This document shows positions 1 through 64,000 of a stretch of DNA of 64,000 nucleotides, piece after piece. The stretch spans positions 1-64,000 of the forward strand of contig JAPKDJ010000014.1 of NCBI GenBank assembly GCA_026421245.1, in the 5' to 3' direction. Every line of letters begins with the position of its first letter. Position 1 is the stretch's first letter. This DNA is from Akkermansiaceae bacterium (GTDB taxonomy: Bacteria > Verrucomicrobiota > Verrucomicrobiia > Verrucomicrobiales > Akkermansiaceae). Made by a program: the position numbers and the translations under genes. The notes below the pieces were generated by a model that saw only the letters and a list, made by a program, of their open reading frames with translations, made no database searches and was not told where the DNA came from.

Positions 1-166
1 CGCTATCGCTCCCACCATGGCCGCTTCGGGAAATTCTCTCAGCCAGGGCCAGAGCATAGAGAAAACTCATCAGCACAAGAAGCCCCGTGGCAATACAACG
101 CATCTTGCCTAGCAATGGATCCAAAGTCTCGGTCACGGGAAGACTCTGTGGACGCTGAGAATTCAT
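1..166 (-). CDS. Membrane-anchored protein, N-terminal part only (cut by window edge)
   Basis: An open frame runs from an ATG at 166 to the window edge, giving 55 residues. An AAGGAG motif sits about eight bases upstream of the ATG, so the start is well supported. The product begins with about 20 polar residues (MNSQRPQSLP...), then a hydrophobic stretch (GLLVLMSFLYALALA) that looks like a single membrane segment, and then a basic region. This is the pattern of a type II membrane protein such as a cell-division or exported protein, but nothing here identifies the family. It is divergent from the secreted protein starting at 201, with only 34 bases between the starts. Confidence 0.5.
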   Translation of the reverse strand, partial: MNSQRPQSLPVTETLDPLLGKMRCIATGLLVLMSFLYALALAERISRSGHGGSDS

Positions 167-200
167 TCGCAAGGGACTCCTTTCATGGTAAAAATCACTC

Positions 201-1250
201 ATGCGATCATTTCTCATCGTTTTTCTTGGTGCCATCCCGGTGACCTCCTTCGGTCAAGTGGCCAATCAAGCCGTGCTTACCTTGGTGGACGAAACGGGCC
301 TCAACGAAGTCGATATCGATCTCACGGTCTCGGGGTTTGGATCCTCCAATGACACCTCTGACCTCTCCGGAACAATCGAAGTGCAGCTCAATCTCTCACC
401 GGCAACAGGTAATACGGACGAGATGACTATCCTGTCTGCGGACGTGACCGGCACCGACGTCACGCTTGAGTCCGGCAACTTCCTCGCGAGTTACTCCTTC
501 GAAAGCAAAGATCTTGGCTTCACCGCTTTCACCCCCGTGGCTCCCGGCATCGTGGATCCTTCGAACGGCGAATTCGATGCCTCACAGCATGCACTCACCG
601 TCAATCGCGGTATTCTTAAGGGCGAGGCCAGATCCATCCTCACAGGCTCTCTGGACATCCCAGACTTCAATTTTGCCGAGGTCAACTTCGTTGGCAGTGG
701 AGATGGAACCGGATCTGTTTCCATCACTCCGGGCCGGATCGAAGGTCGCAAGCTCTATTTCAATGTCACTCTCGTATACCCGACCTTAATCGATCAACCC
801 ATTGAATCCGAAGATCTGCCGGTTGACGCCAGTGTCAAAATCGAGGGCACCCTCAAGGCCACCGGGGAAACCTTCATCGAATTTCCCGACTATCCGGATT
901 GGGCCTCCGACGCGGGTGTGGGGGCGGCCAGCCAGAATGAATTTGGTCTTTCTCCCAGCACTCCCAATATCATCCTCTTTTCCCTTGGTTTCGATGAAAC
1001 AAACTCCCCGGAGCAGCTCTTCGACTTCACCTCTGCAGGTGCCACGTTGAAGATCGGGCAGGATGTTGCTTTGGGAGGAGTGGAAATCCAATGGTCGGAA
1101 GACCTCATCACGTGGTCCCGTGTTCCCCAGGTCTCCATGGTGAGGGGGTCCAGTCTCATCAGTTTCGGTGACCCCCTCACGGAAGCCCCTACGATCAATA
1201 TGGATATCACCCGCAAGTATCTTCGCGTGGTCAACAATCCCGGAGGGTAG
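201..1250 (+). CDS. Secreted beta-rich protein of unknown function
   Basis: 349 residues. The first 19 (MRSFLIVFLGAIPVTSFGQ) form a typical Sec signal peptide with cleavage expected after SFGQ or just before it. The mature part is rich in T, S, V, D and G with alternating hydrophobics, as in an all-beta exported protein. I recognise no catalytic motif. The last 60 residues contain 'IQWSEDLITWSRVP', resembling the C-terminal 'W/YS.DL..W..V' modules seen repeatedly in secreted proteins of Verrucomicrobiota; the protease at 4638-6266 has a related tail. It appears to be a single gene, with its own promoter in the short divergent gap. Function unknown; the export call is firm. Confidence 0.75.
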   Translation: MRSFLIVFLGAIPVTSFGQVANQAVLTLVDETGLNEVDIDLTVSGFGSSNDTSDLSGTIEVQLNLSPATGNTDEMTILSADVTGTDVTLESGNFLASYSFESKDLGFTAFTPVAPGIVDPSNGEFDASQHALTVNRGILKGEARSILTGSLDIPDFNFAEVNFVGSGDGTGSVSITPGRIEGRKLYFNVTLVYPTLIDQPIESEDLPVDASVKIEGTLKATGETFIEFPDYPDWASDAGVGAASQNEFGLSPSTPNIILFSLGFDETNSPEQLFDFTSAGATLKIGQDVALGGVEIQWSEDLITWSRVPQVSMVRGSSLISFGDPLTEAPTINMDITRKYLRVVNNPGG

Positions 1251-1597
1251 TTTCTCCCAAGAACAAAAGAGGCGGCGAGTAGAACTGCAATCCAGCCCCC
1301 CCTCACCACGTATCTCCTGGCCCGTGGGATTCTCTTCTTCCCAATGATCGAAGCCACCCTTCCCAGGGCCTTGATCTTCCTGAAAGAAGATCTCGAGAGT
1401 GCTCGAAAAGATTTCTTCGAGTAATTTAGGACACCTCATGACCTAGAATGGCGGCTCCCACATCCGGCTGGGATGAGCGCGACCGTTTCGAGAGCTTTGT
1501 GAAGCCGAGAGAGCACAAAGGAAAAATACTTCTCTGTCATTCCCTGGAAACCCTCAATCAGCTAATCGAGGAAGCCAAGTGGGAGGAATCCTGATCT
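1251..1597. other. Intergenic region, no confident gene
   Basis: 347 bases between the secreted protein and the end of lipA. It holds a 48-codon plus-strand frame at 1448-1594 (MAAPTSGWDERDRF...) without a ribosome binding site, and a 26-codon frame just before it. Both read somewhat like protein but match nothing I know; they may be remnants of a decayed gene. No clear terminator for lipA is visible. Confidence 0.3.
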
Positions 1598-2554
1598 TTA
1601 GGCGGAGGCTAGATCAGCCTCAATCGCCTCCAGGACATCCTCTTCCGGCTTAAAGTCAGCCGCATGGTAGGAACTCCGGACCAAGGGGCCACTCGCCACA
1701 TGTCGGAAGCCTTTCGCCAGCGCGATTCCCTTCCATTCATCAAACTTTTCCGGTGTCACATACTCCACCACAGGAAGATGCATTTGGGTCGGACGAAGAT
1801 ACTGCCCCAATGTCAAAACAGTGACATCGGCTGCGCGAAGATCATCGAAAGCCCGCTCGATTTCCTCGGGTCGTTCACCCAGACCGAGCATGATTCCACT
1901 CTTCGTCGCGATCAAACCGCCGGCCATCTCCTTTGCTTTCTTGAGCACCGAGAGCGAACGGGAATACTGCGCCCTGCTCCGCACAAGCGGCGTGAGGCGC
2001 TCCACCGTCTCAAGGTTGTGATTAAAGATATGGGGACGGGCCTTCATTACCAATTCTAGTGCCCAGTCCTTGTCATTAAAATCAGGAACAAGCACCTCGA
2101 TGATGATCCCTGGATTGGTTTCACGAACAGCTTCAATCGTCCTCTGAAAGTGCTCGGCACCTCCATCCTTGAGATCGTCCCGGGCCACCGCAGTGATGAC
2201 CACATGGTTCAAATTCATCCGCTTCGTCGCCTCTGCCACGCGGGAGGGTTCATCTTCTTCAAGAGCATCTGGCTTGGCTGTCTTGACCGCACAAAATCCG
2301 CAAGCCCGGGTGCATTTCTCACCCGCGATCATGAAGGTAGCAGTCCCTTGCCCCCAACATTCCCAGCGATTCGGACATTGGGCCTCCTCACACACCGTAA
2401 CCAGATTGAGGTCGGTGATCATGGACTTGGTATCCCAAAAGACAGGATTGTTAGGCAGACGAACTTTGATCCAACTCGGCTTTTTCTCCAGATGCAGTGA
2501 TGCATCCATTTTCATCCGGGGACCGAAATTCCTGCCGCTTCCGCAACCGCTCAT
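1598..2554 (-). CDS. lipA: Lipoyl synthase (radical SAM)
   Basis: Inserts two sulfur atoms into protein-bound octanoyl groups to make the lipoyl cofactor of 2-oxoacid dehydrogenases and the glycine cleavage system. The 318-residue product shows both iron-sulfur signatures: the auxiliary cluster C55-x4-C60-x5-C66 (CEEAQCPNRWEC) and the radical SAM CxxxCxxC at C81, C85, C88 (CTRACGFC). The C-terminal 'VRSSYHA' carries the conserved serine that ligates the auxiliary cluster. The start at 2554 has a GGGAG about 11 bases upstream; a start at 2515 (MKMDASL) would also give a normal-length protein. No lipB or lplA lies next to it in this window. Confidence 0.95.
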   Translation of the reverse strand: MSGCGSGRNFGPRMKMDASLHLEKKPSWIKVRLPNNPVFWDTKSMITDLNLVTVCEEAQCPNRWECWGQGTATFMIAGEKCTRACGFCAVKTAKPDALEEDEPSRVAEATKRMNLNHVVITAVARDDLKDGGAEHFQRTIEAVRETNPGIIIEVLVPDFNDKDWALELVMKARPHIFNHNLETVERLTPLVRSRAQYSRSLSVLKKAKEMAGGLIATKSGIMLGLGERPEEIERAFDDLRAADVTVLTLGQYLRPTQMHLPVVEYVTPEKFDEWKGIALAKGFRHVASGPLVRSSYHAADFKPEEDVLEAIEADLASA

Positions 2555-2783
2555 GCCGCTAACTACTCCCTGACGAGCCCAAGTGCAATGCCCGATCTTC
2601 CTGTCCTGGGCTCAAAGCCGACTTATTGGCTCTCGAGCTTTTCAGTGGGATACCGATCCGTCCAGAGAGGAGCAAAGGGCCTCTTGCTTTGGGGGACAAT
2701 TAATCCCGTGTCGGTTTCTTTCTCCTAGTTCTCCCACCATTGGGATTTCTCCTGAACTGTCGTCTTGACGAGCCCTTGGCATA

Positions 2784-2815
2784 TTTCCCTTCGGGAAAGA
2801 TTCCCGCGCCCGGGA
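2784..2815. repeat. Two tandem hairpins
   Basis: TTTCCC (2784-2789) pairs with GGGAAA (2793-2798) over a 3-base loop. Immediately after, TCCCG (2802-2806) pairs with CGGGA (2811-2815). They lie about 20 bases beyond the stop of the small minus-strand frame 2837-3076 and could end its transcript, but there is no T-run on that strand. Confidence 0.35.
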
Positions 2816-2836
2816 CGGTCAGGGGAAAGAGATCAC

Positions 2837-3076
2837 TTATCGGAAGGTTTCGATCTTCCGGTAAAACGCTCCAACGTGTCCGGCTCGATATAAGCACTCA
2901 ACAACATCTTTTCCCGAGGTCCTGATATTCTTGAAAGTGGTGGTCCCGGTCAACCGAATCGCCTCATCGCTGTTCTTGTCCTTAATTACTCTGAACCAAC
3001 TCGCATGCAGCTCGGGAATGAAGCCAGACGGATCTTTTATTTCAGCCTCGATTTCTAACCAACATCTCGGCTTCAC
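2837..3076 (-). CDS. Possible small protein, unknown
   Basis: 79 codons starting with GTG at 3076, preceded by AAGGA seven bases upstream, and ending in TAA with two hairpins shortly downstream. The product (start MKPRCWLEIEAEI, end YRKIETFR) is soluble, mixed in charge, with no signal peptide or known motif. The ribosome binding site and following hairpins argue for a real gene; the short length, GTG start and absence of a recognised family argue against. It could also be the surviving piece of a larger decayed gene. Confidence 0.35.
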   Translation of the reverse strand: MKPRCWLEIEAEIKDPSGFIPELHASWFRVIKDKNSDEAIRLTGTTTFKNIRTSGKDVVECLYRAGHVGAFYRKIETFR

Positions 3077-3100
3077 TGACTTTTCCTTGGGTCCTTAAAC

Positions 3101-3238
3101 CTAAGAATCCAGAGTCTGTTGGATCTGGGCCACGATCTCCTTGATCTCAATCCCGATGAACCACTTGAGCGGAGCGCAACCCGGAAAATGAGAATAAGAC
3201 GGCAGTAGAAAGCAACGCGGACAACTGCACCTTTTCAT
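3101..3238 (-). CDS. Possible 45-residue cysteine-containing peptide
   Basis: Starts at ATG 3238 and ends in TAG at 3101-3103. The N-terminus MKRCSCPRCF has a CxCxxC arrangement, followed by 'HFPGCAPLKWFIGIEIKEIV' and a helical tail. A GAGG lies only two bases before the ATG, which is too close for a good ribosome binding site. It reads more like protein than its neighbours do in other frames. It may be a short zinc-binding peptide or the end of a decayed gene. Confidence 0.2.
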   Translation of the reverse strand: MKRCSCPRCFLLPSYSHFPGCAPLKWFIGIEIKEIVAQIQQTLDS

Positions 3239-3362
3239 CGCCTCAATAGATTGAAGGAAAATCGCATGGCACAGCCCCCAACGAGGGACCTTCTAAAGTC
3301 AGTTCGCAGACCGATCCCGCTTGCAAGGTGGGCATCGAAGCCTCGGGGACTCCCCCTCCGTC

Positions 3363-4592
3363 CTAAACCATCGCCGCAAGTCGCTGGCAGACTTTCTCGA
3401 CATTTTCACGGGAGTTGAAAGCAGAGATCCGGAAAAAACCTTCCCCTGCCGCACCGAAGCCGGCTCCGGGAGTCACAACAACCTGCGCCCCTTCGAGCAT
3501 CTTGTCGAACATCCCCCAACTGCTGACACCCTCGGGACATCCAACCCAGACATAAGGAGCATTTTCACCGCCCCAAACCTTGAGTCCAAGTCCTTCGCAC
3601 GCTTCACGAAGAAGCTTCGCATTGGTCATGTAGTGTTTTACCAATTCCGCCACTTCTACCTTCCCGGCCTCGGAGTAAATCGCCTCCGCTCCGCGCTGCA
3701 CCGGGTAACTGGCACCGTTGAACTTGGTGGAGTGACGACGTCCCCAAAGCTGCTTGAGAGGAATTCTTTCTCCCGAAGCGCTACTGCCGGTGACCGTTTC
3801 GGGAATCACGGTAAAGGCACAACGCACTCCTGTGAAACCACCGTTCTTCGAAAAGGATCTGAACTCAATGGCGCACTTGTGGGCACCCTCAATTTCATAG
3901 ATCGATCGTGGCACCGAAGAATCCTGTACGAAAGCCTCGTAAGCGGCGTCATAGAGAATCACCGCGTCGTTCTCGAGCGCATACGCCACCCATGCCTCCA
4001 ACTGCCCTCGCGTTGCAGTCGTGCCCGTCGGGTTGTTTGGATAGCAAAGATAGATGAGATCGACTTTCTCCTCTGGGATGGCGGGAATGAACCCGTTCTC
4101 AGCAGTGCACTTGAGATATACCAACCCCTCATATTCTCCTGCTTCATTTGCCTCACCCGTGTTTCCGGCCATGACATTGGTATCGACATAAACAGGGTAA
4201 ACCGGATCTGTCACCGCGATCCTATTTCCCTGACCAAAGATATCGAGAATATTTCCGGAATCGCACTTCGAACCATCGGAAACGTAAATGTCTCCGGCAT
4301 CAATCCCAAGACCATCGTAGGCATGATTCACGATGGCTTCGCGAAGGAATGGGTATCCCTGTTCGGGACCATATCCGCGAAAAGTTCCACGATTTCCCAG
4401 TTCATCGACCGCCTTCTTCATCGCCTCCCGCGCCGCAACCGGAACCGGCTCGGTCACATCACCAATACCACAACGAATGAGACGCTTTGCCTTTTCCGGC
4501 TCAGCGTCGGTGTAGAGGTTCACGCGGCGTGCGATTTCGGGAAAAAGATAACCTGCTTTGAGCTTCTGGAAGTTTTCGTTGATGCGAGCCAT
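3363..4592 (-). CDS. dapL: LL-diaminopimelate aminotransferase
   Basis: PLP-dependent enzyme converting tetrahydrodipicolinate directly to LL-diaminopimelate for lysine and peptidoglycan synthesis, the shortcut used by plants, Chlamydiae and Verrucomicrobiota. The family N-terminus '[20 protein letters not shown]' fixes the start at 4592 (409 residues); the frame is open 13 codons further upstream but that extension matches nothing. Visible features are 'YPNNPTGT', 'DAAYEAF' and the PLP lysine in '[10 protein letters not shown]'. All are class I aminotransferase hallmarks in the DapL form. No other dap genes are adjacent; the gene following on the same strand codes for an unrelated protease. 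Confidence 0.95.
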
Positions 4593-4637
4593 GACGAGGA
4601 GGGAAATAAACGCAGCTCTTGAAACCCGCAATGCTAA

Positions 4638-6266
4638 TCACTCTTCGAGAGTCACCTTGAGCCTGAAGAATCGTAATTCGGAGGCCTCTGCAATCTCCAG
4701 CGAAACCCTCTCAAACTCCGAGTTGACCGGACTTGGACTTCCCTCAACGACCACCCCCGTGACCTCATTCCAGCTTCCGGCCGCCAAGTTCGAAGACGCC
4801 TCAACCTCGTAAGTCAAAGCACGATTTTGCGCCTCTATCCGCCTTAGAAAACTAACAACGACTCCCGATGAGGTCTCGGTGACTGAAGGAAGGAGCCTTT
4901 CTCCCGTCGACACCTGGACCACCGATGCCAACTCCGGATCTCCCCCAAAGGCATACTCGTGAAGGTTAGCAATTCCGTCCCCGTCAGGGTCGGAAGTTTG
5001 CCCGCTTTCGATCAACATCGACGACCACGAAAGATACGACTCAATCACTTCCAACTCAACTACCTCCGTAACCTCATCGAACTCGTCCGCCGAAAACGTC
5101 ACATCTGAAGTAAAGCTCCCTGGCAACTCAGGAGTAAAAGTAAGAAAAAGCGAACTACCGGTGTCCGTCAAAAGTCCTCCTCTTCTGGCTTCCACCAAAG
5201 CCCCCGATCCAGAAGCCACCCACCTCGATCCTGTGAGCGAAGTCCCGCTTGATGTCGGCAGTGTCTGTGAAAACTTGAGATTGTTTGCATCTTCCAGCAA
5301 CCCGATGTTGGTAACCATGATCGGAATCGTAACCGAATACCCCGCTCGAATTACCGAAGGCACAGTCTCGGTGATAGCGAGAGTCGTGCGCGGCTTGATA
5401 TTTCCTGGCACCGCTCGAGTCATGTGGTAACCCTCGGCTTCCATTCCCGCATTCAACAAGTCGATGTAGAATGGCACAAAGGTGTCAAAATTTATGATCT
5501 CGGTAGTGAATCTCGTCGTTTCGGTCCCAACCAACGAATGGGTTCCGACAATCGCCCCCCTTCCATCCACATCCACTAGCGACGGACTCCCCGAATCTCC
5601 GGCTTGGACGTAGGCGTCATCCGAATCACCGAATGAAAAAAGTTTGTTCTCCTTATAGATCCAGAAAAACCCCTCGGTCTTTTTGAGGGACGTCGTGTCT
5701 CCAATGGCAGTTCCCTGACCGAACTGGACCCGGCCTTGAAAAACTCCGCGCCCGGCACGGTGGGTCACCATGCCACTCTCATTGAGATGACCCAAAAAAA
5801 TGAGTTCTTTCCCAACATAATGGGTCTCGGCAACACTCAGAAAAGGTTGGAAATTGATGCCGTCGCTTTCCGGAATCTCATTCTCCAGCGTTCCGATGAA
5901 AAGATCGCTTGGATCACCGTCATCATTGAGAATTGTATGGACCGTCCCAACCGCATAGGTCCGCACCATTCCATCTACCGTCACAAATCGGATACTCCCA
6001 TTCACAGATGGTCGAAAATGGTAGGCTCCCACAAAGTGTTTCGGAGAAACCATGGTATATTGCCGACGAAGCTCCTCCGCCGTCTGGGTCGGAGAAAGAT
6101 ACCATCCCACTCCGGTCAAATCCGTGGCCGCATGGAAGAAATTAGGATTCGGCTTCGGAGCAACCGGAAAGCCCACAAAGCGGTCGTGGCGCGTGCTTGC
6201 ATAATCTCGAACAATAAGACCAGGAGAAAGCTGTGTCAGAAGAATAAATAGAGCGGGCACCTTCAT
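4638..6266 (-). CDS. Secreted trypsin-fold serine protease with C-terminal sorting-type module
   Basis: 542 residues with an N-terminal hydrophobic export signal (MKVPALFILLTQLSPGL). The first half has a chymotrypsin-like catalytic arrangement: a candidate histidine in 'VSPKHFVGAYHF', an aspartate in 'DGDPSDLFIG', and the serine in 'QAGDSGSPSLVD'. The GDSGSP motif is diagnostic of family S1. The middle (about 300-420) resembles a CARDB-type beta domain ('TTLAITETVPSVIRAGYSV'). The end has a calcium-binding-type 'DPDGDGIANLHEYAFGGDP' followed by an 'SSNLAAGSW...RFFRLKV' tail, common in exported proteins of this phylum. It probably degrades extracellular protein; the substrate cannot be told. 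It lies 45 bases upstream of dapL on the same strand. Confidence 0.85.
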   Translation of the reverse strand: MKVPALFILLTQLSPGLIVRDYASTRHDRFVGFPVAPKPNPNFFHAATDLTGVGWYLSPTQTAEELRRQYTMVSPKHFVGAYHFRPSVNGSIRFVTVDGMVRTYAVGTVHTILNDDGDPSDLFIGTLENEIPESDGINFQPFLSVAETHYVGKELIFLGHLNESGMVTHRAGRGVFQGRVQFGQGTAIGDTTSLKKTEGFFWIYKENKLFSFGDSDDAYVQAGDSGSPSLVDVDGRGAIVGTHSLVGTETTRFTTEIINFDTFVPFYIDLLNAGMEAEGYHMTRAVPGNIKPRTTLAITETVPSVIRAGYSVTIPIMVTNIGLLEDANNLKFSQTLPTSSGTSLTGSRWVASGSGALVEARRGGLLTDTGSSLFLTFTPELPGSFTSDVTFSADEFDEVTEVVELEVIESYLSWSSMLIESGQTSDPDGDGIANLHEYAFGGDPELASVVQVSTGERLLPSVTETSSGVVVSFLRRIEAQNRALTYEVEASSNLAAGSWNEVTGVVVEGSPSPVNSEFERVSLEIAEASELRFFRLKVTLEE

Positions 6267-6641
6267 GATTCAGGACTTGCTACCGGAGAAATCCCGTTTC
6301 TCTGCAAAGAGAGGCCTCAACAGGGCACCTCCGGCAACCTGCTTTCGATGTGAAATGGGCGCAGATTCCCTCAGATCAAGGCCGGCAAGTATCCTTTTGA
6401 AGGAATTCATAAGGTTCGTGGACAACGCTGAGATGGGGGATCTGGTTTCATTTTTAGAAATGAGGTTACCAGAGGTGCCCACTATAGCGCTCTGAGGACA
6501 AACATATCCATAATCTTCGGAAAAACAAATCCATGTATCCAATCCCCACCCATTCCTCGATGAGAACGGTTCGGAGCACTCTCTTTCTCCAACTAGGTGA
6601 CCGAACTCACTTGTATCACGAGCCTGCACGTGACACTTCCG
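6267..6641. other. Intergenic region, no confident gene
   Basis: 375 bases between two minus-strand genes. A plus-strand frame from 6265 to 6495 (76 codons) overlaps the protease start in antisense and has no ribosome binding site. A small hairpin (TCATTT/AAATGA, about 6449-6464) is present. The region probably holds the protease promoter; I cannot place it. Confidence 0.3.
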
Positions 6642-7502
6642 TCACTTCCTCCAAATCCACCGGAGGGTCTCCGGAAAAACCACCCCTCCGTGCTTCCCAT
6701 TGTGCTCCCCTTTTCCTCCCACAAACTTGTAGTCATACTCGCGAAACTTCAGCGCCTTCTCCATCTGTAGATTCGATAGCCACCAATTCCCGTGCGGGTT
6801 ATCTAAATCATTCTCCCCGTCCTGAAGAAATACCCGGATCTCCCGTTTGTCCTCCTTGCGGATCAAGGCTGGATAGACATGCCCTCCCCGAATATTCGTA
6901 AAACTACCAATGTGGCTGATCACCTTTTGAAACAGATCAGGCCTCTCCCACGCCACCGTAAAGGCGCAGATCCCTCCGGAACTCATTCCACAAATCGCCC
7001 GCTTTTTTGGATCCTTTGTCAGGTTCAATGACTTCCCCGCTTCCGGCAAAATCTCCTTTTCTAAAAACTCGGCGTACTTGGGACTCAAGGTGTCGTATTC
7101 CACACTCCGGTTACTCCCCTTCTTGTTCTTCCAGCCCTGACTGCCCTCGATCTTGTCGGTGAAAATACCCGGATTCAAAAAGATCCCCACGGACACGGGA
7201 ATCTCATTCTTTGCGATCAAATTATCCATGACCACAGTCGCTCGGATCTGTCCGTCTTCCTGCACGTAGGCGTGACCATCCTGAAAAACGATCACGTTCG
7301 CAGGCTTCGCCGCATCATACTGTGCCGGCACGTAAAGATAATACTGCCTCAAGGTTCCCTCAAACACCTCACTCTTCCACTCATGCCTCGTGACCTTTCC
7401 CAGGGGCACCCCTTCCTTCCTCTTCGAGTCCAGCCCTAATTCGTAAGTCTCCCCAAACCCCGCTCCAACCATCACCCCTATCAACAAAATCTCTCTCAAC
7501 AT
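6642..7502 (-). CDS. Secreted esterase D / enterochelin-esterase-like alpha/beta hydrolase
   Basis: 286 residues with a signal peptide (MLREILLIGVMVGAGFGE). The nucleophile elbow is 'CGMSSGGICAF', the G-x-S-x-G signature of the esterase D/IroE family. 'FLQDGENDLDNPHGNWWL' is the usual acid region and 'GEHNGKHGG' carries the catalytic histidine near the C-terminus. Family members cleave trilactone siderophores or feruloyl and acetyl esters of polysaccharides. In planctomycetes and Verrucomicrobia such proteins usually accompany polysaccharide breakdown, which is the likelier role here because no siderophore genes are present. It is divergent from the alpha-2-macroglobulin gene, with about 200 bases between. 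Confidence 0.88.
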   Translation of the reverse strand: MLREILLIGVMVGAGFGETYELGLDSKRKEGVPLGKVTRHEWKSEVFEGTLRQYYLYVPAQYDAAKPANVIVFQDGHAYVQEDGQIRATVVMDNLIAKNEIPVSVGIFLNPGIFTDKIEGSQGWKNKKGSNRSVEYDTLSPKYAEFLEKEILPEAGKSLNLTKDPKKRAICGMSSGGICAFTVAWERPDLFQKVISHIGSFTNIRGGHVYPALIRKEDKREIRVFLQDGENDLDNPHGNWWLSNLQMEKALKFREYDYKFVGGKGEHNGKHGGVVFPETLRWIWRK

Positions 7503-7700
7503 TCCCCAGTCCTACCTCATCCTCCTCAACGTGTAAAAACTCTTCCACCAGAGAGCTCTCCTTCCCGAACACCCCCCCCAATTGAATACTCCTCGTTGAA
7601 GATTCGATCCCTTCTCTTGTAAAGAGTCCTGCAAAAGATCTCCCAAATCGAAAAATAAATCGCCATCTTTCGATAATAGAATCGTTAAACAATAGGACTC

Positions 7701-10700
7701 ATGAAAACGCTGCTGCTTCTACTCACCTTCGCCCTCCCCCTGCTCGGAGCCACCCGACTCTCCCTGAGCGATCAAACCATCGAGCCGAAAACCAAAATCG
7801 AACTCGTTTTTGACAAGGCCATGGTCGCGCCTGAAGCCGTCGGTGAAGGCCTCGACAAAACAGTCGAAAACACCCTTCTCACCATCAAGCCAGCCTGGAA
7901 GGCCAAGCTGGTCTGGCGCTCCCAGAACATTGCCAAACTCGTCCCTCAGGAAGCCCCAAAGGTCGGCACACAATATCAGTTCTCCCTGGCCAAGGCCCTC
8001 AAGTCCCTCGACGGCACCATCATCCCCGCCCAAGAGTTCAAAGCAGCCTCATCCGAATCATTCCGCATCGTCCGGACCCGCCATATCGGCTCCGTTCGGA
8101 CTGGCGGCCGTTTCCTTCTTTTCAACGACAACGTCAACCCGGTCACCGCAGCTCCCTTCTTTCAGTTCGTCAGCCCTGAAACCAAAGACCAGAAATCCCA
8201 GGTCATCGCAGCCCGAACCCGCAAAGCCACCTGGGGAGACCTCGGCAGCCGGTATTACTACCAACCCAACTGGCAGGAACGGTTCACCGAAAAGTCCCTC
8301 CGCAACGCCAATCCGGCACCTGCGGACTCACAGGTGATCAAGCACGCCGTCGTCGTAGAGCCCGTAACGCCCCTCCCCATCGGCAATCAGTGGTCCCTCC
8401 GCCGCCTCGCGGCCCTCCCCAACGCCTCCGAAACTTCTGCCGTCAAGGAAATCAATCACTACATCATCGGAAACGTCGTCCCCTTCACCGCATCTTCCAT
8501 CTACCCTGCCACCACCCCTGACCACCCCCGGACCGTCCGCATCTCGCTCAACCAATCCCTCCCTCTCGATCTCAAACCCGCGGACTTTCTCAAGCACCTC
8601 AAATTCAAGACCGAAATCAAAGAACTCAAGGCAGTCTTCGATCACCGCCGTCAAAACGTCACCCTTCAGGGAAACTTCGCCGACCGCGACACTTACAATC
8701 TCACCCTCGCCAACTCTCTCCACTCAGCGGACGGCCTGCCCCTCTCACAGACTCTCATCAAGACTCTCAAATTCACTCGCCTTTCTCCCAACATCATTCT
8801 TCCCAGCCACGACGAATCCCAACTCGCACGCGGCACCCACACCTACCAAATCCAATCAATCAACAACCAGTCGCTCCGCCTCCGCATCAAGCGCCTTTCA
8901 CCAAAAGATCTCATCCGCACCTCCCTCGGCTACCGGCACTACACCGGCAACGGTCCCGATAACAAACGCATCAAAACCCGCATTGCCCTCCCTTTCGAAC
9001 TCATCACCGGCAAAGTCGTCGCCGACGAGAAAATTACCATCAACACCCCGCTCGACACCACCCACACCCACACCATCAATTGGAGTAACTATCTTCCGAA
9101 AAATCAAAACAGCGGCGCTTTCTTCGTCTCGATCACCGGTACCAAGGCCGACCACCCCGACCTCAAACGCTCCAAGGAAAAAATCGTCCAATCCCTCGTT
9201 CAGCTCACCGACATCGGCCTCGCCTGGAAGCTCACCGACGACTCAGCTCTCCTCTACGCCTACTCCTGCGAAACCGGCAAGGGCCTCCCCGGCGTCGAGT
9301 TCGCCCTTTTCGGTGAAGATGCCCTTCCCTTCGAAAAAGCCAGCACCGAAGCCGACGGCACCGCAACCCTCCCCCGCAATGAGAAACACCGTCAACTCCG
9401 CGCCCGATTCAAGGGCGACACCATCATCATCCCCTTCGATGACGCCCTCCCCACCGTCTCAATGTGGCGATTCCCCGTCAACTTCGAGCGGGGCAAGGCT
9501 CCCCACAACCGTCGCCTCGTTGACCTCTTCACGGATCGAACTCTCTACCGCCCCGGCGAAACCATCCACCTCAAGGGCCTTGTTCGTCATCTGAAAAAAG
9601 ACAACCTCCACCTCCCCACTTCCATCAAACCAAAGATCACCATCTCCGACCCCATGCGTCGCGTGATCCTCGAGAAAGATCTGACGCTCTCGACCACGGG
9701 ATCTTTCGACCTCACCCACACCCTCCCGGAAAACACCGTCGGAAACTACAAATTCACCCTCTCCTGGCCAAAGGAAATTGAAGCTGCCGAGGGCATCGAA
9801 GACTACTGGGAAAAACGAGCCGCCAAAAAATCAGCCACCTTCACCCATCGCGTCTCTGTTCAGGAATTCAAACGGAACACCTTCGAGCTAGAATCCACCC
9901 TCACCGACAAACTCGCTTACTCTCTTAACGCCAAATATTTCCAGGGCACCCCTCTCTCGAAAGGCAAAGTCCGTTGGTATTTCAACGCCAACCCCACCGG
10001 ATTTTACCCGCCCAATCACCGTGACTTCCTCTTCGGCGATCATCGCGGATACGATCCCGATTACTGGAATCACTACTTCGGCTACACCGATGACAATAAC
10101 TCCACCGACCGTAAAGGATCACACTCAGAAAACGGCGAAACCGAACTCGATGACTCCGGCAAGCTCGCCATGGACTTCCAACTCCCGGATCTCAAGTTCC
10201 CGACGCCACGCCGCACTTCTGTTCAAAGCGAAGTCATGGACGCCAACAGTCAGACACTTGGTTCATTTACTGCCACCACCATCCACTCGTCTGACTTCTA
10301 CCTCGGCCTCCGCCGCCAGGACCAAATCACCCGCGTTAACAAGGAAATCCCCTTCCAAATCGTCGCCGTGAATCAGAAGGGCCAACTCCACACCGCCCCC
10401 ATCAACGCCACTCTCACTGTCGAACGCGAGGTTAACACTCAGACCAAATCAAAAGCTCCCAACGGACGCATCGTCATTAAAAATGAAGCGTCCCTCGTCC
10501 CCCTCTCCACTCGTGGGATTACTCTCCCTGAAGGAAAGCTCGACCTTCCCTTCACCCCCACTGAATCAGGCAAACACTTCTTCACCCTCACCACCAAGGA
10601 CGCCTCCGGCCGTGCCATCAAGACCATCGTCACCCGCCAAGTCTACGGCACCGACGAATACCCCTGGGCCTACGAAAACGGGATGCGCATCAAACTCGTC

Positions 10701-13403
10701 CCCGAGAAGAAACGTTACCTCCCCGGTGACACCGCCCGCATCCTCGTCCTCTCCCCCATCGAAGGCGAAGCTCTCATCACCGTCGAACATCAAAAAGTCA
10801 CCCGAAAGTTCCGCACCCAACTCACCCTCGACAATCCCGTCATCGAAATCCCCCTCAAAGAAGAAGACGCCCCCAACGCCTTCGTTTCCGTCCTCGTCAT
10901 CAAAGGCTCGGCCGATTCCAAACGCAAAAGCCCCGAGCCCCAACTCCGTCTCGGTTACTGCGAACTCACCGTTGATCCCTCCTCTTCCCGCCTCAATGTT
11001 GATCTCGCCACCACCCAAAGCGAAACCCGCCCCGGTGAAATGATCGAGGTCTCAGGGACTGTCCTCGGCCACAAATCCCAACCTGTCTCCGCCGCCGAAG
11101 TCACTTTCTACGCCGTCGATGAAGGCACTCTCGCCGTCATGGGATACGACAACCCGGATCCCCTCTCCCACTTCCACCAACCCCGTGTGCTTCGCATCCT
11201 AAACGGAACCTCGCTCAACAACTTCATCCCCGAGTCCGTCAAGGAACGCATGTTCGGTAACAAAGGCTTCATCATCGGCGGCGGTGAGGCCGACGCGCTT
11301 TCAGCGAGGGGCGAAGATGAGCAGGATCCAGCCCGCTCCGACTTTAACCCGACCGCCACCTGGATGCCCACGCTGATCACCGGCAAAGACGGCTCCTTCA
11401 AGGCCCGCTTCAAAGCCCCCGACACCCTCACCCGCTACCGCCTCATCGCCGTCGCCCACCACGGCACCTCCCGCTTCGGCACCGGCCTCGGCGAGGCCCT
11501 CGTCAACAAGCCCGTCATGCTCGAACCTTCACCCCCTGCCTTCGCCCACGAAGGCGACCGCATCCGGGTCAAAGCCCTCCTCCAAAACACCACCAACACC
11601 CTCGGCGTTTGGAAAGTCTCCCTCAAGCTAGACTCCACCACCTCCTCCGCTGACCAAATTCTCACTTCCGACGTTCCTGTCGAAGCAAAGGGCCAAGCCA
11701 CCGTCGAATTCGACGTCACTTTCGCCAACACCGGCACCGCCAAATGGACTTGGACCGCCGTCCCCTCTGCCACTGGCTGGGGACCAACACCACCCACGGA
11801 CATCGCTAGACTCTCCGACTCCGTCGAATCCACCTTCGAAGTCCGCTACCCCATGCCCCTCCTCCGCGAGGTCCAATTCGTCACCTTCAACGACCCCGCC
11901 AAACAGCACAACCTCCTCGATGGTTTCTCCAAAGAACTCGCCGAAGGCCGCGGCCACCTCGAAGTTGAATTCGCCCGCTCCCGCCTCCTCGAAGCTGCCG
12001 GAGCCATCGACTACCTCCTCCGCTACCCCTACGGCTGCGCCGAGCAAACGACCTCCTCCACCATCCCCTGGATCGCCGCCAAAAACCTCCGCCACCTCTC
12101 TCCTGGCTTCCAGAAAAAGTCCGTCACCGAAATCGACAAAGCCATCCAAGCCGGAGCCGACCGCCTCCTCGGCATGCAAACTTCCGATGGCGGCATCGCC
12201 TACTGGTCCGGCGGCCGCACCTCCTCTGCCTGGGCCACCTCCTACGCCGCCCTCGGCCTCGTCATGTGCCAGGAAGCCGGAGCCAATGTCCCCCAATCCT
12301 CCCTCGATCAACTCGCCAAATTCCTCTCCTCTAGCCTCCGCGGCATCACCGGAATCAAGTCCGACTACGACGCCGAAAACTACGCACGCAGCCTCTACGT
12401 TCTCGCCCGCCTCGGCAAACCCGAGCACGCCTATCAAGCCAAGCTCCACGAAAAATTTAAGAACGACGAATTCCCTCGTTCCGCACGGGCTTTCCTTGCC
12501 CTCGCCGTCCATGCCTCAAAACGACCTATGTGGGGAGAAATCCTCATCCTCCCTGTGAAATCTGAGCCCGCCACCGGCTACTGGATGCCTTCCCAAAATT
12601 CCGACGCCTTCGAACTCCTCGCCTGGTCCACCGTCCAACCTGACTCACCCGAATGCGAAGCTGCTCTCACAAAACTCCTCGCCAAACGTTCCCGGCACGG
12701 CCACTGGAACACCACCTGGAATAACGCTTGGTCCCTCCTCGCCATGAGCACCTACGCAAAGACCCACGAAACCTCCAAAGAAGATATCCACCTCATCATC
12801 CAAACCTCCGACGGCCCTCAAAAAGTCACGATCCCCAAAGACAAAGCCTCCCACACCGTCAAACTCCCCCTCGAAGGTGGCTTCAAACTCCTCGCCACCT
12901 CCGACGCCCGCACCTACGTCCACACCACTCTCGCCTCAAAACCAAAAATCGCGCCGGTCCAACCCGTCTCCAAAAATGGTCTCTCCGTCATTCGTACGTA
13001 TGAGCGCGTGAAATCCGACGGAACCTCCGAACCTTTGACCGATCCCAAGGTTGGTGACCTCGTTAAAATCACCCTCACTGTCTCCCTCCCCGCCCGCGAT
13101 ATGCGCTACCTCGCCATCGACGACCCCCTTCCCTCATCTTTTCAGGCTATCAACACCGACTTCCAAAGTCAGGCCGGTCGCGTGAAGGACAAGAGCAACT
13201 GGAGCGTCTCCCACCAGGAAGTCCGCATGGATCGAGTCCTCTTCTTCGTTGATCACCCCCGACGCTCCAGCAACGCCACCATGACTTACCATGCCCGAGT
13301 CACCCATCCGGGCGAAATCTTCGTCCCCTCCACCAAAGTCGAGGAAATGTATGACCCCGCAAGCTTCGCCCTCGGAGCCACTCAAAACCTCACCGTAAGA
13401 TGA
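7701..13403 (+). CDS. Bacterial alpha-2-macroglobulin, thioester type
   Basis: 1900 residues, somewhat longer than E. coli YfhM. The protein traps proteases attacking the periplasm through a bait region and a reactive thioester. An N-terminal signal peptide (MKTLLLLLTFALPLLGA) has no lipobox cysteine, so unlike YfhM it is probably not a lipoprotein. The thioester motif 'YPYGCAEQT' is intact, with the cysteine at about residue 1446, followed by a helical TED domain ('LLGMQTSDGGIAYWSGG'). The 'LFTDRTLYRPGETIHLKG' segment is the typical MG3-type signature of the family. An AGGA lies just upstream of the ATG. It is first in a run with a propeller protein and pbpC, the classic partner that repairs the wall after breach. 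Confidence 0.95.
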   Translation: MKTLLLLLTFALPLLGATRLSLSDQTIEPKTKIELVFDKAMVAPEAVGEGLDKTVENTLLTIKPAWKAKLVWRSQNIAKLVPQEAPKVGTQYQFSLAKALKSLDGTIIPAQEFKAASSESFRIVRTRHIGSVRTGGRFLLFNDNVNPVTAAPFFQFVSPETKDQKSQVIAARTRKATWGDLGSRYYYQPNWQERFTEKSLRNANPAPADSQVIKHAVVVEPVTPLPIGNQWSLRRLAALPNASETSAVKEINHYIIGNVVPFTASSIYPATTPDHPRTVRISLNQSLPLDLKPADFLKHLKFKTEIKELKAVFDHRRQNVTLQGNFADRDTYNLTLANSLHSADGLPLSQTLIKTLKFTRLSPNIILPSHDESQLARGTHTYQIQSINNQSLRLRIKRLSPKDLIRTSLGYRHYTGNGPDNKRIKTRIALPFELITGKVVADEKITINTPLDTTHTHTINWSNYLPKNQNSGAFFVSITGTKADHPDLKRSKEKIVQSLVQLTDIGLAWKLTDDSALLYAYSCETGKGLPGVEFALFGEDALPFEKASTEADGTATLPRNEKHRQLRARFKGDTIIIPFDDALPTVSMWRFPVNFERGKAPHNRRLVDLFTDRTLYRPGETIHLKGLVRHLKKDNLHLPTSIKPKITISDPMRRVILEKDLTLSTTGSFDLTHTLPENTVGNYKFTLSWPKEIEAAEGIEDYWEKRAAKKSATFTHRVSVQEFKRNTFELESTLTDKLAYSLNAKYFQGTPLSKGKVRWYFNANPTGFYPPNHRDFLFGDHRGYDPDYWNHYFGYTDDNNSTDRKGSHSENGETELDDSGKLAMDFQLPDLKFPTPRRTSVQSEVMDANSQTLGSFTATTIHSSDFYLGLRRQDQITRVNKEIPFQIVAVNQKGQLHTAPINATLTVEREVNTQTKSKAPNGRIVIKNEASLVPLSTRGITLPEGKLDLPFTPTESGKHFFTLTTKDASGRAIKTIVTRQVYGTDEYPWAYENGMRIKLVPEKKRYLPGDTARILVLSPIEGEALITVEHQKVTRKFRTQLTLDNPVIEIPLKEEDAPNAFVSVLVIKGSADSKRKSPEPQLRLGYCELTVDPSSSRLNVDLATTQSETRPGEMIEVSGTVLGHKSQPVSAAEVTFYAVDEGTLAVMGYDNPDPLSHFHQPRVLRILNGTSLNNFIPESVKERMFGNKGFIIGGGEADALSARGEDEQDPARSDFNPTATWMPTLITGKDGSFKARFKAPDTLTRYRLIAVAHHGTSRFGTGLGEALVNKPVMLEPSPPAFAHEGDRIRVKALLQNTTNTLGVWKVSLKLDSTTSSADQILTSDVPVEAKGQATVEFDVTFANTGTAKWTWTAVPSATGWGPTPPTDIARLSDSVESTFEVRYPMPLLREVQFVTFNDPAKQHNLLDGFSKELAEGRGHLEVEFARSRLLEAAGAIDYLLRYPYGCAEQTTSSTIPWIAAKNLRHLSPGFQKKSVTEIDKAIQAGADRLLGMQTSDGGIAYWSGGRTSSAWATSYAALGLVMCQEAGANVPQSSLDQLAKFLSSSLRGITGIKSDYDAENYARSLYVLARLGKPEHAYQAKLHEKFKNDEFPRSARAFLALAVHASKRPMWGEILILPVKSEPATGYWMPSQNSDAFELLAWSTVQPDSPECEAALTKLLAKRSRHGHWNTTWNNAWSLLAMSTYAKTHETSKEDIHLIIQTSDGPQKVTIPKDKASHTVKLPLEGGFKLLATSDARTYVHTTLASKPKIAPVQPVSKNGLSVIRTYERVKSDGTSEPLTDPKVGDLVKITLTVSLPARDMRYLAIDDPLPSSFQAINTDFQSQAGRVKDKSNWSVSHQEVRMDRVLFFVDHPRRSSNATMTYHARVTHPGEIFVPSTKVEEMYDPASFALGATQNLTVR

Positions 13404-13609
13404 CCCCGCAAGGAACCCCAACGGAGCGCACTCAATCAAGGCATCGCCCTAGATTGATCATCGACCCGCCCCATGGGCAAGCTCATTGCTCCGCTTCCCT
13501 CAAAGCTCACCTGCCGCCCTCTCCACAAATCCCGCCTTGCTTCTTCCACAAACTAAAATTTAGTGAAGATTCGCGTCGATTCGCCATCCCCTTCATTCAT
13601 AATCATCTC

Positions 13610-14764
13610 ATGAAAGTCCTTCCTCTTTTCTTCCTGACCGCCACCGCCCTCTTCGCAGCGCCCCAAATCAAGATCACTCCCACCTTCGAAAACCAAAAAC
13701 TCAAACTCCCTGTCGCCCTCGCCATCCCATCCGACAACTCCGAACGACTCTTCCTCGTCCAGCAGTTCGGCAAGATTACGATCCTTCCCACGGACCGCAC
13801 TTCGTCCAAGGAAATTACCTTCCTCGATCTCACGGACCGCCCTCTCATTGAAAAGGAATTCGAAGAAGGCCTCCTCGGCCTCGCCTTCCACCCAAACTAC
13901 GCCAAGAACCGTAAGTTCTACATCTACTATACCCTTCAGGATCCCAAGCACACCGTGATCAGCGAAATGCAGACCTCGGCCACCGATCCCAACAAGGCCG
14001 ACCTCTCCACCGAACGCGTCCTGCTTGAAATCCCCCAACCTTTCTGGAACCACAACTCAGGTAACATCCTCTTCGGACCCGACGGCTACCTCTACATTTC
14101 CATCGGAGACGGCGGCAAATCCAACGACCTCCAGCGGTTCTCTCAAAACACTTTCGTCTACAACGGAAAAATTCTTCGTATCGACGTCAACACCCGTGCC
14201 GGAAATCGACCCTACGGCCTCCCGGACGACAATCCCTTCCTCAACAAGCCAGGTCACCATCCCGAAATCTTCGCCCTCGGCCTTCGCAACCCCTGGGGCC
14301 TCACCTTCCACCCTGCCACTAAGGAACTCTGGGCCGCCGACGTCGGCCAAGGCGCTTGGGAAGAAATCAACATTATCAAGAAAGGCGGTAATTATGGTTG
14401 GTCTTTTGAAGAAGGCACCCACCCCGCCAATGCCCGCGATGACCAGCCCTCTAAGGCAATAAAATTCATCGACCCCATCCATAAATACGACCGCCTCAGC
14501 GGCATCTCCATCACCGGCGGACTTCACTATCGCGGCAAAGCCGTCCCCACCCTTCAGGGCCAGTATCTCTATGGCGACTGGGGATTCGGCAGCCTCTGGG
14601 GCCTCGGATACGAAAATGGAAAAAAGACGACCAACACCAAGATCTTCGCCCGCACCAAGGAGAACGAAAAATTCCGCCCCACCGCCTTCGTCGAAGATGC
14701 TGAAGGCGAACTTCTTATCCTCTCCCACGATCACAAAATCTACACCCTCTCGCCCAAAAAATAG
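13610..14764 (+). CDS. Secreted PQQ-dependent sugar dehydrogenase-like protein (GSDH propeller)
   Basis: 384 residues starting at the ATG of MKVLPLFFLTATALFAA, a clear signal peptide; the frame is open further upstream but that extension is not protein-like. The mature part matches the glucose/sorbosone dehydrogenase beta-propeller family: 'LFLVQQFGKI', 'GLLGLAFHPNY', 'HNSGNILFGPDGYLYISIGDGG', 'ALGLRNPWGLTFHP', 'DVGQGAWEEIN' and 'NYGWSFEEG'. The HNSGNI histidine and the 'RNPWG' arginine region are the usual PQQ and substrate contacts. The protein would oxidise an aldose or alcohol in the periplasm if PQQ is available; no PQQ synthesis genes are seen. It lies between alpha-2-macroglobulin and pbpC, 8 bases before pbpC. 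Confidence 0.88.
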   Translation: MKVLPLFFLTATALFAAPQIKITPTFENQKLKLPVALAIPSDNSERLFLVQQFGKITILPTDRTSSKEITFLDLTDRPLIEKEFEEGLLGLAFHPNYAKNRKFYIYYTLQDPKHTVISEMQTSATDPNKADLSTERVLLEIPQPFWNHNSGNILFGPDGYLYISIGDGGKSNDLQRFSQNTFVYNGKILRIDVNTRAGNRPYGLPDDNPFLNKPGHHPEIFALGLRNPWGLTFHPATKELWAADVGQGAWEEINIIKKGGNYGWSFEEGTHPANARDDQPSKAIKFIDPIHKYDRLSGISITGGLHYRGKAVPTLQGQYLYGDWGFGSLWGLGYENGKKTTNTKIFARTKENEKFRPTAFVEDAEGELLILSHDHKIYTLSPKK

Positions 14765-14772
14765 CTCATGAA

Positions 14773-16989
14773 ATGATTCGTCGCCCGTCCATCCCGCGCT
14801 TTGCTCCATGGCTCATTCTCCTCCCGCTCCTTCCCCTTTTGGGACCTCTGCCGGAAAAGTTGCAGGACCCGCCGGAGCCGCACGGGGTGCTTTTGGATCG
14901 TAACGGAAAAGAGCTCACCCACTTCCCGCGCGAAGACTACTTCCGCCACCAACCGGCCTCACTCGACGAGATCCCAGACCACCTCATCAAGGCCACCCTT
15001 GCTGCCGAGGACAAACGCTTCTTCGAACACCCCGGCATCGACTACGCCGCCACCGCCCGGGCATTGTACGAGAACACTCGTAGTATCCGCATCACCTCCG
15101 GAGCATCCACGATCACCCAGCAACTGATCAAGATCTCCACTCCGAAGGAAAAACGGACCTTCTGGAAAAAAACCTCTGAAGTCTTCACCGCCCGCCGTCT
15201 CGAAACCCGCTGGTCAAAGGACGAAATCCTCACTGCTTACCTCAACCGACTCGACTACGGTTCCCACCGCCAGGGCTGTGCCGTAGCCACCCGCTTCTTC
15301 TTCGACAAACCTCTCGCCGACCTTTCTCTCGCCGAATCCGCCCTCCTCGCCGGACTCCCCCAGGCCCCCTCTCGGCTCAATCCGCTCCGCAACCCTGCGG
15401 CAGCTCTTGAACGCCGCAACTGGATCCTCGACCGCCTTCAATCCGAGTTCGACTACCAGCCCGCAACCATCGACCAAGCCAAGTCCGAACCTCTGCTCCT
15501 AGCTCGGCGCGCGATTCCAAACCCCATTCCCCATCTCACCACAAGGTTCTCGGAAGGAGCCCGCCTCAGCATCGACTCGGGGCTCCAACGTGAAACTCAC
15601 CAAATCCTCAACGACGAACTGGCAAAACTCCGCGAAAAGAACGTCCAGCATGGCGCCATTGTCGTCGTCGAAAATGCCACCGGGGAAGTCCTCGCCCTTC
15701 ACGGATCTTCCGACTTCACCGGCAGCAACAGCGGACAGATCAATGGAGCCCTCGTTCCCCGTTCCGCCGGCTCCACCCTCAAGCCCTTCACCTACGCCCT
15801 CGCCTTCCAAAACCAAGGTCTCTACCCCGGCACCATCATCGCCGACATCCCCACCGATTATCAAACCGAGGAAGGCCTCGATGCTCCGAAAAACTACGAC
15901 CGCCGCCACCACGGCCCTGTCTCCATCCGCCACGCCCTCGCCAGCTCGCTCAACGTCTCCGCCATGCGCATGCTCAACCAAATCGGTGGCCCCGAACCTC
16001 TCCATTCCCTTCTGACTGAACTCGGCCTCACTCTCCCCCGCAAAGCCACCGAATACGGCCTCGGCCTCACCATCGGAAATGCCGAAGTCTCCCTCCTCTC
16101 CCTCACCAATGCCTTTGCCACCCTCGCCCGCCTCGGCAAACACCTCCCAACCACCTTCTTTCATGATGAAACCGGAGATCCCTCTTACCTCCTATCCCAG
16201 GAATCCTGCTACCTCATCGCTGACATCCTCTCCGACAATCAGGCCCGGGCCGGGGCCTTCGGCACCAATTCCGTCCTCCGCCTCCCCTTTTCTTGCTCCG
16301 TCAAAACCGGCACCTCCTCCGACTTCCGTGACAATTGGTGCCTCGGTTTCACTGCCGATTTCACCGTCGGCGTCTGGGTCGGCAACTTTGATAACTCTCC
16401 CATGGCCGGCATCTCCGGCGTCAGCGGAGCAGGCCCCATTTTTCACCGCACGATGCTCGCATTACACGAAGAAAAGGAAGCGAGCTTTCCAAAACAGCCC
16501 GCTTCCCTCGCCTCCATCTCGGTTGACGAACGCACGGGTCACCATTTTCCCATTCCACCCGAATCATCCACCCCTTGGCACAAAAAGGAACTCTGTCCCC
16601 GAGAGCACCTCCCCCTTCCGGTCTCCTCCCAGAACTACGGCCCGCAGAACCGGGCCCTCCTCTCCCGGCAATTCTCCGAGTGGTTTCAATCCGCCGACAA
16701 CGCCAAATCCCACGCCTTCGCTCTCACTGACTCAAAACCCGTCACCCGCCAGAGTCTCCAGTTCCTCACCCCCCTTCCCGGAGCCACTTACTACCTCGAC
16801 CCCGAACTCCCCGGAACTACCAACCAGCTCCAGCTCACTTCCAACCTCCCCGATGTCACTTGGTCTTCCGAAACTCTCACGATCAAGAACGACAAAGCCA
16901 CCCTCATCCCCGGCACCCACCAGATCCACCTCTCCCACTCCAAGAGCAAGCAAAACATCACCGGCAAAATTAGGGTCGAAGAACTCTAG
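14773..16989 (+). CDS. pbpC: Penicillin-binding protein 1C
   Basis: 738 residues; peptidoglycan glycosyltransferase with a transpeptidase domain. An N-terminal membrane anchor (WLILLPLLPLLGPL) precedes the GT51 domain with 'AAEDKRFFEHPGIDY', 'GASTITQQLIK' and 'RLETRWSKDEILTAYLN'. The transpeptidase motifs are SxxK in 'AGSTLKPF' (Ser334), SxN in 'ASSLNVSA' and KTGT in 'VKTGTSSDFRD'. The C-terminal 90 residues form the BiPBP_C domain found in PBP1C. Pairing with an alpha-2-macroglobulin gene is conserved in many Gram-negatives and suggests wall repair after host or competitor attack. It begins 8 bases after the propeller gene, so the two are probably co-transcribed. Confidence 0.95.
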   Translation: MIRRPSIPRFAPWLILLPLLPLLGPLPEKLQDPPEPHGVLLDRNGKELTHFPREDYFRHQPASLDEIPDHLIKATLAAEDKRFFEHPGIDYAATARALYENTRSIRITSGASTITQQLIKISTPKEKRTFWKKTSEVFTARRLETRWSKDEILTAYLNRLDYGSHRQGCAVATRFFFDKPLADLSLAESALLAGLPQAPSRLNPLRNPAAALERRNWILDRLQSEFDYQPATIDQAKSEPLLLARRAIPNPIPHLTTRFSEGARLSIDSGLQRETHQILNDELAKLREKNVQHGAIVVVENATGEVLALHGSSDFTGSNSGQINGALVPRSAGSTLKPFTYALAFQNQGLYPGTIIADIPTDYQTEEGLDAPKNYDRRHHGPVSIRHALASSLNVSAMRMLNQIGGPEPLHSLLTELGLTLPRKATEYGLGLTIGNAEVSLLSLTNAFATLARLGKHLPTTFFHDETGDPSYLLSQESCYLIADILSDNQARAGAFGTNSVLRLPFSCSVKTGTSSDFRDNWCLGFTADFTVGVWVGNFDNSPMAGISGVSGAGPIFHRTMLALHEEKEASFPKQPASLASISVDERTGHHFPIPPESSTPWHKKELCPREHLPLPVSSQNYGPQNRALLSRQFSEWFQSADNAKSHAFALTDSKPVTRQSLQFLTPLPGATYYLDPELPGTTNQLQLTSNLPDVTWSSETLTIKNDKATLIPGTHQIHLSHSKSKQNITGKIRVEEL

Positions 16990-17053
16990 AAGTTCCGGCT
17001 GTCCTAGCACTCGACATTCCCGGCAGTCCTGACTACCCCTCCAGCTTCTGCCC

Positions 17054-18970
17054 ATGACTCTCTTCTCTGCCAACGAACTCCGCCTCGCCTACGGTCACCA
17101 AACCCTCCTTGATGGAGTCACTCTTGCCATCGCCGCGGGCGAAAAAGTTGGCCTCGTCGGGCGCAACGGCTGCGGAAAGACTTCTCTCCTCAAAATTCTC
17201 GCCGGGGAAAATCAAGCCGACTCGGGAGACATCTCCACCCGCCGCGGCATCCGTATTGGCTACCTTCCCCAGGAGTTCGAACTCGATTCCACCCTCTCGG
17301 TTTACGACAACATTGCTTCGGGAGCCGCCGATGTCGTGAATGCCATCACATGCTACGAGAACGGCGAGGCCACCGAGGCAGAACTCGCCGACCACCTCAC
17401 CCTCATCGAGCACACCGATGGTTGGAATCTCGACGCCCGTATCAACGCCCTCGCCAACGCTCTCGGCACTCCTCCACTTGAATCAGAAACCGGCCTTCTC
17501 TCCGGAGGAGAGAAACGCCGCGTCGCCCTCTGCCGCGCCCTCGCTTCCCAGCCCGACCTCCTTCTCCTCGACGAGCCCACCAACCACCTCGACTCCGAGT
17601 CCATCCGTTGGCTCGAGGATTTCTTAAAAACCTACGGAGGTGCCGTCATCTTCGTCACCCACGACCGCTACTTTCTTAACGTCATTGCCACCCGCATCAT
17701 CGAGATCTCCGGAGGTAAAGCCTTCTCTCATCCCGGCAACTACACCGCCTTCCTCGAGTCCAAGGCGATCCGTCAAGGGATCGCCGAAAAGACCGAAAAG
17801 AAGCGACAAAAATTCCTGAAAGACGAACTCGAATGGGTCCGCGCCGGCGTGAAAGCACGTACCACCAAATCCCGCTCTCGTCTCGATGCCTTCTACGAAG
17901 TCAAAGACCAGGACGCCCCAGAGGTCGAAGGCGAAATCGACCTTCTCATCCCTCCCCCCCCTCGCCTGGGAAACACCATCGTTGATCTCGAAGACGTCTC
18001 ATTTACCTACGACCTCGACAACGGACGAGAGTCCACAGGGCAAGTGTCATCCGCCCGCACCTTGTTCCGCCATCTCAATCTCTCTTTAGAGGAAGGCCAA
18101 TGCACCGGCATCGTCGGGAAAAACGGTGTCGGAAAAACCACTCTCCTCAAAATCTGCCTCGACCAACTCGAACCCACCTCCGGCAAAGCCACCCTCGGCA
18201 AGCAAGTCAAGATCAACTACATCGACCAAACCCGCATGCAGCTCGATGGCACCGGCTCCCTTCTCGATGAAATCTCCGAAGGGAGCGAAAAAATTTCTTT
18301 CGGCAACGAAACCATCGGCGCCCGCGCTTACCTGAAACGCTTCCTCTTCTCCGACGAGCGCATCAACGAACGCGTCGATCTTCTCTCCGGTGGCGAACGC
18401 GCCCGCCTCATGCTCGCCAAGGTCCTCAAGACCGGCGGCAACCTTATCGTTCTTGACGAACCCACCAACGACCTCGATCTCCAGTCGCTCCGCATGCTCG
18501 AGGAAGCTCTCGCCGCCTTCCGCGGCACCATCATCTGCGTCTCCCACGATCGCTACTTCCTTGACCGCATCTGCGACCAAATCGTGGCGTTCGAGGACGA
18601 TGGAGTCAAAGTCTCCCCCGGCAACTTTTCCTACTATCTCGAAAAGCGCCAAGCCCGCGAAAACGCCGAGCGCGCCCAAGCCACCGCCGCCAACCGCGAA
18701 GCCAAAAAACGCACCGCCGCCAAAAAAGACAAGCCGCGCAAGCTGACCCTCGCCGAAGCCAAGGAACTCGAAACTCTCGAGGACAAAGTCATGGAGTCTG
18801 ACGAAGCCGTCACTGCCCTTCAGGAAAAACTCTCTTCCTCCGAAGTCCAAACCGACTACGAACAAATCCCCGTAGTCATGGCCGAACTCAATGCCGCGAA
18901 GCAGACCGCCGACCACCTCCTCCTGCGCTGGGAATTCCTAGAAGAGGTCAAAGCAAATACTCCTTCGTAA
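17054..18970 (+). CDS. ABC-F family ATPase, Uup type
   Basis: 638 residues with two ABC ATPase domains in one chain and no membrane segments. The first has Walker A 'GRNGCGKTS', signature 'LSGGEKRRVAL' and Walker B 'LLLLDEPTNHLD'. The second has 'GKNGVGKTT', 'LSGGERARLML' and 'LIVLDEPTNDLD'. A charged linker lies between them, and the last ~80 residues are a basic and acidic coiled coil, as in Uup. ABC-F proteins act on ribosomes; Uup affects transposon excision and Holliday junctions in E. coli. The C-terminal coiled coil points to Uup rather than EttA. It lies 64 bases after pbpC, possibly in the same transcript. Confidence 0.93.
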   Translation: MTLFSANELRLAYGHQTLLDGVTLAIAAGEKVGLVGRNGCGKTSLLKILAGENQADSGDISTRRGIRIGYLPQEFELDSTLSVYDNIASGAADVVNAITCYENGEATEAELADHLTLIEHTDGWNLDARINALANALGTPPLESETGLLSGGEKRRVALCRALASQPDLLLLDEPTNHLDSESIRWLEDFLKTYGGAVIFVTHDRYFLNVIATRIIEISGGKAFSHPGNYTAFLESKAIRQGIAEKTEKKRQKFLKDELEWVRAGVKARTTKSRSRLDAFYEVKDQDAPEVEGEIDLLIPPPPRLGNTIVDLEDVSFTYDLDNGRESTGQVSSARTLFRHLNLSLEEGQCTGIVGKNGVGKTTLLKICLDQLEPTSGKATLGKQVKINYIDQTRMQLDGTGSLLDEISEGSEKISFGNETIGARAYLKRFLFSDERINERVDLLSGGERARLMLAKVLKTGGNLIVLDEPTNDLDLQSLRMLEEALAAFRGTIICVSHDRYFLDRICDQIVAFEDDGVKVSPGNFSYYLEKRQARENAERAQATAANREAKKRTAAKKDKPRKLTLAEAKELETLEDKVMESDEAVTALQEKLSSSEVQTDYEQIPVVMAELNAAKQTADHLLLRWEFLEEVKANTPS

Positions 18971-19211
18971 ACGAAACTTTCGGACCTCTGTTCAATGGTC
19001 CTTCGGCCTCCATGTCCAAACAGGTCCCAGTGCTTCCCAACCCTACCATTGCTCCTATCCAGACCGTTAAGGCCACCCCCATGAAAAAAGGAGCAAATAA
19101 AATGGCGGGAGAATCACATGAGTAGCTACGTTACCGATAAAGCCGAGCTCATCGAAAAACGAACCCGTTAACTCCTTTCCACTCTCCATTCTCTACCTTA
19201 AATCCCCTTCC

Positions 19212-19553
19212 ATGAGCGACATCCCAAACTGCCCCGAGTGCAACTCCGAATACGCTTACGAAAACGGTCCGCTTTTTGCCTGTCCCGATTGCGAACACGA
19301 ATGGTCGGCCGAGGAAGCCACCGCTGCTGCCGAGGCTCTCATTCTCCGCGACGCCCACGGCAACGAACTCAACTCCGGTGATTCCGTCCAACTTACCAAG
19401 GACCTCAAGGTCAAAGGCACCTCCACCACCCTTAAGATAGGCACCAAGGTGAAAAATATTCGTATCTCTCCCGAAGCCGACCACGACATCGACTGCAAGG
19501 TCGACGGCATCGGCCCCATGAAACTGAAGTCGCAGTTCGTGAAGAAAATCTAG
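19212..19553 (+). CDS. yjdM: PhnA/YjdM-family zinc-ribbon protein
   Basis: 113 residues. The N-terminus has a zinc ribbon with CPEC and, about 15 residues on, CPDC ('[10 protein letters not shown]'), followed by the compact beta domain '[23 protein letters not shown]' characteristic of the family once called alkylphosphonate utilisation protein PhnA. Despite the old name there is no phosphonate C-P lyase cluster here, and the family's function is not settled. It is a single gene about 240 bases after the ABC-F gene. A GCCTC/GAGGC hairpin overlaps its stop codon. Confidence 0.92.
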
Positions 19554-23488
<3,935 letters not shown>

Positions 23489-23498
23489 CCCCAATATT

Positions 23499-24074
23499 AT
23501 GCCCTCCCAACCAAAAGTCCTCATCGTCATCGGCGACGCCTCCGAAACCCTCGACACTCTCTATCCCTTCTACCGGCTCCAAGAGGCCGGCATCACTCCC
23601 GTGGTCATCGCTCCCGAAAAACGAACTTACCAGATGGTCATGCACGAAGTCCGCCCCGGCTGGACCATCACAAAGGAATGGGAAGGCTACCAACTCAAAG
23701 CCGACCTCGCCTTCTCCGAAGTCAACCCGGAGGACTACCTCGGCATCTTCTTCTCCGGCGGTCGTGCTCCCGAATACATCCGCGAAGATCTCGACCTCAT
23801 TCGCCTCACCCAGTGGTTTTTTGATAACGACAAACCCATCGCCAGCGTCTGCCACGGTGTCGAAATCCCTGCCCGCGCCAATCGCGTCAAAGGCCGCCGG
23901 ATGGCCACCGTCCCCAAGTGTCAATTCGACCTCGAAGTCTGCGGCGGCATCTATGTCAACGAACCCTGCGTCATCGACCGTAACCTCGTCTCAGGTCGCA
24001 CCTTCCACGACAACGGCCACTACGTTGGTCCTTGGATTAAAATGCTCGAAGAAAGCATCACAACCTTAAAATGA
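23499..24074 (+). CDS. DJ-1/PfpI family protein
   Basis: 191 residues. The start ATG at 23499 follows the beta-galactosidase stop by 10 bases; the frame stays open upstream only as an overlap with that gene. The sequence 'KVLIVIGDASETLDTLYPFYRL' is the usual first strand, 'LGIFFSGGRAPEYIRED' the acidic region, and 'IASVCHGVEIPARA' contains the nucleophile-elbow cysteine followed by histidine, as in PfpI/YhbO proteins. The family covers glyoxalase III or deglycase-like activities, chaperones and amidase-like enzymes, so a precise function is not assigned. Its stop overlaps the ATG of the next, decayed gene (ATGA), indicating a former three-gene operon. Confidence 0.9.
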   Translation: MPSQPKVLIVIGDASETLDTLYPFYRLQEAGITPVVIAPEKRTYQMVMHEVRPGWTITKEWEGYQLKADLAFSEVNPEDYLGIFFSGGRAPEYIREDLDLIRLTQWFFDNDKPIASVCHGVEIPARANRVKGRRMATVPKCQFDLEVCGGIYVNEPCVIDRNLVSGRTFHDNGHYVGPWIKMLEESITTLK

Positions 24075-24354
24075 TCCCCGCTGGCTTCGAAGAAGACGGA
24101 TACGTCATCATTCCGGGAGTAGTCCCCGCTTCAGCCATTGAGCGACTGGCCAAAGAAGCAGACCGTCTGAGACAATTATCCGGCTCGGCTTGCCTCCGCA
24201 ATATCCGCGCCAAATCAAAGATCTTAGGGAGCCTTACTTTCCATAAGATCCTACCTCAAGGGTAACACCCGGTTCGAAGTATTCTCTTCGAGAAAACTGC
24301 CGCAGAAAACGGGGTTCTTCGAGTCATTCCCAGAAGCCATCTAAGCCGGATCGG
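24071..24354 (+). pseudogene. Decayed phytanoyl-CoA dioxygenase (PhyH) gene
   Basis: The first 64 codons (MIPAGFEEDGYVIIPGVVP...) match the N-terminus of PhyH-family Fe(II)/2-oxoglutarate dioxygenases ('F..dGyvvipgvl....i..l'). The frame then stops at TAA 24263-24265. In the same frame after the stop comes 'EKTAAENGVLRVIPRSHLSRIG', the conserved PhyH 'ENG.LrviPGSH' region that normally lies about 150 residues into a protein of about 250. So the central part with the HxD iron ligands is deleted, an in-frame stop is present, and the end runs into the convergent transporter gene. It starts within the DJ-1 gene's stop codon. It cannot make a working enzyme. Confidence 0.8.
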
Positions 24355-24356
24355 GT

Positions 24357-25625
24357 TCAACCGGCAATCTTACTCCAAACGATCATCGTCGTTCTAACAG
24401 CCAGCACGCAGGCCACCACAAACCCGACCGAACAAATTCCCAAGATCCAGCGCGGAACCTTCCGTTCTCCGATGAGATCCTTCCGCGTTCCGAGATAGAG
24501 CAAGGCTCCCGCCAGCATCGGAAGGCCCAACACCGTGAGCGCTTGAGCAAAGGTAATCAATCCGACCGTCTCAGAAGCCCCCGAAAGCGACAACGCAGCC
24601 ACCAGCATACCGATCAGCAAAGCAAGGCACGTTAATCGTCGCGGCATCACGTCCGACAAACGCCATCCCTTGCCCAGACTATCTGACAGGATAGTCCCAC
24701 CAATCACCGCATTCACCAGAAAGGAGCTAAAGGCACCCGCCATAATCCCTAAACTGAAAATCACCTTCGCGCTCTTTCCGAACAAGGGTTCCAATTGCCG
24801 GGCTACGTCACCCACGCTCTTCAATTCCACCGTCTCGAGCCGTCCATGGAAAGTCAGTACGGAAGTGATGAGGATGAAAGAAGTCACTCCTCCTAAAACA
24901 CAGATTCCAAAGATTGAATCACGTAACCCTTCCCGCCAGTCGGCCAATTTCCACCCCTTCTCGCGGACTAGATATCCTTGGTAAAAAGCTCCGCCAATCG
25001 AGAAGGTCGTACCAATCATTCCCAACAGCGGGATTAGGTCCCGCTTCCCCTCCTTCACTTCTCCGCCCACTGCTGGAGAACCGATTGAACCATACAGGAC
25101 CACGATGAAGTTGCAGGTGAAGGCCAGAATCATGACCATCACCAAAACCTTCATGAGCCTCTCGATCTGTGAGTAGAGACTGCGAATACGAAAGAGGCAG
25201 AAAACAACGAAGAGATTGATCACCAACAACACTCCAAGCTTCGGCCCAAATCGGGTCAAATGTGTTCCGTCGCCGACATCTTCAAAGAGTGGCTCCAATC
25301 CCGCGATGATTGCCAGATTGTTGCTCGATTGAAACAAGGCCACCACCAAAAATAAAACCATCCCGACAAACAAGGAAGCCCCGCGCCCAAGACGAGCCGC
25401 CAGTTCCTCGCAGAGACTCCGCTCATAGGTCACCCCAAGGCGCGCTGCGAGAGCGACCATACCGATCATCAGAAAAGTTGACAGAGCTAGGACGAACCAG
25501 GCCGGAAACCCAAAGTCAGCTCCTACCTTTGAGCTCGTCAAAATACTCCCCGGCCCCAAGACCACGGCTGCAATAATAATGGTCGGGCCAATCTTCCCGG
25601 TTAGCTTTTTCAATCGTTCTATCAT
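24357..25625 (-). CDS. Nramp-fold transporter lacking canonical metal-binding motifs
   Basis: 422 residues with about eleven membrane segments. The order of segments and 'LGVTYERSLCEELAARLG' after TM2 fit the Nramp family. In true Nramps TM1 has DPGN and TM6 has MPH. Here TM1 reads 'VLGPGSILTSSKVGADFG', with GPGS in place of DPGN. TM6 reads 'IGTTFSIGGAFYQGYLV', with no Met-Pro-His. The known metal ligands are therefore absent and the cargo is probably not Mn or Fe. It is the last gene of a minus-strand operon and its ATG overlaps the nagA stop by four bases, suggesting a role with amino sugars. That role is inference. Automatic annotation would call it a divalent metal transporter. Confidence 0.85.
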   Translation of the reverse strand: MIERLKKLTGKIGPTIIIAAVVLGPGSILTSSKVGADFGFPAWFVLALSTFLMIGMVALAARLGVTYERSLCEELAARLGRGASLFVGMVLFLVVALFQSSNNLAIIAGLEPLFEDVGDGTHLTRFGPKLGVLLVINLFVVFCLFRIRSLYSQIERLMKVLVMVMILAFTCNFIVVLYGSIGSPAVGGEVKEGKRDLIPLLGMIGTTFSIGGAFYQGYLVREKGWKLADWREGLRDSIFGICVLGGVTSFILITSVLTFHGRLETVELKSVGDVARQLEPLFGKSAKVIFSLGIMAGAFSSFLVNAVIGGTILSDSLGKGWRLSDVMPRRLTCLALLIGMLVAALSLSGASETVGLITFAQALTVLGLPMLAGALLYLGTRKDLIGERKVPRWILGICSVGFVVACVLAVRTTMIVWSKIAG

Positions 25626-26536
25626 CTTGCTTCTCCGATCACGGTTCGTGGGTTCTCAACAATCACCTTCCGAATCTCAGCCTCGCTGAATCCCAATTCT
25701 TGCGAAAGATTATCGGCAATTCGCGGCATCGTCACGGTCGATCCAATCAAGTGACTCCCGTCCGGCGCCCGTGCCACCAAATCCGATCCGATCCTCACAT
25801 CCCGTCCGAGAAAGCGATAATCACCCGGACCCATGCGGGCCGCCGCAATGGCATCCGTCACCATCACGATTTTTCCAATGCCAACAAGATCCAGATAGTT
25901 GCGTAAGGTCGCGAACGGCACATGAGCTCCATCAGGGATAAAGCTGATCCACAGTTCTTCACGAAGAGCCAGCACCCGTTGAATGATATTATCGTGGCGA
26001 TTCAAATTCATCGGGCACCCGTTACCGAGATGCGTAAACATCCTCAGCCCGGCATCGATGGCCCCTCGTAGCTCTTCAAAGGTGGGGTCACAGTGGCCAG
26101 CAGCCACGCATACGCCCTTTTCGGTCAAGTGCTTTGTCACCGAAAAACCGGTATCGCGCTCGGGAGCAAGAGTCACGATCCGGGTCAACCCTTCCGCCGC
26201 ATCAAGAAGACGATCAGCCACCGAAACTTCGGCAACCCGCGCATGCACAACAGGATGGGCTCCGATAAAACCTAGACTCTCATTCAAGAATGGGCCCTCA
26301 ATATGAAACCCTCGAATCATTTCCGACCACTCCGGATCTTTCTCCCGCAACCTCACCAAACGCTCAATACGCCGACACATGACATCAACATCGTCAGTGA
26401 TGATCGTTGCCAAAACCCCACCCACGCCATCCTCTTTCAAAGCAGCGCACACAATCGCCAGACTTTCGGCGTTCAGATCATCGCCGTTAAAATCAACACC
26501 CGCATATCCGTTTGTCTGTAAATCGAAGGATTTCAT
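25622..26536 (-). CDS. nagA: N-acetylglucosamine-6-phosphate deacetylase, short form
   Basis: 304 residues, against about 380 for typical NagA: it begins directly at '[18 protein letters not shown]', so the small beta domain formed by the usual N-terminus is missing. The barrel motifs are present: 'GFHIEGPFLN', 'AAGHCDPTF', 'THLGNGCP', 'IPDGAHVPF' and 'VTDAIAAA' with the catalytic aspartate. It removes acetate from GlcNAc-6-P, giving GlcN-6-P for NagB. The start overlaps the preceding oxidoreductase stop by four bases and the stop overlaps the transporter start by four bases, so translation is coupled throughout the operon. Confidence 0.93.
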   Translation of the reverse strand: MKSFDLQTNGYAGVDFNGDDLNAESLAIVCAALKEDGVGGVLATIITDDVDVMCRRIERLVRLREKDPEWSEMIRGFHIEGPFLNESLGFIGAHPVVHARVAEVSVADRLLDAAEGLTRIVTLAPERDTGFSVTKHLTEKGVCVAAGHCDPTFEELRGAIDAGLRMFTHLGNGCPMNLNRHDNIIQRVLALREELWISFIPDGAHVPFATLRNYLDLVGIGKIVMVTDAIAAARMGPGDYRFLGRDVRIGSDLVARAPDGSHLIGSTVTMPRIADNLSQELGFSEAEIRKVIVENPRTVIGEAR

Positions 26537-27681
26537 TTCTCTTCCCTTCGTTCAAAAAACTCCCGGGCTCGTAATTCATCAAGCGGCAAGTCTACCGGCG
26601 TTCTCTCAGCCGCTGAGATCTGAGCCGCCCAACCTAAGTCCGCCACGGCGGCCGAGTTCACAAAACTCAGAAACGATTGCTCGCCCTTCCGAATGCACTC
26701 CAAAAAATGAGCCACACATTCTCCGGTCTGATGCTTCATCACATCGCCGCTATCCGGAGTGCTTGTGTCGACCGGCCATTGATGTGCCTCCAGCCCCTCT
26801 GCCTCACATCGTGAAGCATCCAAAGGATACACCCATCGCCCCTCTGTCGATTTCTCCGACCAAAAGCGAACCTTTTGGGGACGATCCAGCTGCGAATCAA
26901 AAATCAAGCCGCCCTCCGTGCCATGGATATTGTGATAGGCATCATAACCGTTTGCCTGATCGACGTTTCCAAAACACAGCCCGGCCGCTCCGTTGCTGAA
27001 CTCAATGTGCAAATTCCAAATCGCGGGGATATCAAAGTCCCGGCGATGCACCGTGCTACTCGTGGCATAGACCCGCACCGGGGTGGCCCCTTGCTCGGCC
27101 ATGATGTTCAACATCACCGAGAGCGAATGAATAATGCCCATTCCAATCGCATCTCCCATTCTCTCTCCCGAAAGCTTCCACACCTTGTCATCTGCGATGT
27201 TGATGGGATGCCGGTAGTTGACTTGAATCTGCGTAATAGCCCCAAAGACTCCTTCTGCAGTCATGCGCCTGATCCGATTCTCTAGCGCATCAAAATTCAT
27301 GAGGTAGTCGACAAAAGTAACCTGCCCGGGATTGGCCCTCTCCAATTCGATTTGCTGTAAAAAATCATCGTAGCGCGTCGCACAGGGCTTCTCACAGAAG
27401 ACATGCTTGCCCGCCTTAAGGGCTGCGATGGCCTGGAGGCCGTGTGCCTCATTGGTGCTACAGATAAAGACCGCATCGAGAGCAGGCGACGACAACATGC
27501 TTTCGTAGTCGCTAAAATAAAGATCCTCACTCAAGCCCAGCTCCGTGAGCACCTCTACCGCTCGGTCACGCCGGCGTTGATGGACCCCGACAATCGAGAC
27601 CTCCTCTTGTTCGGTCAGTCGCTTTAATAAGGTCGCTCCCATCCAACCCGCCCCCACCAATCCAACTCCAATTGAACTCAT
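26533..27681 (-). CDS. Gfo/Idh/MocA-family oxidoreductase
   Basis: 382 residues from the ATG at 27681, which overlaps the nagB stop by four bases; a longer upstream reading is possible but starts inside nagB. The Rossmann motif is '[11 protein letters not shown]' and the family motif '[11 protein letters not shown]' carries the conserved lysine. The C-terminal half is the usual open-face beta-sheet domain ('[14 protein letters not shown]'). No Tat or Sec signal, so it is cytoplasmic. Members oxidise or epimerise sugars with NAD(P), and some are NAD-dependent glycosidases (GH109). Its place between nagB and nagA suggests it acts on an amino-sugar derivative, but the substrate is not readable from the sequence. 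Confidence 0.9.
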
Positions 27682-28433
27682 TGGGAAACCCCTCCTTCGT
27701 TCAGCAGAATTGCAGCCGGACCATCGAGATACAAATGACAATCCTCATGCTCCTGCAAGATCGAAGCGGGAACCTTCGCAGTAACCTCACCCTCTACCGC
27801 ATTTCGCACCGCTTCAGATTTACGCTCATCCGGAACGGTGCAAATGATGGACCCGCTCTTCATGATCTGACGAACCGACATCGAGATCGCCTTTTCAGGC
27901 ACCGCTTCCAGACTTGGAAACCACCCCTCCCCGAACTGCTGCTGGCGACAAGCTTCATCCAAATCCACCACCAGGTACGGCTTCACGGTGTCAAAATCGG
28001 CCGGGGGATCATTAAAGGCAAGATGCCCGTTTTCACCAATCCCAACAAAAGCCACATCAATCGGAGCTTCAGCGATCAATTCTCCCATCCGACGACATTC
28101 CGCCTCGGGGGCGTCCTCTGCATCAATGTAGTGAAAAGCTCGAACCGGACCTGGCAAGCGATCCTCAAACCTTTCCTTGAGATATTTTCGAAACGATGCC
28201 GGATGCTCAATCGACAGGCCCACGTATTCGTCCAAGTGAAATACCGTCACCTTGTCCCATTCAATTCCTACCTCCTGCGTGAGGGCCTCCAGCATTTCAA
28301 ACTGCGAAGCACCCGTCGCAACGATGATATTGACCTCTCCCATTTCCCGGAGAGATGCCCGCATTTTCACCGCGCCAGCTGCGGCTGCGGCGACGCCCAT
28401 CTCTTCCTTCGTATCAAACCGCTGATAGTTCAT
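27678..28433 (-). CDS. nagB: Glucosamine-6-phosphate deaminase
   Basis: 251 residues. It converts glucosamine-6-phosphate to fructose-6-phosphate and ammonia, feeding amino sugars into glycolysis. Visible motifs are '[13 protein letters not shown]' (phosphate loop), '[11 protein letters not shown]' with the catalytic Asp, and '[15 protein letters not shown]' with the His. It is the first gene of the nagB - oxidoreductase - nagA - transporter operon and is divergent from a sialidase-like gene 100 bases away. An AAGGAGGT lies about 18 bases before the ATG, farther than normal for a ribosome binding site. Allosteric-site residues cannot be judged by eye. Confidence 0.94.
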
Positions 28434-28534
28434 TGACGGGGATGGTGAAGGACCTCCTTGTCAGGTCAATCTCATTGCTCGACACCTTGTCTTTACCATC
28501 GACATCTCACTTCCCCACCCGACATCCTTCCATC

Positions 28535-29665
28535 ATGACTTTTCCGCGCCGACACTTTCTCAAAAACACCACCGCCCTTGGGCTTGCCGGATCACTCGGT
28601 TTTAACCTAAAGCTTCACGCCTCCCCTGCTTCAACCCTCCTTAAAATAGAAACCATCAGTCAACTGCCACATCTCTATCACGGTTGGCCAACCTTGACCC
28701 GTCGAGCCAACGGCCAACTTCTCGTGGTTTGCTCCGGGGGCCGGGAACAACATGTCTGCCCCTTCGGGAGGGTTGATCTCCAAAGATCCGACGACAACGG
28801 CAAGACTTGGACTTTTCCACGGACCATCCTCGATGGCCCCATTGATGACCGCGATGCCGGAGTCCTCGAGACCGCCAAAGGTTCCATCCTCGTCACAACC
28901 TTCACCTCTCTCGCCTATGCCAGCCACATCCCCAATGACACCCGCCGCGCACGCTGGCTCGCCGCCCACAATCGCCTCTCGGAAGAAGAGCGTAAAAACG
29001 AACTCGGTCAATGGATGGTTCGCTCAACCGATGGCGGAATCACTTGGTCCGAGCGCTACCCCACCATCGTCAACAGCCCCCACGGCCCCACCCAACTCTC
29101 GGACGGTCGCATCCTCTATGCCGGGAAAAAGCTCTGGACCGAAGGAAAAGAAATCGGGGTCTGTGAATCGCGCGACGATGGCCAAACATGGAAGTGGCTC
29201 GCACCCATCCCAACCCGGGAAGGCGACCATCACCGCGACTACCATGAGCTCCATGCCATCGAAGCCGCCAATGGCAGCCTCATTGTCCACATCCGAAACC
29301 ACAACAAGGCAAACTCCGGGGAAACCCTCCAAAGTGAGTCCCTCGACGGAGGCAGGACGTGGTCCATCCCACACTCAATCGGAGTTTGGGGTCTCCCCTC
29401 TTTCCTCACCCGCCTTCGCGATGGCCGTCTCCTGATGAGCTACGGTCATCGCCGCAAGCCATTCGGAAACCAAGCCCACGTCAGTGCTGACCATGGAAAA
29501 ACGTGGTCGTCGCCGCTGATAATCTCCGGCGATGGACCCTCCGGCGACCTAGGCTACCCGAGCACAGTTGAACTCGAGGACGGAACTCTCCTCACTGTTT
29601 GGTATGAGAAAACAGCACAGTCCAAGTTTGCGGTCCTGCGTCAGGCGCATTGGAAACTCACGTGA
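28535..29665 (+). CDS. Exported sialidase-like protein with five Asp-box repeats
   Basis: 376 residues. The N-terminus 'MTFPRRHFLKNTTALGLAGSLGF' is a twin-arginine signal, so it is exported folded. Five Asp-box repeats (SxDxGxTW) are visible: SDDNGKTW, STDGGITW, SRDDGQTW, SLDGGRTW and SADHGKTW, as expected for a six-bladed sialidase propeller. The usual N-terminal FRIP motif is not clear; 'YHGWPTLTRRANGQLL' lies where it would be, without the RIP arginine. It may therefore be a sialidase with another specificity or a different propeller hydrolase. Divergent from nagB with a shared 100-base promoter region, consistent with supplying amino sugars to that operon. No sialic acid lyase is clearly present. 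Confidence 0.85.
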   Translation: MTFPRRHFLKNTTALGLAGSLGFNLKLHASPASTLLKIETISQLPHLYHGWPTLTRRANGQLLVVCSGGREQHVCPFGRVDLQRSDDNGKTWTFPRTILDGPIDDRDAGVLETAKGSILVTTFTSLAYASHIPNDTRRARWLAAHNRLSEEERKNELGQWMVRSTDGGITWSERYPTIVNSPHGPTQLSDGRILYAGKKLWTEGKEIGVCESRDDGQTWKWLAPIPTREGDHHRDYHELHAIEAANGSLIVHIRNHNKANSGETLQSESLDGGRTWSIPHSIGVWGLPSFLTRLRDGRLLMSYGHRRKPFGNQAHVSADHGKTWSSPLIISGDGPSGDLGYPSTVELEDGTLLTVWYEKTAQSKFAVLRQAHWKLT

Positions 29666-29861
29666 AAACAACTGCAAAGTTTTAAACTGAATGCCGGCTC
29701 TCATTGAAAAAACGCCCATCTTCAGCTATCAACAATCGCTGACAACAGCGGAAATTTGGGGGGCAGGAATCCCCTTCCCTTTGTATTCCAGGGAGGACGA
29801 AATGGGCGTCGATCTTCATCATCATCCCGGGTCGCGAGAACACATAAAACCACGTCCGTTG

Positions 29862-30605
29862 TTACACGGCACGTCGTTGGTTCCGATAAACACTAGGAGT
29901 CATGCCTACGATTCTTCCAAATTGCCGGGTAAAAGAGCTCTGATCACTGTAGCCGCAGGTGAGTGCAATCTCAGTCAGGGGATCGGAAGAGTTTCCGAGC
30001 AAGTGACACGCCGCATCGATCCGGCAGCGACTGATATATTGCTTCGGTGACAGCCCCAGCAGCGTCTCCATTCGCTGGTTGATTTGATACGTCGACAGAC
30101 CGGTAGCTTCGGCGAGATCTCCGAGACGAAGCGGTTGATCCAGGTGCCGCTTGACGTATTCCATCACCTCGGCCAGAGACTCAAGATCCTTGGGACTTGA
30201 GGCAATCCCATCGACATCCCGCGAAATCCCGGCCAGCCCTACCACGCGACCTTCGCCACCTTTGAGCGGTCTTTTCCAGGTCAGACACCAACCCTGTCGC
30301 CCATCGGGATAAATGTGTAATTCCAGCTGGCTTCGAATCGCAGCCCCGCCTGCCAAAATAGCGCGGTCCTGTGATTCAAAATCCTTCCCCAACGGCCCCG
30401 GAAATACCTCCCCGGCCGTTTTTCCCAATAGATCGTCCTTACCTCCCCCTCCACAACGTTTCACCAACGTCTCGTTCACAAAGACATACCGCCCGTCTTC
30501 ATCTTTGACAAAGTAAACGGTATCCAAGACATCATCAAAAACCTCGTCGCCTCCAAAAGGATCAGCGAGCGACTCCAAAAAATGCAACTGACTCGATTTT
30601 TTCAC
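29862..30605 (-). CDS. AraC-family regulator with N-terminal PAS-like domain
   Basis: 247 residues. The first ~125 fit a PAS fold ('DTVYFVKDEDGRYVFVNETLVKRCG', 'LLGKTAGEVFPGPLG', 'GLAGISRDV'). The C-terminal ~100 are an AraC DNA-binding domain with two helix-turn-helix units ('LRLGDLAEATGLSTYQINQRME' region and 'EIALTCGYSDQSSFTRQF'). PAS-AraC fusions of this form are typical of Verrucomicrobiota and Planctomycetes. The ATG overlaps the stop of the upstream cysteine-synthase-like gene by four bases, so the two form an operon. The operon is divergent from the hydroxyproline genes, making this the likely regulator of that cluster. Confidence 0.92.
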   Translation of the reverse strand: MKKSSQLHFLESLADPFGGDEVFDDVLDTVYFVKDEDGRYVFVNETLVKRCGGGGKDDLLGKTAGEVFPGPLGKDFESQDRAILAGGAAIRSQLELHIYPDGRQGWCLTWKRPLKGGEGRVVGLAGISRDVDGIASSPKDLESLAEVMEYVKRHLDQPLRLGDLAEATGLSTYQINQRMETLLGLSPKQYISRCRIDAACHLLGNSSDPLTEIALTCGYSDQSSFTRQFGRIVGMTPSVYRNQRRAV

Positions 30606-31552
30606 GCCTTAAAACCATCAAAAACCTTGTGCGAAAAATACCTCTCCATCCGGTCCGGGAATACCGTCACCACTTGCGCGTGCTCACCCAAATCCGCCGC
30701 GACCATGAGCGCCGCCGCGAAATTCAAACCCGAACTGGGGCCGACCGGAAATCCCTTGGCCCACAATTTACGAGTCAGCTCCAAACAAGCGGTATCCCCC
30801 ACTTCCCATTCACAAAGATTCTCGCATTCCCATTCCGAATAAATCTCGCTGATATCCTCGGCCACTCCCGGAACGTCCGCGCTAAAACGAAGACTGCAAC
30901 ATTCGATATTCGGTCCAAAAAGTTCTCCCTGACGCGGAATTGCAACATGCGCGGTGACATGACATCCGGCGGCATCGAAGGCTTCATACAATCCTCGCAA
31001 AGTTCCTCCGGTTCCTACTCCACTCACAATCGCATCGACGCAGCCGCCAGGAATTTGAGAGAGGATCTCCGATCCCGTAAAAAGCCGGTGGGCTTCCGTG
31101 TTGTCTGAATTGGCAAACTGCCGTCCCAAAAAATACCCTTCCTCATCGGCGGTCCGGGCCGCCTCTTGCAAAACCTCGAGCATCGTTCCGGACACTCGAC
31201 GCACCTCACCGCCATAGGCTTTGACAATACACTCCCGTTCCGAGGTCGCACTGTCAGGAATGAAGGCGATGAAGTTGAGTCCCATCTGACTGCAAGCGAG
31301 GGCAAACGCGATGCTTGTAGAGCCACTCGATGCCTCCACCACCGTGCTTCCGGGCCGCAATTTCCCGGCCCGCCATCCCTTCTCGAGAATGTGCCGCGCG
31401 ATCCGATCCTTGGTTGAGCCGCTGGGATTCATAAACTCCAGCTTGCACCAGATCGTCCGTCCGCCATCCAGGCTCACCGGCACAAGTGGGGTTGCTGGGA
31501 TCTGATGAATGTAACGGCCCCCCGTGGGTAGGCGGTCTTGCCTCTGAGTCAT
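30602..31552 (-). CDS. Cysteine synthase-fold PLP enzyme, possible desulfhydrase
   Basis: 316 residues from ATG 31552 (other in-frame starts at 31564 and GTG 31570). The PLP lysine is in 'NPSGSTKDRIA' and the phosphate-binding loop 'SGVGTGGTLRG', both standard for the CysK/CBS fold. The substrate loop, normally TSGNTG in cysteine synthases, reads 'SSGSTSIAFA'. SSGST loops are found in cysteine desulfhydrase-like members, so an amino-acid lyase is as likely as a synthase. No serine acetyltransferase is nearby. It is co-transcribed with the PAS-AraC regulator and divergent from the hydroxyproline operon. Its link to hydroxyproline use is unknown. Confidence 0.85.
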   Translation of the reverse strand: MTQRQDRLPTGGRYIHQIPATPLVPVSLDGGRTIWCKLEFMNPSGSTKDRIARHILEKGWRAGKLRPGSTVVEASSGSTSIAFALACSQMGLNFIAFIPDSATSERECIVKAYGGEVRRVSGTMLEVLQEAARTADEEGYFLGRQFANSDNTEAHRLFTGSEILSQIPGGCVDAIVSGVGTGGTLRGLYEAFDAAGCHVTAHVAIPRQGELFGPNIECCSLRFSADVPGVAEDISEIYSEWECENLCEWEVGDTACLELTRKLWAKGFPVGPSSGLNFAAALMVAADLGEHAQVVTVFPDRMERYFSHKVFDGFKA

Positions 31553-31607
31553 AAAAACGACCATAGACACCCACGTGATGATTCCAAGATCAGGAATGGA
31601 CCTTCTT

Positions 31608-31637
31608 TTGACAAAATCACAATCGCAAACTTAGTTT
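31608..31637 (+). promoter_or_regulatory. Candidate promoter with overlapping palindrome, hydroxyproline operon
   Basis: A perfect -35 box TTGACA (31608-31613) is followed, 18 bases on, by TAGTTT (31632-31637), a weak -10. The perfect palindrome AAACTTAGTTT (31627-31637) covers the -10 position and would suit a dimeric regulator. The operon's first start codon is at 31679. The palindrome also lies upstream of the divergent enzyme-regulator pair, so it could serve both. By eye only. Confidence 0.4.
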
Positions 31638-31678
31638 ACAGACAAGACAAACGTATTTCTTTCGGCCATCATCTCCCC

Positions 31679-32629
31679 ATGACCAACGAAGCGAATCGCC
31701 CGATTTTTGAAGGCTGCATCCCCGCCTTGATGACACCCTGCGATGAAGGAGGCAAAATCAACTATGACGCCCTCGTCGAAACCGCCCAAAGTCTCATCGA
31801 AAAAGGCATGCGGGGCGTCGTCTATTGCGGCTCCATGGGCGACTGGCCCCTCCTCACCGATGACCAACGCATGGAAGGCATCCGCCGCCTCGTTGAAGCT
31901 GCCATCCCAACCGTAGTCGGAACCGGCGCCCAAAATACGGCCATCGCCGCTACCCATGCCGCCCATGCCCGCGAGGTTGGCGCCGATGGGCTCATGGTAA
32001 TCCCGCGCGTCCTTTCCCGGGGCAGTTCCTCAGCCGCCCAGGCCCACCACTTCAGCGAGATTCTAAAAGCCGGTGGCGACCTCCCTGCCGTCATCTACAA
32101 CTCCCCCTACTACGGCTTCGAAACAAAAGCCGACCTCTTCTTCTCCCTTCGTGAAGCATTTCCCTCGCTCGTCGGCTTTAAGGAATTTGGTGGAGCAGAC
32201 TCTCTGAGCTACGCCGCCGAAAACATCACCAGCGCCGACGACTCCCTCATCCTCATGGCTGGTGTCGACACCCAAGTCTACCACGGCTTCGTGAATTGCG
32301 GTGCAACCGGAGCCATCACCGGTGTTGGCAATGCTCTTCCAAAGGAAATCCTCAGATTCATTGAACTCTGTCAATCCGCCGCCAAGGGAAACACTCAGGA
32401 CCGCCGTTACGCCCTCGAACTTTCCGAAGCCCTCACCGTCCTCTCCACCTTCGACGAAGGCCCTGACCTCGTCCTCTACTACAAAGAGCTCATGGTTCTC
32501 GAAGGACACTCCGCCTACCAGCACCAGATTAATTCCTACGACCAGCTTTCTCCTTCCCAAAAGCAATTCCTCCACAGCCAGCACGCCCTCTTCCGCAGTT
32601 GGTGGTCCAACTGGGAAGGCAAAGCGTAA
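31679..32629 (+). CDS. DHDPS-family lyase, likely pyrroline-4-hydroxy-2-carboxylate deaminase
   Basis: 316 residues of the dihydrodipicolinate synthase / N-acetylneuraminate lyase family. The Schiff-base lysine is in 'LVGFKEFGGADS' and the partner tyrosine in 'VIYNSPYYG'. The N-terminal 'FEGCIPALMTPCDEGGKINYDAL' and 'GVVYCGSMGDWPLLT' fit the fold. By sequence alone it could be taken for a sialate lyase or DapA. The following genes are a hydroxyproline epimerase, an alpha-ketoglutarate-semialdehyde dehydrogenase and a D-amino-acid oxidoreductase, which makes the deaminase of the trans-4-hydroxy-L-proline pathway much more likely. It would make alpha-ketoglutarate semialdehyde from the cyclic imine. 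First gene of the operon, with a candidate promoter at 31608-31637. Confidence 0.87.
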   Translation: MTNEANRPIFEGCIPALMTPCDEGGKINYDALVETAQSLIEKGMRGVVYCGSMGDWPLLTDDQRMEGIRRLVEAAIPTVVGTGAQNTAIAATHAAHAREVGADGLMVIPRVLSRGSSSAAQAHHFSEILKAGGDLPAVIYNSPYYGFETKADLFFSLREAFPSLVGFKEFGGADSLSYAAENITSADDSLILMAGVDTQVYHGFVNCGATGAITGVGNALPKEILRFIELCQSAAKGNTQDRRYALELSEALTVLSTFDEGPDLVLYYKELMVLEGHSAYQHQINSYDQLSPSQKQFLHSQHALFRSWWSNWEGKA

Positions 32630-32718
32630 CCCAAGCCTACGGAGCTTGGACTTTAGCCTGAGCCGCCGAACCCAGAAAAAAGAGCCGAAAGCTCCAACTT
32701 TTGATTCACATGACTTCC

Positions 32719-33651
32719 ATGAAAATCATCGACTCCCACACCGGCGGCGAACCCACCCGTACCGTCATCTCCGGCCTCGCCACTCCTATCGGAGCCTCCG
32801 CCACGCGAGACTTTCTCGCCGCCGAAGCCGACTGGATTCGAACCTCTCTCATCAACGAACCCCGTGGCTTCGATGCCATGGTGGGCGCTTTTCTTTGCCA
32901 ACCCACCGACCCCACCTGTGTCACTGGTGTCGTTTTCTTCAACAATGTCTCCTATCTCCACGGTTGCCTCCATGGCACCATAGGAGTAGTCGAAACGCTC
33001 ACCCACCTCGGCCGCATCGAACCCGGCGACCACCGGATCGAAACCACCTCCGGCATTGTCACCGCAACCCTCTCCGAGGATCATTCGGTGACCGTTGCCA
33101 ACATCCCCTCCTATCGCTACGCCGAAGCCACTACCGTCGAAGTCCCCGACTACGGCCCCGTCACCGGCGACATCGCTTGGGGAGGCAACTGGTTCTTCCT
33201 GATCTCCGACCAAGGCCCCGCCGTCCGATACGAAAACATCGATGCTCTCACCGATTTCACGTCAGCCGTCCGCAACGCACTCGAAATCCAGGGAATCACC
33301 GGAGCAAACGGCGAAGAAATCGATCACATCGAATGCTTCGCTCCCCCCGCTTCCGGCATCGCCGCCAACTCCCAAAACTTCGTCCTCTGTCCCGGCAAGG
33401 CTTATGACCGCTCTCCTTGTGGCACCGGAACCAGCGCCAAAATCGCTTGCCTCGCCGCCAGCGGCACCCTTGCTGAAGGCGAAACTTGGCAACAGGCCAG
33501 CATCATCGGCACCATTTTCAATGGTTCCTTCCAATCCCTCCCCGATTCTGAAAAAATCACTCCGATCGTCACCGGTCGAGCCTTCGTAAACGGCGAAACC
33601 ACTCTCGTTCTCAATCCCGACGATCCTTTCCAACACGGCATTAACTTCTAA
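32719..33651 (+). CDS. 4-hydroxyproline 2-epimerase (proline racemase family)
   Basis: 310 residues starting 'MKIIDSHTGGEPTR', the family N-terminus; an ATG three codons earlier at 32710 is also possible. Two catalytic cysteines are present: C83 in 'LHGCLHGTIGV' and C234 in 'DRSPCGTGTSAK'. Two cysteines indicate an epimerase; trans-3-hydroxyproline dehydratases have Thr in the first position. The enzyme converts trans-4-hydroxy-L-proline to cis-4-hydroxy-D-proline, the first step of the pathway encoded here. The first motif reads GCLHG rather than the common MCGHG, a small divergence near the active site. It follows the deaminase by about 90 bases and precedes the dehydrogenase by 11. Confidence 0.92.
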   Translation: MKIIDSHTGGEPTRTVISGLATPIGASATRDFLAAEADWIRTSLINEPRGFDAMVGAFLCQPTDPTCVTGVVFFNNVSYLHGCLHGTIGVVETLTHLGRIEPGDHRIETTSGIVTATLSEDHSVTVANIPSYRYAEATTVEVPDYGPVTGDIAWGGNWFFLISDQGPAVRYENIDALTDFTSAVRNALEIQGITGANGEEIDHIECFAPPASGIAANSQNFVLCPGKAYDRSPCGTGTSAKIACLAASGTLAEGETWQQASIIGTIFNGSFQSLPDSEKITPIVTGRAFVNGETTLVLNPDDPFQHGINF

Positions 33652-33662
33652 AACTTCCTACT

Positions 33663-35228
33663 ATGACACTCACCGGACATTCCTTCCTCGGCTCAAAACG
33701 CGCCCCCGACACCTCGCAAACCTTCCACGTTTCCAATCCCGCCACCGGCGAACAATTGGAACCCGCCTTCCATTCGGCTTCAAAGGAAGACCTCGTAAAG
33801 GCCATCTCCCTCGCCTCCTCCGCCTTCCCAGCCTACTCATCCATTTCTCCCGAAACACGCGCCGCTTTCCTCCGCACCATCGCCGAAAATATCGACACCC
33901 TCGGCTCTGAAATCACTCCGCGTATGATGGCCGAAACCGGCCTCCCCGAAGGTCGCTGCCAAGGCGAACGCGGCCGCACCGTCGGCCAACTCCGCATGTT
34001 CGCCGACCTCATCGAAGAAGGCTCATGGGTCGATGCCCGCATCGAAATCGCCCAACCGGACCGCGCTCCCATCCCCAAACCCGACCTCCGCTCCATGCGC
34101 CGCCCGCTCGGCCCAGTCGCCGTCTTCTGCGCTTCAAACTTCCCCCTCGCCTTCTCCGTCGCCGGAGGTGACACCGCCAGCGCCCTCGCCGCCGGCTGCC
34201 CTGTCATCGTCCGCGCCCACGCCGCCCACGCCGGAACTGCCGAAATCGTCGCCAGCGCCATCCAGGCCGCCGTCGGCGAATGTGATATGCCCGAAGGCAC
34301 CTTCTCAATGATCTATGATGCCGACATTGACCTTGGCACCGCCCTCGTCAAGAACCCCGGCATCAAAGCCGTCGGCTTCACCGGTTCCCGTGCCGGCGGA
34401 CGCGCCCTCATGGACGCCGCCGCCGCCCGGCCCGAGCCCATCCCTGTCTTCGCCGAGATGAGCTCGGTCAATCCCATCTTCATCCTCCCCGGAGCCATGG
34501 CCGAACGTGGTGAAACCATTGCCCAGGGCCTCGTCGGTTCCGTCACTCTTGGCGCGGGTCAATTCTGCACCTGCCCCGGCCTCGTCTTCGCCGGAGTATC
34601 AGAAAACTTCGAAACCACCCTCAAAAACGGCTTCTCCGAAGTCGCCGCCGCCACCATGCTTCACGCGGGCATCCATCAAAACTACACCAAGAGTCTCACA
34701 GAACTTCAAAGCCAACCCGGCGTCGAAACCATCGAACAAGTCGACTCCTCCAAAGGCAACAATGCCGGAGCCACGATCCTCAAGGCTTCCGCATCCACCT
34801 TCATCGCAAACCCCGCCCTCAACGAGGAAATCTTCGGCCCTTCTTCCCTCGTCATCGAGTGTGGATCAAAAGAAGACATGCTCGCTGCAGCAACTCAACT
34901 CGAAGGCCAGCTCACCGCCACCGTCCACGGCACCGACGAAGAACTCGCCCAAGCCGGAGACCTTCTCCAAACCCTCGAACAAAAAGCCGGCCGTCTCATT
35001 ATCAACAGCTTCCCCACCGGAGTCGAAGTCAACTCCTCCATGGTCCACGGCGGCCCCTACCCAGCCACCTCGGATGGTGCCAGCACCTCCGTCGGGACCG
35101 GAGCCATCCTCCGCTACACCCGCCCGGTCAGCTGGCAAGATTTCCCCGAGTCAATGCTTCCCGACGAACTCAAGATTTCCAACCCCCGCAACATCTCCCG
35201 CCTCATCAATGGCTCCCCTGAATGCTAG
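33663..35228 (+). CDS. Alpha-ketoglutarate semialdehyde (2,5-dioxovalerate) dehydrogenase
   Basis: 521 residues of the aldehyde dehydrogenase superfamily in the shortened type III KGSADH form. The catalytic cysteine is C302 in 'GAGQFCTCPG', the general base E265 in 'VFAEMSSVNP', and the cofactor loop 'VGFTGSRAGG'. 'MRRPLGPVAVFCASNFPLAFSVAGGDTASALAAGCPVIV' is diagnostic of this subfamily. It oxidises alpha-ketoglutarate semialdehyde to alpha-ketoglutarate with NAD(P), the last step of hydroxyproline use. It follows the epimerase by 11 bases. Confidence 0.93.
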   Translation: MTLTGHSFLGSKRAPDTSQTFHVSNPATGEQLEPAFHSASKEDLVKAISLASSAFPAYSSISPETRAAFLRTIAENIDTLGSEITPRMMAETGLPEGRCQGERGRTVGQLRMFADLIEEGSWVDARIEIAQPDRAPIPKPDLRSMRRPLGPVAVFCASNFPLAFSVAGGDTASALAAGCPVIVRAHAAHAGTAEIVASAIQAAVGECDMPEGTFSMIYDADIDLGTALVKNPGIKAVGFTGSRAGGRALMDAAAARPEPIPVFAEMSSVNPIFILPGAMAERGETIAQGLVGSVTLGAGQFCTCPGLVFAGVSENFETTLKNGFSEVAAATMLHAGIHQNYTKSLTELQSQPGVETIEQVDSSKGNNAGATILKASASTFIANPALNEEIFGPSSLVIECGSKEDMLAAATQLEGQLTATVHGTDEELAQAGDLLQTLEQKAGRLIINSFPTGVEVNSSMVHGGPYPATSDGASTSVGTGAILRYTRPVSWQDFPESMLPDELKISNPRNISRLINGSPEC

Positions 35229-35262
35229 TGGTGTCGCAAAATTCAAAAGCTTGCGAACGACC

Positions 35263-35311
35263 TAGCGATCCACTTTTAGCCATCGGCTATTAGCCAAAAA
35301 ACCAATCGCTA
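35263..35311. repeat. Nested inverted repeat between operon genes
   Basis: TAGCGAT (35263-35269) pairs with ATCGCTA (35305-35311). Between them GGCT (from 35285) pairs with AGCC to form an inner hairpin. The element lies in the 136-base gap between the dehydrogenase and the D-amino-acid oxidoreductase. It could be an attenuator, an RNA-processing site or an operator for a separate promoter of the last gene. Confidence 0.3.
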
Positions 35312-35364
35312 AGCGCCAATCGCGGGGTCTCACCACCACCTTCCAACTCCCACCCAACCCTCCC

Positions 35365-36609
35365 ATGCCTCAAGACATCCTCATCGTCGGTGGCGGAGTT
35401 GTCGGTCTCTCCACTGCCCACTACCTCGCCCAATCCGGCCACGCCGTCCGCATCATCGAGCGCGATGACTCCTACTCCCGCAGTTGCTCCGAGGGCAACG
35501 CCGGCATGATCGTTCCCTCCCACTTCATTCCCCTCGCAGCCCCCGGCGTCATCACCCAGGGCCTGAAATGGATGCTCAACCCCAAGAGCCCCTTCTTTCT
35601 CCGCCCCCGCCTCTCCCCGTCCCTCGCTCGCTGGATCTGGCTCTTTGCCAAACACTCCACCAAAAAACACGTCGCCAACACTCAGGAACTCCTTCGCGAC
35701 CTCTCGCTCGAAAGCCGACGCCTCCACGTCGAACTCTCCGAACAAGAAAACTTCCCTCTCGCCCAAAAAGGCCTCCTTATGCTCTGCCAGTCCGAGGCCG
35801 GACTCGAAGAAGAAGCCGAAGTCGCCGAACACGCCCACCAACTCGGCCTCCAAGCCGAAGTCTGTGACCCCACCCGCCTCAGGGAACTCGAACCCAACGC
35901 CCAAATTGAAGCCAAAGGCGGCGTCTGGTGGCCTCAGGATTGTCACCTCTCTCCTCAGAAATTCATCACCGCCCTCCGTAACTCCATCGAAAAAAATCGC
36001 GGGCAATTCATCATCGACGAAGTCACCAAACTCACTGCCGCCAACGGCAAAGTCGAAAGCGTCACCACCAAATCTGGAAAAACTCACCAAGCCGAAACCA
36101 TCATCCTCGCAGGCGGAATCGACACCACCGACCTCGCCCAACAAATCGGTCTCAGCCTCCCCATGCAAGGCGGCAAAGGTTACTCCGTCACCCTTCCAAC
36201 GCCTAAAGCCAACCCACTCCTCTGCTCCCTCCTCAAAGAAGGACGTGTCGCCGTCACCCCCATGGGCGACACCCTCCGTGTCGCTGGCACCATGGAAATC
36301 TGCGGTAAAGACACCTCCATCAGCAAAGCCCGCCTCCAGGGCGTGATCGAAGCCTTTTGCAAATTCTACCCCCAATACCAACCCTCCGACTTCGCAGACC
36401 TCACCCCCTGGGTCGGCCTCCGTCCCTGCTCCCCCGACGGCCTCCCCTACCTCGGCCGCGCCCCAAAACAAAACAACCTCATCATCGCCACCGGCCATGC
36501 CATGATGGGGCTCTCCCTCGCCCCCGTCACCGGCAAACTCGTCGCCAATTTGGTTGCCGGAGACGAAGCAATCGTCAGCCTCGATCAGCTTGCTCCTGGA
36601 AGATTCTGA
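35365..36609 (+). CDS. FAD-dependent D-amino-acid oxidoreductase, likely cis-4-hydroxy-D-proline dehydrogenase
   Basis: 414 residues of the DAO/DadA family. The FAD-binding Rossmann motif is 'ILIVGGGVVGLSTAHYLAQSG' at the N-terminus and the C-terminal FAD motif is 'PWVGLRPCSPDGLPYLG' with 'IIATGHAMMGLSLAP'. By position in the cluster it oxidises cis-4-hydroxy-D-proline to the cyclic imine used by the deaminase at 31679. DadA-like enzymes otherwise oxidise D-alanine, so specificity rests on context. It is separated from the dehydrogenase by 136 bases containing a nested inverted repeat and is followed by a hairpin at 36763-36783. Confidence 0.9.
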   Translation: MPQDILIVGGGVVGLSTAHYLAQSGHAVRIIERDDSYSRSCSEGNAGMIVPSHFIPLAAPGVITQGLKWMLNPKSPFFLRPRLSPSLARWIWLFAKHSTKKHVANTQELLRDLSLESRRLHVELSEQENFPLAQKGLLMLCQSEAGLEEEAEVAEHAHQLGLQAEVCDPTRLRELEPNAQIEAKGGVWWPQDCHLSPQKFITALRNSIEKNRGQFIIDEVTKLTAANGKVESVTTKSGKTHQAETIILAGGIDTTDLAQQIGLSLPMQGGKGYSVTLPTPKANPLLCSLLKEGRVAVTPMGDTLRVAGTMEICGKDTSISKARLQGVIEAFCKFYPQYQPSDFADLTPWVGLRPCSPDGLPYLGRAPKQNNLIIATGHAMMGLSLAPVTGKLVANLVAGDEAIVSLDQLAPGRF

Positions 36610-36762
36610 TTGAACTCCTTTAAGATGCGGAACCAGTGCTGTCGCAGACAACTCCAATCGCCATTCCGAATGGCGACACACCACAGCCCGACTTCAAAAC
36701 ATTCTCACCAGAGATCCGAGTCGCCACAAATACGCATAAAACAAATCTTACTCACGGAAACA

Positions 36763-36783
36763 CTGACAGCTTTGATCTGTCAG
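36763..36783. terminator. Hairpin between convergent genes
   Basis: CTGACAG (36763-36769) and CTGTCAG (36777-36783) form a perfect 7-base stem with a 7-base loop. It sits between the convergent ends of the oxidoreductase and dnaE. No T-run follows on either strand, so it is at best a weak or factor-assisted terminator. Confidence 0.4.
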
Positions 36784-36794
36784 CGTTCAAAAAC

Positions 36795-39700
36795 TCATCC
36801 CATCCAGGGTGCCAATTCCCGCTGCAGGGCGACATTCAGCGTCGCGTGGAACTCCTCAGGGAGTTCAATCGTGGCCCGCTTTCCAGCTCCACTTTGAATG
36901 TGTAACACGACCGGAACTTCCCCGGGATATTCAGCAAGAATGCCTTTGATTCGATGAAGATCATCAGGAGTATTTCGTCCTGTCCACAACGTCAATTCGA
37001 CGAATCCATTCTTCTTCACTCGCTTCTCTTTCAACTCACGAATCTGCGATCCCGTCAAACGGAGTTGCTCGGTTCGGTCGTCAACCGTCACTTGTGCTTT
37101 TAATTGAATCACTTTCCCCGCCATCATTAACCCCGCATCGCGTGCCGGAAGGTAACTCTCGCTCCAGCAAACCATTTCCCGGTCGCCGGTAAAGTCCTGG
37201 ATCACAACCACCCCGAAAGGCTTTCCCGCCTTGGTGACTTTGTGCTCCACACTTCGAATCATTCCGGCGAAAGGGAATCGGGCCCTCTTGTCGCTGAGGT
37301 CCACTTCATCAAGCAGGCCTAATTTAATAAATCGATCCGAGTCCACCACTCCACGAAATTTATCGAGAGGATGCCCGGTCACATAAAACCCCAGAAGCTC
37401 CTTCTCATGCTCCAGCCGTTCGTCCTTTGTCCACTCTTCTGGAGCTGGAGAATCCGCTGTCACCGGAGGAGGCACGGCAAACTCCATCGCATCAAAAAGT
37501 CCACCCTGTCCCGAAGCCCGATCTTTCTGGGCATTGCTGGCACTGGCCACCACCTTCTCAACACGATCCGTCATTCCCGCCCGGGTCTCTCCGGTCCAAT
37601 CCATAGCACCTGCCTTGATGAGATTCTCCAGGATCCGCTTGTTGATGACTTTGGAATCAAGGCGATTGCAAAAATCATCCAAGGATTCAAATTCCCCATT
37701 TTCCTCGCGCTCCTTGATCGCCATCGCCATGGCAGCGGCACCCACGTTTTTAATGGCCGAAAGCCCGTAACGGATTCCCTGCTTCCCTCCCAAGATCTCC
37801 TCGGGTGCGAAGCGAAGCTTCGATTGGTTCAGGTTCGGTGGCAGAATTTCGAATCCCATCCGGAAACATTCGTTCACAAACACGCTAATCTTGTCCGTGT
37901 TAGTAATTTCGTTTGAGAGAAGAGCCGACATAAACTCGATCGGATGATTAGCCTTCAGGAATCCCGTCCAATACGAGATGAAGCCGTAACACGCCGAGTG
38001 TGATTTGTTGAAACCGTATCCCGCAAAGCCCGCGATCTTGTCAAAAATCAAGTTGGCATTGCGCTCGTCGATTTGGTTCATCTTGAAGGCCCCCTCCACG
38101 AAGATCTCCCGCTGTTTCGCCATCTCGGACGGCTTCTTCTTGCCCATCGCGCGACGGAGAATATCGGCGCCACCAAGAGTATAACCCGCGAGCATTTTCG
38201 CAGCATTCTGCACCTGCTCCTGATAAATCATCACCCCATAGGTGTCTCCGCAAATCTCCTCAAGAAGTGGGTGCTCATACTTCGGCTGGCTGCGACCTTC
38301 TTTCACCTCAATCATCTGGTCGATGTATTGCATCGCCCCCGGTCGATAGAGCGCGAGCAGGTCAATGATATCCTCAATCCGGTTAATCCCGTACTTCCGG
38401 CAAGTCTCCACCATTCCGCCACTCTCCAACTGGAAGACGCCCATCGTCTCTCCGGCGTTGAGCATTTTAAAGGTTAGACCATCCTCAAGTGAAATTTCGT
38501 AGATATCAAAATCCGGTGTGTGAGTGCGGATGGAATCAATGGCCTCCTGAATCACCGTCATGTTTTTTAGGCCGAGGAAGTCCATTTTCAGCAGGCCAAC
38601 ATCGGTAATGGCACTCATGTCATACTGGGTCACCACTTCCCCCTCGTTTCCACGCGTCAGTGGCACGTGTTCATCGAGCGGACGATCTCCAATCACCACC
38701 CCGGCCGCGTGCACCCCGACATTTCGGCTCATTCCCTCCAGCTTGAGGGCATACTCCCACATCTCCTGGTAGGTTGAACTACTCTCGATCTTCTCGCGCA
38801 GCTCAGCCTTCTCCTCATACTCCTTCGCCAACTTCACCCCCGGCTTGGCCTCGATCATTTTGGAAATTTGATCGGCCTCCCCGTAGCTGATCCCCATGAC
38901 CCGCGCCACGTCACGAATGACCGACTTGGCCCCCATCTTACCGTAAGTGATAATGTGCGCGACGTTTCGCTCACCATACTTGCGGCGAACATACTCAATC
39001 ACCTCGGGGCGTCGCGTCTGGCAAAAGTCAATATCGACATCGGGGGGTGAAACACGCTCCGGGTTCAAGAATCGTTCAAAGAGCAATCCAAAACGCATCG
39101 GACAAATATCTGTTATCCCCATCGTGTAGGACACCAGCGAGCCAGCAGCCGAACCCCGCCCGGGGCCGACAGGGATATTTTGATCCTTGGCCCAGTTAAT
39201 AAAGTCGGCCGTAATCAGGAAGTACGAAGCGAACTTGAGTTGAATAATAATTTCCATCTCATACTCGAGACGATCGATCAACTCCTGATCCTTAGCCTTC
39301 TCCACTCCATATCGCACCTCCAGTCCTTCAAAGCAAAGCTTCCTGAAATGATCATTGGGCAAGGAACCATCATCGGGCTTGTATTCCGGATACTTTTCCG
39401 ACGAAGTGGGATCGAGAATAAACTCCACATTACAACGTTCCGCGATCTCCAAGGTCGCATCACAAGCACCCGGATAATCTGCAAAGAGAGCACGCATTTC
39501 CCCGGGAGTCTTAAAATACACCTCAGGAGTATAGCGCATGCGATTCTCATCAATCAGAAGCCGACTGGTCCCGATACAAATCATGACGTCATGCGCCTCA
39601 TGATCCTCCCTGTTCAGGAAATGCACATCATTCGCCGCCACCAACTTAAGTTCCATCTTCTCCGCAAACTTCACTAGCGTATCACGGATTTTGGCCTGCT

Positions 39701-40253
39701 GCTCCATCCCGTGATTGTGAATCTCAAGGTAGAGATTCTCCTTCCCGTAAATATCCAGAAGCTCTTGGGCGGTCTCCCACGCTTTATCTTCCTGATCCTG
39801 AAGAATCCACTCATTGATCGGTCCCGAAATACAACCCGACAGGCAGATGATTCCCTCGGAATACTCCCGCAAAATCTCACGATCTACCCGCGGCTTGCCA
39901 TACCACATTCCTTCAAGATGGCCTTTCGAAACCAGTTTCTGCAGGTTGCCCCAACCCACGTTATTCTCGGCAAGGAGCGTCATGTGACAGGCCCGCTTGC
40001 GGCCTGGAATCTCCTCCCGTTTTTCGATGGACTCGGGAGCGAGGTAGATTTCGCACCCCATGACCGGCTTCACCCCGACCTCGTGACAGGCTTTGTAAAA
40101 GCTAATCGCTCCATACAGATTACCATGATCGGTCATCGCCACCGCGGGCATTCCCAACTCCTTGGCCCGCTCCGCCACATCCTTCGTCCGGCATGCTCCG
40201 TCGAGCGTGGAATACTCGGTGTGAAGGTGGAGGTGGACAAACGAATCGGACAT
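36795..40253 (-). CDS. dnaE: DNA polymerase III alpha subunit
   Basis: 1152 residues, the usual length for DnaE. The N-terminal PHP domain begins 'FVHLHLHTEYSTLDGAC' with intact histidines and 'VAMTDHGNLYGA'. The palm holds 'GPGRGSAAGSLVSY' and the catalytic aspartates in 'PDVDIDFCQTRR'. Beyond these come 'YGFNKSHSACYG' in the fingers, tandem helix-hairpin-helix and an OB-fold domain near the C-terminus ('FPFAGMIRSVEHKVTKAG'). It is the main replicative polymerase, acting in the cytoplasm with the beta clamp. A single gene, convergent with the hydroxyproline operon. Confidence 0.97.
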   Translation of the reverse strand: MSDSFVHLHLHTEYSTLDGACRTKDVAERAKELGMPAVAMTDHGNLYGAISFYKACHEVGVKPVMGCEIYLAPESIEKREEIPGRKRACHMTLLAENNVGWGNLQKLVSKGHLEGMWYGKPRVDREILREYSEGIICLSGCISGPINEWILQDQEDKAWETAQELLDIYGKENLYLEIHNHGMEQQAKIRDTLVKFAEKMELKLVAANDVHFLNREDHEAHDVMICIGTSRLLIDENRMRYTPEVYFKTPGEMRALFADYPGACDATLEIAERCNVEFILDPTSSEKYPEYKPDDGSLPNDHFRKLCFEGLEVRYGVEKAKDQELIDRLEYEMEIIIQLKFASYFLITADFINWAKDQNIPVGPGRGSAAGSLVSYTMGITDICPMRFGLLFERFLNPERVSPPDVDIDFCQTRRPEVIEYVRRKYGERNVAHIITYGKMGAKSVIRDVARVMGISYGEADQISKMIEAKPGVKLAKEYEEKAELREKIESSSTYQEMWEYALKLEGMSRNVGVHAAGVVIGDRPLDEHVPLTRGNEGEVVTQYDMSAITDVGLLKMDFLGLKNMTVIQEAIDSIRTHTPDFDIYEISLEDGLTFKMLNAGETMGVFQLESGGMVETCRKYGINRIEDIIDLLALYRPGAMQYIDQMIEVKEGRSQPKYEHPLLEEICGDTYGVMIYQEQVQNAAKMLAGYTLGGADILRRAMGKKKPSEMAKQREIFVEGAFKMNQIDERNANLIFDKIAGFAGYGFNKSHSACYGFISYWTGFLKANHPIEFMSALLSNEITNTDKISVFVNECFRMGFEILPPNLNQSKLRFAPEEILGGKQGIRYGLSAIKNVGAAAMAMAIKEREENGEFESLDDFCNRLDSKVINKRILENLIKAGAMDWTGETRAGMTDRVEKVVASASNAQKDRASGQGGLFDAMEFAVPPPVTADSPAPEEWTKDERLEHEKELLGFYVTGHPLDKFRGVVDSDRFIKLGLLDEVDLSDKRARFPFAGMIRSVEHKVTKAGKPFGVVVIQDFTGDREMVCWSESYLPARDAGLMMAGKVIQLKAQVTVDDRTEQLRLTGSQIRELKEKRVKKNGFVELTLWTGRNTPDDLHRIKGILAEYPGEVPVVLHIQSGAGKRATIELPEEFHATLNVALQRELAPWMG

Positions 40254-40612
40254 CGGACAAACTCTGCCCCGAAGAGGGCGGTTTTCAAATCCCGAACTGC
40301 AGGCTGGGTCATTTTCGGTGTGAATAAGTAGACCCCGTCTTTCTAATTCCCGGCTCCCGCTCTAAATCCCCCCCCAAATCCTCTCGATCCACGTCACACC
40401 AGACTGATCACCTGATTCCAGGCATTGCGGGACAGGCTGGGCGTATATGAAAATTGTTTACCCTCGAAATATCAATTATTTTGGGATTCTTCAAAAAACG
40501 AGTCCTCGTTCCCATTTTCCAGACGGTCGCCCCTTCGAAATCTCAACCGCAGGCGATACACCGGCAGAAAATATGTTCGCCGCATCCAGCCTTTTTCGAG
40601 TAAAAGGACGCA
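40254..40612. other. Divergent intergenic region
   Basis: 359 bases between the starts of dnaE and the PQQ-like propeller, so it should hold both promoters. AT-rich stretches around 40445-40500 are plausible promoter parts but I cannot assign boxes. No gene is visible. Confidence 0.3.
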
Positions 40613-41881
40613 ATGAAAAGACAAATCTTCCTCGCTCTCTCCTGTCTCGGAGTATTACCCACCGTCTCTCAAGCCAAAGACTGGCCCCAATGGCGTGGCC
40701 CCGACCGCACCGGCCTTTCCGCCGAAACTGGCGTCGTCAATAGCTGGAAAAAATCCGTGCCCAAGCTCCTTTGGAACGTCGAGGGTAGTGGTAGAGGATT
40801 CTCCTCGGTTTCCATCGCCAACGGCGTTCTTTACACCACCGGAAACTTCAAGGGAGACAAAGAGGGTCAGGGAGTCAGCGCCTTCTCAATCAAGGACGGC
40901 AAGCTCCTCTGGCAAACGCCCGTCACTGATTTTGTCCCGGAACACGGATACGGTGGAGCTCGTTCCGCCCCCACCGTCGATGGCGACCGTCTCTACGTCA
41001 CCACATCAAACGGCGTCATCGCTTGTGTTTCAACTCAAGGAAAACTTCTCTGGTCCAAGGATTTTAAAAAGGAATGGAACGGGAAAATGATGTCGGGTTG
41101 GGGCTTTTCCGAATCTCCTCTCGTCGATGGTGACCATGTCGTCTGCACCCCGGGCGCCGACGATGCCTTCATGGTTTCTCTCGATAAACAGACCGGTGCC
41201 ACCAAGTGGAAGACCAAGCTCGGCAAAGTCGGAAAGAAAGGTAAAGACGGCGCGGGTTACAGCTCTATTGTCATTTCCAACGGAGGTGGCGTAAAACAAT
41301 ACGTCCAAATGACCGGGCGTGGTGTCATCGGAGTCCGCGCCAAAGACGGACGCTTCATGTGGAACTACAACAAGGTCGCCAATAGCACGGCCAACATCCC
41401 AACCCCCATCACCGACGGTGACCACATCTTTTGCTCTACCGGATACGGCACCGGATCAGCGCTTCTCAAACTCGTCTCCAAAGGGAGCGGAGCGATTGCA
41501 GAAGAAGTATACTTCCTCAAGCCCAAGACCCTCCAAAACCACCACGGCGGCATGGTCCTCATCGACGGCCACATCTATTGCGGCCACAAGCACAATGGCG
41601 GTGACCCCATCTGTGTCGAAATGAAATCCGGAGAAGTAAAATGGGGACCCGCGAAAGGTCCTGGACATGGATCCGCCTGCGTCACCTATGTCGATGGTCA
41701 TCTCATCTATCGCTACCAAAGCGGCCATCTCTCCCTAGTCAAAGCCACCCCAGAAGGCTATCAATTCAAGGGCAGTTTTATGCCAGCTCATCAAGAGTCC
41801 GAGTCCTGGGCCCACCCCGTCGTTTCCGATGGCAAGCTCTACCTCCGCGAGCAAAATCGCATCATGTGCTACCAGCTCTAA
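40613..41881 (+). CDS. Exported PQQ-like beta-propeller protein
   Basis: 422 residues with signal peptide MKRQIFLALSCLGVLPTVSQA. The mature protein starts 'KDWPQWRGPDRTGLS', the hallmark of the large PQQ-like repeat family of planctomycetes and Verrucomicrobia. Repeats such as 'AFSIKDGKLLWQTPV', 'CVSTQGKLLWSKDF' and 'SLDKQTGATKWKTKL' are the W-type propeller blades (about seven). It lacks the active-site residues of quinoprotein dehydrogenases that I could recognise, so it may be a scaffold or binding protein as in BamB. An AGGA precedes the ATG by five bases. Function unknown beyond fold and location. Confidence 0.88.
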   Translation: MKRQIFLALSCLGVLPTVSQAKDWPQWRGPDRTGLSAETGVVNSWKKSVPKLLWNVEGSGRGFSSVSIANGVLYTTGNFKGDKEGQGVSAFSIKDGKLLWQTPVTDFVPEHGYGGARSAPTVDGDRLYVTTSNGVIACVSTQGKLLWSKDFKKEWNGKMMSGWGFSESPLVDGDHVVCTPGADDAFMVSLDKQTGATKWKTKLGKVGKKGKDGAGYSSIVISNGGGVKQYVQMTGRGVIGVRAKDGRFMWNYNKVANSTANIPTPITDGDHIFCSTGYGTGSALLKLVSKGSGAIAEEVYFLKPKTLQNHHGGMVLIDGHIYCGHKHNGGDPICVEMKSGEVKWGPAKGPGHGSACVTYVDGHLIYRYQSGHLSLVKATPEGYQFKGSFMPAHQESESWAHPVVSDGKLYLREQNRIMCYQL

Positions 41882-42168
41882 GCCATCGTTTGATTAGTTC
41901 GGTTGTGATTTCTAGAATAACTTCGTGAATTCAATAATCTGTTTCAACTTGGCCGGTCCCTGTGTTCCAGACAAAGGGACCAAAGGATTTATTTATTGTC
42001 GGAGGTTACAAATCCGACCACGGCCTTCGCCACCGTCCTCACTTTGCTTCTCTGTCTCACCCTCTTCTCCCTTTTCCACCACAAAAAATACGCAGCATAG
42101 ATAACAGTTCATTCCCGATAGTAAGAAGTGGAATAACAAATCTTCCCCTGCATCTTATCCTTGAAACA

Positions 42169-42654
42169 ATGATTCGTCGCCTGTCAGCGTCTTTTTTTCT
42201 TCTGGGAATGGTGGTCTTGGTGCTTCTTCAGCAACCAGCCTTTGCTTACTGCGCTCATACCAAACAAGTCTTCATTACCGATTGCGGCTGTGGACAAGCG
42301 GCGGATATTTTCTGCCCTCATTGTCTGGAAGAGAAATCCTCTCAACCTGGCGACAAATGTTCCGACAAGATCCAATTGGATACCGACGACCTCATTTGGT
42401 TCGATCTTGCGATCGATTCACGAGCCGAATTTTCGAGCCCGGTCGCCTGCTGCGACGCAGCTCCACTCACCTTCTCTCCCGCTGCAGAATTCTCCGTCAC
42501 CCCCCTCCGGCCTCCGCCCCCTCCCCTCGGCCTTCTCAATTCGCTAGAGTCATTCATCTCACTCTCTTTCTCAATCATACCCTTCGGAAGAGAATACTCA
42601 GAAGAAGACAACCAAGAGCGAGGAATCCAAAGAAGGGAATCGCTGTCGTTTTGA
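42169..42654 (+). CDS. Small secreted cysteine-rich protein, paralogue of 55702-56118
   Basis: 161 residues from ATG 42169. Signal peptide MIRRLSASFFLLGMVVLVLLQQPAFA. The mature part has closely spaced cysteines ('YCAHTKQVFITDCGCGQ', 'FCPHCLEE', 'CCDAA'), then 'DDLIWFDLAID' and a proline run 'RPPPPPLGLL'. The gene at 55702 shares the MIR-LSAS start, the '[FY][IL][TS]DC.C' core, the 'LIW/ILW' segment and 'RPPP..GL', so the two are paralogues. The last ~27 residues here have no counterpart and overlap the convergent VWA gene by 80 bases. Cysteine-rich exported proteins of this size often bind copper or other metals; that is inference. Confidence 0.7.
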   Translation: MIRRLSASFFLLGMVVLVLLQQPAFAYCAHTKQVFITDCGCGQAADIFCPHCLEEKSSQPGDKCSDKIQLDTDDLIWFDLAIDSRAEFSSPVACCDAAPLTFSPAAEFSVTPLRPPPPPLGLLNSLESFISLSFSIIPFGREYSEEDNQERGIQRRESLSF

Positions 42655-45076
42655 CGTTGATCGGAGCAATACCCGTTTTGACCTCAGTTGGTTGATAGTT
42701 TTCTCTGTCCAAAACATCGCGGCGGAATTCAGAAGCTAGGCGGTATTCATCCGGATAGCCACGGTTCCACTGGAGGGTTTTTATCTTAGCATGAACCGCA
42801 TCGGTCAACTGAAGGGCCATGCGATCTCCGGTGATTGATACACTTGCTTGATAGCGACCCAGACCGGTTTCCTTCACCGTGACAGGCGTAGTATTGCCAT
42901 CGGCATCAAAGGCCTCGGCCTTCCACTCAATGCCATTCACGGGAGAACCGGCATCATTAAGACGGCGGATATCAATCTTCCACTGCCCGCCTTCGACACG
43001 GGTTTGGGCTGCGAGTCCAACCGAATCGTTTTTCTTCAAGGCGCCGCGAATGACCTGTGCCCAGAACGGGCCAAAGCCATCCCAGGTCAGCCATTCACTT
43101 CCCCACCGGTCGGTAAGATCAGCAGTGAATGCAACGCCGGTTCCGAGGCCAAATTGGCCGGTCGCAAGCAAGGGATCACCGGATTCGGTAGCAAGAAGCA
43201 ATTGCGCCGTTGGCTTCACCCGGGTCATGACGTAACCGAGAACCATCGGGAACTCAGACTCTTCATATCCGGAAATCATGGGGTGTTCGGCAATGGGAGC
43301 AACTGTGTAGAGATCCTCCTTAATGGCCGACTTACTGGCCTGCATCGTTTCCTTAGTGAAAATCTGCGGGACATTTTCCGGAGCATCAGTCTCGTAGTAA
43401 CGTCCCTTCCCGGCATCAGCCATCGCTGCAAGGAGTTCGCGGGAGGCCCCTTGCCCCATTGCAACGGTCGAAACGGTCATGCCGGACTCCGCCATTTCCT
43501 GGCACAACTCGAGAAGGTTCGACTGCGAAGTTTGGCCGTCCGTCATCGCAATGACGTGTTTAATTTTAGCACTGGCCCGCGCAAGAATGTCTTTAGCCTG
43601 CGCCACCGCCGGAGCGAGATCAGTGCCACCACTTGCCTGGATGGAATCAATGGCCGCGCTAATGGCACCCTGGTTTCCGGCAGGGGTAAGATCGAGGAAA
43701 AGCTGCGGATTACTGTCGAAGCCAATCACCGCAATTTGATCCTGCGGACTCAGAAGTTCGGCTGCAGCACGAGCGGCCTGTCGAGCGAGCACGATGGAAT
43801 TACCTGACATAGAACCGGATTTATCGATCACCAATACCATGGCGAGCGAGGGCTTCTGTTTCTCTTTCTCAAAACGTGACACCAATGGGAGCACCTCCTC
43901 GACCGGAGTTTTGAAATATCCGCCAAGCCCGAAGGAATTCTCCGAACCCGTCATGATCAGTCCGCCACCAAAGTCACTGACGTATTGCTTGAGCCACTGC
44001 ATTTGCTTCGGCTGAATCGAAGTCGCCGGAATATCAGCGAGCATGATGGCATCGAAGGCAAGGAGACCGCGCAAGGAATCGGGAAGACCCCGGGCACCGC
44101 GAACATCGAGTTCGATCCCCTGCTCGCGGAGAGCGCGAGCAGCTTCCCGAAGTTGTTGGGGGTTCTCGTGAATGACCAAAACCCTAGGCTGGCCACTGAC
44201 AGAAATCGTGGTCGAGACCTGGTTGTTATTGGGAAAGTAATCTTCATCTGGCTCAAGGCGCGCTTCCCAAACACTGTCACCTGAGGAAACCATCTCCACC
44301 TCGACGTATTCCACAGTCTCCTCACCCGCTTTCAGCTGCACCTGCTTCTCAGCCACCGCAACCCCACGGTGAAGAATCCGGAGCTTCGCTTTCATATCGC
44401 GGTTCGCACCCAGTTCGACTCTAAGGCGGGCAATCTCTCCCTGGAAGGCTGTCGGCGAGACCGCAGCGAACTTGGTAATGGACGCCTCGGGCTTCTTGAG
44501 GGATTCAAGTTGAACCACACGAACGTCGGTCTTTTCCTTTTCCAGTTGGGCAAAAACACCGGCAGGGTTCGCTGGAAGCAAACCATCAGTCAGGAGAACA
44601 ATCCGCTTCCCTCGATCAGCCGGAAGTGAAAGCCGGACATGTGAAACAGCGGCTGCAAGATTGGTGGACGCACGGAACTCGGCGTCGCCCCTTCCCTTTT
44701 CGCAGGCTTCGATAAATTCGTCGACCTCACCGAGCGAGACTTCACGCGCTTCTTTTCCGAAAAGGAAAATGCCATGCGAATCGCCTTCATCGAGAGCCTC
44801 GATTCCTTTCCCCACCTTTGTGAGCGCGATCCTCATGGAAGAAACATCGATCGACTCGGAAACATCGAGCAGGAAAGCCACATGGACTTCCTTTTTCTCC
44901 GCGCTCCAAAACGGGCGACAAAGAGCACAGATAATCAGCACGATCGCCGCCACACGAAAGAAGAAAGAGAGCCACTTCACACGAGTGGGGCGGTCGACCA
45001 ATGAGAAATAAAATGCGGGAGCAAGTCCAACAAGAACGAGGAGCCACCAGAGCGAGTTCCATCCTAGAAATTCCAT
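42575..45076 (-). CDS. Membrane protein with two VWA domains and a glutamine-amidotransferase-like domain
   Basis: 833 residues. Two membrane segments at the N-terminus ('LWWLLVLVGLAPAFYFSLV', 'FFRVAAIVLIICALCRPFW') are followed by a VWA domain with MIDAS 'FLLDVSESID', a beta domain, an amidotransferase-fold region ('RVLVIHENPQQLREAARALREQG'), and a second VWA with complete MIDAS 'MVLVIDKSGSMSGN'. A C-terminal membrane segment ends 'LLLSILFRRV'. Such proteins close MoxR-DUF58-BatA operons and are thought to help assemble or activate envelope complexes. It starts at the base next to the stop of the preceding VWA gene. Its last 80 bases overlap the convergent cysteine-rich protein gene. Confidence 0.9.
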   Translation of the reverse strand: MEFLGWNSLWWLLVLVGLAPAFYFSLVDRPTRVKWLSFFFRVAAIVLIICALCRPFWSAEKKEVHVAFLLDVSESIDVSSMRIALTKVGKGIEALDEGDSHGIFLFGKEAREVSLGEVDEFIEACEKGRGDAEFRASTNLAAAVSHVRLSLPADRGKRIVLLTDGLLPANPAGVFAQLEKEKTDVRVVQLESLKKPEASITKFAAVSPTAFQGEIARLRVELGANRDMKAKLRILHRGVAVAEKQVQLKAGEETVEYVEVEMVSSGDSVWEARLEPDEDYFPNNNQVSTTISVSGQPRVLVIHENPQQLREAARALREQGIELDVRGARGLPDSLRGLLAFDAIMLADIPATSIQPKQMQWLKQYVSDFGGGLIMTGSENSFGLGGYFKTPVEEVLPLVSRFEKEKQKPSLAMVLVIDKSGSMSGNSIVLARQAARAAAELLSPQDQIAVIGFDSNPQLFLDLTPAGNQGAISAAIDSIQASGGTDLAPAVAQAKDILARASAKIKHVIAMTDGQTSQSNLLELCQEMAESGMTVSTVAMGQGASRELLAAMADAGKGRYYETDAPENVPQIFTKETMQASKSAIKEDLYTVAPIAEHPMISGYEESEFPMVLGYVMTRVKPTAQLLLATESGDPLLATGQFGLGTGVAFTADLTDRWGSEWLTWDGFGPFWAQVIRGALKKNDSVGLAAQTRVEGGQWKIDIRRLNDAGSPVNGIEWKAEAFDADGNTTPVTVKETGLGRYQASVSITGDRMALQLTDAVHAKIKTLQWNRGYPDEYRLASEFRRDVLDRENYQPTEVKTGIAPINVKTTAIPFFGFLALGCLLLSILFRRV

Positions 45077-46828
45077 TTAACCAAGTTTTCTACGATGATA
45101 GAGACTGCTTTCCACAGCGATAATGATGAGGGCGATAATCAAAAGCCATAGTGCCGGAGGATTTCCACTGGCAACGTCTTCCGCCGAATCCTCCGGCCCC
45201 GAATCGTCAAGAAGCGACTCACCGGGATGAAGGAGCGAAGCACCGAAAACAGTAGTCTGACCGGACAAGGAGAGGGAGAAAAGTCCGCGTTCATCCAGCT
45301 GGGCAGCTCCACCCTCAACTACATCTCCACTAGGTTTGGTTAAGGTTCCTCCGTCGGGAATCTGGACGACAGTCCCGGTGGGATAAACAGCCTTCCAATC
45401 GCCCTCGCGGGACTTCAAGTGGCGGGCTGCATCGTGCACCAACACTGGGAACCAAGGAGACAGGAAGAAATCACCAAGGGTCGGATCGAGATTCACGACA
45501 ATTGCGGTGCGTCCTTCCTGCGAACTTTTGTAAATGAGCGGCACACCGCTTTCGGACTTGGCTAGGATAATCGCTCCAGCAGGAGGTGTGATGGCGCGGG
45601 CTCCCACAAACCGGAATCCTTCGAGATCCAGGTGTTTCAAGATCGGATGACCTTCCACGATCACCCGGGCCGCAAGAACCTCCACGGGATCACCCAGCGA
45701 AGTCCAGAAAGGAGACTCACCGTCGGGACCAAAAACAAGCGCAGGTTCCTCACCATCGGGAGCTCCCTGCCCCAACATGAGTTCGGCACTTTCGGATGAC
45801 TGAGTCAAAAAACCTCCGGCCATGTCGAAGGCTTCGATACAGCACTGGAAAAAGTAGCTTTGTTTGGCGCTGACTCGAACCGGAATCTTCTTCTGTTCGG
45901 GCAGGATCATTTCGATCTCATTGTCCTTGGGAAAGTCGTCGGCGATATTCAATGAAACGATCCATTTTCCCGGCTCGGCTTCTCCCACTTCCAAAACACG
46001 GGGCTCGGTGAGCCCAGGTTCGAGCGCCACCGGAAGGAGACGGGCAATTCCTCCGGTTTCGGCATTACGAAGTTCTAACTCGGCCTGCTTTGTCTCCGCG
46101 AAGGAGGAAGCGATACGATAAAAGAAGCCTGCGGTATTCACCTTGCCCGGAATCCAGCCAAAATCAGCTTCCACCAAACCGGCATTCTCCATGGGTTCAC
46201 CGAGACGCATGACCTCAATATTTTCATTCAAGCCTTCCAAGCCACCATGGCCGTCGGTCAGTAAAATGACGCGGCAATTGCCGCCGCCTTCATCGCCGCT
46301 GGCATATTGATTGAGCGTCCGCCGCGCTGACTCGGAAACCGGGACGTCACGGGTATCGAGGCTGCGAACCGACTGCAACAAGTCACGAGGACTGTCAGAA
46401 AGATGACTTACAAAGTCGAGCTCGTCGGCAAAGCTGGCGAGCGCCATGCGCCGGGTGCCATTGAGTGCCGTCACGATACCTTCCGCTTCCTCCCGTGCCA
46501 GATCAATCCCCCGCTCATCCACCGGGCCCGCTGACATCGAAGCCGAGATGTCGACCACGACAAGGAGGTCCCGTCCATCGTCATCATCGACCCGAGGGCG
46601 GGACATCGCAAAAACAATCGCGGCCGCTGCGATCAGCATCAGGCTGAGCGAAAAGAGATCGCGAAGACGACGAAAAAGCGCCGAGGATTTCTTCTCTTCG
46701 AAAACCTTCTGCCAGAGAAAAAAGGCATTGGTCTGCTTTCGGCGAGATCGGACCTTGAGGAAGAAAACCGCCGCAATGGGAATGAGCGCGAGCAATCCCC
46801 ATAGCAAACCGGGAGCGAGAAAGGTCAT
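45077..46828 (-). CDS. BatA-type VWA membrane protein
   Basis: 583 residues. N-terminal BatA domain with 'FLAPGLLWGLLALIPIAAVFFLKV' and a second membrane segment 'LFSLSLMLIAAAAIVFAMSRPR', then a VWA domain with MIDAS 'LLVVVDISASMS', 'ALASFADELDF' and 'VILLTDGHGG'. A long beta-rich periplasmic part follows and a C-terminal membrane helix 'PALWLLIIALIIIAVESSLYH'. The start codon overlaps the DUF58 gene stop by four bases. It is expected to work with the MoxR ATPase and DUF58 protein encoded upstream in the same operon. The cargo or target is unknown. Confidence 0.92.
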   Translation of the reverse strand: MTFLAPGLLWGLLALIPIAAVFFLKVRSRRKQTNAFFLWQKVFEEKKSSALFRRLRDLFSLSLMLIAAAAIVFAMSRPRVDDDDGRDLLVVVDISASMSAGPVDERGIDLAREEAEGIVTALNGTRRMALASFADELDFVSHLSDSPRDLLQSVRSLDTRDVPVSESARRTLNQYASGDEGGGNCRVILLTDGHGGLEGLNENIEVMRLGEPMENAGLVEADFGWIPGKVNTAGFFYRIASSFAETKQAELELRNAETGGIARLLPVALEPGLTEPRVLEVGEAEPGKWIVSLNIADDFPKDNEIEMILPEQKKIPVRVSAKQSYFFQCCIEAFDMAGGFLTQSSESAELMLGQGAPDGEEPALVFGPDGESPFWTSLGDPVEVLAARVIVEGHPILKHLDLEGFRFVGARAITPPAGAIILAKSESGVPLIYKSSQEGRTAIVVNLDPTLGDFFLSPWFPVLVHDAARHLKSREGDWKAVYPTGTVVQIPDGGTLTKPSGDVVEGGAAQLDERGLFSLSLSGQTTVFGASLLHPGESLLDDSGPEDSAEDVASGNPPALWLLIIALIIIAVESSLYHRRKLG

Positions 46829-47706
46829 GCGACGAGTCCTCCTCTCCGTAAAATACCCTGCACGACATCCTCGAAGGGAATGTCATCAGTCGTCGAAGTA
46901 TACCCGATTCCACGTCGGGCACATTCCTTTTTAAGAGTGGCATTCCACTCGGCCATAACTTCCTCGTATTTCTGAATTTCTTTTCGCGTGATCGTAATGC
47001 GTTCCTTTTGATGGGTCTCGACACAGTCGATCTCAACATCTCCCTTCCAATCACAGGTGAGATCGGATTTGACGTGCATCTGCAAACAGTAAACATCGTG
47101 ACCAAGGCCGGAGAGACGCTTGAGACCGTCTTCGAAACCACCGGGGAAAAGGAAATCGGAAATCACGAGAACGACTCCCTTCTTGCGATGGCGAGCTTCA
47201 AATTCACGCACGCAGGCGGTAAAATCGGTATCATTCCCCAAAGTTTCCTGCGCTTCCAGTGCCCGCAAAAAGCTGAGAGCCTTAGCCTTGCCTCGCGTGG
47301 GATTTTGGATGGAGTGAAGTTTGTCGGCCATGCCATAGACGGTGAGTCGATCGAGGCAATTGAGGGCAATGTAGCCCATCGCTGCGACCAGCTTTTTGGC
47401 AGAGAGGAACTTGCTCCCCATCGAATGACTAGCGTCTGCTAAAATGTAGACGGTGGTATCTTCCTCGACCTCGAAGAGTTTGATCACAAGCTGATCGAAG
47501 CGGGCAAAAACCCGCCAATCGATGGCACGGTAATCGTCCCCTAACTGATACTCGGCGTAATCAGCAAAGGTAATGCCCGCTCCTTTGCGCTTACTTTTAC
47601 GATCAGCTTGTAAAGTGCCGCCGAGAACGCGTCGTGCGAGAAGGTAGAGGCTTTCAAGCCGACAGATAAAGTCGGGATTGGTGAGTTCACCGGGTGAGTC
47701 AGACAT
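46825..47706 (-). CDS. DUF58 domain protein
   Basis: 293 residues, soluble. The core DUF58 motif is 'YQLGDDYRAIDWRVFARFDQLVIKLFE' followed by a degenerate VWA-like fold with 'TVYILADASHSMGS'. DUF58 proteins accompany MoxR ATPases and BatA-type VWA proteins in almost all bacteria that have them and probably act as their adaptor. It follows moxR by 38 bases and overlaps the BatA-type gene by four. Confidence 0.94.
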   Translation of the reverse strand: MSDSPGELTNPDFICRLESLYLLARRVLGGTLQADRKSKRKGAGITFADYAEYQLGDDYRAIDWRVFARFDQLVIKLFEVEEDTTVYILADASHSMGSKFLSAKKLVAAMGYIALNCLDRLTVYGMADKLHSIQNPTRGKAKALSFLRALEAQETLGNDTDFTACVREFEARHRKKGVVLVISDFLFPGGFEDGLKRLSGLGHDVYCLQMHVKSDLTCDWKGDVEIDCVETHQKERITITRKEIQKYEEVMAEWNATLKKECARRGIGYTSTTDDIPFEDVVQGILRRGGLVA

Positions 47707-47744
47707 AGTACGATTGGGGAAGGCCTGAAGAGCAACCTTCCTAA

Positions 47745-48728
47745 TTAGTAGGCAGATTTGATTGCGGACTTGATGAGCTCGTCGGGCGAAATGCCCTCGA
47801 CTTCACCTTCGAAGGAGAGGATGAGACGGTGACGCATCGCAGGAACGGCGACGGCATCGACATCTTCACGAGCGACATGGAAACGCCCGTCGAGAAGAGC
47901 ACGGACCCGGGCGGCCGAGAGCATGGCCTGAGCGGCACGCGGAGAAGCTCCGTGGCGCACATATGTCTTCACTTTCGGAGGAGCCTTCTCATTTTTCGGA
48001 TGAGTGTTCCGCACGACACGCACAAGGTGATCTTGAATCTCTGAAGCGATGGGAATCTCACGAAGGGTTTCACCCAGCTTGATGATTTCACCACCGTTGG
48101 CGACGGCTCCGATCTTGGGTTGCGAGTTGCCGCCAGTCCGGTTCAGGATCTCGACAAAGTCTTCGTGGTTTGGAAGTTCGATGGTGAGCTTAAAGAAGAA
48201 GCGGTCGAGCTGCGCTTCGGGAAGCGGATAGGTCCCATCGTTCTCAATCGGGTTCTGCGTGGCGAGCACGAAGAAGGGCAAACCAATAGGATGGGTCTCA
48301 TTCGCCACCGTGACCCGCTTCTCCTGCATGGTCTCGAGGAGAGCCGCTTGGGTCTTGGGAGTGGCGCGGTTGATTTCGTCCGCCAGAAGGATGTTACAAA
48401 AAACAGGCCCGGGCTGGAACTTGAGCACGCGATGTCCCTCCGACTCCTGAAGAACCTGGGTTCCCACCACATCACTGGGAAGGAGGTCGGGGGTAAACTG
48501 AATTCTGCTGAACTTAAGGTCGAGCGCTTGCGCCATCGTGTTGACGAGAGCGGTCTTGCCCAACCCGGGCACACCTTCGAGCAACACGTGGCCACCGCAA
48601 CAGACAGCGATGAGCACATTCTCGATAATGTCGTTCTGGCCGACAATAAACTTCCCGATCTCGTCGGTGATCTTCTGGAAGGTCGCGGAAAATTCCCCGG
48701 TCCTCGCTTCAATGGAATCGGTCATCAT
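47745..48728 (-). CDS. MoxR-family AAA+ ATPase
   Basis: 327 residues. Walker A 'LLEGVPGLGKTAL', Walker B 'NILLADEINRATPKTQAALLE' and the sensor 'FVLATQNPIENDGTYPLPEAQLDRF' are all standard for MoxR. The C-terminal lid follows ('VRHGASPRAAQAMLSAARVRALLDGR'). MoxR proteins act as chaperone-like ATPases that load metals or activate partner complexes through VWA proteins, which are encoded just downstream. It lies 29 bases after the coiled-coil membrane protein gene. Confidence 0.96.
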   Translation of the reverse strand: MMTDSIEARTGEFSATFQKITDEIGKFIVGQNDIIENVLIAVCCGGHVLLEGVPGLGKTALVNTMAQALDLKFSRIQFTPDLLPSDVVGTQVLQESEGHRVLKFQPGPVFCNILLADEINRATPKTQAALLETMQEKRVTVANETHPIGLPFFVLATQNPIENDGTYPLPEAQLDRFFFKLTIELPNHEDFVEILNRTGGNSQPKIGAVANGGEIIKLGETLREIPIASEIQDHLVRVVRNTHPKNEKAPPKVKTYVRHGASPRAAQAMLSAARVRALLDGRFHVAREDVDAVAVPAMRHRLILSFEGEVEGISPDELIKSAIKSAY

Positions 48729-48757
48729 AAAATTCGTAGAGTGTCTTGGTCTTGGGA

Positions 48758-50383
48758 TTATTTTTCTTCGCTCACTTCGTGAACACGTTCGAAGTATTCC
48801 TTCACGCCCATCTTGACGTCTTCGGGGACATCATCACGGCGCACAAAGGATTCCATTTGGCGTCGAAACTCCCGCGCCTTGGTCTCACCGGAACGCCCGG
48901 AAATTCCGGTTCCGCTATCCGCTTCTTCCACGGCAGTGATGGAGGGGCCGGCTCCCTTCTGTCCTTCGAGTGAGGCCACGTTCCCAACATTAGGAGCTTT
49001 ATCCCGTGCCTTGCGCTTCGACCTATCAGTGCCGGCGCCAGGGGCAAGACCACCTGCCCCCTTCATTCGCATCTGTCCCTGGGAAAATCCAAGTGTCTGC
49101 GCCTGGCCATTGGCAAACCGCTGAGCTTTATTTAAACCCGCCCGAAGGTTGGCCAGTCGACGCTTCGCGAGATTCTTGCCATTCATGCGGCGGAGATTTT
49201 CGTTAAATTTCTTGAGGTTCTTATTGAAGTTTTTCTGAAACTTCATGCCCTTGTCCCAATCACTTTTTTGCCAATTCCCCTTGGCAATCTCACCCTGCAA
49301 TCCCTTAGCATCTGCATCCATCGCATCCATGAGTTGCCCCATGTCTTTCCCGTTGCCCGGGACCATTTTCCCATTGGCATTGCCGAGTTTCTTTTCCTGA
49401 CCAGCTCCCCGTTTACGGGCGGCATTTGCCATGCGCTTGGTCATCTCGCGGAGTTTCTTAAGTTCCTCTTTCTTTTTCTCGAGTTCCTTAGGATCCATCT
49501 TCTTCGGGTCTTTAAACTCGGCTGCTTTAGCAAACTTTTTGAGAACCTCTTCCGCGGCTTTAAATTCCTTCAATTGCAACTTTTTTCCCAACTGACGAGC
49601 CGTCGCCTGATCTGATTTGGCAAGCTCGGCTGCGGCAGCCTTCATCGCTTCCTCATCCTTGCGAGCCTCCATGTCCCCCATGGCCTCGGTCACCTTCTGT
49701 TCAAAGCGGGCCAGCTGGCGCATCGCCTCCTTTTGATCCTTGGTTCGCTTCAAACCCTTGACCCCTTTCTTAAGTTCTTCGGAATTAAAGACCTCCTTCT
49801 CGTCAGCACTCATCTTCTTGTTAAATTCCTCCACATACTGCTCAAGTTTAGTCTTAATTTCCTCGGACCGGCTCTCAGTGAGAGCTTCCTGGTCGAGACG
49901 TTTTTGGACGGCCTCACTATTGGGAAGAAAGCCCAGTAAAATGGCGGCAGCAGCGAGAATGCCTCCCACCGCAAGAGAGCGGGTCGGCAACTCCACCTTG
50001 AGATCTTTGGCTTTCTTTTCAGAGAGCAATTTCTCGGTCTGCTTCAGCTGAAGCTTGTAGACTTCGCTGTGCTTCCGCTCAAATTCCATCGCCGTTGCGA
50101 GCGAGTCTTTCAGGCCTAATTCCTTATCAGCAACCAAAGCACTCTCGCCCGAGTTGTAAAGCAGGGTCAACCAAACCCCGACCCCAAGCGCATGAGCATA
50201 AAAAGAGATGACCCACGCTCCACCCCAGGGGACTTCCATTCCGTTGATTCGATAGAGGCCGGCGTGTCCAAGGAGCACGATCCCGGTAACTAGGACAGCC
50301 CAACCTGCGACGCGCCACGCTAGGCCATAATTCAATCGACGGGTAACGTCATTGAGAAATTTTTGAATTCCTTCGTTTTTCAT
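48758..50383 (-). CDS. Membrane protein with long coiled-coil region, unknown function
   Basis: 541 residues. Three hydrophobic segments lie in the first ~160 residues ('VAGWAVLVTGIVLLGHAGLY', 'FYAHALGVGVWLTLLYNSG', 'LAVGGILAAAAILLGFLP'). They are followed by about 250 residues of highly charged, Lys/Glu-rich helix likely to form coiled coils, a basic Gly/Asn-rich part and an acidic tail. The layout recalls DUF4175-type proteins but I cannot confirm this. It precedes moxR in the operon and its ATG overlaps the restored stop of the frameshifted gene upstream (ATGA), so it belongs to the MoxR-VWA system, perhaps as the periplasmic or scaffold partner. Confidence 0.85.
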   Translation of the reverse strand: MKNEGIQKFLNDVTRRLNYGLAWRVAGWAVLVTGIVLLGHAGLYRINGMEVPWGGAWVISFYAHALGVGVWLTLLYNSGESALVADKELGLKDSLATAMEFERKHSEVYKLQLKQTEKLLSEKKAKDLKVELPTRSLAVGGILAAAAILLGFLPNSEAVQKRLDQEALTESRSEEIKTKLEQYVEEFNKKMSADEKEVFNSEELKKGVKGLKRTKDQKEAMRQLARFEQKVTEAMGDMEARKDEEAMKAAAAELAKSDQATARQLGKKLQLKEFKAAEEVLKKFAKAAEFKDPKKMDPKELEKKKEELKKLREMTKRMANAARKRGAGQEKKLGNANGKMVPGNGKDMGQLMDAMDADAKGLQGEIAKGNWQKSDWDKGMKFQKNFNKNLKKFNENLRRMNGKNLAKRRLANLRAGLNKAQRFANGQAQTLGFSQGQMRMKGAGGLAPGAGTDRSKRKARDKAPNVGNVASLEGQKGAGPSITAVEEADSGTGISGRSGETKAREFRRQMESFVRRDDVPEDVKMGVKEYFERVHEVSEEK

Positions 50384-51011
50384 TTCACTGAGGTCGTAGG
50401 TTCGGCGGGGAGAACAGGTTCGCTGGGATTTGAAGATTCTGTTGTCTTGGCTGTCTCGCCTTCTTTACTTAGTTCATCAGGAGAGCTCTTCAACTTTTGC
50501 TCCGATTGAGCAGGCTTTTAGCAGCAGCTTCTTTCCATGTTTTGAGATCGTTGCCGAACCACTTTTGATCGGCCTCGGGCAGATGCTTGGGATCAACCCT
50601 TTGCCCGAATTTCCATGATTCTGATATACGGGGTTTTTGACCCAACACGCGAGCATGTAATGCGTCCGCCAAATGAACGACTCTTTGAGTTTTCTGAGTA
50701 TGCGCGAGTTCGCGCGCTTCCGCATAGATTTTTTCCACCTCAGTCACCTTGCCTTCCCGCCAGCCCATCACACCGGCCTTCTCCATCAAAACCTCGGCCT
50801 TACGGGAGTGGTTCTCAGGCAAATTATCGATCACTTGGCATAACTCATCCCTGTTGACGACTCCGGCGTCCATGAAGCTTGAACGCCTATCCGCACAATA
50901 AACCTCGTCACTGACCATCTCTTGTAATCCCCAACGATCCTCCCCACCCAGAGATCCACCCTTGATTTCGTCATCCCGGGTGCCTCGATCAAAAACCATA
51001 CGATGCCCCAT
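50380..51011 (-). pseudogene. Frameshifted gene of unknown function at the head of the MoxR operon
   Basis: From the ATG at 51011 an intact frame of 173 codons runs to TGA at 50490 and ends abruptly in 'AAAKSLLNRSKS'. One base away, the frame from about 50516 to 50380 is open and reads as a Lys/Glu/Pro/Ser/Thr-rich tail ('KPAQSEQKLKSSPDELSKEG') ending in TGA that overlaps the next gene's ATG. Adding one A to the AAAA run at 50516-50519, or a -1 slip there, joins them into one protein of about 210 residues. The four-base overlap matches the rest of the operon, which supports the longer form. The family is unknown; the body is soluble and helical ('VEKIYAEARELAHTQKTQRV'). Confidence 0.65.
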
Positions 51012-51099
51012 TGTCTTTCTCTAAACCCACCCTATTGCAGCACAATCAGGGATACCGAAGTGTCACAACTCTGTGAAAAAATGGCCCGCGGCCGCCAAT

Positions 51100-52521
51100 C
51101 TACGATCTGATCCAGCAGTATAAGGAAATCACCACCACTCCGATCAGATTCAAGACCAAGCCCTCACGAACCATTCTCGGCACCGTCAAATGCCCCGAAC
51201 CAAAGACCACCGCATTTGGGGCCGTCGCCACCGGCAGCATAAAGGCACAGCTTGCGCTCAAGGCAGCAGGTAGCATCACCACTAATGGATCGATGTCATT
51301 CGAAAAAGCGACCGTCGCAAGAATCGGCATAATTAGAATCGTGCTCGCGGTATTGCTCGTGAGCTCGGTCAGAAACGTCATCAAAAGGCACACCGTGAGC
51401 ACCAACGCCAACACCGGCAAAGATCCGACTCCGGACAAGGAGTCTGCAATTGAGGAACTTAGCCCCGAATCCTTGATTCCAGCTGCCAGACAAATCCCTC
51501 CGCTAAAAAGCAACAACACCCCCCATGGCATACCTTTGCAGGATTCCCAATCGAGTAGCCTTCCCCTTTCCCCTGGTTTGCCCGAGCCATCGGGAAGGAG
51601 GAACAGAAACAGAACCCCAACAAAAGCCACCGAAGCATCATTGGCTCCGGACAAACCCAGCCACGAACTCCATCCACCAAATGGCTCCACCCTCGTCATC
51701 CACGCCAGTGCGGTCAGAGCAAAGACGATCAAGGTTCTCCGCTCCGCAGGACGCCAGTCCCCCGCCTTGGGAAGATCCAAATCAATTTCCCCCTTCTGGT
51801 TCCGGCTCAGCCACAACCACATCAAAGGAAGCATGAGCACCACCACCGGCACCCCGTATCCCATCCATGTAGTGAAGGTCATCACCTTCCCTGTCGCCTC
51901 GCCATATTGCTCCATGAAAACCAGATTCGGCGGAGTCCCGATCGGGGACCCCAGCCCGCCCACACTCGCCGCATAAGCAATCGACATCATCAAGGGAGCC
52001 GCCAGCGGATTCACTCCGTCCTCCTCAGATCCACCATCCAAGATCGCTAGGGCAATCGGTAAAAGCATCAAGGTCGTTGCCGTGTTCGAAATCCACATAC
52101 TCAAAACCGCCGCCGCCAGCATAAACCCCAGCATGAGCAATTTGGGCTTCATCTTGCCGTCACTCTTTTGTCCCCCGCAAAGCCGCACCATCCCAATCGC
52201 CAACCGTCGGTGCACCCCGCTTTTCTCCATCCCTTTCGATAGAAAGAACCCTCCCAGCAAAAGTAAAATCAGTGGATGACCGTAACTCTTTGCCACCGTC
52301 GTCTTGGCATCCAATACTCCCAGCAATGGTAACAGGGCAATCGGCACCAAGGATGCCGCCGGAATCGGAATCGCCTCGAACATCCACCACAAGGCCGTGA
52401 GCACCGTGATCCCCAAGGTGATCGCAGCCAACTGGTCCATCCCCTCTGCCGTGGCTGCCATTCCGGCCAAGACTCCCAACAAGGGAGCCAACCAACGCAT
52501 CGCAATCTTCACTTGAGCCAT
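51100..52521 (-). CDS. SLC13/DASS-family anion:sodium symporter
   Basis: 473 residues with about eleven membrane segments. The two sodium-binding SNT motifs of the DASS family are present: 'MWISNTATTLMLLP' in the first half and 'TELTSNTASTILIMP' in the second. 'SVGGLGSPIGTPPNLVFM' and 'MLPVATAPNAVVFGSG' are the paired hairpin-end signatures. Members carry succinate, malate, citrate, sulfate or phosphate; the exact cargo cannot be read from sequence. A single gene on the minus strand, about 90 bases downstream of the frameshifted MoxR-operon gene's start. Confidence 0.93.
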   Translation of the reverse strand: MAQVKIAMRWLAPLLGVLAGMAATAEGMDQLAAITLGITVLTALWWMFEAIPIPAASLVPIALLPLLGVLDAKTTVAKSYGHPLILLLLGGFFLSKGMEKSGVHRRLAIGMVRLCGGQKSDGKMKPKLLMLGFMLAAAVLSMWISNTATTLMLLPIALAILDGGSEEDGVNPLAAPLMMSIAYAASVGGLGSPIGTPPNLVFMEQYGEATGKVMTFTTWMGYGVPVVVLMLPLMWLWLSRNQKGEIDLDLPKAGDWRPAERRTLIVFALTALAWMTRVEPFGGWSSWLGLSGANDASVAFVGVLFLFLLPDGSGKPGERGRLLDWESCKGMPWGVLLLFSGGICLAAGIKDSGLSSSIADSLSGVGSLPVLALVLTVCLLMTFLTELTSNTASTILIMPILATVAFSNDIDPLVVMLPAALSASCAFMLPVATAPNAVVFGSGHLTVPRMVREGLVLNLIGVVVISLYCWIRS

Positions 52522-52578
52522 CTCGATCCAGCCTAATTAAAAAACTGCCCTCTCCAAACCAAAAGTCCTGACAAGGGG

Positions 52579-52992
52579 CTACTTAGTTTTGGCAGGCCCT
52601 TTGGGAACCTCCAACTGCTGACCAGCCTTTTCCCATCCCAAAGTTCCACTCGCAAGATGAAGAACCTTTTCAAATCCCAACCGCTTCCAAACCTGAAGTG
52701 ACGCCGAGCTGCGCCCGCCACTACGGCAATGCATCAAATAGGTTTTCTTACGATCCAATTTACCAAGCTTGGCCGCAAAGTTTTTGTCGTTCATGTTGAT
52801 GTTGATTGCCCCCTTGATGTGCCCGGCGAAAAATTCTTTCGGCGTCCGGAGATCGACCACCACAATCTTGGGATCCTTCTTCAACTTCGCCGCCGCCTTT
52901 CCGGCCCCGATAGGAATCACATCACCACCCACAAATCCAACCAAGAGCAGGAACGAAACGAAAGAAGTAAAAGCAGTTTTCATTTGGTTCAA
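52579..52992 (-). CDS. Exported rhodanese-like protein
   Basis: 137 residues; the ATG three codons in (52983) is an equal start. Signal peptide 'MKTAFTSFVSFLLLVGFVGG' directs it to the periplasm. The rhodanese fold shows 'KIVVVDLRTPKEFFAGHIKGAIN' and the active-site loop 'HCRSGGRSS' with the catalytic cysteine. It may transfer sulfur or relay redox state in the envelope. It lies 57 bases upstream of the SLC13 gene on the same strand, so the two may share a transcript. Confidence 0.92.
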   Translation of the reverse strand: MNQMKTAFTSFVSFLLLVGFVGGDVIPIGAGKAAAKLKKDPKIVVVDLRTPKEFFAGHIKGAININMNDKNFAAKLGKLDRKKTYLMHCRSGGRSSASLQVWKRLGFEKVLHLASGTLGWEKAGQQLEVPKGPAKTK

Positions 52993-53073
52993 ACTAGCAC
53001 CTGGAGTCCTTCACAAAAGAGCAAAAAAATGGCCGAGACAGCCGATCGGGTCAGGCTCTGTAAAATTAAAGAA

Positions 53074-53110
53074 CAAAAAAGGCGGAGCACCATTACGTGC
53101 TCCGCCCTTT
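53074..53110 (-). terminator. Rho-independent terminator of the RNA-binding protein gene
   Basis: GGCGGAGCAC (53081-53090) pairs perfectly with GTGCTCCGCC (53097-53106) over a 6-base loop. On the minus strand the hairpin is followed by six T (plus-strand A-run 53075-53080). The plus strand has only three T after the stem. It lies 24 bases beyond the RRM gene stop and is the best terminator in the window. Confidence 0.9.
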
Positions 53111-53133
53111 GTAAAAGAAGTCTCTGAGAGACC

Positions 53134-53406
53134 CTAGTAGCGACCTCCGCCGCCACCACGTTCCTCACGCGGCCGGGCTTCATTCACCTTCAGGTTTCTA
53201 CCACCGAGATCTTTGCCATCAGCTCCTTTAATAGCATCCTCCATGGCTGACTGTGAGTCCATCGTCACGAAGGCAAAGCCACGTGGACGACCGGTCTCGC
53301 GGTCCTCTGGAAGGTGAACGTCCGTCACCGAACCATACTGGGAGAAGAAGGACTCAAGGTCCTGCTTTGTCGAGTCAAACGACAGATTACCTACATACAT
53401 TTTCAT
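53134..53406 (-). CDS. RRM-domain RNA-binding protein
   Basis: 90 residues, a single RNA recognition motif followed by a Gly/Arg tail ('[10 protein letters not shown]'). RNP2 is 'MYVGNL' and RNP1 is 'RGFAFVTM', both with the aromatic residues that stack on RNA. Small proteins of this form in cyanobacteria and other bacteria are often cold-induced RNA chaperones. No Shine-Dalgarno sequence lies before the ATG; instead an 8-base inverted repeat sits just upstream (53413-53444). A strong terminator follows, so it is transcribed alone. Confidence 0.95.
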
Positions 53407-53412
53407 GATACT

Positions 53413-53444
53413 AAATGGCTCGTGTTGTTAAAATTCAGCCATTT
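53413..53444 (-). promoter_or_regulatory. Leader hairpin directly upstream of the RRM gene
   Basis: AAATGGCT (53413-53420) and AGCCATTT (53437-53444) form a perfect 8-base stem with a 16-base loop, ending seven bases before the start codon. In the transcript this would fold right at the ribosome loading site, where no Shine-Dalgarno is seen. It may control translation by temperature or by the protein itself; this is inference. Confidence 0.45.
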
Positions 53445-53721
53445 GGACTGAAGATAGAACGAACCGAACTAATTCCGTAGCCTACTCTGACACGGCAAAC
53501 CATAGTTTTCTCGAAAAAATGTAAATCTCCCTATTGCGCGAGATAGAATGAGACCCGAAAAAGAGAGCTATCGCTCCCCCTTGAAGAGGAGCCTCCTCCC
53601 TCTCGGTTAAGCCACCTCTGCATACTATCAAAGCAGATGCGCCCCCTCTGAAAAGCGCCTAGTTTGCATGCTGGCTTTAAAACTGCGCACAGTGTGGATC
53701 TCAAATGGCAAATGGACTTGA

Positions 53722-53758
53722 ACAAAAATGAGGGCTTAGGATTTCTCCCAAGCCCTCA
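53722..53758 (-). terminator. Rho-independent terminator of tRNA-Gly
   Basis: TGAGGGCTT (53729-53737) pairs with AAGCCCTCA (53750-53758), a 9-base stem over a 12-base loop. On the minus strand it is followed by five T (plus-strand A-run 53724-53728). It begins nine bases after the tRNA 3' end. Confidence 0.88.
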
Positions 53759-53766
53759 ATAAAGAA

Positions 53767-53841
53767 TGGAGCGGGTGAAGAGATTCGAACTCTCGACATC
53801 GACCTTGGCAAGGTCGCGCTCTACCACTGAGCTACACCCGC
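53767..53841 (-). tRNA. tRNA-Gly (anticodon GCC)
   Basis: On the minus strand the gene begins GCGGGTG and shows D-arm 'TAGCTCAGTGGTAGAGC', anticodon loop 'CTTGCCAAG' with GCC at 53809-53807, and T-arm 'GAGAGTTCGAATCTC'. The acceptor closes CACCCGC with discriminator T, and CCA is encoded (53769-53767). All stems pair. A terminator follows at once, so it is transcribed singly. Confidence 0.97.
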
Positions 53842-54193
53842 ATTGCGAATCCCCGAAAGGTCAACGCTTGCGGGCACTCTTTGCCATCGTCAAAGACTTG
53901 CGACAAGAGTTTTTTCACAAGAATTTTCATCGTAGTAGATTTGTAAGAAACTTTAGATAGCTTAAAAAATACCGGTCTGGTTCCCCAAACCGCAATGTGC
54001 ATGGAGTTTTAAATTTTTGCATCAAAATCGAAAGATGAGGTCCCCGACCAAGGGATTTTTTAAGATTTCAACTGCGTAACCCGGTGAATCCACACCAGAT
54101 CGGTTCTTAGGAAGAATCTCTCTAGATTTTTTCTTCCTGACCTGCCGAGGGAGAACGAATCTCTGCAATCCCCAGTCGTTCGGGGAGTTAGCC
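53842..54193. other. Divergent intergenic region with leader hairpin before nrdR
   Basis: About 350 bases between tRNA-Gly and nrdR, holding promoters for both. AGGAAGAA (54109-54116) and TTCTTCCT (54131-54138) form an 8-base inverted repeat about 55 bases before nrdR, a possible leader structure or operator. CCCC...GGGG at about 54171-54186 overlaps the region before the GGGGAG ribosome binding site of nrdR. No gene is seen. Confidence 0.4.
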
Positions 54194-54682
54194 ATGCGTT
54201 GTATTCAGTGCGGAAATCATCAGGACAAGGTTGTCGACTCACGTTCTTCAAAAGACGCGACCTCGATTCGCCGACGTCGCGAGTGCCTGAATTGCGGTTC
54301 CCGCTTCACGACCTATGAACAGGTCGAACGCACCGAACTCCGCGTCATCAAGCGGGATGGCACTCGTGAAGTCATCAACCGCGAGAAGCTCTTCCGTGGT
54401 CTCGTGAAGGCCTGCGAAAAGCGGAAGGTTTCCATGGACGTCATCGGACGGGCGGTGGATGATATTCTCAGCGAACTCCACAAAGATCACCACAGCGAGG
54501 TCCCCTCCGCCAACATCGGAGCGAAGGTCATGGACAAACTCCACTCCATCGACCCCGTAGCCTACGTCCGCTATGTCTCGGTCTACCGTCAGTTTGACGA
54601 CGTTGGGGAGTTCATCCGCGAAATTCAAGCTCTTGAAAAACGAGCAAGGCAGGATGCCATGCAACGAAAGCTCTTCAAGTAA
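54194..54682 (+). CDS. nrdR: Transcriptional repressor NrdR
   Basis: 162 residues. The N-terminal zinc ribbon has 'MRCIQCGNH' and 'CLNCGSRFTTYE', and the ATP-cone domain follows ('VIKRDGTREVINREKLFRGL', 'AYVRYVSVYRQFDD'). NrdR senses ATP and dATP and represses ribonucleotide reductase operons. A GGGGAG ribosome binding site lies six bases before the ATG. It is first in an operon with an unknown protein and a HIT protein. Confidence 0.97.
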   Translation: MRCIQCGNHQDKVVDSRSSKDATSIRRRRECLNCGSRFTTYEQVERTELRVIKRDGTREVINREKLFRGLVKACEKRKVSMDVIGRAVDDILSELHKDHHSEVPSANIGAKVMDKLHSIDPVAYVRYVSVYRQFDDVGEFIREIQALEKRARQDAMQRKLFK

Positions 54683-54687
54683 TCCGC

Positions 54688-55254
54688 ATGATCTGCCTCG
54701 CTGGAAATCTCCCTGCTCTTCAAATCGGACACCAACAAGTGGCCGGTTACCAGACCGGGTGGATTGATGAATCACTCGTCCGGGCCGCAGAAGCCTGCAA
54801 CCGGAAAGACTTTCCGTTTATCGACGATATACGCGACGGCATTCTCCACTACCTCGAAATCCGATGTCCGCTCCGGGTTTTTGCATTGGAAGACCTCTTT
54901 GAGCGCATGCGCAGCATGCTCCGAAAGATTGGCTGCGAAGCCATTGCCGAGCATTTAAAAGCTCTCGCCCCACCCGTCACCGTGTCACTCATTGGACCGG
55001 CTCGCGACGCCGGAAATGGCTACGAACTCGTCTTCTTTCGTCTTCTTTCCGAAGAAATCCAACTCCTAAGGGAGTCCGGCGCCGAAGAGATCCACTTTTG
55101 TAATCTCAAGGAATGCGTTGAGATCCTCAGCTGCGGCAAGGGAATGAGCAAAGCCTGCAAGCTACTCACCGATGAAATCACCGGCTTCCTCGAACGCTTC
55201 GACAAACAACCCATCGCCCAGGAACACAAACTTCACCTCACTCTCGACCAATGA
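54688..55254 (+). CDS. Conserved-looking soluble protein of unknown function
   Basis: 188 residues starting five bases after nrdR and overlapping the next gene's ATG by four, so it is clearly translated in this operon. No signal peptide or membrane segment. 'ALQIGHQQVAGYQTGWIDESLVRAAEAC' near the start and 'KECVEILSCGKGMSKACKLLTDEI' near the end are distinctive, with four cysteines in the second half, but I recognise no family. Its neighbours (NrdR, HIT nucleotide hydrolase) hint at nucleotide metabolism; that is inference from position only. Confidence 0.8.
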   Translation: MICLAGNLPALQIGHQQVAGYQTGWIDESLVRAAEACNRKDFPFIDDIRDGILHYLEIRCPLRVFALEDLFERMRSMLRKIGCEAIAEHLKALAPPVTVSLIGPARDAGNGYELVFFRLLSEEIQLLRESGAEEIHFCNLKECVEILSCGKGMSKACKLLTDEITGFLERFDKQPIAQEHKLHLTLDQ

Positions 55255-55601
55255 GCAAGGAATCCACTCTCTTTGAAAAAATCATCGCCCACGAAATTCC
55301 TGCCGACATCGTCTATGAAGATGACCTCTGTCTCTGCTTCCGCGACATCTCCCCTCAGGCTCCCGTTCACCTTCTCCTTATCCCAAAGAAACCCCTCACC
55401 CGTATTGCTCTTGCGAAATCCGAAGATCAGGCACTTCTCGGACATCTCATGCTCAAAGTTGGTGAAATCGCGAGGCAGGAAGGCTACGCCGCAGACGGTT
55501 TCCGCGTCATCGTCAACAACGGGGCCGACGGTGGCGAAGCCGTTCCCCATCTCCATCTCCACCTCCTTGCCGGCCGCCAACTCCAATGGCCTCCCGGTTA
55601 G
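55251..55601 (+). CDS. HIT-family nucleotide hydrolase (HinT type)
   Basis: 116 residues, the standard length for HinT. The N-terminus 'TLFEKIIAHEIPADIVYEDD' and the histidine triad 'VPHLHLHLLAGR' identify purine nucleoside phosphoramidases of the HinT branch. 'FRDISPQAPVHLLLIPKKPL' is the nucleotide-binding segment. The start overlaps the preceding gene's stop by four bases (ATGA). The role is hydrolysis of AMP-lysine or similar adducts. Confidence 0.95.
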   Translation: MSKESTLFEKIIAHEIPADIVYEDDLCLCFRDISPQAPVHLLLIPKKPLTRIALAKSEDQALLGHLMLKVGEIARQEGYAADGFRVIVNNGADGGEAVPHLHLHLLAGRQLQWPPG

Positions 55602-55701
55602 GCCCGGTTAGACTTCGCGCAAAGTGGCAACGCGACCTCGTGCCCAACCATTTCTTTCCTTGTAGACCGGCCATCGCGGCTGTTCTATTGTTGAAGTCCC
55701 A

Positions 55702-56118
55702 ATGATTCGCAAACTGTCAGCTTCGACGTTCCTCGCGTTGATATCGGTCATTCTCATCTTCCAGCATCCTGCGCTGGGGATTTGCGAATGCTCCCGGGAA
55801 TTCTACCTATCGGACTGCGCATGTTCCGCACCGGAAGAGGACCAGTGCACCTGCTGTCAGGCTGCCGAGTTTACGGGCCACCCCCGGTCGTCTCCCTGCC
55901 AGAACTGCTGTAAAAGAATAACCTGCGACCCCGGAGAGATCCTCTGGAATCCCCTCTCGGACCTTGATCCTTGGGAAGGCATTGAAATCACCTCTTTGGA
56001 GCTCCCCTGCTTTTTCAATCATCCTGTAAAACCCGACCAAGGTTTTGCCCGGTCATCCTCTCGACCTCCTCCGGATGGCCTCCCGCGCTTTCTCAGATTT
56101 GACGTAATCCGAAGGTGA
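55702..56118 (+). CDS. Small secreted cysteine-rich protein, paralogue of 42169-42654
   Basis: 138 residues with signal peptide MIRKLSASTFLALISVILIFQHPALG. The mature part carries about a dozen cysteines in clusters ('CECSREFYLSDCACS', 'CTCCQ', 'CQNCCKRITC'), then 'GEILWNPL' and the end 'SSSRPPPDGLPRFLRF'. It shares start, core and proline motif with the gene at 42169. It sits just before an outer-membrane-like protein, an arrangement that recalls metal-resistance loci. Metal binding is inferred from the cysteine clusters; disulfide-bonded structure is the alternative. Confidence 0.75.
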   Translation: MIRKLSASTFLALISVILIFQHPALGICECSREFYLSDCACSAPEEDQCTCCQAAEFTGHPRSSPCQNCCKRITCDPGEILWNPLSDLDPWEGIEITSLELPCFFNHPVKPDQGFARSSSRPPPDGLPRFLRFDVIRR

Positions 56119-56214
56119 TCCCGCTCGACCGGTTTCTCCGGTCTTGAGCCCTTTCCCCATGGTGTGTCTCCAACGGCAATCACCATTTTCCTCAATACAA
56201 CTTTTTAAAAACTC

Positions 56215-56313
56215 ATGAAATTCAAAACGACTACCGCCCTGTTTTCAGCCCTTCTTCTTCATCAAGCTTTTGGATGAGACGGTTGAAAACTCACCACTCC
56301 GCCAGTTGGCGGA
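56215..56313 (+). pseudogene. Stranded signal-peptide fragment of the following gene
   Basis: ATG at 56215 encodes 'MKFKTTTALFSALLLHQAFG', a textbook signal peptide, and then stops at TGA 56275-56277, with a second TGA at 56284-56286, in the same frame as the membrane-protein gene that continues from 56314. In another frame the gap reads 'DETVENSPLRQLAE' and then stops. This suggests two small indels or a sequencing fault that separated the export signal from the mature protein. Confidence 0.65.
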
Positions 56314-57102
56314 ATGAATGATAATAACTCATCCCGTTTCAGCCTCTCGATCGATTACGCTCTTCGAATCAGCGACGATCTCTACCAAGGGTCCCATCAG
56401 GCCCCGAACCCGAACAAAGTCAAAACGATCTTCCACCGCTACAGCCTCACCGGGGCATACCGTGTGTCGGATGAATTCGTCCTTCAAGCAGCTGTCCCCA
56501 TCCTTGATGGAACCTTTGAGGAAAACGGAATCGACAAGAGCACCATCTCCGGCCTGTCGGATATCTCGCTCCTCGGCACTTGGCGGCCTTCACAGATCCC
56601 CGAGTTTAATCTTAACCTCGGCTTCATTACACCGACTGGTGACGAAAGGAATCAACCACTCGTCGGAATTGCGGTGCCCTCGGTTTTTCAGCTCGGAACC
56701 GGGGCCTGGCAGGTTCTTTTGGGCGCGGGTTATTCCAGACAGGTCGGAGATTGGAATCTCTCGACCCAACTCGATGTTGGCCTCCCCCTTGAGACAAGCA
56801 GCCAAGGCTTCAAACCTGCTGAAAGCTACTTCCTGAGTCTCACTGCAGGCAAGACCATCGCAGATTCCGTGGCCTTCCGTTTCACGGTTCAGGGAAGCTA
56901 CACCAACATGGATGAATACCGTGGAATGGAACTAGCCCACACCGGCTCGACCATGATTTCACTGCGCCCTTCGTTGGTTTGGCAAATCAACGAACGCCTG
57001 ACCATGTCCGGATCGGTTGATGTTCCGGTCTACTGGGACGTCAATGAAACCGGAATCGCAGCCGGTCCCATCTGGAGAATTGGCCTTAGCACCAGCTTCT
57101 AA
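56314..57102 (+). CDS. Outer-membrane beta-barrel-like protein, N-terminus disrupted
   Basis: 262 residues in alternating polar/hydrophobic pattern ('VLQAAVPILDG', 'FNLNLGFITPTGDE', 'WNLSTQLDVGLPL', 'LTMSGSVDVPVYWD') ending in Phe, as outer-membrane barrels do. It resembles the MetA-pathway-of-phenol-degradation / transporter family. As it stands it begins 'MNDNNSSRF' without a signal, yet a signal peptide lies in the same frame 33 codons upstream behind two stops (56215). The original protein was therefore probably about 295 residues and exported. In the present sequence it may be non-functional. Confidence 0.75.
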   Translation: MNDNNSSRFSLSIDYALRISDDLYQGSHQAPNPNKVKTIFHRYSLTGAYRVSDEFVLQAAVPILDGTFEENGIDKSTISGLSDISLLGTWRPSQIPEFNLNLGFITPTGDERNQPLVGIAVPSVFQLGTGAWQVLLGAGYSRQVGDWNLSTQLDVGLPLETSSQGFKPAESYFLSLTAGKTIADSVAFRFTVQGSYTNMDEYRGMELAHTGSTMISLRPSLVWQINERLTMSGSVDVPVYWDVNETGIAAGPIWRIGLSTSF

Positions 57103-57113
57103 AAGCCAACCAC

Positions 57114-58163
57114 TTACTCATGGGGGTGGAGCTCACGATACTGAATAGCTTCCACTCCCAGCGCGGCCGCGGTTCCAAGGATCATTTCCTCGGTCGCGGT
57201 CCTTGGGACTTGGCCGACCGGCTTGGTGAGGCCTCGAATCAAACGTCCATAACTGGACGCCCCTCCGATATGGCGAAGGAGTTTTAAAGAGATATGCGCT
57301 GCATCGAGTGATGGAAATACCAGCACATCAGCCGGCTCCTTCCTCGCCATATTCGGAACCTTGATTTTGGCAGCCTCGCGATCAACTGCCACATCAGCCT
57401 GAATCTCTCCATCGATCTCACAGGCATCAACCGAAACTTTTTCCCGGGCAGATGCTGCCGCCGCACTCATTTTTAATGCCGCCTTGGTCGGTGAACTTCC
57501 CAGATTGGAGTGACTTAAAAGAGCAACGCGAACACGGCGGCCCAAATGGTGATGGGCAAGCATTCCGGTTTCCGACGCAATGCTCGCGAGATCCTCGACC
57601 CGTGGCTCGGGAATAAGCCCCGTATCCGCAAGAAACAACACCCCGTCCCTGCCAAAATTGGGCAAAGTCTCAGAAGTCAAAACCGTCACCGCAAAAACCC
57701 TCGGCACATTCGTGTCCGGTTTGATCAAATGAAGGAGCGGGCGAAAGACACCGGCGGGGTCGGAAAGATTCCCCCCCAAACAAGCATCCGCCTGACCGTA
57801 TTGAACCATCATGGCCGCGAAGTAATGGGGCTTTGCAATCACCTCTTCCACATCCAGCCCGCGAAGACCGCGATACCTCTCAATTCGATCCAAACGCCTG
57901 CAGAAAAGCTGAAAATCAGACGACTTTACCGGATCAATCACCCTCACAAATTCCATCGAAAGCCCCAGGTCCTTTCCCATCGCGAAAATCTTTTCGCGAT
58001 TCCCCAGCAGGATGGGCACTCCTAGCTCGAGTTCGACAAATTTAGCAGCAACCCGGAGAATACGCTCGTCCTCTCCCTCGGGGAAAACGATCCGTTTCGG
58101 ATGACGCTTGAGTTGGTCAAAGAGCGGCTGGGTGAAGGAATTGGGCTCGAGAAAATGAGACAT
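57114..58163 (-). CDS. pta: Phosphate acetyltransferase (short form)
   Basis: 349 residues from ATG 58163 (MSHFLEPNSFTQPLFDQL); the frame is open further upstream but that part overlaps the divergent gene. This is the PTA_PTB catalytic domain only, without the N-terminal domains of E. coli Pta. Motifs are 'RIVFPEGEDERIL', 'ADACLGGNLSDPAGVFRPLL' and 'PADVLVFPSLDAAHISLKLL'. It interconverts acetyl-CoA and acetyl phosphate. No ackA is adjacent. It is divergent from the PHP phosphatase with about 70 bases between starts, and convergent with the barrel protein 11 bases from its stop. Confidence 0.93.
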   Translation of the reverse strand: MSHFLEPNSFTQPLFDQLKRHPKRIVFPEGEDERILRVAAKFVELELGVPILLGNREKIFAMGKDLGLSMEFVRVIDPVKSSDFQLFCRRLDRIERYRGLRGLDVEEVIAKPHYFAAMMVQYGQADACLGGNLSDPAGVFRPLLHLIKPDTNVPRVFAVTVLTSETLPNFGRDGVLFLADTGLIPEPRVEDLASIASETGMLAHHHLGRRVRVALLSHSNLGSSPTKAALKMSAAAASAREKVSVDACEIDGEIQADVAVDREAAKIKVPNMARKEPADVLVFPSLDAAHISLKLLRHIGGASSYGRLIRGLTKPVGQVPRTATEEMILGTAAALGVEAIQYRELHPHE

Positions 58164-58233
58164 GACGGGTGAGGCTTTGCGGCCGGCCGAAATTCTAGTA
58201 AGAGATTCTTGTAGCGACAACGCCAAAGCCACG

Positions 58234-59037
58234 ATGCTTGCAGATTATCACACCCACACCCCGCTTTGTCTTCATGCCAAAGGCAATCCCGAAGATTACA
58301 TCGACCAAGCCATCGCCGCGGGGCTTTCCGAGTATGGAATTTCTGATCACGCCCCCCAGTCGCCCGAACCCTTTGACGACTGGCGGATGCTGGAGGAGCA
58401 CCTTCCCGAATATCTGGATTGGATCGCCCGTGCTCGGCACCATGCTGGGGGACGACTCGAAGTCCGGGCGGGACTCGAGTGTGACTGGCTCCCAGATTGC
58501 CACGAATGGGTCGAACACCTCGCAAAAATCTACGAATGGGACTACCTTATCGGCTCTGTTCACTACCTTGGAGATAAATGGGACTTCGACAACCCCAAGT
58601 GGCTCGGCCGCTGGGTGGAAACCGATGTTGATGAAATTTGGACGGCCTATTGGAAGGAATACACCGCCATGGCACGTTCCGGACTCTTTGATTTTCTCGG
58701 CCATCCCGATCTGATCAAAAAATTTGCTTATACTCCGGAAGGCGACCTCAGGCGTTTCTATGATCCTGTCATCGAGGCTGTCGAAGATTCCGGCGTCGCC
58801 ATCGAACTCAACACCGCCGGCTTTCACAAACCTTGCGCCGAACAGTATCCCTCTGCCGAATTCCTCAAACTCGCCGCCGAAGCCAAGATACCCATCACTC
58901 TTTCTTCGGATGCCCATGCTCCGGCCGAAGTCGCACGGGACTTTGACAAAGGCCTCGAATTAATCAAAGCGGCCGGCTTCACCCACCTGAGCCGCTTTGA
59001 AAAACGCGCTCGATCCCAGGTCCTAATCCCGCGATAG
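58234..59037 (+). CDS. PHP-type histidinol phosphatase
   Basis: 267 residues starting 'MLADYHTHTPLCLHAKGNP'; the open frame reaches further upstream but the PHP fold begins here. Metal ligands are visible in 'DYHTHT', 'GISDHAPQ', 'GLECDWLP', 'LIGSVHYLG', 'FLGHPDLIKKF' and 'LSSDAHAPAEV'. The pattern matches the HisK/HisJ family that hydrolyses histidinol phosphate in histidine synthesis. No other his genes are present in the window, so the assignment rests on sequence. Start close to the divergent pta start. Confidence 0.92.
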   Translation: MLADYHTHTPLCLHAKGNPEDYIDQAIAAGLSEYGISDHAPQSPEPFDDWRMLEEHLPEYLDWIARARHHAGGRLEVRAGLECDWLPDCHEWVEHLAKIYEWDYLIGSVHYLGDKWDFDNPKWLGRWVETDVDEIWTAYWKEYTAMARSGLFDFLGHPDLIKKFAYTPEGDLRRFYDPVIEAVEDSGVAIELNTAGFHKPCAEQYPSAEFLKLAAEAKIPITLSSDAHAPAEVARDFDKGLELIKAAGFTHLSRFEKRARSQVLIPR

Positions 59038-59120
59038 CGGCTGAAACCCCGATCGTGCAAAACACATGGACAGGTAGGCTCAACGAAAAATCTTGGAGCA
59101 GTGACCAAAGTTTGAAGCAT

Positions 59121-59232
59121 CCCTTGGTCTGCTCATATTCATACTTCCTCCTCCAAGGGGCCACGGGCATTTTGGCGAGCAATTGGACCCACTGCCGTGG
59201 ACGGGGACTTTAGTTGGGGAGATTTCTCCCAA
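59121..59232 (+). other. Cluster of three stem-loops, possible structured RNA
   Basis: Inside a 365-base gene-free gap (59038-59402) three inverted repeats follow each other. CCCTTGG (59121-59127) pairs with CCAAGGG (59153-59159). CCACGG (59161-59166) pairs with CCGTGG (59195-59200). TTGGGGAGA (59214-59222) pairs with TCTCCCAA (59225-59232) with one bulged G. This may be a leader RNA of the next gene, an unlinked small RNA or chance. No other gene is seen in the gap. Confidence 0.3.
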
Positions 59233-59402
59233 TTTGGGTATTGCTCCAGATTTGTGACGCTGGCTTAGAGATTTTCCTTCGCTCTTCTTTTTTCAACCTC
59301 GTCATTTCCCTCCTCAATTAAGGCTCCGAAAAGGGAAGCGAAGAAGAAGGCTGCCATCATTCTCATATTGACAGAAAGTGTCAGTCCCATCCTCCGAGTC
59401 AA

Positions 59403-61343
59403 GTGACCGCTCCTTGCGGAGGTGGGATTGACCTAAAGCGGGGATTCCTCTTAGCTGCGCCCGTGCGCGCAATTTTGCTCCTGTCTTCTCTCTTCCTTGC
59501 CGCTTGCAGGGACAAGCCGGCGAACGGAGCAGCCAGCGAGCCAAAGCCGGAAGCCAGGATTTCCTATTCGACCCAAATCCGCCCCCTCTTGATTGACACC
59601 TGTGTCTCCTGTCATGGAGACCTCCCCCTTCACAATCCCGATGGATGGGATTTGCTTCACCAACACGAGGAGAAAAACACGGTGGAGGTCCCAGGCCAGA
59701 TTCAAAAGTGGATCGATCAGGGACGGGAGGCAGATCCTCACTGGGCCGGACAACCTTTGCGCAAAGTTCCCGGTAATTCCGTGGATGATTTTGTCATCGC
59801 GCACAAGAACGCGCCCGAAATCATCCGCGAGATTCCGCAAGGCATGTTCACCGCCCCGGTCCACGACCTCATTGCAGGCGACCTCATGCCGGAAAGAGAT
59901 CGGGCCATTTCGACAGGATATCTTAGGCAGGGAGGTGACACCCCCGAATGGCGGGTGGAAAAGGTGGCCCGCGAGTTTTTGGGAGTCCGAATAAGCTGTG
60001 CCAAGTGTCACGACCACCCGACGGAACACTGGTCAAACGACCGCTACCAAAGCCTCGCTAAGCTTTTCACGACTCCTTTCGATTCGATTCCCAACGCCCT
60101 CCCCCCGCTCCATGTCAAAATCTCCGATGAGACTGCCGCGAAAATCTCCGCAATCGAAAAAGCAATCGAAGAATCCTCCAAACCTTCCCCGGCAGAAGAG
60201 AAAGAGTATCTCAACTGGCTCGCTTTGGACCAGAGTGTGCCTTCTCTGCCTGGTCTCATAGCCGCCTATTCCTTCGATGAACGCCAACTCACGAATCTCG
60301 CTCCCCTGAGTGATGTCAAAGCGGGAGCCAACAACCTGATTACCGAAGGCGGAGCACATGGATTGGGAGTGCAGTTCGATGGAACCAACCAACTTGTCCT
60401 CTCCGAGCTACCGATTGGAACCGAGCTGGATCGTTTCACCATCTCGGTTTGGATCAAGCTCTCTCGGGAAGCCCTATCCGACACCCCGATCGTTACCATT
60501 GGATCGAGAGAGCGAGGCTTCGAATTCCGGATCGTCAACGGCAGACTTCAATCCCGCTGGAGTCAAACCTGGCCGCAGCATGCGATCGCAACCACCTCTA
60601 ATACCCCCCTCATTGCTCCGAATCGTTGGAGTCATGTCGCAATCACCTACGACGGCTCCAGAAACGCCAGGGGCATGAACCTTTATCTCAATGGAAGACC
60701 TGTCGAGGCAAACGCCGCTTCCACCAAACTTTTAAAATCCGTTCTCCCTCCCGGAGAAGCCATGATCATTTCGGGAAAGGAGCTCACCGTGGATGAACTC
60801 CAAATCTATCGCGAAACTCTCACCCCGATCGGTGTTCGCCAAATCTTCGATGGCCGCAGCCTGACGCAAGCCTATGAAGCAGGCGAGGACCTCCGCGATT
60901 TCTATCAGAGGCATTTCTCAAAAGGCGAGGAGTCCCGTCGCAAGCAGGTCCGTTCCCTTGTTGAAGAGCTCCTTGAATTCGAGGATGGCCTTGACGTCTT
61001 CCTCGCAATGCAAAGCAACCCCGACCGTAATCTCGCGAGTGATTCTCAAGAGCCCAAAGATCGGCTCGAGTTTGCCCTAGATCTGAACCAAAATCTCCTC
61101 GCCCGCTCCCTAGCCAACGAAGTCTGGCGGCGGCACTTTGGCACACCATTGGCTCACAGCCTGGGATTCAGCGATCCACTCCCCAGCCATCCGGACTTAC
61201 TGGAATGGCTTGCAGGCGAGTTGAAGCGCAATGACTTCAAGGTCATGAAGCTTGACGCACTGATCCGGGATTCAGGAACGTGGAAACGAGAGTGGTCTGG
61301 CTTGGATCATAAGGCGGCGACTTGTCCGCGCGAGACTCAATGA
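59403..61343 (+). CDS. PSCyt1/DUF1549-type lipoprotein with LamG domain and shortened DUF1553 domain
   Basis: 646 residues from GTG 59403; an in-frame GTG at 59463 starts a tidier lipoprotein signal ('RAILLLSSLFLAAC', lipobox LAAC). A planctomycete-type cytochrome motif CVSCH lies near residue 70 ('IDTCVSCHGDLP') and a second, CAKCHDHP, near 200. Around 290-480 is a LamG domain ('NRWSHVAITYDGSRNARG', 'MNLYLNGRPVE'). The C-terminus begins DUF1553 ('NEVWRRHFGTPLAHSLGFSDPLPSHPDLLEWL') but ends about 30 residues later, lacking the usual last ~150-200. No DUF1501 partner follows; the next gene is convergent and its stop is the adjoining base. Such proteins are linked to polysaccharide use. Confidence 0.85.
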   Translation: MTAPCGGGIDLKRGFLLAAPVRAILLLSSLFLAACRDKPANGAASEPKPEARISYSTQIRPLLIDTCVSCHGDLPLHNPDGWDLLHQHEEKNTVEVPGQIQKWIDQGREADPHWAGQPLRKVPGNSVDDFVIAHKNAPEIIREIPQGMFTAPVHDLIAGDLMPERDRAISTGYLRQGGDTPEWRVEKVAREFLGVRISCAKCHDHPTEHWSNDRYQSLAKLFTTPFDSIPNALPPLHVKISDETAAKISAIEKAIEESSKPSPAEEKEYLNWLALDQSVPSLPGLIAAYSFDERQLTNLAPLSDVKAGANNLITEGGAHGLGVQFDGTNQLVLSELPIGTELDRFTISVWIKLSREALSDTPIVTIGSRERGFEFRIVNGRLQSRWSQTWPQHAIATTSNTPLIAPNRWSHVAITYDGSRNARGMNLYLNGRPVEANAASTKLLKSVLPPGEAMIISGKELTVDELQIYRETLTPIGVRQIFDGRSLTQAYEAGEDLRDFYQRHFSKGEESRRKQVRSLVEELLEFEDGLDVFLAMQSNPDRNLASDSQEPKDRLEFALDLNQNLLARSLANEVWRRHFGTPLAHSLGFSDPLPSHPDLLEWLAGELKRNDFKVMKLDALIRDSGTWKREWSGLDHKAATCPRETQ

Positions 61344-63566
61344 TCACTTAATAATCCCCGCCAACCGTCCCGCGCGGGTGGCGGCGACCAAGTCGCGAAG
61401 GACGTGCAAGCCCTCCCGCTTCACCGCGTCGACTCCGCTGGGCCATTTGAGAGTCTTTTCCAGATCGGCAACTTCATCAGCCGCCTGGCGGATATGGTCA
61501 TCCGAACGATCCTCTCCATCAAAAAGCGGGAGTAATTCAGCATCCAGATCATCGAGCGTGAGGCGAAAGATCTTAAAGGTCTTTCTATCTTCATCCTCCA
61601 TGGCGGCATACCGTTCCTCTCTTTCGGCAGTGCGTATTTTGCGACGAACTTCATTCTCTTTCAATTCGGACATTCGAACTTCGCGGTTGAGTGAGACACT
61701 GTTTTTCTGAACTTCGTCCTTAGCCCGGCTGATGTCTTCGAGGAGATATTTGAAATACGGATCTTGGTTCACCCGTTTGCCGCTCTTGTCTTGCAAGTGA
61801 GTGATAAAAAGATGCTGACGGTCTCGGGGTTTGAAGCCTGAGCTCCTGCGGATGACATCATGGGGAAGCGCATATTTCTTATACCCTTCGCCCATTTCAT
61901 AGGCGTCGCTCAGGGAGGGCAATATGAGATCGGGCGTAACCCCCTTGATTTGCACCGAGCTCCCTGTCACCCGGTAGTATTTTTGGAAAGTCAACTTGAG
62001 CCATCCGGCACGCATCCGATCCGAAATAATGGGCATGAATTCGGAAATATTCAGTGTCTTTTGGACCGTTCCTTTTCCGTAAGTCGTCGATGATCCCACA
62101 ATCACAGCCCGATTGTAGTCTTGCAAAGCCCCGGCCAGAATTTCGGTTGCTGAGGCACTCCCCTTGTTTGTCAGTAGGACAAGCGGATCGTCATAAAGCG
62201 GCTTGCGGTGGAATGAATTGAGCGCTCCGATTTGCCCGCTGATTCCCTTAACCTGAACAATGGGTCCCCGGTGAATGAAGAATCCCGTCAGCCTCTGCAC
62301 TTCGGGGAGTGATCCCCCGGTGTTGTCCCGGAGGTCTAGGGCAATCCCGTCAACTTCCTCTTTATTCAGGCGCTTCAAAATCCTCTCCACATCCACCGAC
62401 ACCCGGTGGCCGTTGTTATCGAAATCGAAGTAAAATGACGGAATCCTAATGACCGCCAGTTTAGTAAGCTTCTCACCGACGCCATATTCGTAGATCTTGG
62501 CGGTGGACAGGTCGTCCTTCATCGTCACGACGCCCCGAGGAATGGCGATCTCAATCGTTTGATCCTTTCCGTCGATCTTTCGTTTCAGGCGGATTCCGAC
62601 GAGTTCTCCCTCTTGACCCAGGATATGCTCGATCACTTTCTCGATGGGCTTGAACATGATGTCAAACCACTGCCCGTCGTTGCCACGAGACACCGCAATG
62701 ACCCGGTCACCCAGTTGTAGCTCGCCTTGACTGTCTGCGGGTCCGCCGTTGACGATTCCATGAATTTCGGTCTCTCCGTTATCATTCATGGAAAGTCGGG
62801 CACCAATCCCAACAAGTTCATTGCTCACATCGATTTTGAACTGCTCCATCTCATTGGCACTGAGATACTCGCTATGAGGGTCGTATGAAGTCGTGACGGC
62901 ACTAAAGAAGTAATCAGCAATATCCTCTTCGGTCGTTTTTTCGAGTGTTCTTAAAAGACGGTTATAACGGAGGCCTACTTTTTCCTCCGGGGATCGTTCC
63001 TTACGGAAAGGGTCGGGCTTTCCTGCTTCGGTTGCCCGGGCACGAAGCCTTTCGCGACGCACGAACTCACTGAGAAGCGTGTCTTCAAGTTTTTCGCGCC
63101 AGACCTTTTGGAGTGCCACCGCATCGGCGGGCCACCCGGCTTGTGCGCGATCCCGTTTGGTCGAACGATCACGGGTGAAATCAAATTCATTTTTCTCCAG
63201 CAGCTCATGAGCATAGGCCACCTGGGCTGTCACCCGGCTTTTGTAGATTTCAAAAATCCCCTCTACAATCGGCATCACCGACTTGGTGCTGATGTGGTTA
63301 TGGAGGTTTCGCTCATGCTGACGTTTGAAGTCCGCCACTTCGGTCGTAAGGAAGTAGGTTTTCTCTCCGTCGAGAGTGCTCAGGTAGCGCTCCAGAAAAC
63401 GAGCGCTGAGATTTTCGTTAAAGGGAAGCCGCGCGTAATGGCCATTTTGCATCATCCGGACCACCTCACGACCGACCAGTTCAAACTCGGCTGCCGGACT
63501 TGGGGTCGTGGAAAGAAAGCCCAGACTAATTGCAGCGGCGGAGACGAAGCGGGAAAATTTAATCAT
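61344..63566 (-). CDS. prc: Tail-specific protease (carboxy-terminal processing protease)
   Basis: 740 residues, close to E. coli Prc. Signal peptide MIKFSRFVSAAAISLGFLSTTPSPAA. A helical N-terminal part is followed by a PDZ domain ('GIGARLSMNDNGETEIHGIVNGGPADSQGELQLGDRVIAV') and the S41 protease core with nucleophile serine in 'LTNKGSASATEILAGAL' and lysine in 'TYGKGTVQKTL'. The C-terminal DUF3340-like region is charged and helical. It degrades or trims periplasmic and wall-associated proteins. Single gene, divergent from phoD. Confidence 0.95.
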   Translation of the reverse strand: MIKFSRFVSAAAISLGFLSTTPSPAAEFELVGREVVRMMQNGHYARLPFNENLSARFLERYLSTLDGEKTYFLTTEVADFKRQHERNLHNHISTKSVMPIVEGIFEIYKSRVTAQVAYAHELLEKNEFDFTRDRSTKRDRAQAGWPADAVALQKVWREKLEDTLLSEFVRRERLRARATEAGKPDPFRKERSPEEKVGLRYNRLLRTLEKTTEEDIADYFFSAVTTSYDPHSEYLSANEMEQFKIDVSNELVGIGARLSMNDNGETEIHGIVNGGPADSQGELQLGDRVIAVSRGNDGQWFDIMFKPIEKVIEHILGQEGELVGIRLKRKIDGKDQTIEIAIPRGVVTMKDDLSTAKIYEYGVGEKLTKLAVIRIPSFYFDFDNNGHRVSVDVERILKRLNKEEVDGIALDLRDNTGGSLPEVQRLTGFFIHRGPIVQVKGISGQIGALNSFHRKPLYDDPLVLLTNKGSASATEILAGALQDYNRAVIVGSSTTYGKGTVQKTLNISEFMPIISDRMRAGWLKLTFQKYYRVTGSSVQIKGVTPDLILPSLSDAYEMGEGYKKYALPHDVIRRSSGFKPRDRQHLFITHLQDKSGKRVNQDPYFKYLLEDISRAKDEVQKNSVSLNREVRMSELKENEVRRKIRTAEREERYAAMEDEDRKTFKIFRLTLDDLDAELLPLFDGEDRSDDHIRQAADEVADLEKTLKWPSGVDAVKREGLHVLRDLVAATRAGRLAGIIK

Positions 63567-63739
63567 GGGAGACTTTCTCGGTGGCCGAAATCAACTGGTC
63601 AATATTCCCCTTAAAAGGAAGGGCTGCTGTCGACGTCACTCACAGCAGGAAGGAAGCGCCGCTGACTGCGTCATCTTTCTCACTTTGTGAAATGACATCC
63701 CCACCCAATACGTTCAGTATCCAAGCCATCTTAGCATTT

Positions 63740-64000
63740 ATGTTCGACCATCTTTCCTCAGCACTTCGACACCAAGGGGGGCTTTCCCGCCGCCTTTTCC
63801 TTTCTTATGCGGCCTCTCTCTCGACCATTCCCTTGCTGGGCCAGACCGCGGGAAGCGCCAAAAAAATCGCATTTTCGACCGATCCCTTCACCATGGGTGT
63901 CGCTTCCGGAGATCCCGACCACGAAAGTGTCATCCTGTGGACGCGCCTCGCTCCCAAGCCACTTGAACCAGGCGGCGGGATGCCCAAACACCCTGTAGAG
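63740..64000 (+). CDS. phoD: PhoD-type alkaline phosphatase, N-terminal part (cut by window edge)
   Basis: Open from ATG 63740 to the end of the window, 87 codons. A twin-arginine-like signal 'GGLSRRLFLSYAASLSTIP' is followed by 'FSTDPFTMGVASGDPDHESVILWTRLAPKPL' and 'GGGMP', the diagnostic N-terminus of PhoD phosphodiesterase/alkaline phosphatases. The metal-binding core lies outside the window. It would release phosphate from organic phosphodiesters in the periplasm or outside. Confidence 0.9.
   Translation, partial: MFDHLSSALRHQGGLSRRLFLSYAASLSTIPLLGQTAGSAKKIAFSTDPFTMGVASGDPDHESVILWTRLAPKPLEPGGGMPKHPVE

Follow-up and report, generated by a model that had tools for sequence, protein, structure and literature searches.

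The window, a 64,000-nucleotide stretch of contig JAPKDJ010000014.1 from an Akkermansiaceae genome, carries four minus-strand genes (nagB, a Gfo/Idh oxidoreductase gene, nagA and an Nramp-like gene) that form one operon with the Nramp-like gene last. The sequence confirmed the coordinates and order given for these genes by the initial annotation, as well as the ATGA overlaps that it described at all three junctions; nagA and the Nramp-like gene thus overlap by four bases. The genes, two motifs of interest and the neighboring divergent gene are as follows.

24357..25625, minus strand: Nramp-related transporter of the GPGS (TM1)/TTFS (TM6) type, 422 amino acids (PF01566, E 5e-49; AF2; Foldseek)
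25539..25556, minus strand: TM1 motif GPGSIL, codons G24 to L29, at the canonical DPGN site (sequence and 62-row alignment)
24990..25010, minus strand: TM6 motif TTFSIGG, codons T206 to G212, at the canonical A-x-x-M-P-H site (sequence and 62-row alignment)
25622..26536, minus strand: nagA-like GlcNAc-6-phosphate deacetylase, 304 amino acids, without the usual N-terminal part (TIGR00221; PDB 1ymy)
26533..27681, minus strand: Gfo/Idh/MocA oxidoreductase, 382 amino acids (PF01408, E 2e-22)
27678..28433, minus strand: nagB-like glucosamine-6-phosphate deaminase, 251 amino acids (PF01182, E 6.5e-20; TIGR00502; PDB 2bkv)
28535..29665, plus strand: BNR_2 repeat (sialidase-like) protein (PF13088, E 2e-22 on ORF 28355-29665)

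The nagA product is shorter than usual and did not reach the TIGR00221 cutoff (160.5 versus 225.65 bits), but it matched the solved NagA 1ymy at E 2.6e-29 (query 4-301 on chain 56-344) and, in an alignment judged by eye, retained the active-site stretches of NagA. The nagB product was likewise below the TIGR00502 cutoff (129.4 versus 236.9 bits); its best PDB match was the glucosamine-6-phosphate deaminase 2bkv (E 1e-33). The Gfo/Idh gene was taken to start at ATG (26533-27681), the listed ORF being longer, from TTG 27741. Scans for promoters and terminators gave signals no better than those of shuffled sequences. The operon contains no other transporter gene, as was originally observed for sugar uptake genes, and no kinase gene. 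The window's own genome had three ROK matches and no PTS EIIC match, a combination that fits import without phosphorylation. The BNR_2 gene is divergent from nagB and perhaps lies outside the system; the closest group has a homologue of it at 7 loci. Its likelier start is the in-frame ATG at 28535, which opens a Tat-like signal, rather than the longest-ORF start at 28355. This neighbor, with DHDPS-family neighbors of relatives described below, makes sialic acid a lead only as a substrate.

The Nramp-like protein matched PF01566 at 167.6 bits against a cutoff of 29.8, over profile positions 3-355 of 357, and fell below the cutoffs of the NCBIfam MntH and nramp models (74 versus 430, 43 versus 272.5, and 32.6 versus 50 bits). 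An AF2 model (pLDDT 83.6, pTM 0.86) had EleNRMT (7qia) as its top Foldseek match (TMq 0.76), with DraNramp at TMq up to 0.77, and a PDB sequence search returned DraNramp 6d91 at E 5.5e-10; the window protein is thus predicted to have the Nramp/LeuT fold. The APC transporters BasC, LAT and AdiC, which have the LeuT fold, gave Foldseek TMq values of about 0.55-0.68, and no APC transporter was among the PDB sequence matches with E up to 0.1. A glycine-rich unwound TM1 is a further feature that APC amino acid transporters share with the window protein. In our tree, the window protein fell in a clade of Verrucomicrobiota and Planctomycetota proteins, and oxoprolinase-linked relatives from plasmids, which stood in for the YcsG and PxpT sequences, formed a separate branch.

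TM1 of the window protein is VVLGPGSILTSS, with GPGS where canonical Nramps have DPGN, and TM6 is IGTTFSIGGAFYQ, with TTFS-I-G where they have A/CxxM-P-H. Alignment to DraNramp gave the replacements D56→G24, N59→S27, A227→T206, M230→S209, P231→I210 and H232→G211, in a numbering taken in part from an excerpt of PMC12873925; the changes of DPGN to GPGS and of MPH to S-I-G-G noted in the initial annotation were thereby borne out. Among 62 aligned clade members, none had an acid, His, Met or Cys at any of the five metal-site positions: the Asp site was G in all 62, the Asn site S or T, the Met site S (61) or V (1), and the His site G, A or T. Nor did any of the 62 have an acidic residue in the TM3 stretch (residues 92-109). 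G24, P25, G26 and I28 were invariant, S27 was present in 61/62, and Q99, N102, N103, E155, K159, T206, N305 and Q361 were likewise kept in 62/62. By alignment, then, the known metal and proton ligands are demonstrably absent from the window protein, in agreement with the earlier claim that the metal-coordinating residues are gone. Canonical Nramp/MntH proteins such as DraNramp share the fold of the window protein, which is without DPGN, MPH and the TM3 acid, and an excerpt of PMC12873925 reports the same lack of ligands for Nramp-related proteins generally. NRMTs (EleNRMT, 7qia) also share the fold, with Thr at the A227 site in both, but their signature is DxxG-TxxA/T (PMC8806188, excerpt), whereas the window protein has GxxS-TxxS and no aspartate. 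We rejected identity as an NRMT on account of that missing aspartate; a canonical MntH with a sequencing error was rejected since the motif is kept in 62/62 aligned relatives, and a single-genome oddity since the gene occurs in 71/386 genomes of the order.

We examined linkage in 386 genomes of the window's order, 71 of which carry the Nramp-like gene. Of these 71, 44 genomes had nagA on the same strand no more than 800 bases upstream; these genomes are related and do not represent 44 independent events, and in one of them (G053), nagB sits between the two genes. The other 27 had nagA elsewhere (23 genomes) or had none that was found (4 genomes), so the earlier description of the gene as "locked" into the operon is too strong. 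At 39/80 loci of a second collection, overlapping the first, the flanks that we fetched contained nagA or nagB, in the orders nagB-gfo-nagA, nagB-nagA and nagA-nagB, with a PF01261 isomerase gene in front of nagB in 8. Order-wide, nagA was present in 67/71 genomes with the Nramp-like gene versus 83/315 without it; the latter figure indicates that nagA does not need the Nramp-like gene. Within the window's genus (27 genomes), 14 genomes had both genes, 11 had neither, and 2 had one only; in 3 of the 14 (G002, G008 and G017), the only nagA was a distant one (36-38% identity) located elsewhere. The operon link between the Nramp-like gene and nagA is thus repeated, and the association exceeds chance; the association of motif-changed homologues with nagA/nagB, which the initial annotation had set in advance as a test, was found in the 44/71 genomes, in the 39/80 loci and in the co-occurrence within the genus. 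In a phylum-wide sample, the clade was present in only 3/288 genomes, including the window's own and one other with internal stops, and it is therefore not a trait of the phylum at large. We also scanned 20 regions near nagA in which the Nramp-like gene is absent or elsewhere, using crude ORF picking and hydropathy, which missed the nagA ORF itself in 3/20 (L191, L192 and L203). CstA (L194) and an SSF symporter (L209) were found near nagA, an unscanned 6-helix protein (L190) and a 4-helix protein (L195) beside it, and a 9-helix protein four genes from it (L199); no consistent replacement transporter was found beside nagA in the 20 regions.

In our best reading, these observations suggest that the substrate is organic and that an amino sugar or one of its derivatives is the most likely candidate. 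We put at roughly 55% the probability that the protein is an inner-membrane secondary transporter of the Nramp/LeuT fold for such a compound, with a site unsuited to metal. Its central site would no longer suit, or would never have suited, a metal ion, and the protein would work by alternating access. The unwound, glycine-rich GPGS of TM1, the TTFS of TM6 and the conserved amides Gln99, Asn102, Asn103, Gln216, Asn305 and Gln361, placed in the site by alignment to known Nramp positions, may bind an organic molecule that is neutral or zwitterionic. This compound (GlcNAc, a different amino sugar or some derivative) would be imported unphosphorylated, and a ROK-type kinase from outside the operon would phosphorylate it; NagA would then deacetylate and NagB deaminate it, and the Gfo/Idh protein (in other lineages, the PF01261 isomerase) may convert a side form of the sugar. 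We know of no transport assay for any member of the clade, and our literature search of CC-licensed PMC papers found nothing linking an Nramp to nag genes or to sugar uptake.

Corynebacterium glutamicum PxpT and Bacillus subtilis YcsG/MntG are, like the window protein, PF01566/NRAMP proteins of catabolic operons, and the name of their group, G-motif 3, indicates a TM1 glycine for aspartate, as in the window clade (PMC12873925, excerpt); their operon neighbors are pxpABC/5-oxoprolinase genes, whereas in the window nagB, Gfo/Idh and nagA take their place. Growth on 5-oxoproline depends on PxpT (PMC13274462, excerpt). Residues were compared via four oxoprolinase-linked haloarchaeal relatives, used as stand-ins for both proteins: these have GPGT, TTVVGYN or TTIVGYN in TM6, E99, A305 and no K159, whereas the window clade has GPGS, TTFS, Q99, N305 and K159. 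Hydantoinase/oxoprolinase A and B genes lie immediately behind the four GPGT proteins. Each of five haloarchaeal GPGS proteins that we opened has a Gfo/Idh gene within two genes, one being beside heparinase II/III and sulfatase genes. Organic substrates, as originally proposed, are thus supported for the wider family by the PxpT genetics (as excerpted) and the catabolic neighborhoods of relatives; the amino sugar itself is something that we infer, because some members adjoin other sugar-type genes.

Those members bear on a different organic cargo (a sugar acid, a 3-keto sugar, sialic acid, or an N-acetylated or cyclic amino acid), with the nag pathway being one of several fed, which we regard as rather unlikely. 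Four loci (L056, L061, L069 and L083) lie directly behind a PF01261 isomerase gene with no nag genes between, and their isomerases share 64-75% identity with those of L076 and L085, the 2 nag-linked loci tested of the 8 in the cluster. Five others (L087, L090, L095, L105 and L108) adjoin a Gfo/Idh gene, or are one gene off, without nag genes; epimerase and DHDPS-family genes follow L108 and, by similarity, L110. Haloarchaeal relatives lie near Gfo/Idh and FAH hydrolase genes. Some clade members are head-to-head with an ABC transporter. Against such a cargo, nagA is the commonest close upstream neighbor found (44/71) and is present elsewhere in 23 of the other 27 genomes, and the metal-site motif is the same in the nag-linked and unlinked members that were aligned.

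A serious rival, though a less probable one again, is a divalent-cation importer that feeds the metal of NagA through a site of neutral oxygen ligands. NagA enzymes require a divalent metal, PF01261 isomerases often use metals too, and the nearest folds by Foldseek are metal transporters. However, none of the 62 aligned members retains the known side-chain ligands, and TM3 residues 92-109 are without an acid; Gfo/Idh and DHDPS enzymes need no metal, and since metals are shared cell-wide, an import gene behind a single enzyme would be odd. Excerpts of PMC10448178 report B. subtilis YcsG, a G-motif protein, as a Mn importer: overexpression of YcsG/MntG raises cell Mn, and MntR binds the promoter of its operon. 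Mg-transporting NRMTs, by contrast with the window clade, retain the Asp (PMC8806188, excerpt).

We consider it very unlikely that the protein is an exporter or channel for the pathway product, ammonium or acetate. NagA and NagB do release acetate and ammonium, and the overlap with nagA would fit; to our knowledge, the Nramp family offers no precedent, and PxpT, the relative with organic-substrate genetics, acts in uptake (PMC13274462, excerpt). Neutral hitch-hiking, with the operon inherited as a block and the link uninformative on function, is similarly improbable: the genomes are related and the nag-linked label clusters on the tree (11 changes versus 23.5 when shuffled), but branches with good support require at least 7 changes, adjacency to nagA or nagB persists while gene order varies, and presence and absence are largely matched within one genus.

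Returning to the proposed amino sugar transporter, the initial annotation called its fold "re-purposed," a wording that is not supported and may be backwards, because Nramp-related proteins branch below canonical Nramps; the canonical lineage may have acquired its metal site later (2026 preprint, PMC12873925, excerpt, which calls the majority of Nramp-related groups entirely uncharacterized). We tentatively propose, at a confidence below that in the transporter itself, that the subfamily with GPGS, Q99, N102, E155, K or R159, TTFS and N305 comprises sugar and amino sugar carriers of Verrucomicrobiota, Planctomycetota and haloarchaea and that, with PxpT, basal Nramp-related proteins carry organic catabolites, metal transport having arisen later in one branch. 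Nramps are a textbook family of metal transporters, and a group that recurs in amino sugar operons provides a concrete, testable guess at a substrate. The finding bears on whether metal transport in the family is ancestral or derived. If true, it would extend Nramp chemistry beyond metal ions to include sugars, and automatic annotations as "divalent metal transporter," like those of the haloarchaeal plasmid genes examined here, would be corrected.

The nagB, Gfo/Idh/MocA, nagA and Nramp-like genes of the window form one four-gene operon, listed here from the upstream end.

27678-28433, minus strand, nagB (PF01182), named by similarity
26533-27681, minus strand, Gfo/Idh/MocA oxidoreductase (PF01408)
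25622-26536, minus strand, nagA (TIGR00221, 160.5 bits, under the cut-off), named by similarity
24357-25625, minus strand, Nramp-like gene (PF01566)

The ATGA overlaps reported in the initial annotation were present at all junctions. NagA and NagB both scored beneath their NCBIfam cut-offs in the profile comparison. The NagA-like protein, at 304 aa, is missing some 55 residues at the N terminus relative to normal NagA, part of the beta-sandwich; it gave no Pfam match at E 0.001 and aligned with solved NagA over chain residues 56-344. Many nagA matches across the order begin to align at residue 1-4, and their open frames are just over 300 aa long. There is no kinase within the operon; searches of the source genome (93% complete) gave three matches to ROK and none to BcrAD/BadFG or PTS EIIC. 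A BNR_2 (sialidase-like) gene (28355-29665, plus strand) diverges from nagB, with a homologue at the equivalent place in seven loci of the closest relatives, and BNR genes are also present close to the relatives at L074 and L120. Two other plus-strand features of the window are listed below; we take the second to be a PBP1C-like pair.

19856-23488, plus strand, GH2 beta-galactosidase with a laminin-G-like insert
7701-16989, plus strand, bacterial alpha-2-macroglobulin, then, one ORF on, a transglycosylase/transpeptidase

Mapping on DraNramp, with numbering partly from PMC12873925, bore out the loss of metal ligands: D56, N59, M230, P231 and H232 correspond to G24, S27, S209, I210 and G211, and A227 corresponds to T206. 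G24, P25, G26, I28, Q99, S101, N102, N103, E155, K159, T206, N305, G309, Q361 and T364 are invariant in the 62 aligned members of this GPGS (TM1)/TTFS (TM6) clade, and S27 and S209 are each kept in 61. The columns of the canonical TM3 acids differ among three alignments, one of them a register read from PMC10606218, but none of the 62 has an acid in residues 92-109; six have Met at 106.

The Nramp-like gene of the window falls within the Nramp superfamily. Its AlphaFold model (62 sequences; mean pLDDT, 83.6; pTM, 0.86) matched EleNRMT and DraNramp best in a Foldseek search against the PDB (TMq, 0.72 to 0.77), followed by B. fragilis Nramp; a YcsG model came at rank 16, and amino-acid transporters of the APC superfamily appeared from rank 30. 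In a 77-protein tree, which came from a quick search, has an outgroup that is not on one side and drew a program warning of several long branches meeting, the 62 clade proteins are split from all others by a branch with support of 100. Their named sources are Verrucomicrobiota and Planctomycetota, plus one MAG labeled Terriglobia (L105). Nearest are five haloarchaeal GPGS proteins (moderate support, 83). Elsewhere the source genome has two open frames, each about 600 aa long, that encode additional PF01566-like proteins (G000:C90:33688-35007 and G000:C176:21206-21478; L002-L004), of which only the C90 one is above the Pfam cut-off.

The proposed association with amino-sugar genes recurs among relatives. 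A genome-contig scan gave 139 relatives; in flanks of up to 10 kb around the best 80 of the 139 loci, we found a nagA or nagB relative at 39, with nagA at 38, nagB at 33 and a close relative of the window's Gfo/Idh at 18. The 39 is a lower bound because, at 7 of the other 41, less than 3 kb of upstream sequence is available. Of 386 genomes sampled evenly from the order, 71 carry the clade gene (73 genes), once four weaker matches of a second type are excluded. In 44 of these 71, nagA lies within 800 bases on the same contig, upstream in every case and transcribed in the same direction, with nagB intervening in G053; it lies elsewhere in 23 and was not found in 4, three of them less than 85% complete. 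At the threshold used, nagA occurs in 150 of the 386 genomes: 67/71 with the clade gene versus 83/315 without it (Fisher p 9e-28, kinship ignored), so nagA without the Nramp gene is common. Among 27 genomes searched from the window's genus, 14 have both genes, 11 neither, 1 only the Nramp-like gene (80% complete) and 1 only nagA, cut at a contig end; in three of the 14 (G002, G008 and G017) nagA is distant in sequence (36 to 38%) and not adjacent. Forty genomes have a clade gene that is not nag-linked, and 35 of them carry a nagA relative elsewhere, 15 only at ≤42% identity; the two genome collections overlap. On the tree, nag linkage requires 11 changes, at least 7 of them forced by well-supported branches, versus 23.5 when shuffled. 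In the G023 MAG (L047, L014 and L032) gfo, nagA and the Nramp-like gene each seem split by frameshifts, and since three neighboring genes are affected, assembly error is likelier than decay. The clade gene of L128 (G273:C1:3240473-3241561), with internal TGA and TAG, is a pseudogene or an assembly error.

Unlinked members have other neighbors. A PF01261 isomerase precedes the gene at four loci (Pfam run on three); these share 64 to 75% identity with those of L076 and L085, which belong to an eight-locus cluster in which the isomerase precedes nagB. Five unlinked members adjoin a Gfo/Idh gene or lie one gene away, and at L108 the clade gene precedes epimerase-like and DHDPS-family genes.

Among thirteen plasmid regions, all five haloarchaeal GPGS proteins have Gfo/Idh within two genes; on a Haladaptatus plasmid (L115:4129-12133) the gene adjoins heparinase II/III, Gfo/Idh and sulfatase genes. 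Four haloarchaeal GPGT genes (L116, L118, L122 and L124), labeled metal transport, lie behind a CopG-type regulator with hydantoinase/oxoprolinase A and B directly behind them, and are candidate oxoproline or hydantoin uptake operons. At position 159 the five GPGS relatives have K or R, but V or I stands there in these four, which the tree places, with the L033 and L123 proteins, apart from the clade. In a Neorhizobium region the nearby genes include one of the DHDPS family and one for a LacI regulator, regions of Pseudoalteromonas and Rhizobium have no evident catabolic neighbor, and an Agrobacterium protein is canonical DPGN. The window gene does not belong to the oxoprolinase-linked type, by neighbors and motif, nor to canonical Nramp or NRMT.

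An organic substrate is likely for the window protein (summed probability about 0.77). That it instead supplies metal to NagA is improbable; we retain this reading because MntG shows that glycine in the TM1 motif may be compatible with Mn. C. glutamicum PxpT, 50% identical to YcsG, is required for growth on 5-oxoproline, and its authors still allow metal transport by it (PMC13274462). A separate study described YcsG as an importer of Mn, giving it the new name MntG; its authors state that the earlier work on oxoproline had not entirely excluded a polar effect (PMC10448178). According to a 2026 preprint, Nramp-related proteins are paraphyletic, lack metal and proton residues and include named G-motif groups, uncharacterized except for the NRMT-like group and that of MntG (PMC12873925). 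Since its tree points to a later origin of the metal site, we leave open whether the fold was "re-purposed," as initially proposed. Our literature search found no published tie between Nramp proteins and nag genes.

An amino sugar or derivative is the best single guess at the substrate, at slightly better than even odds. At seven loci without nag linkage (L043, L044, L045, L050, L057, L059 and L099) the clade gene lies head to head with an ABC ATPase gene, so identified by its sequence, with a large protein behind it; in L043, the one locus scanned, this large protein contains a type 6 binding domain. The substrate of this partner could hint at that of the clade carrier.
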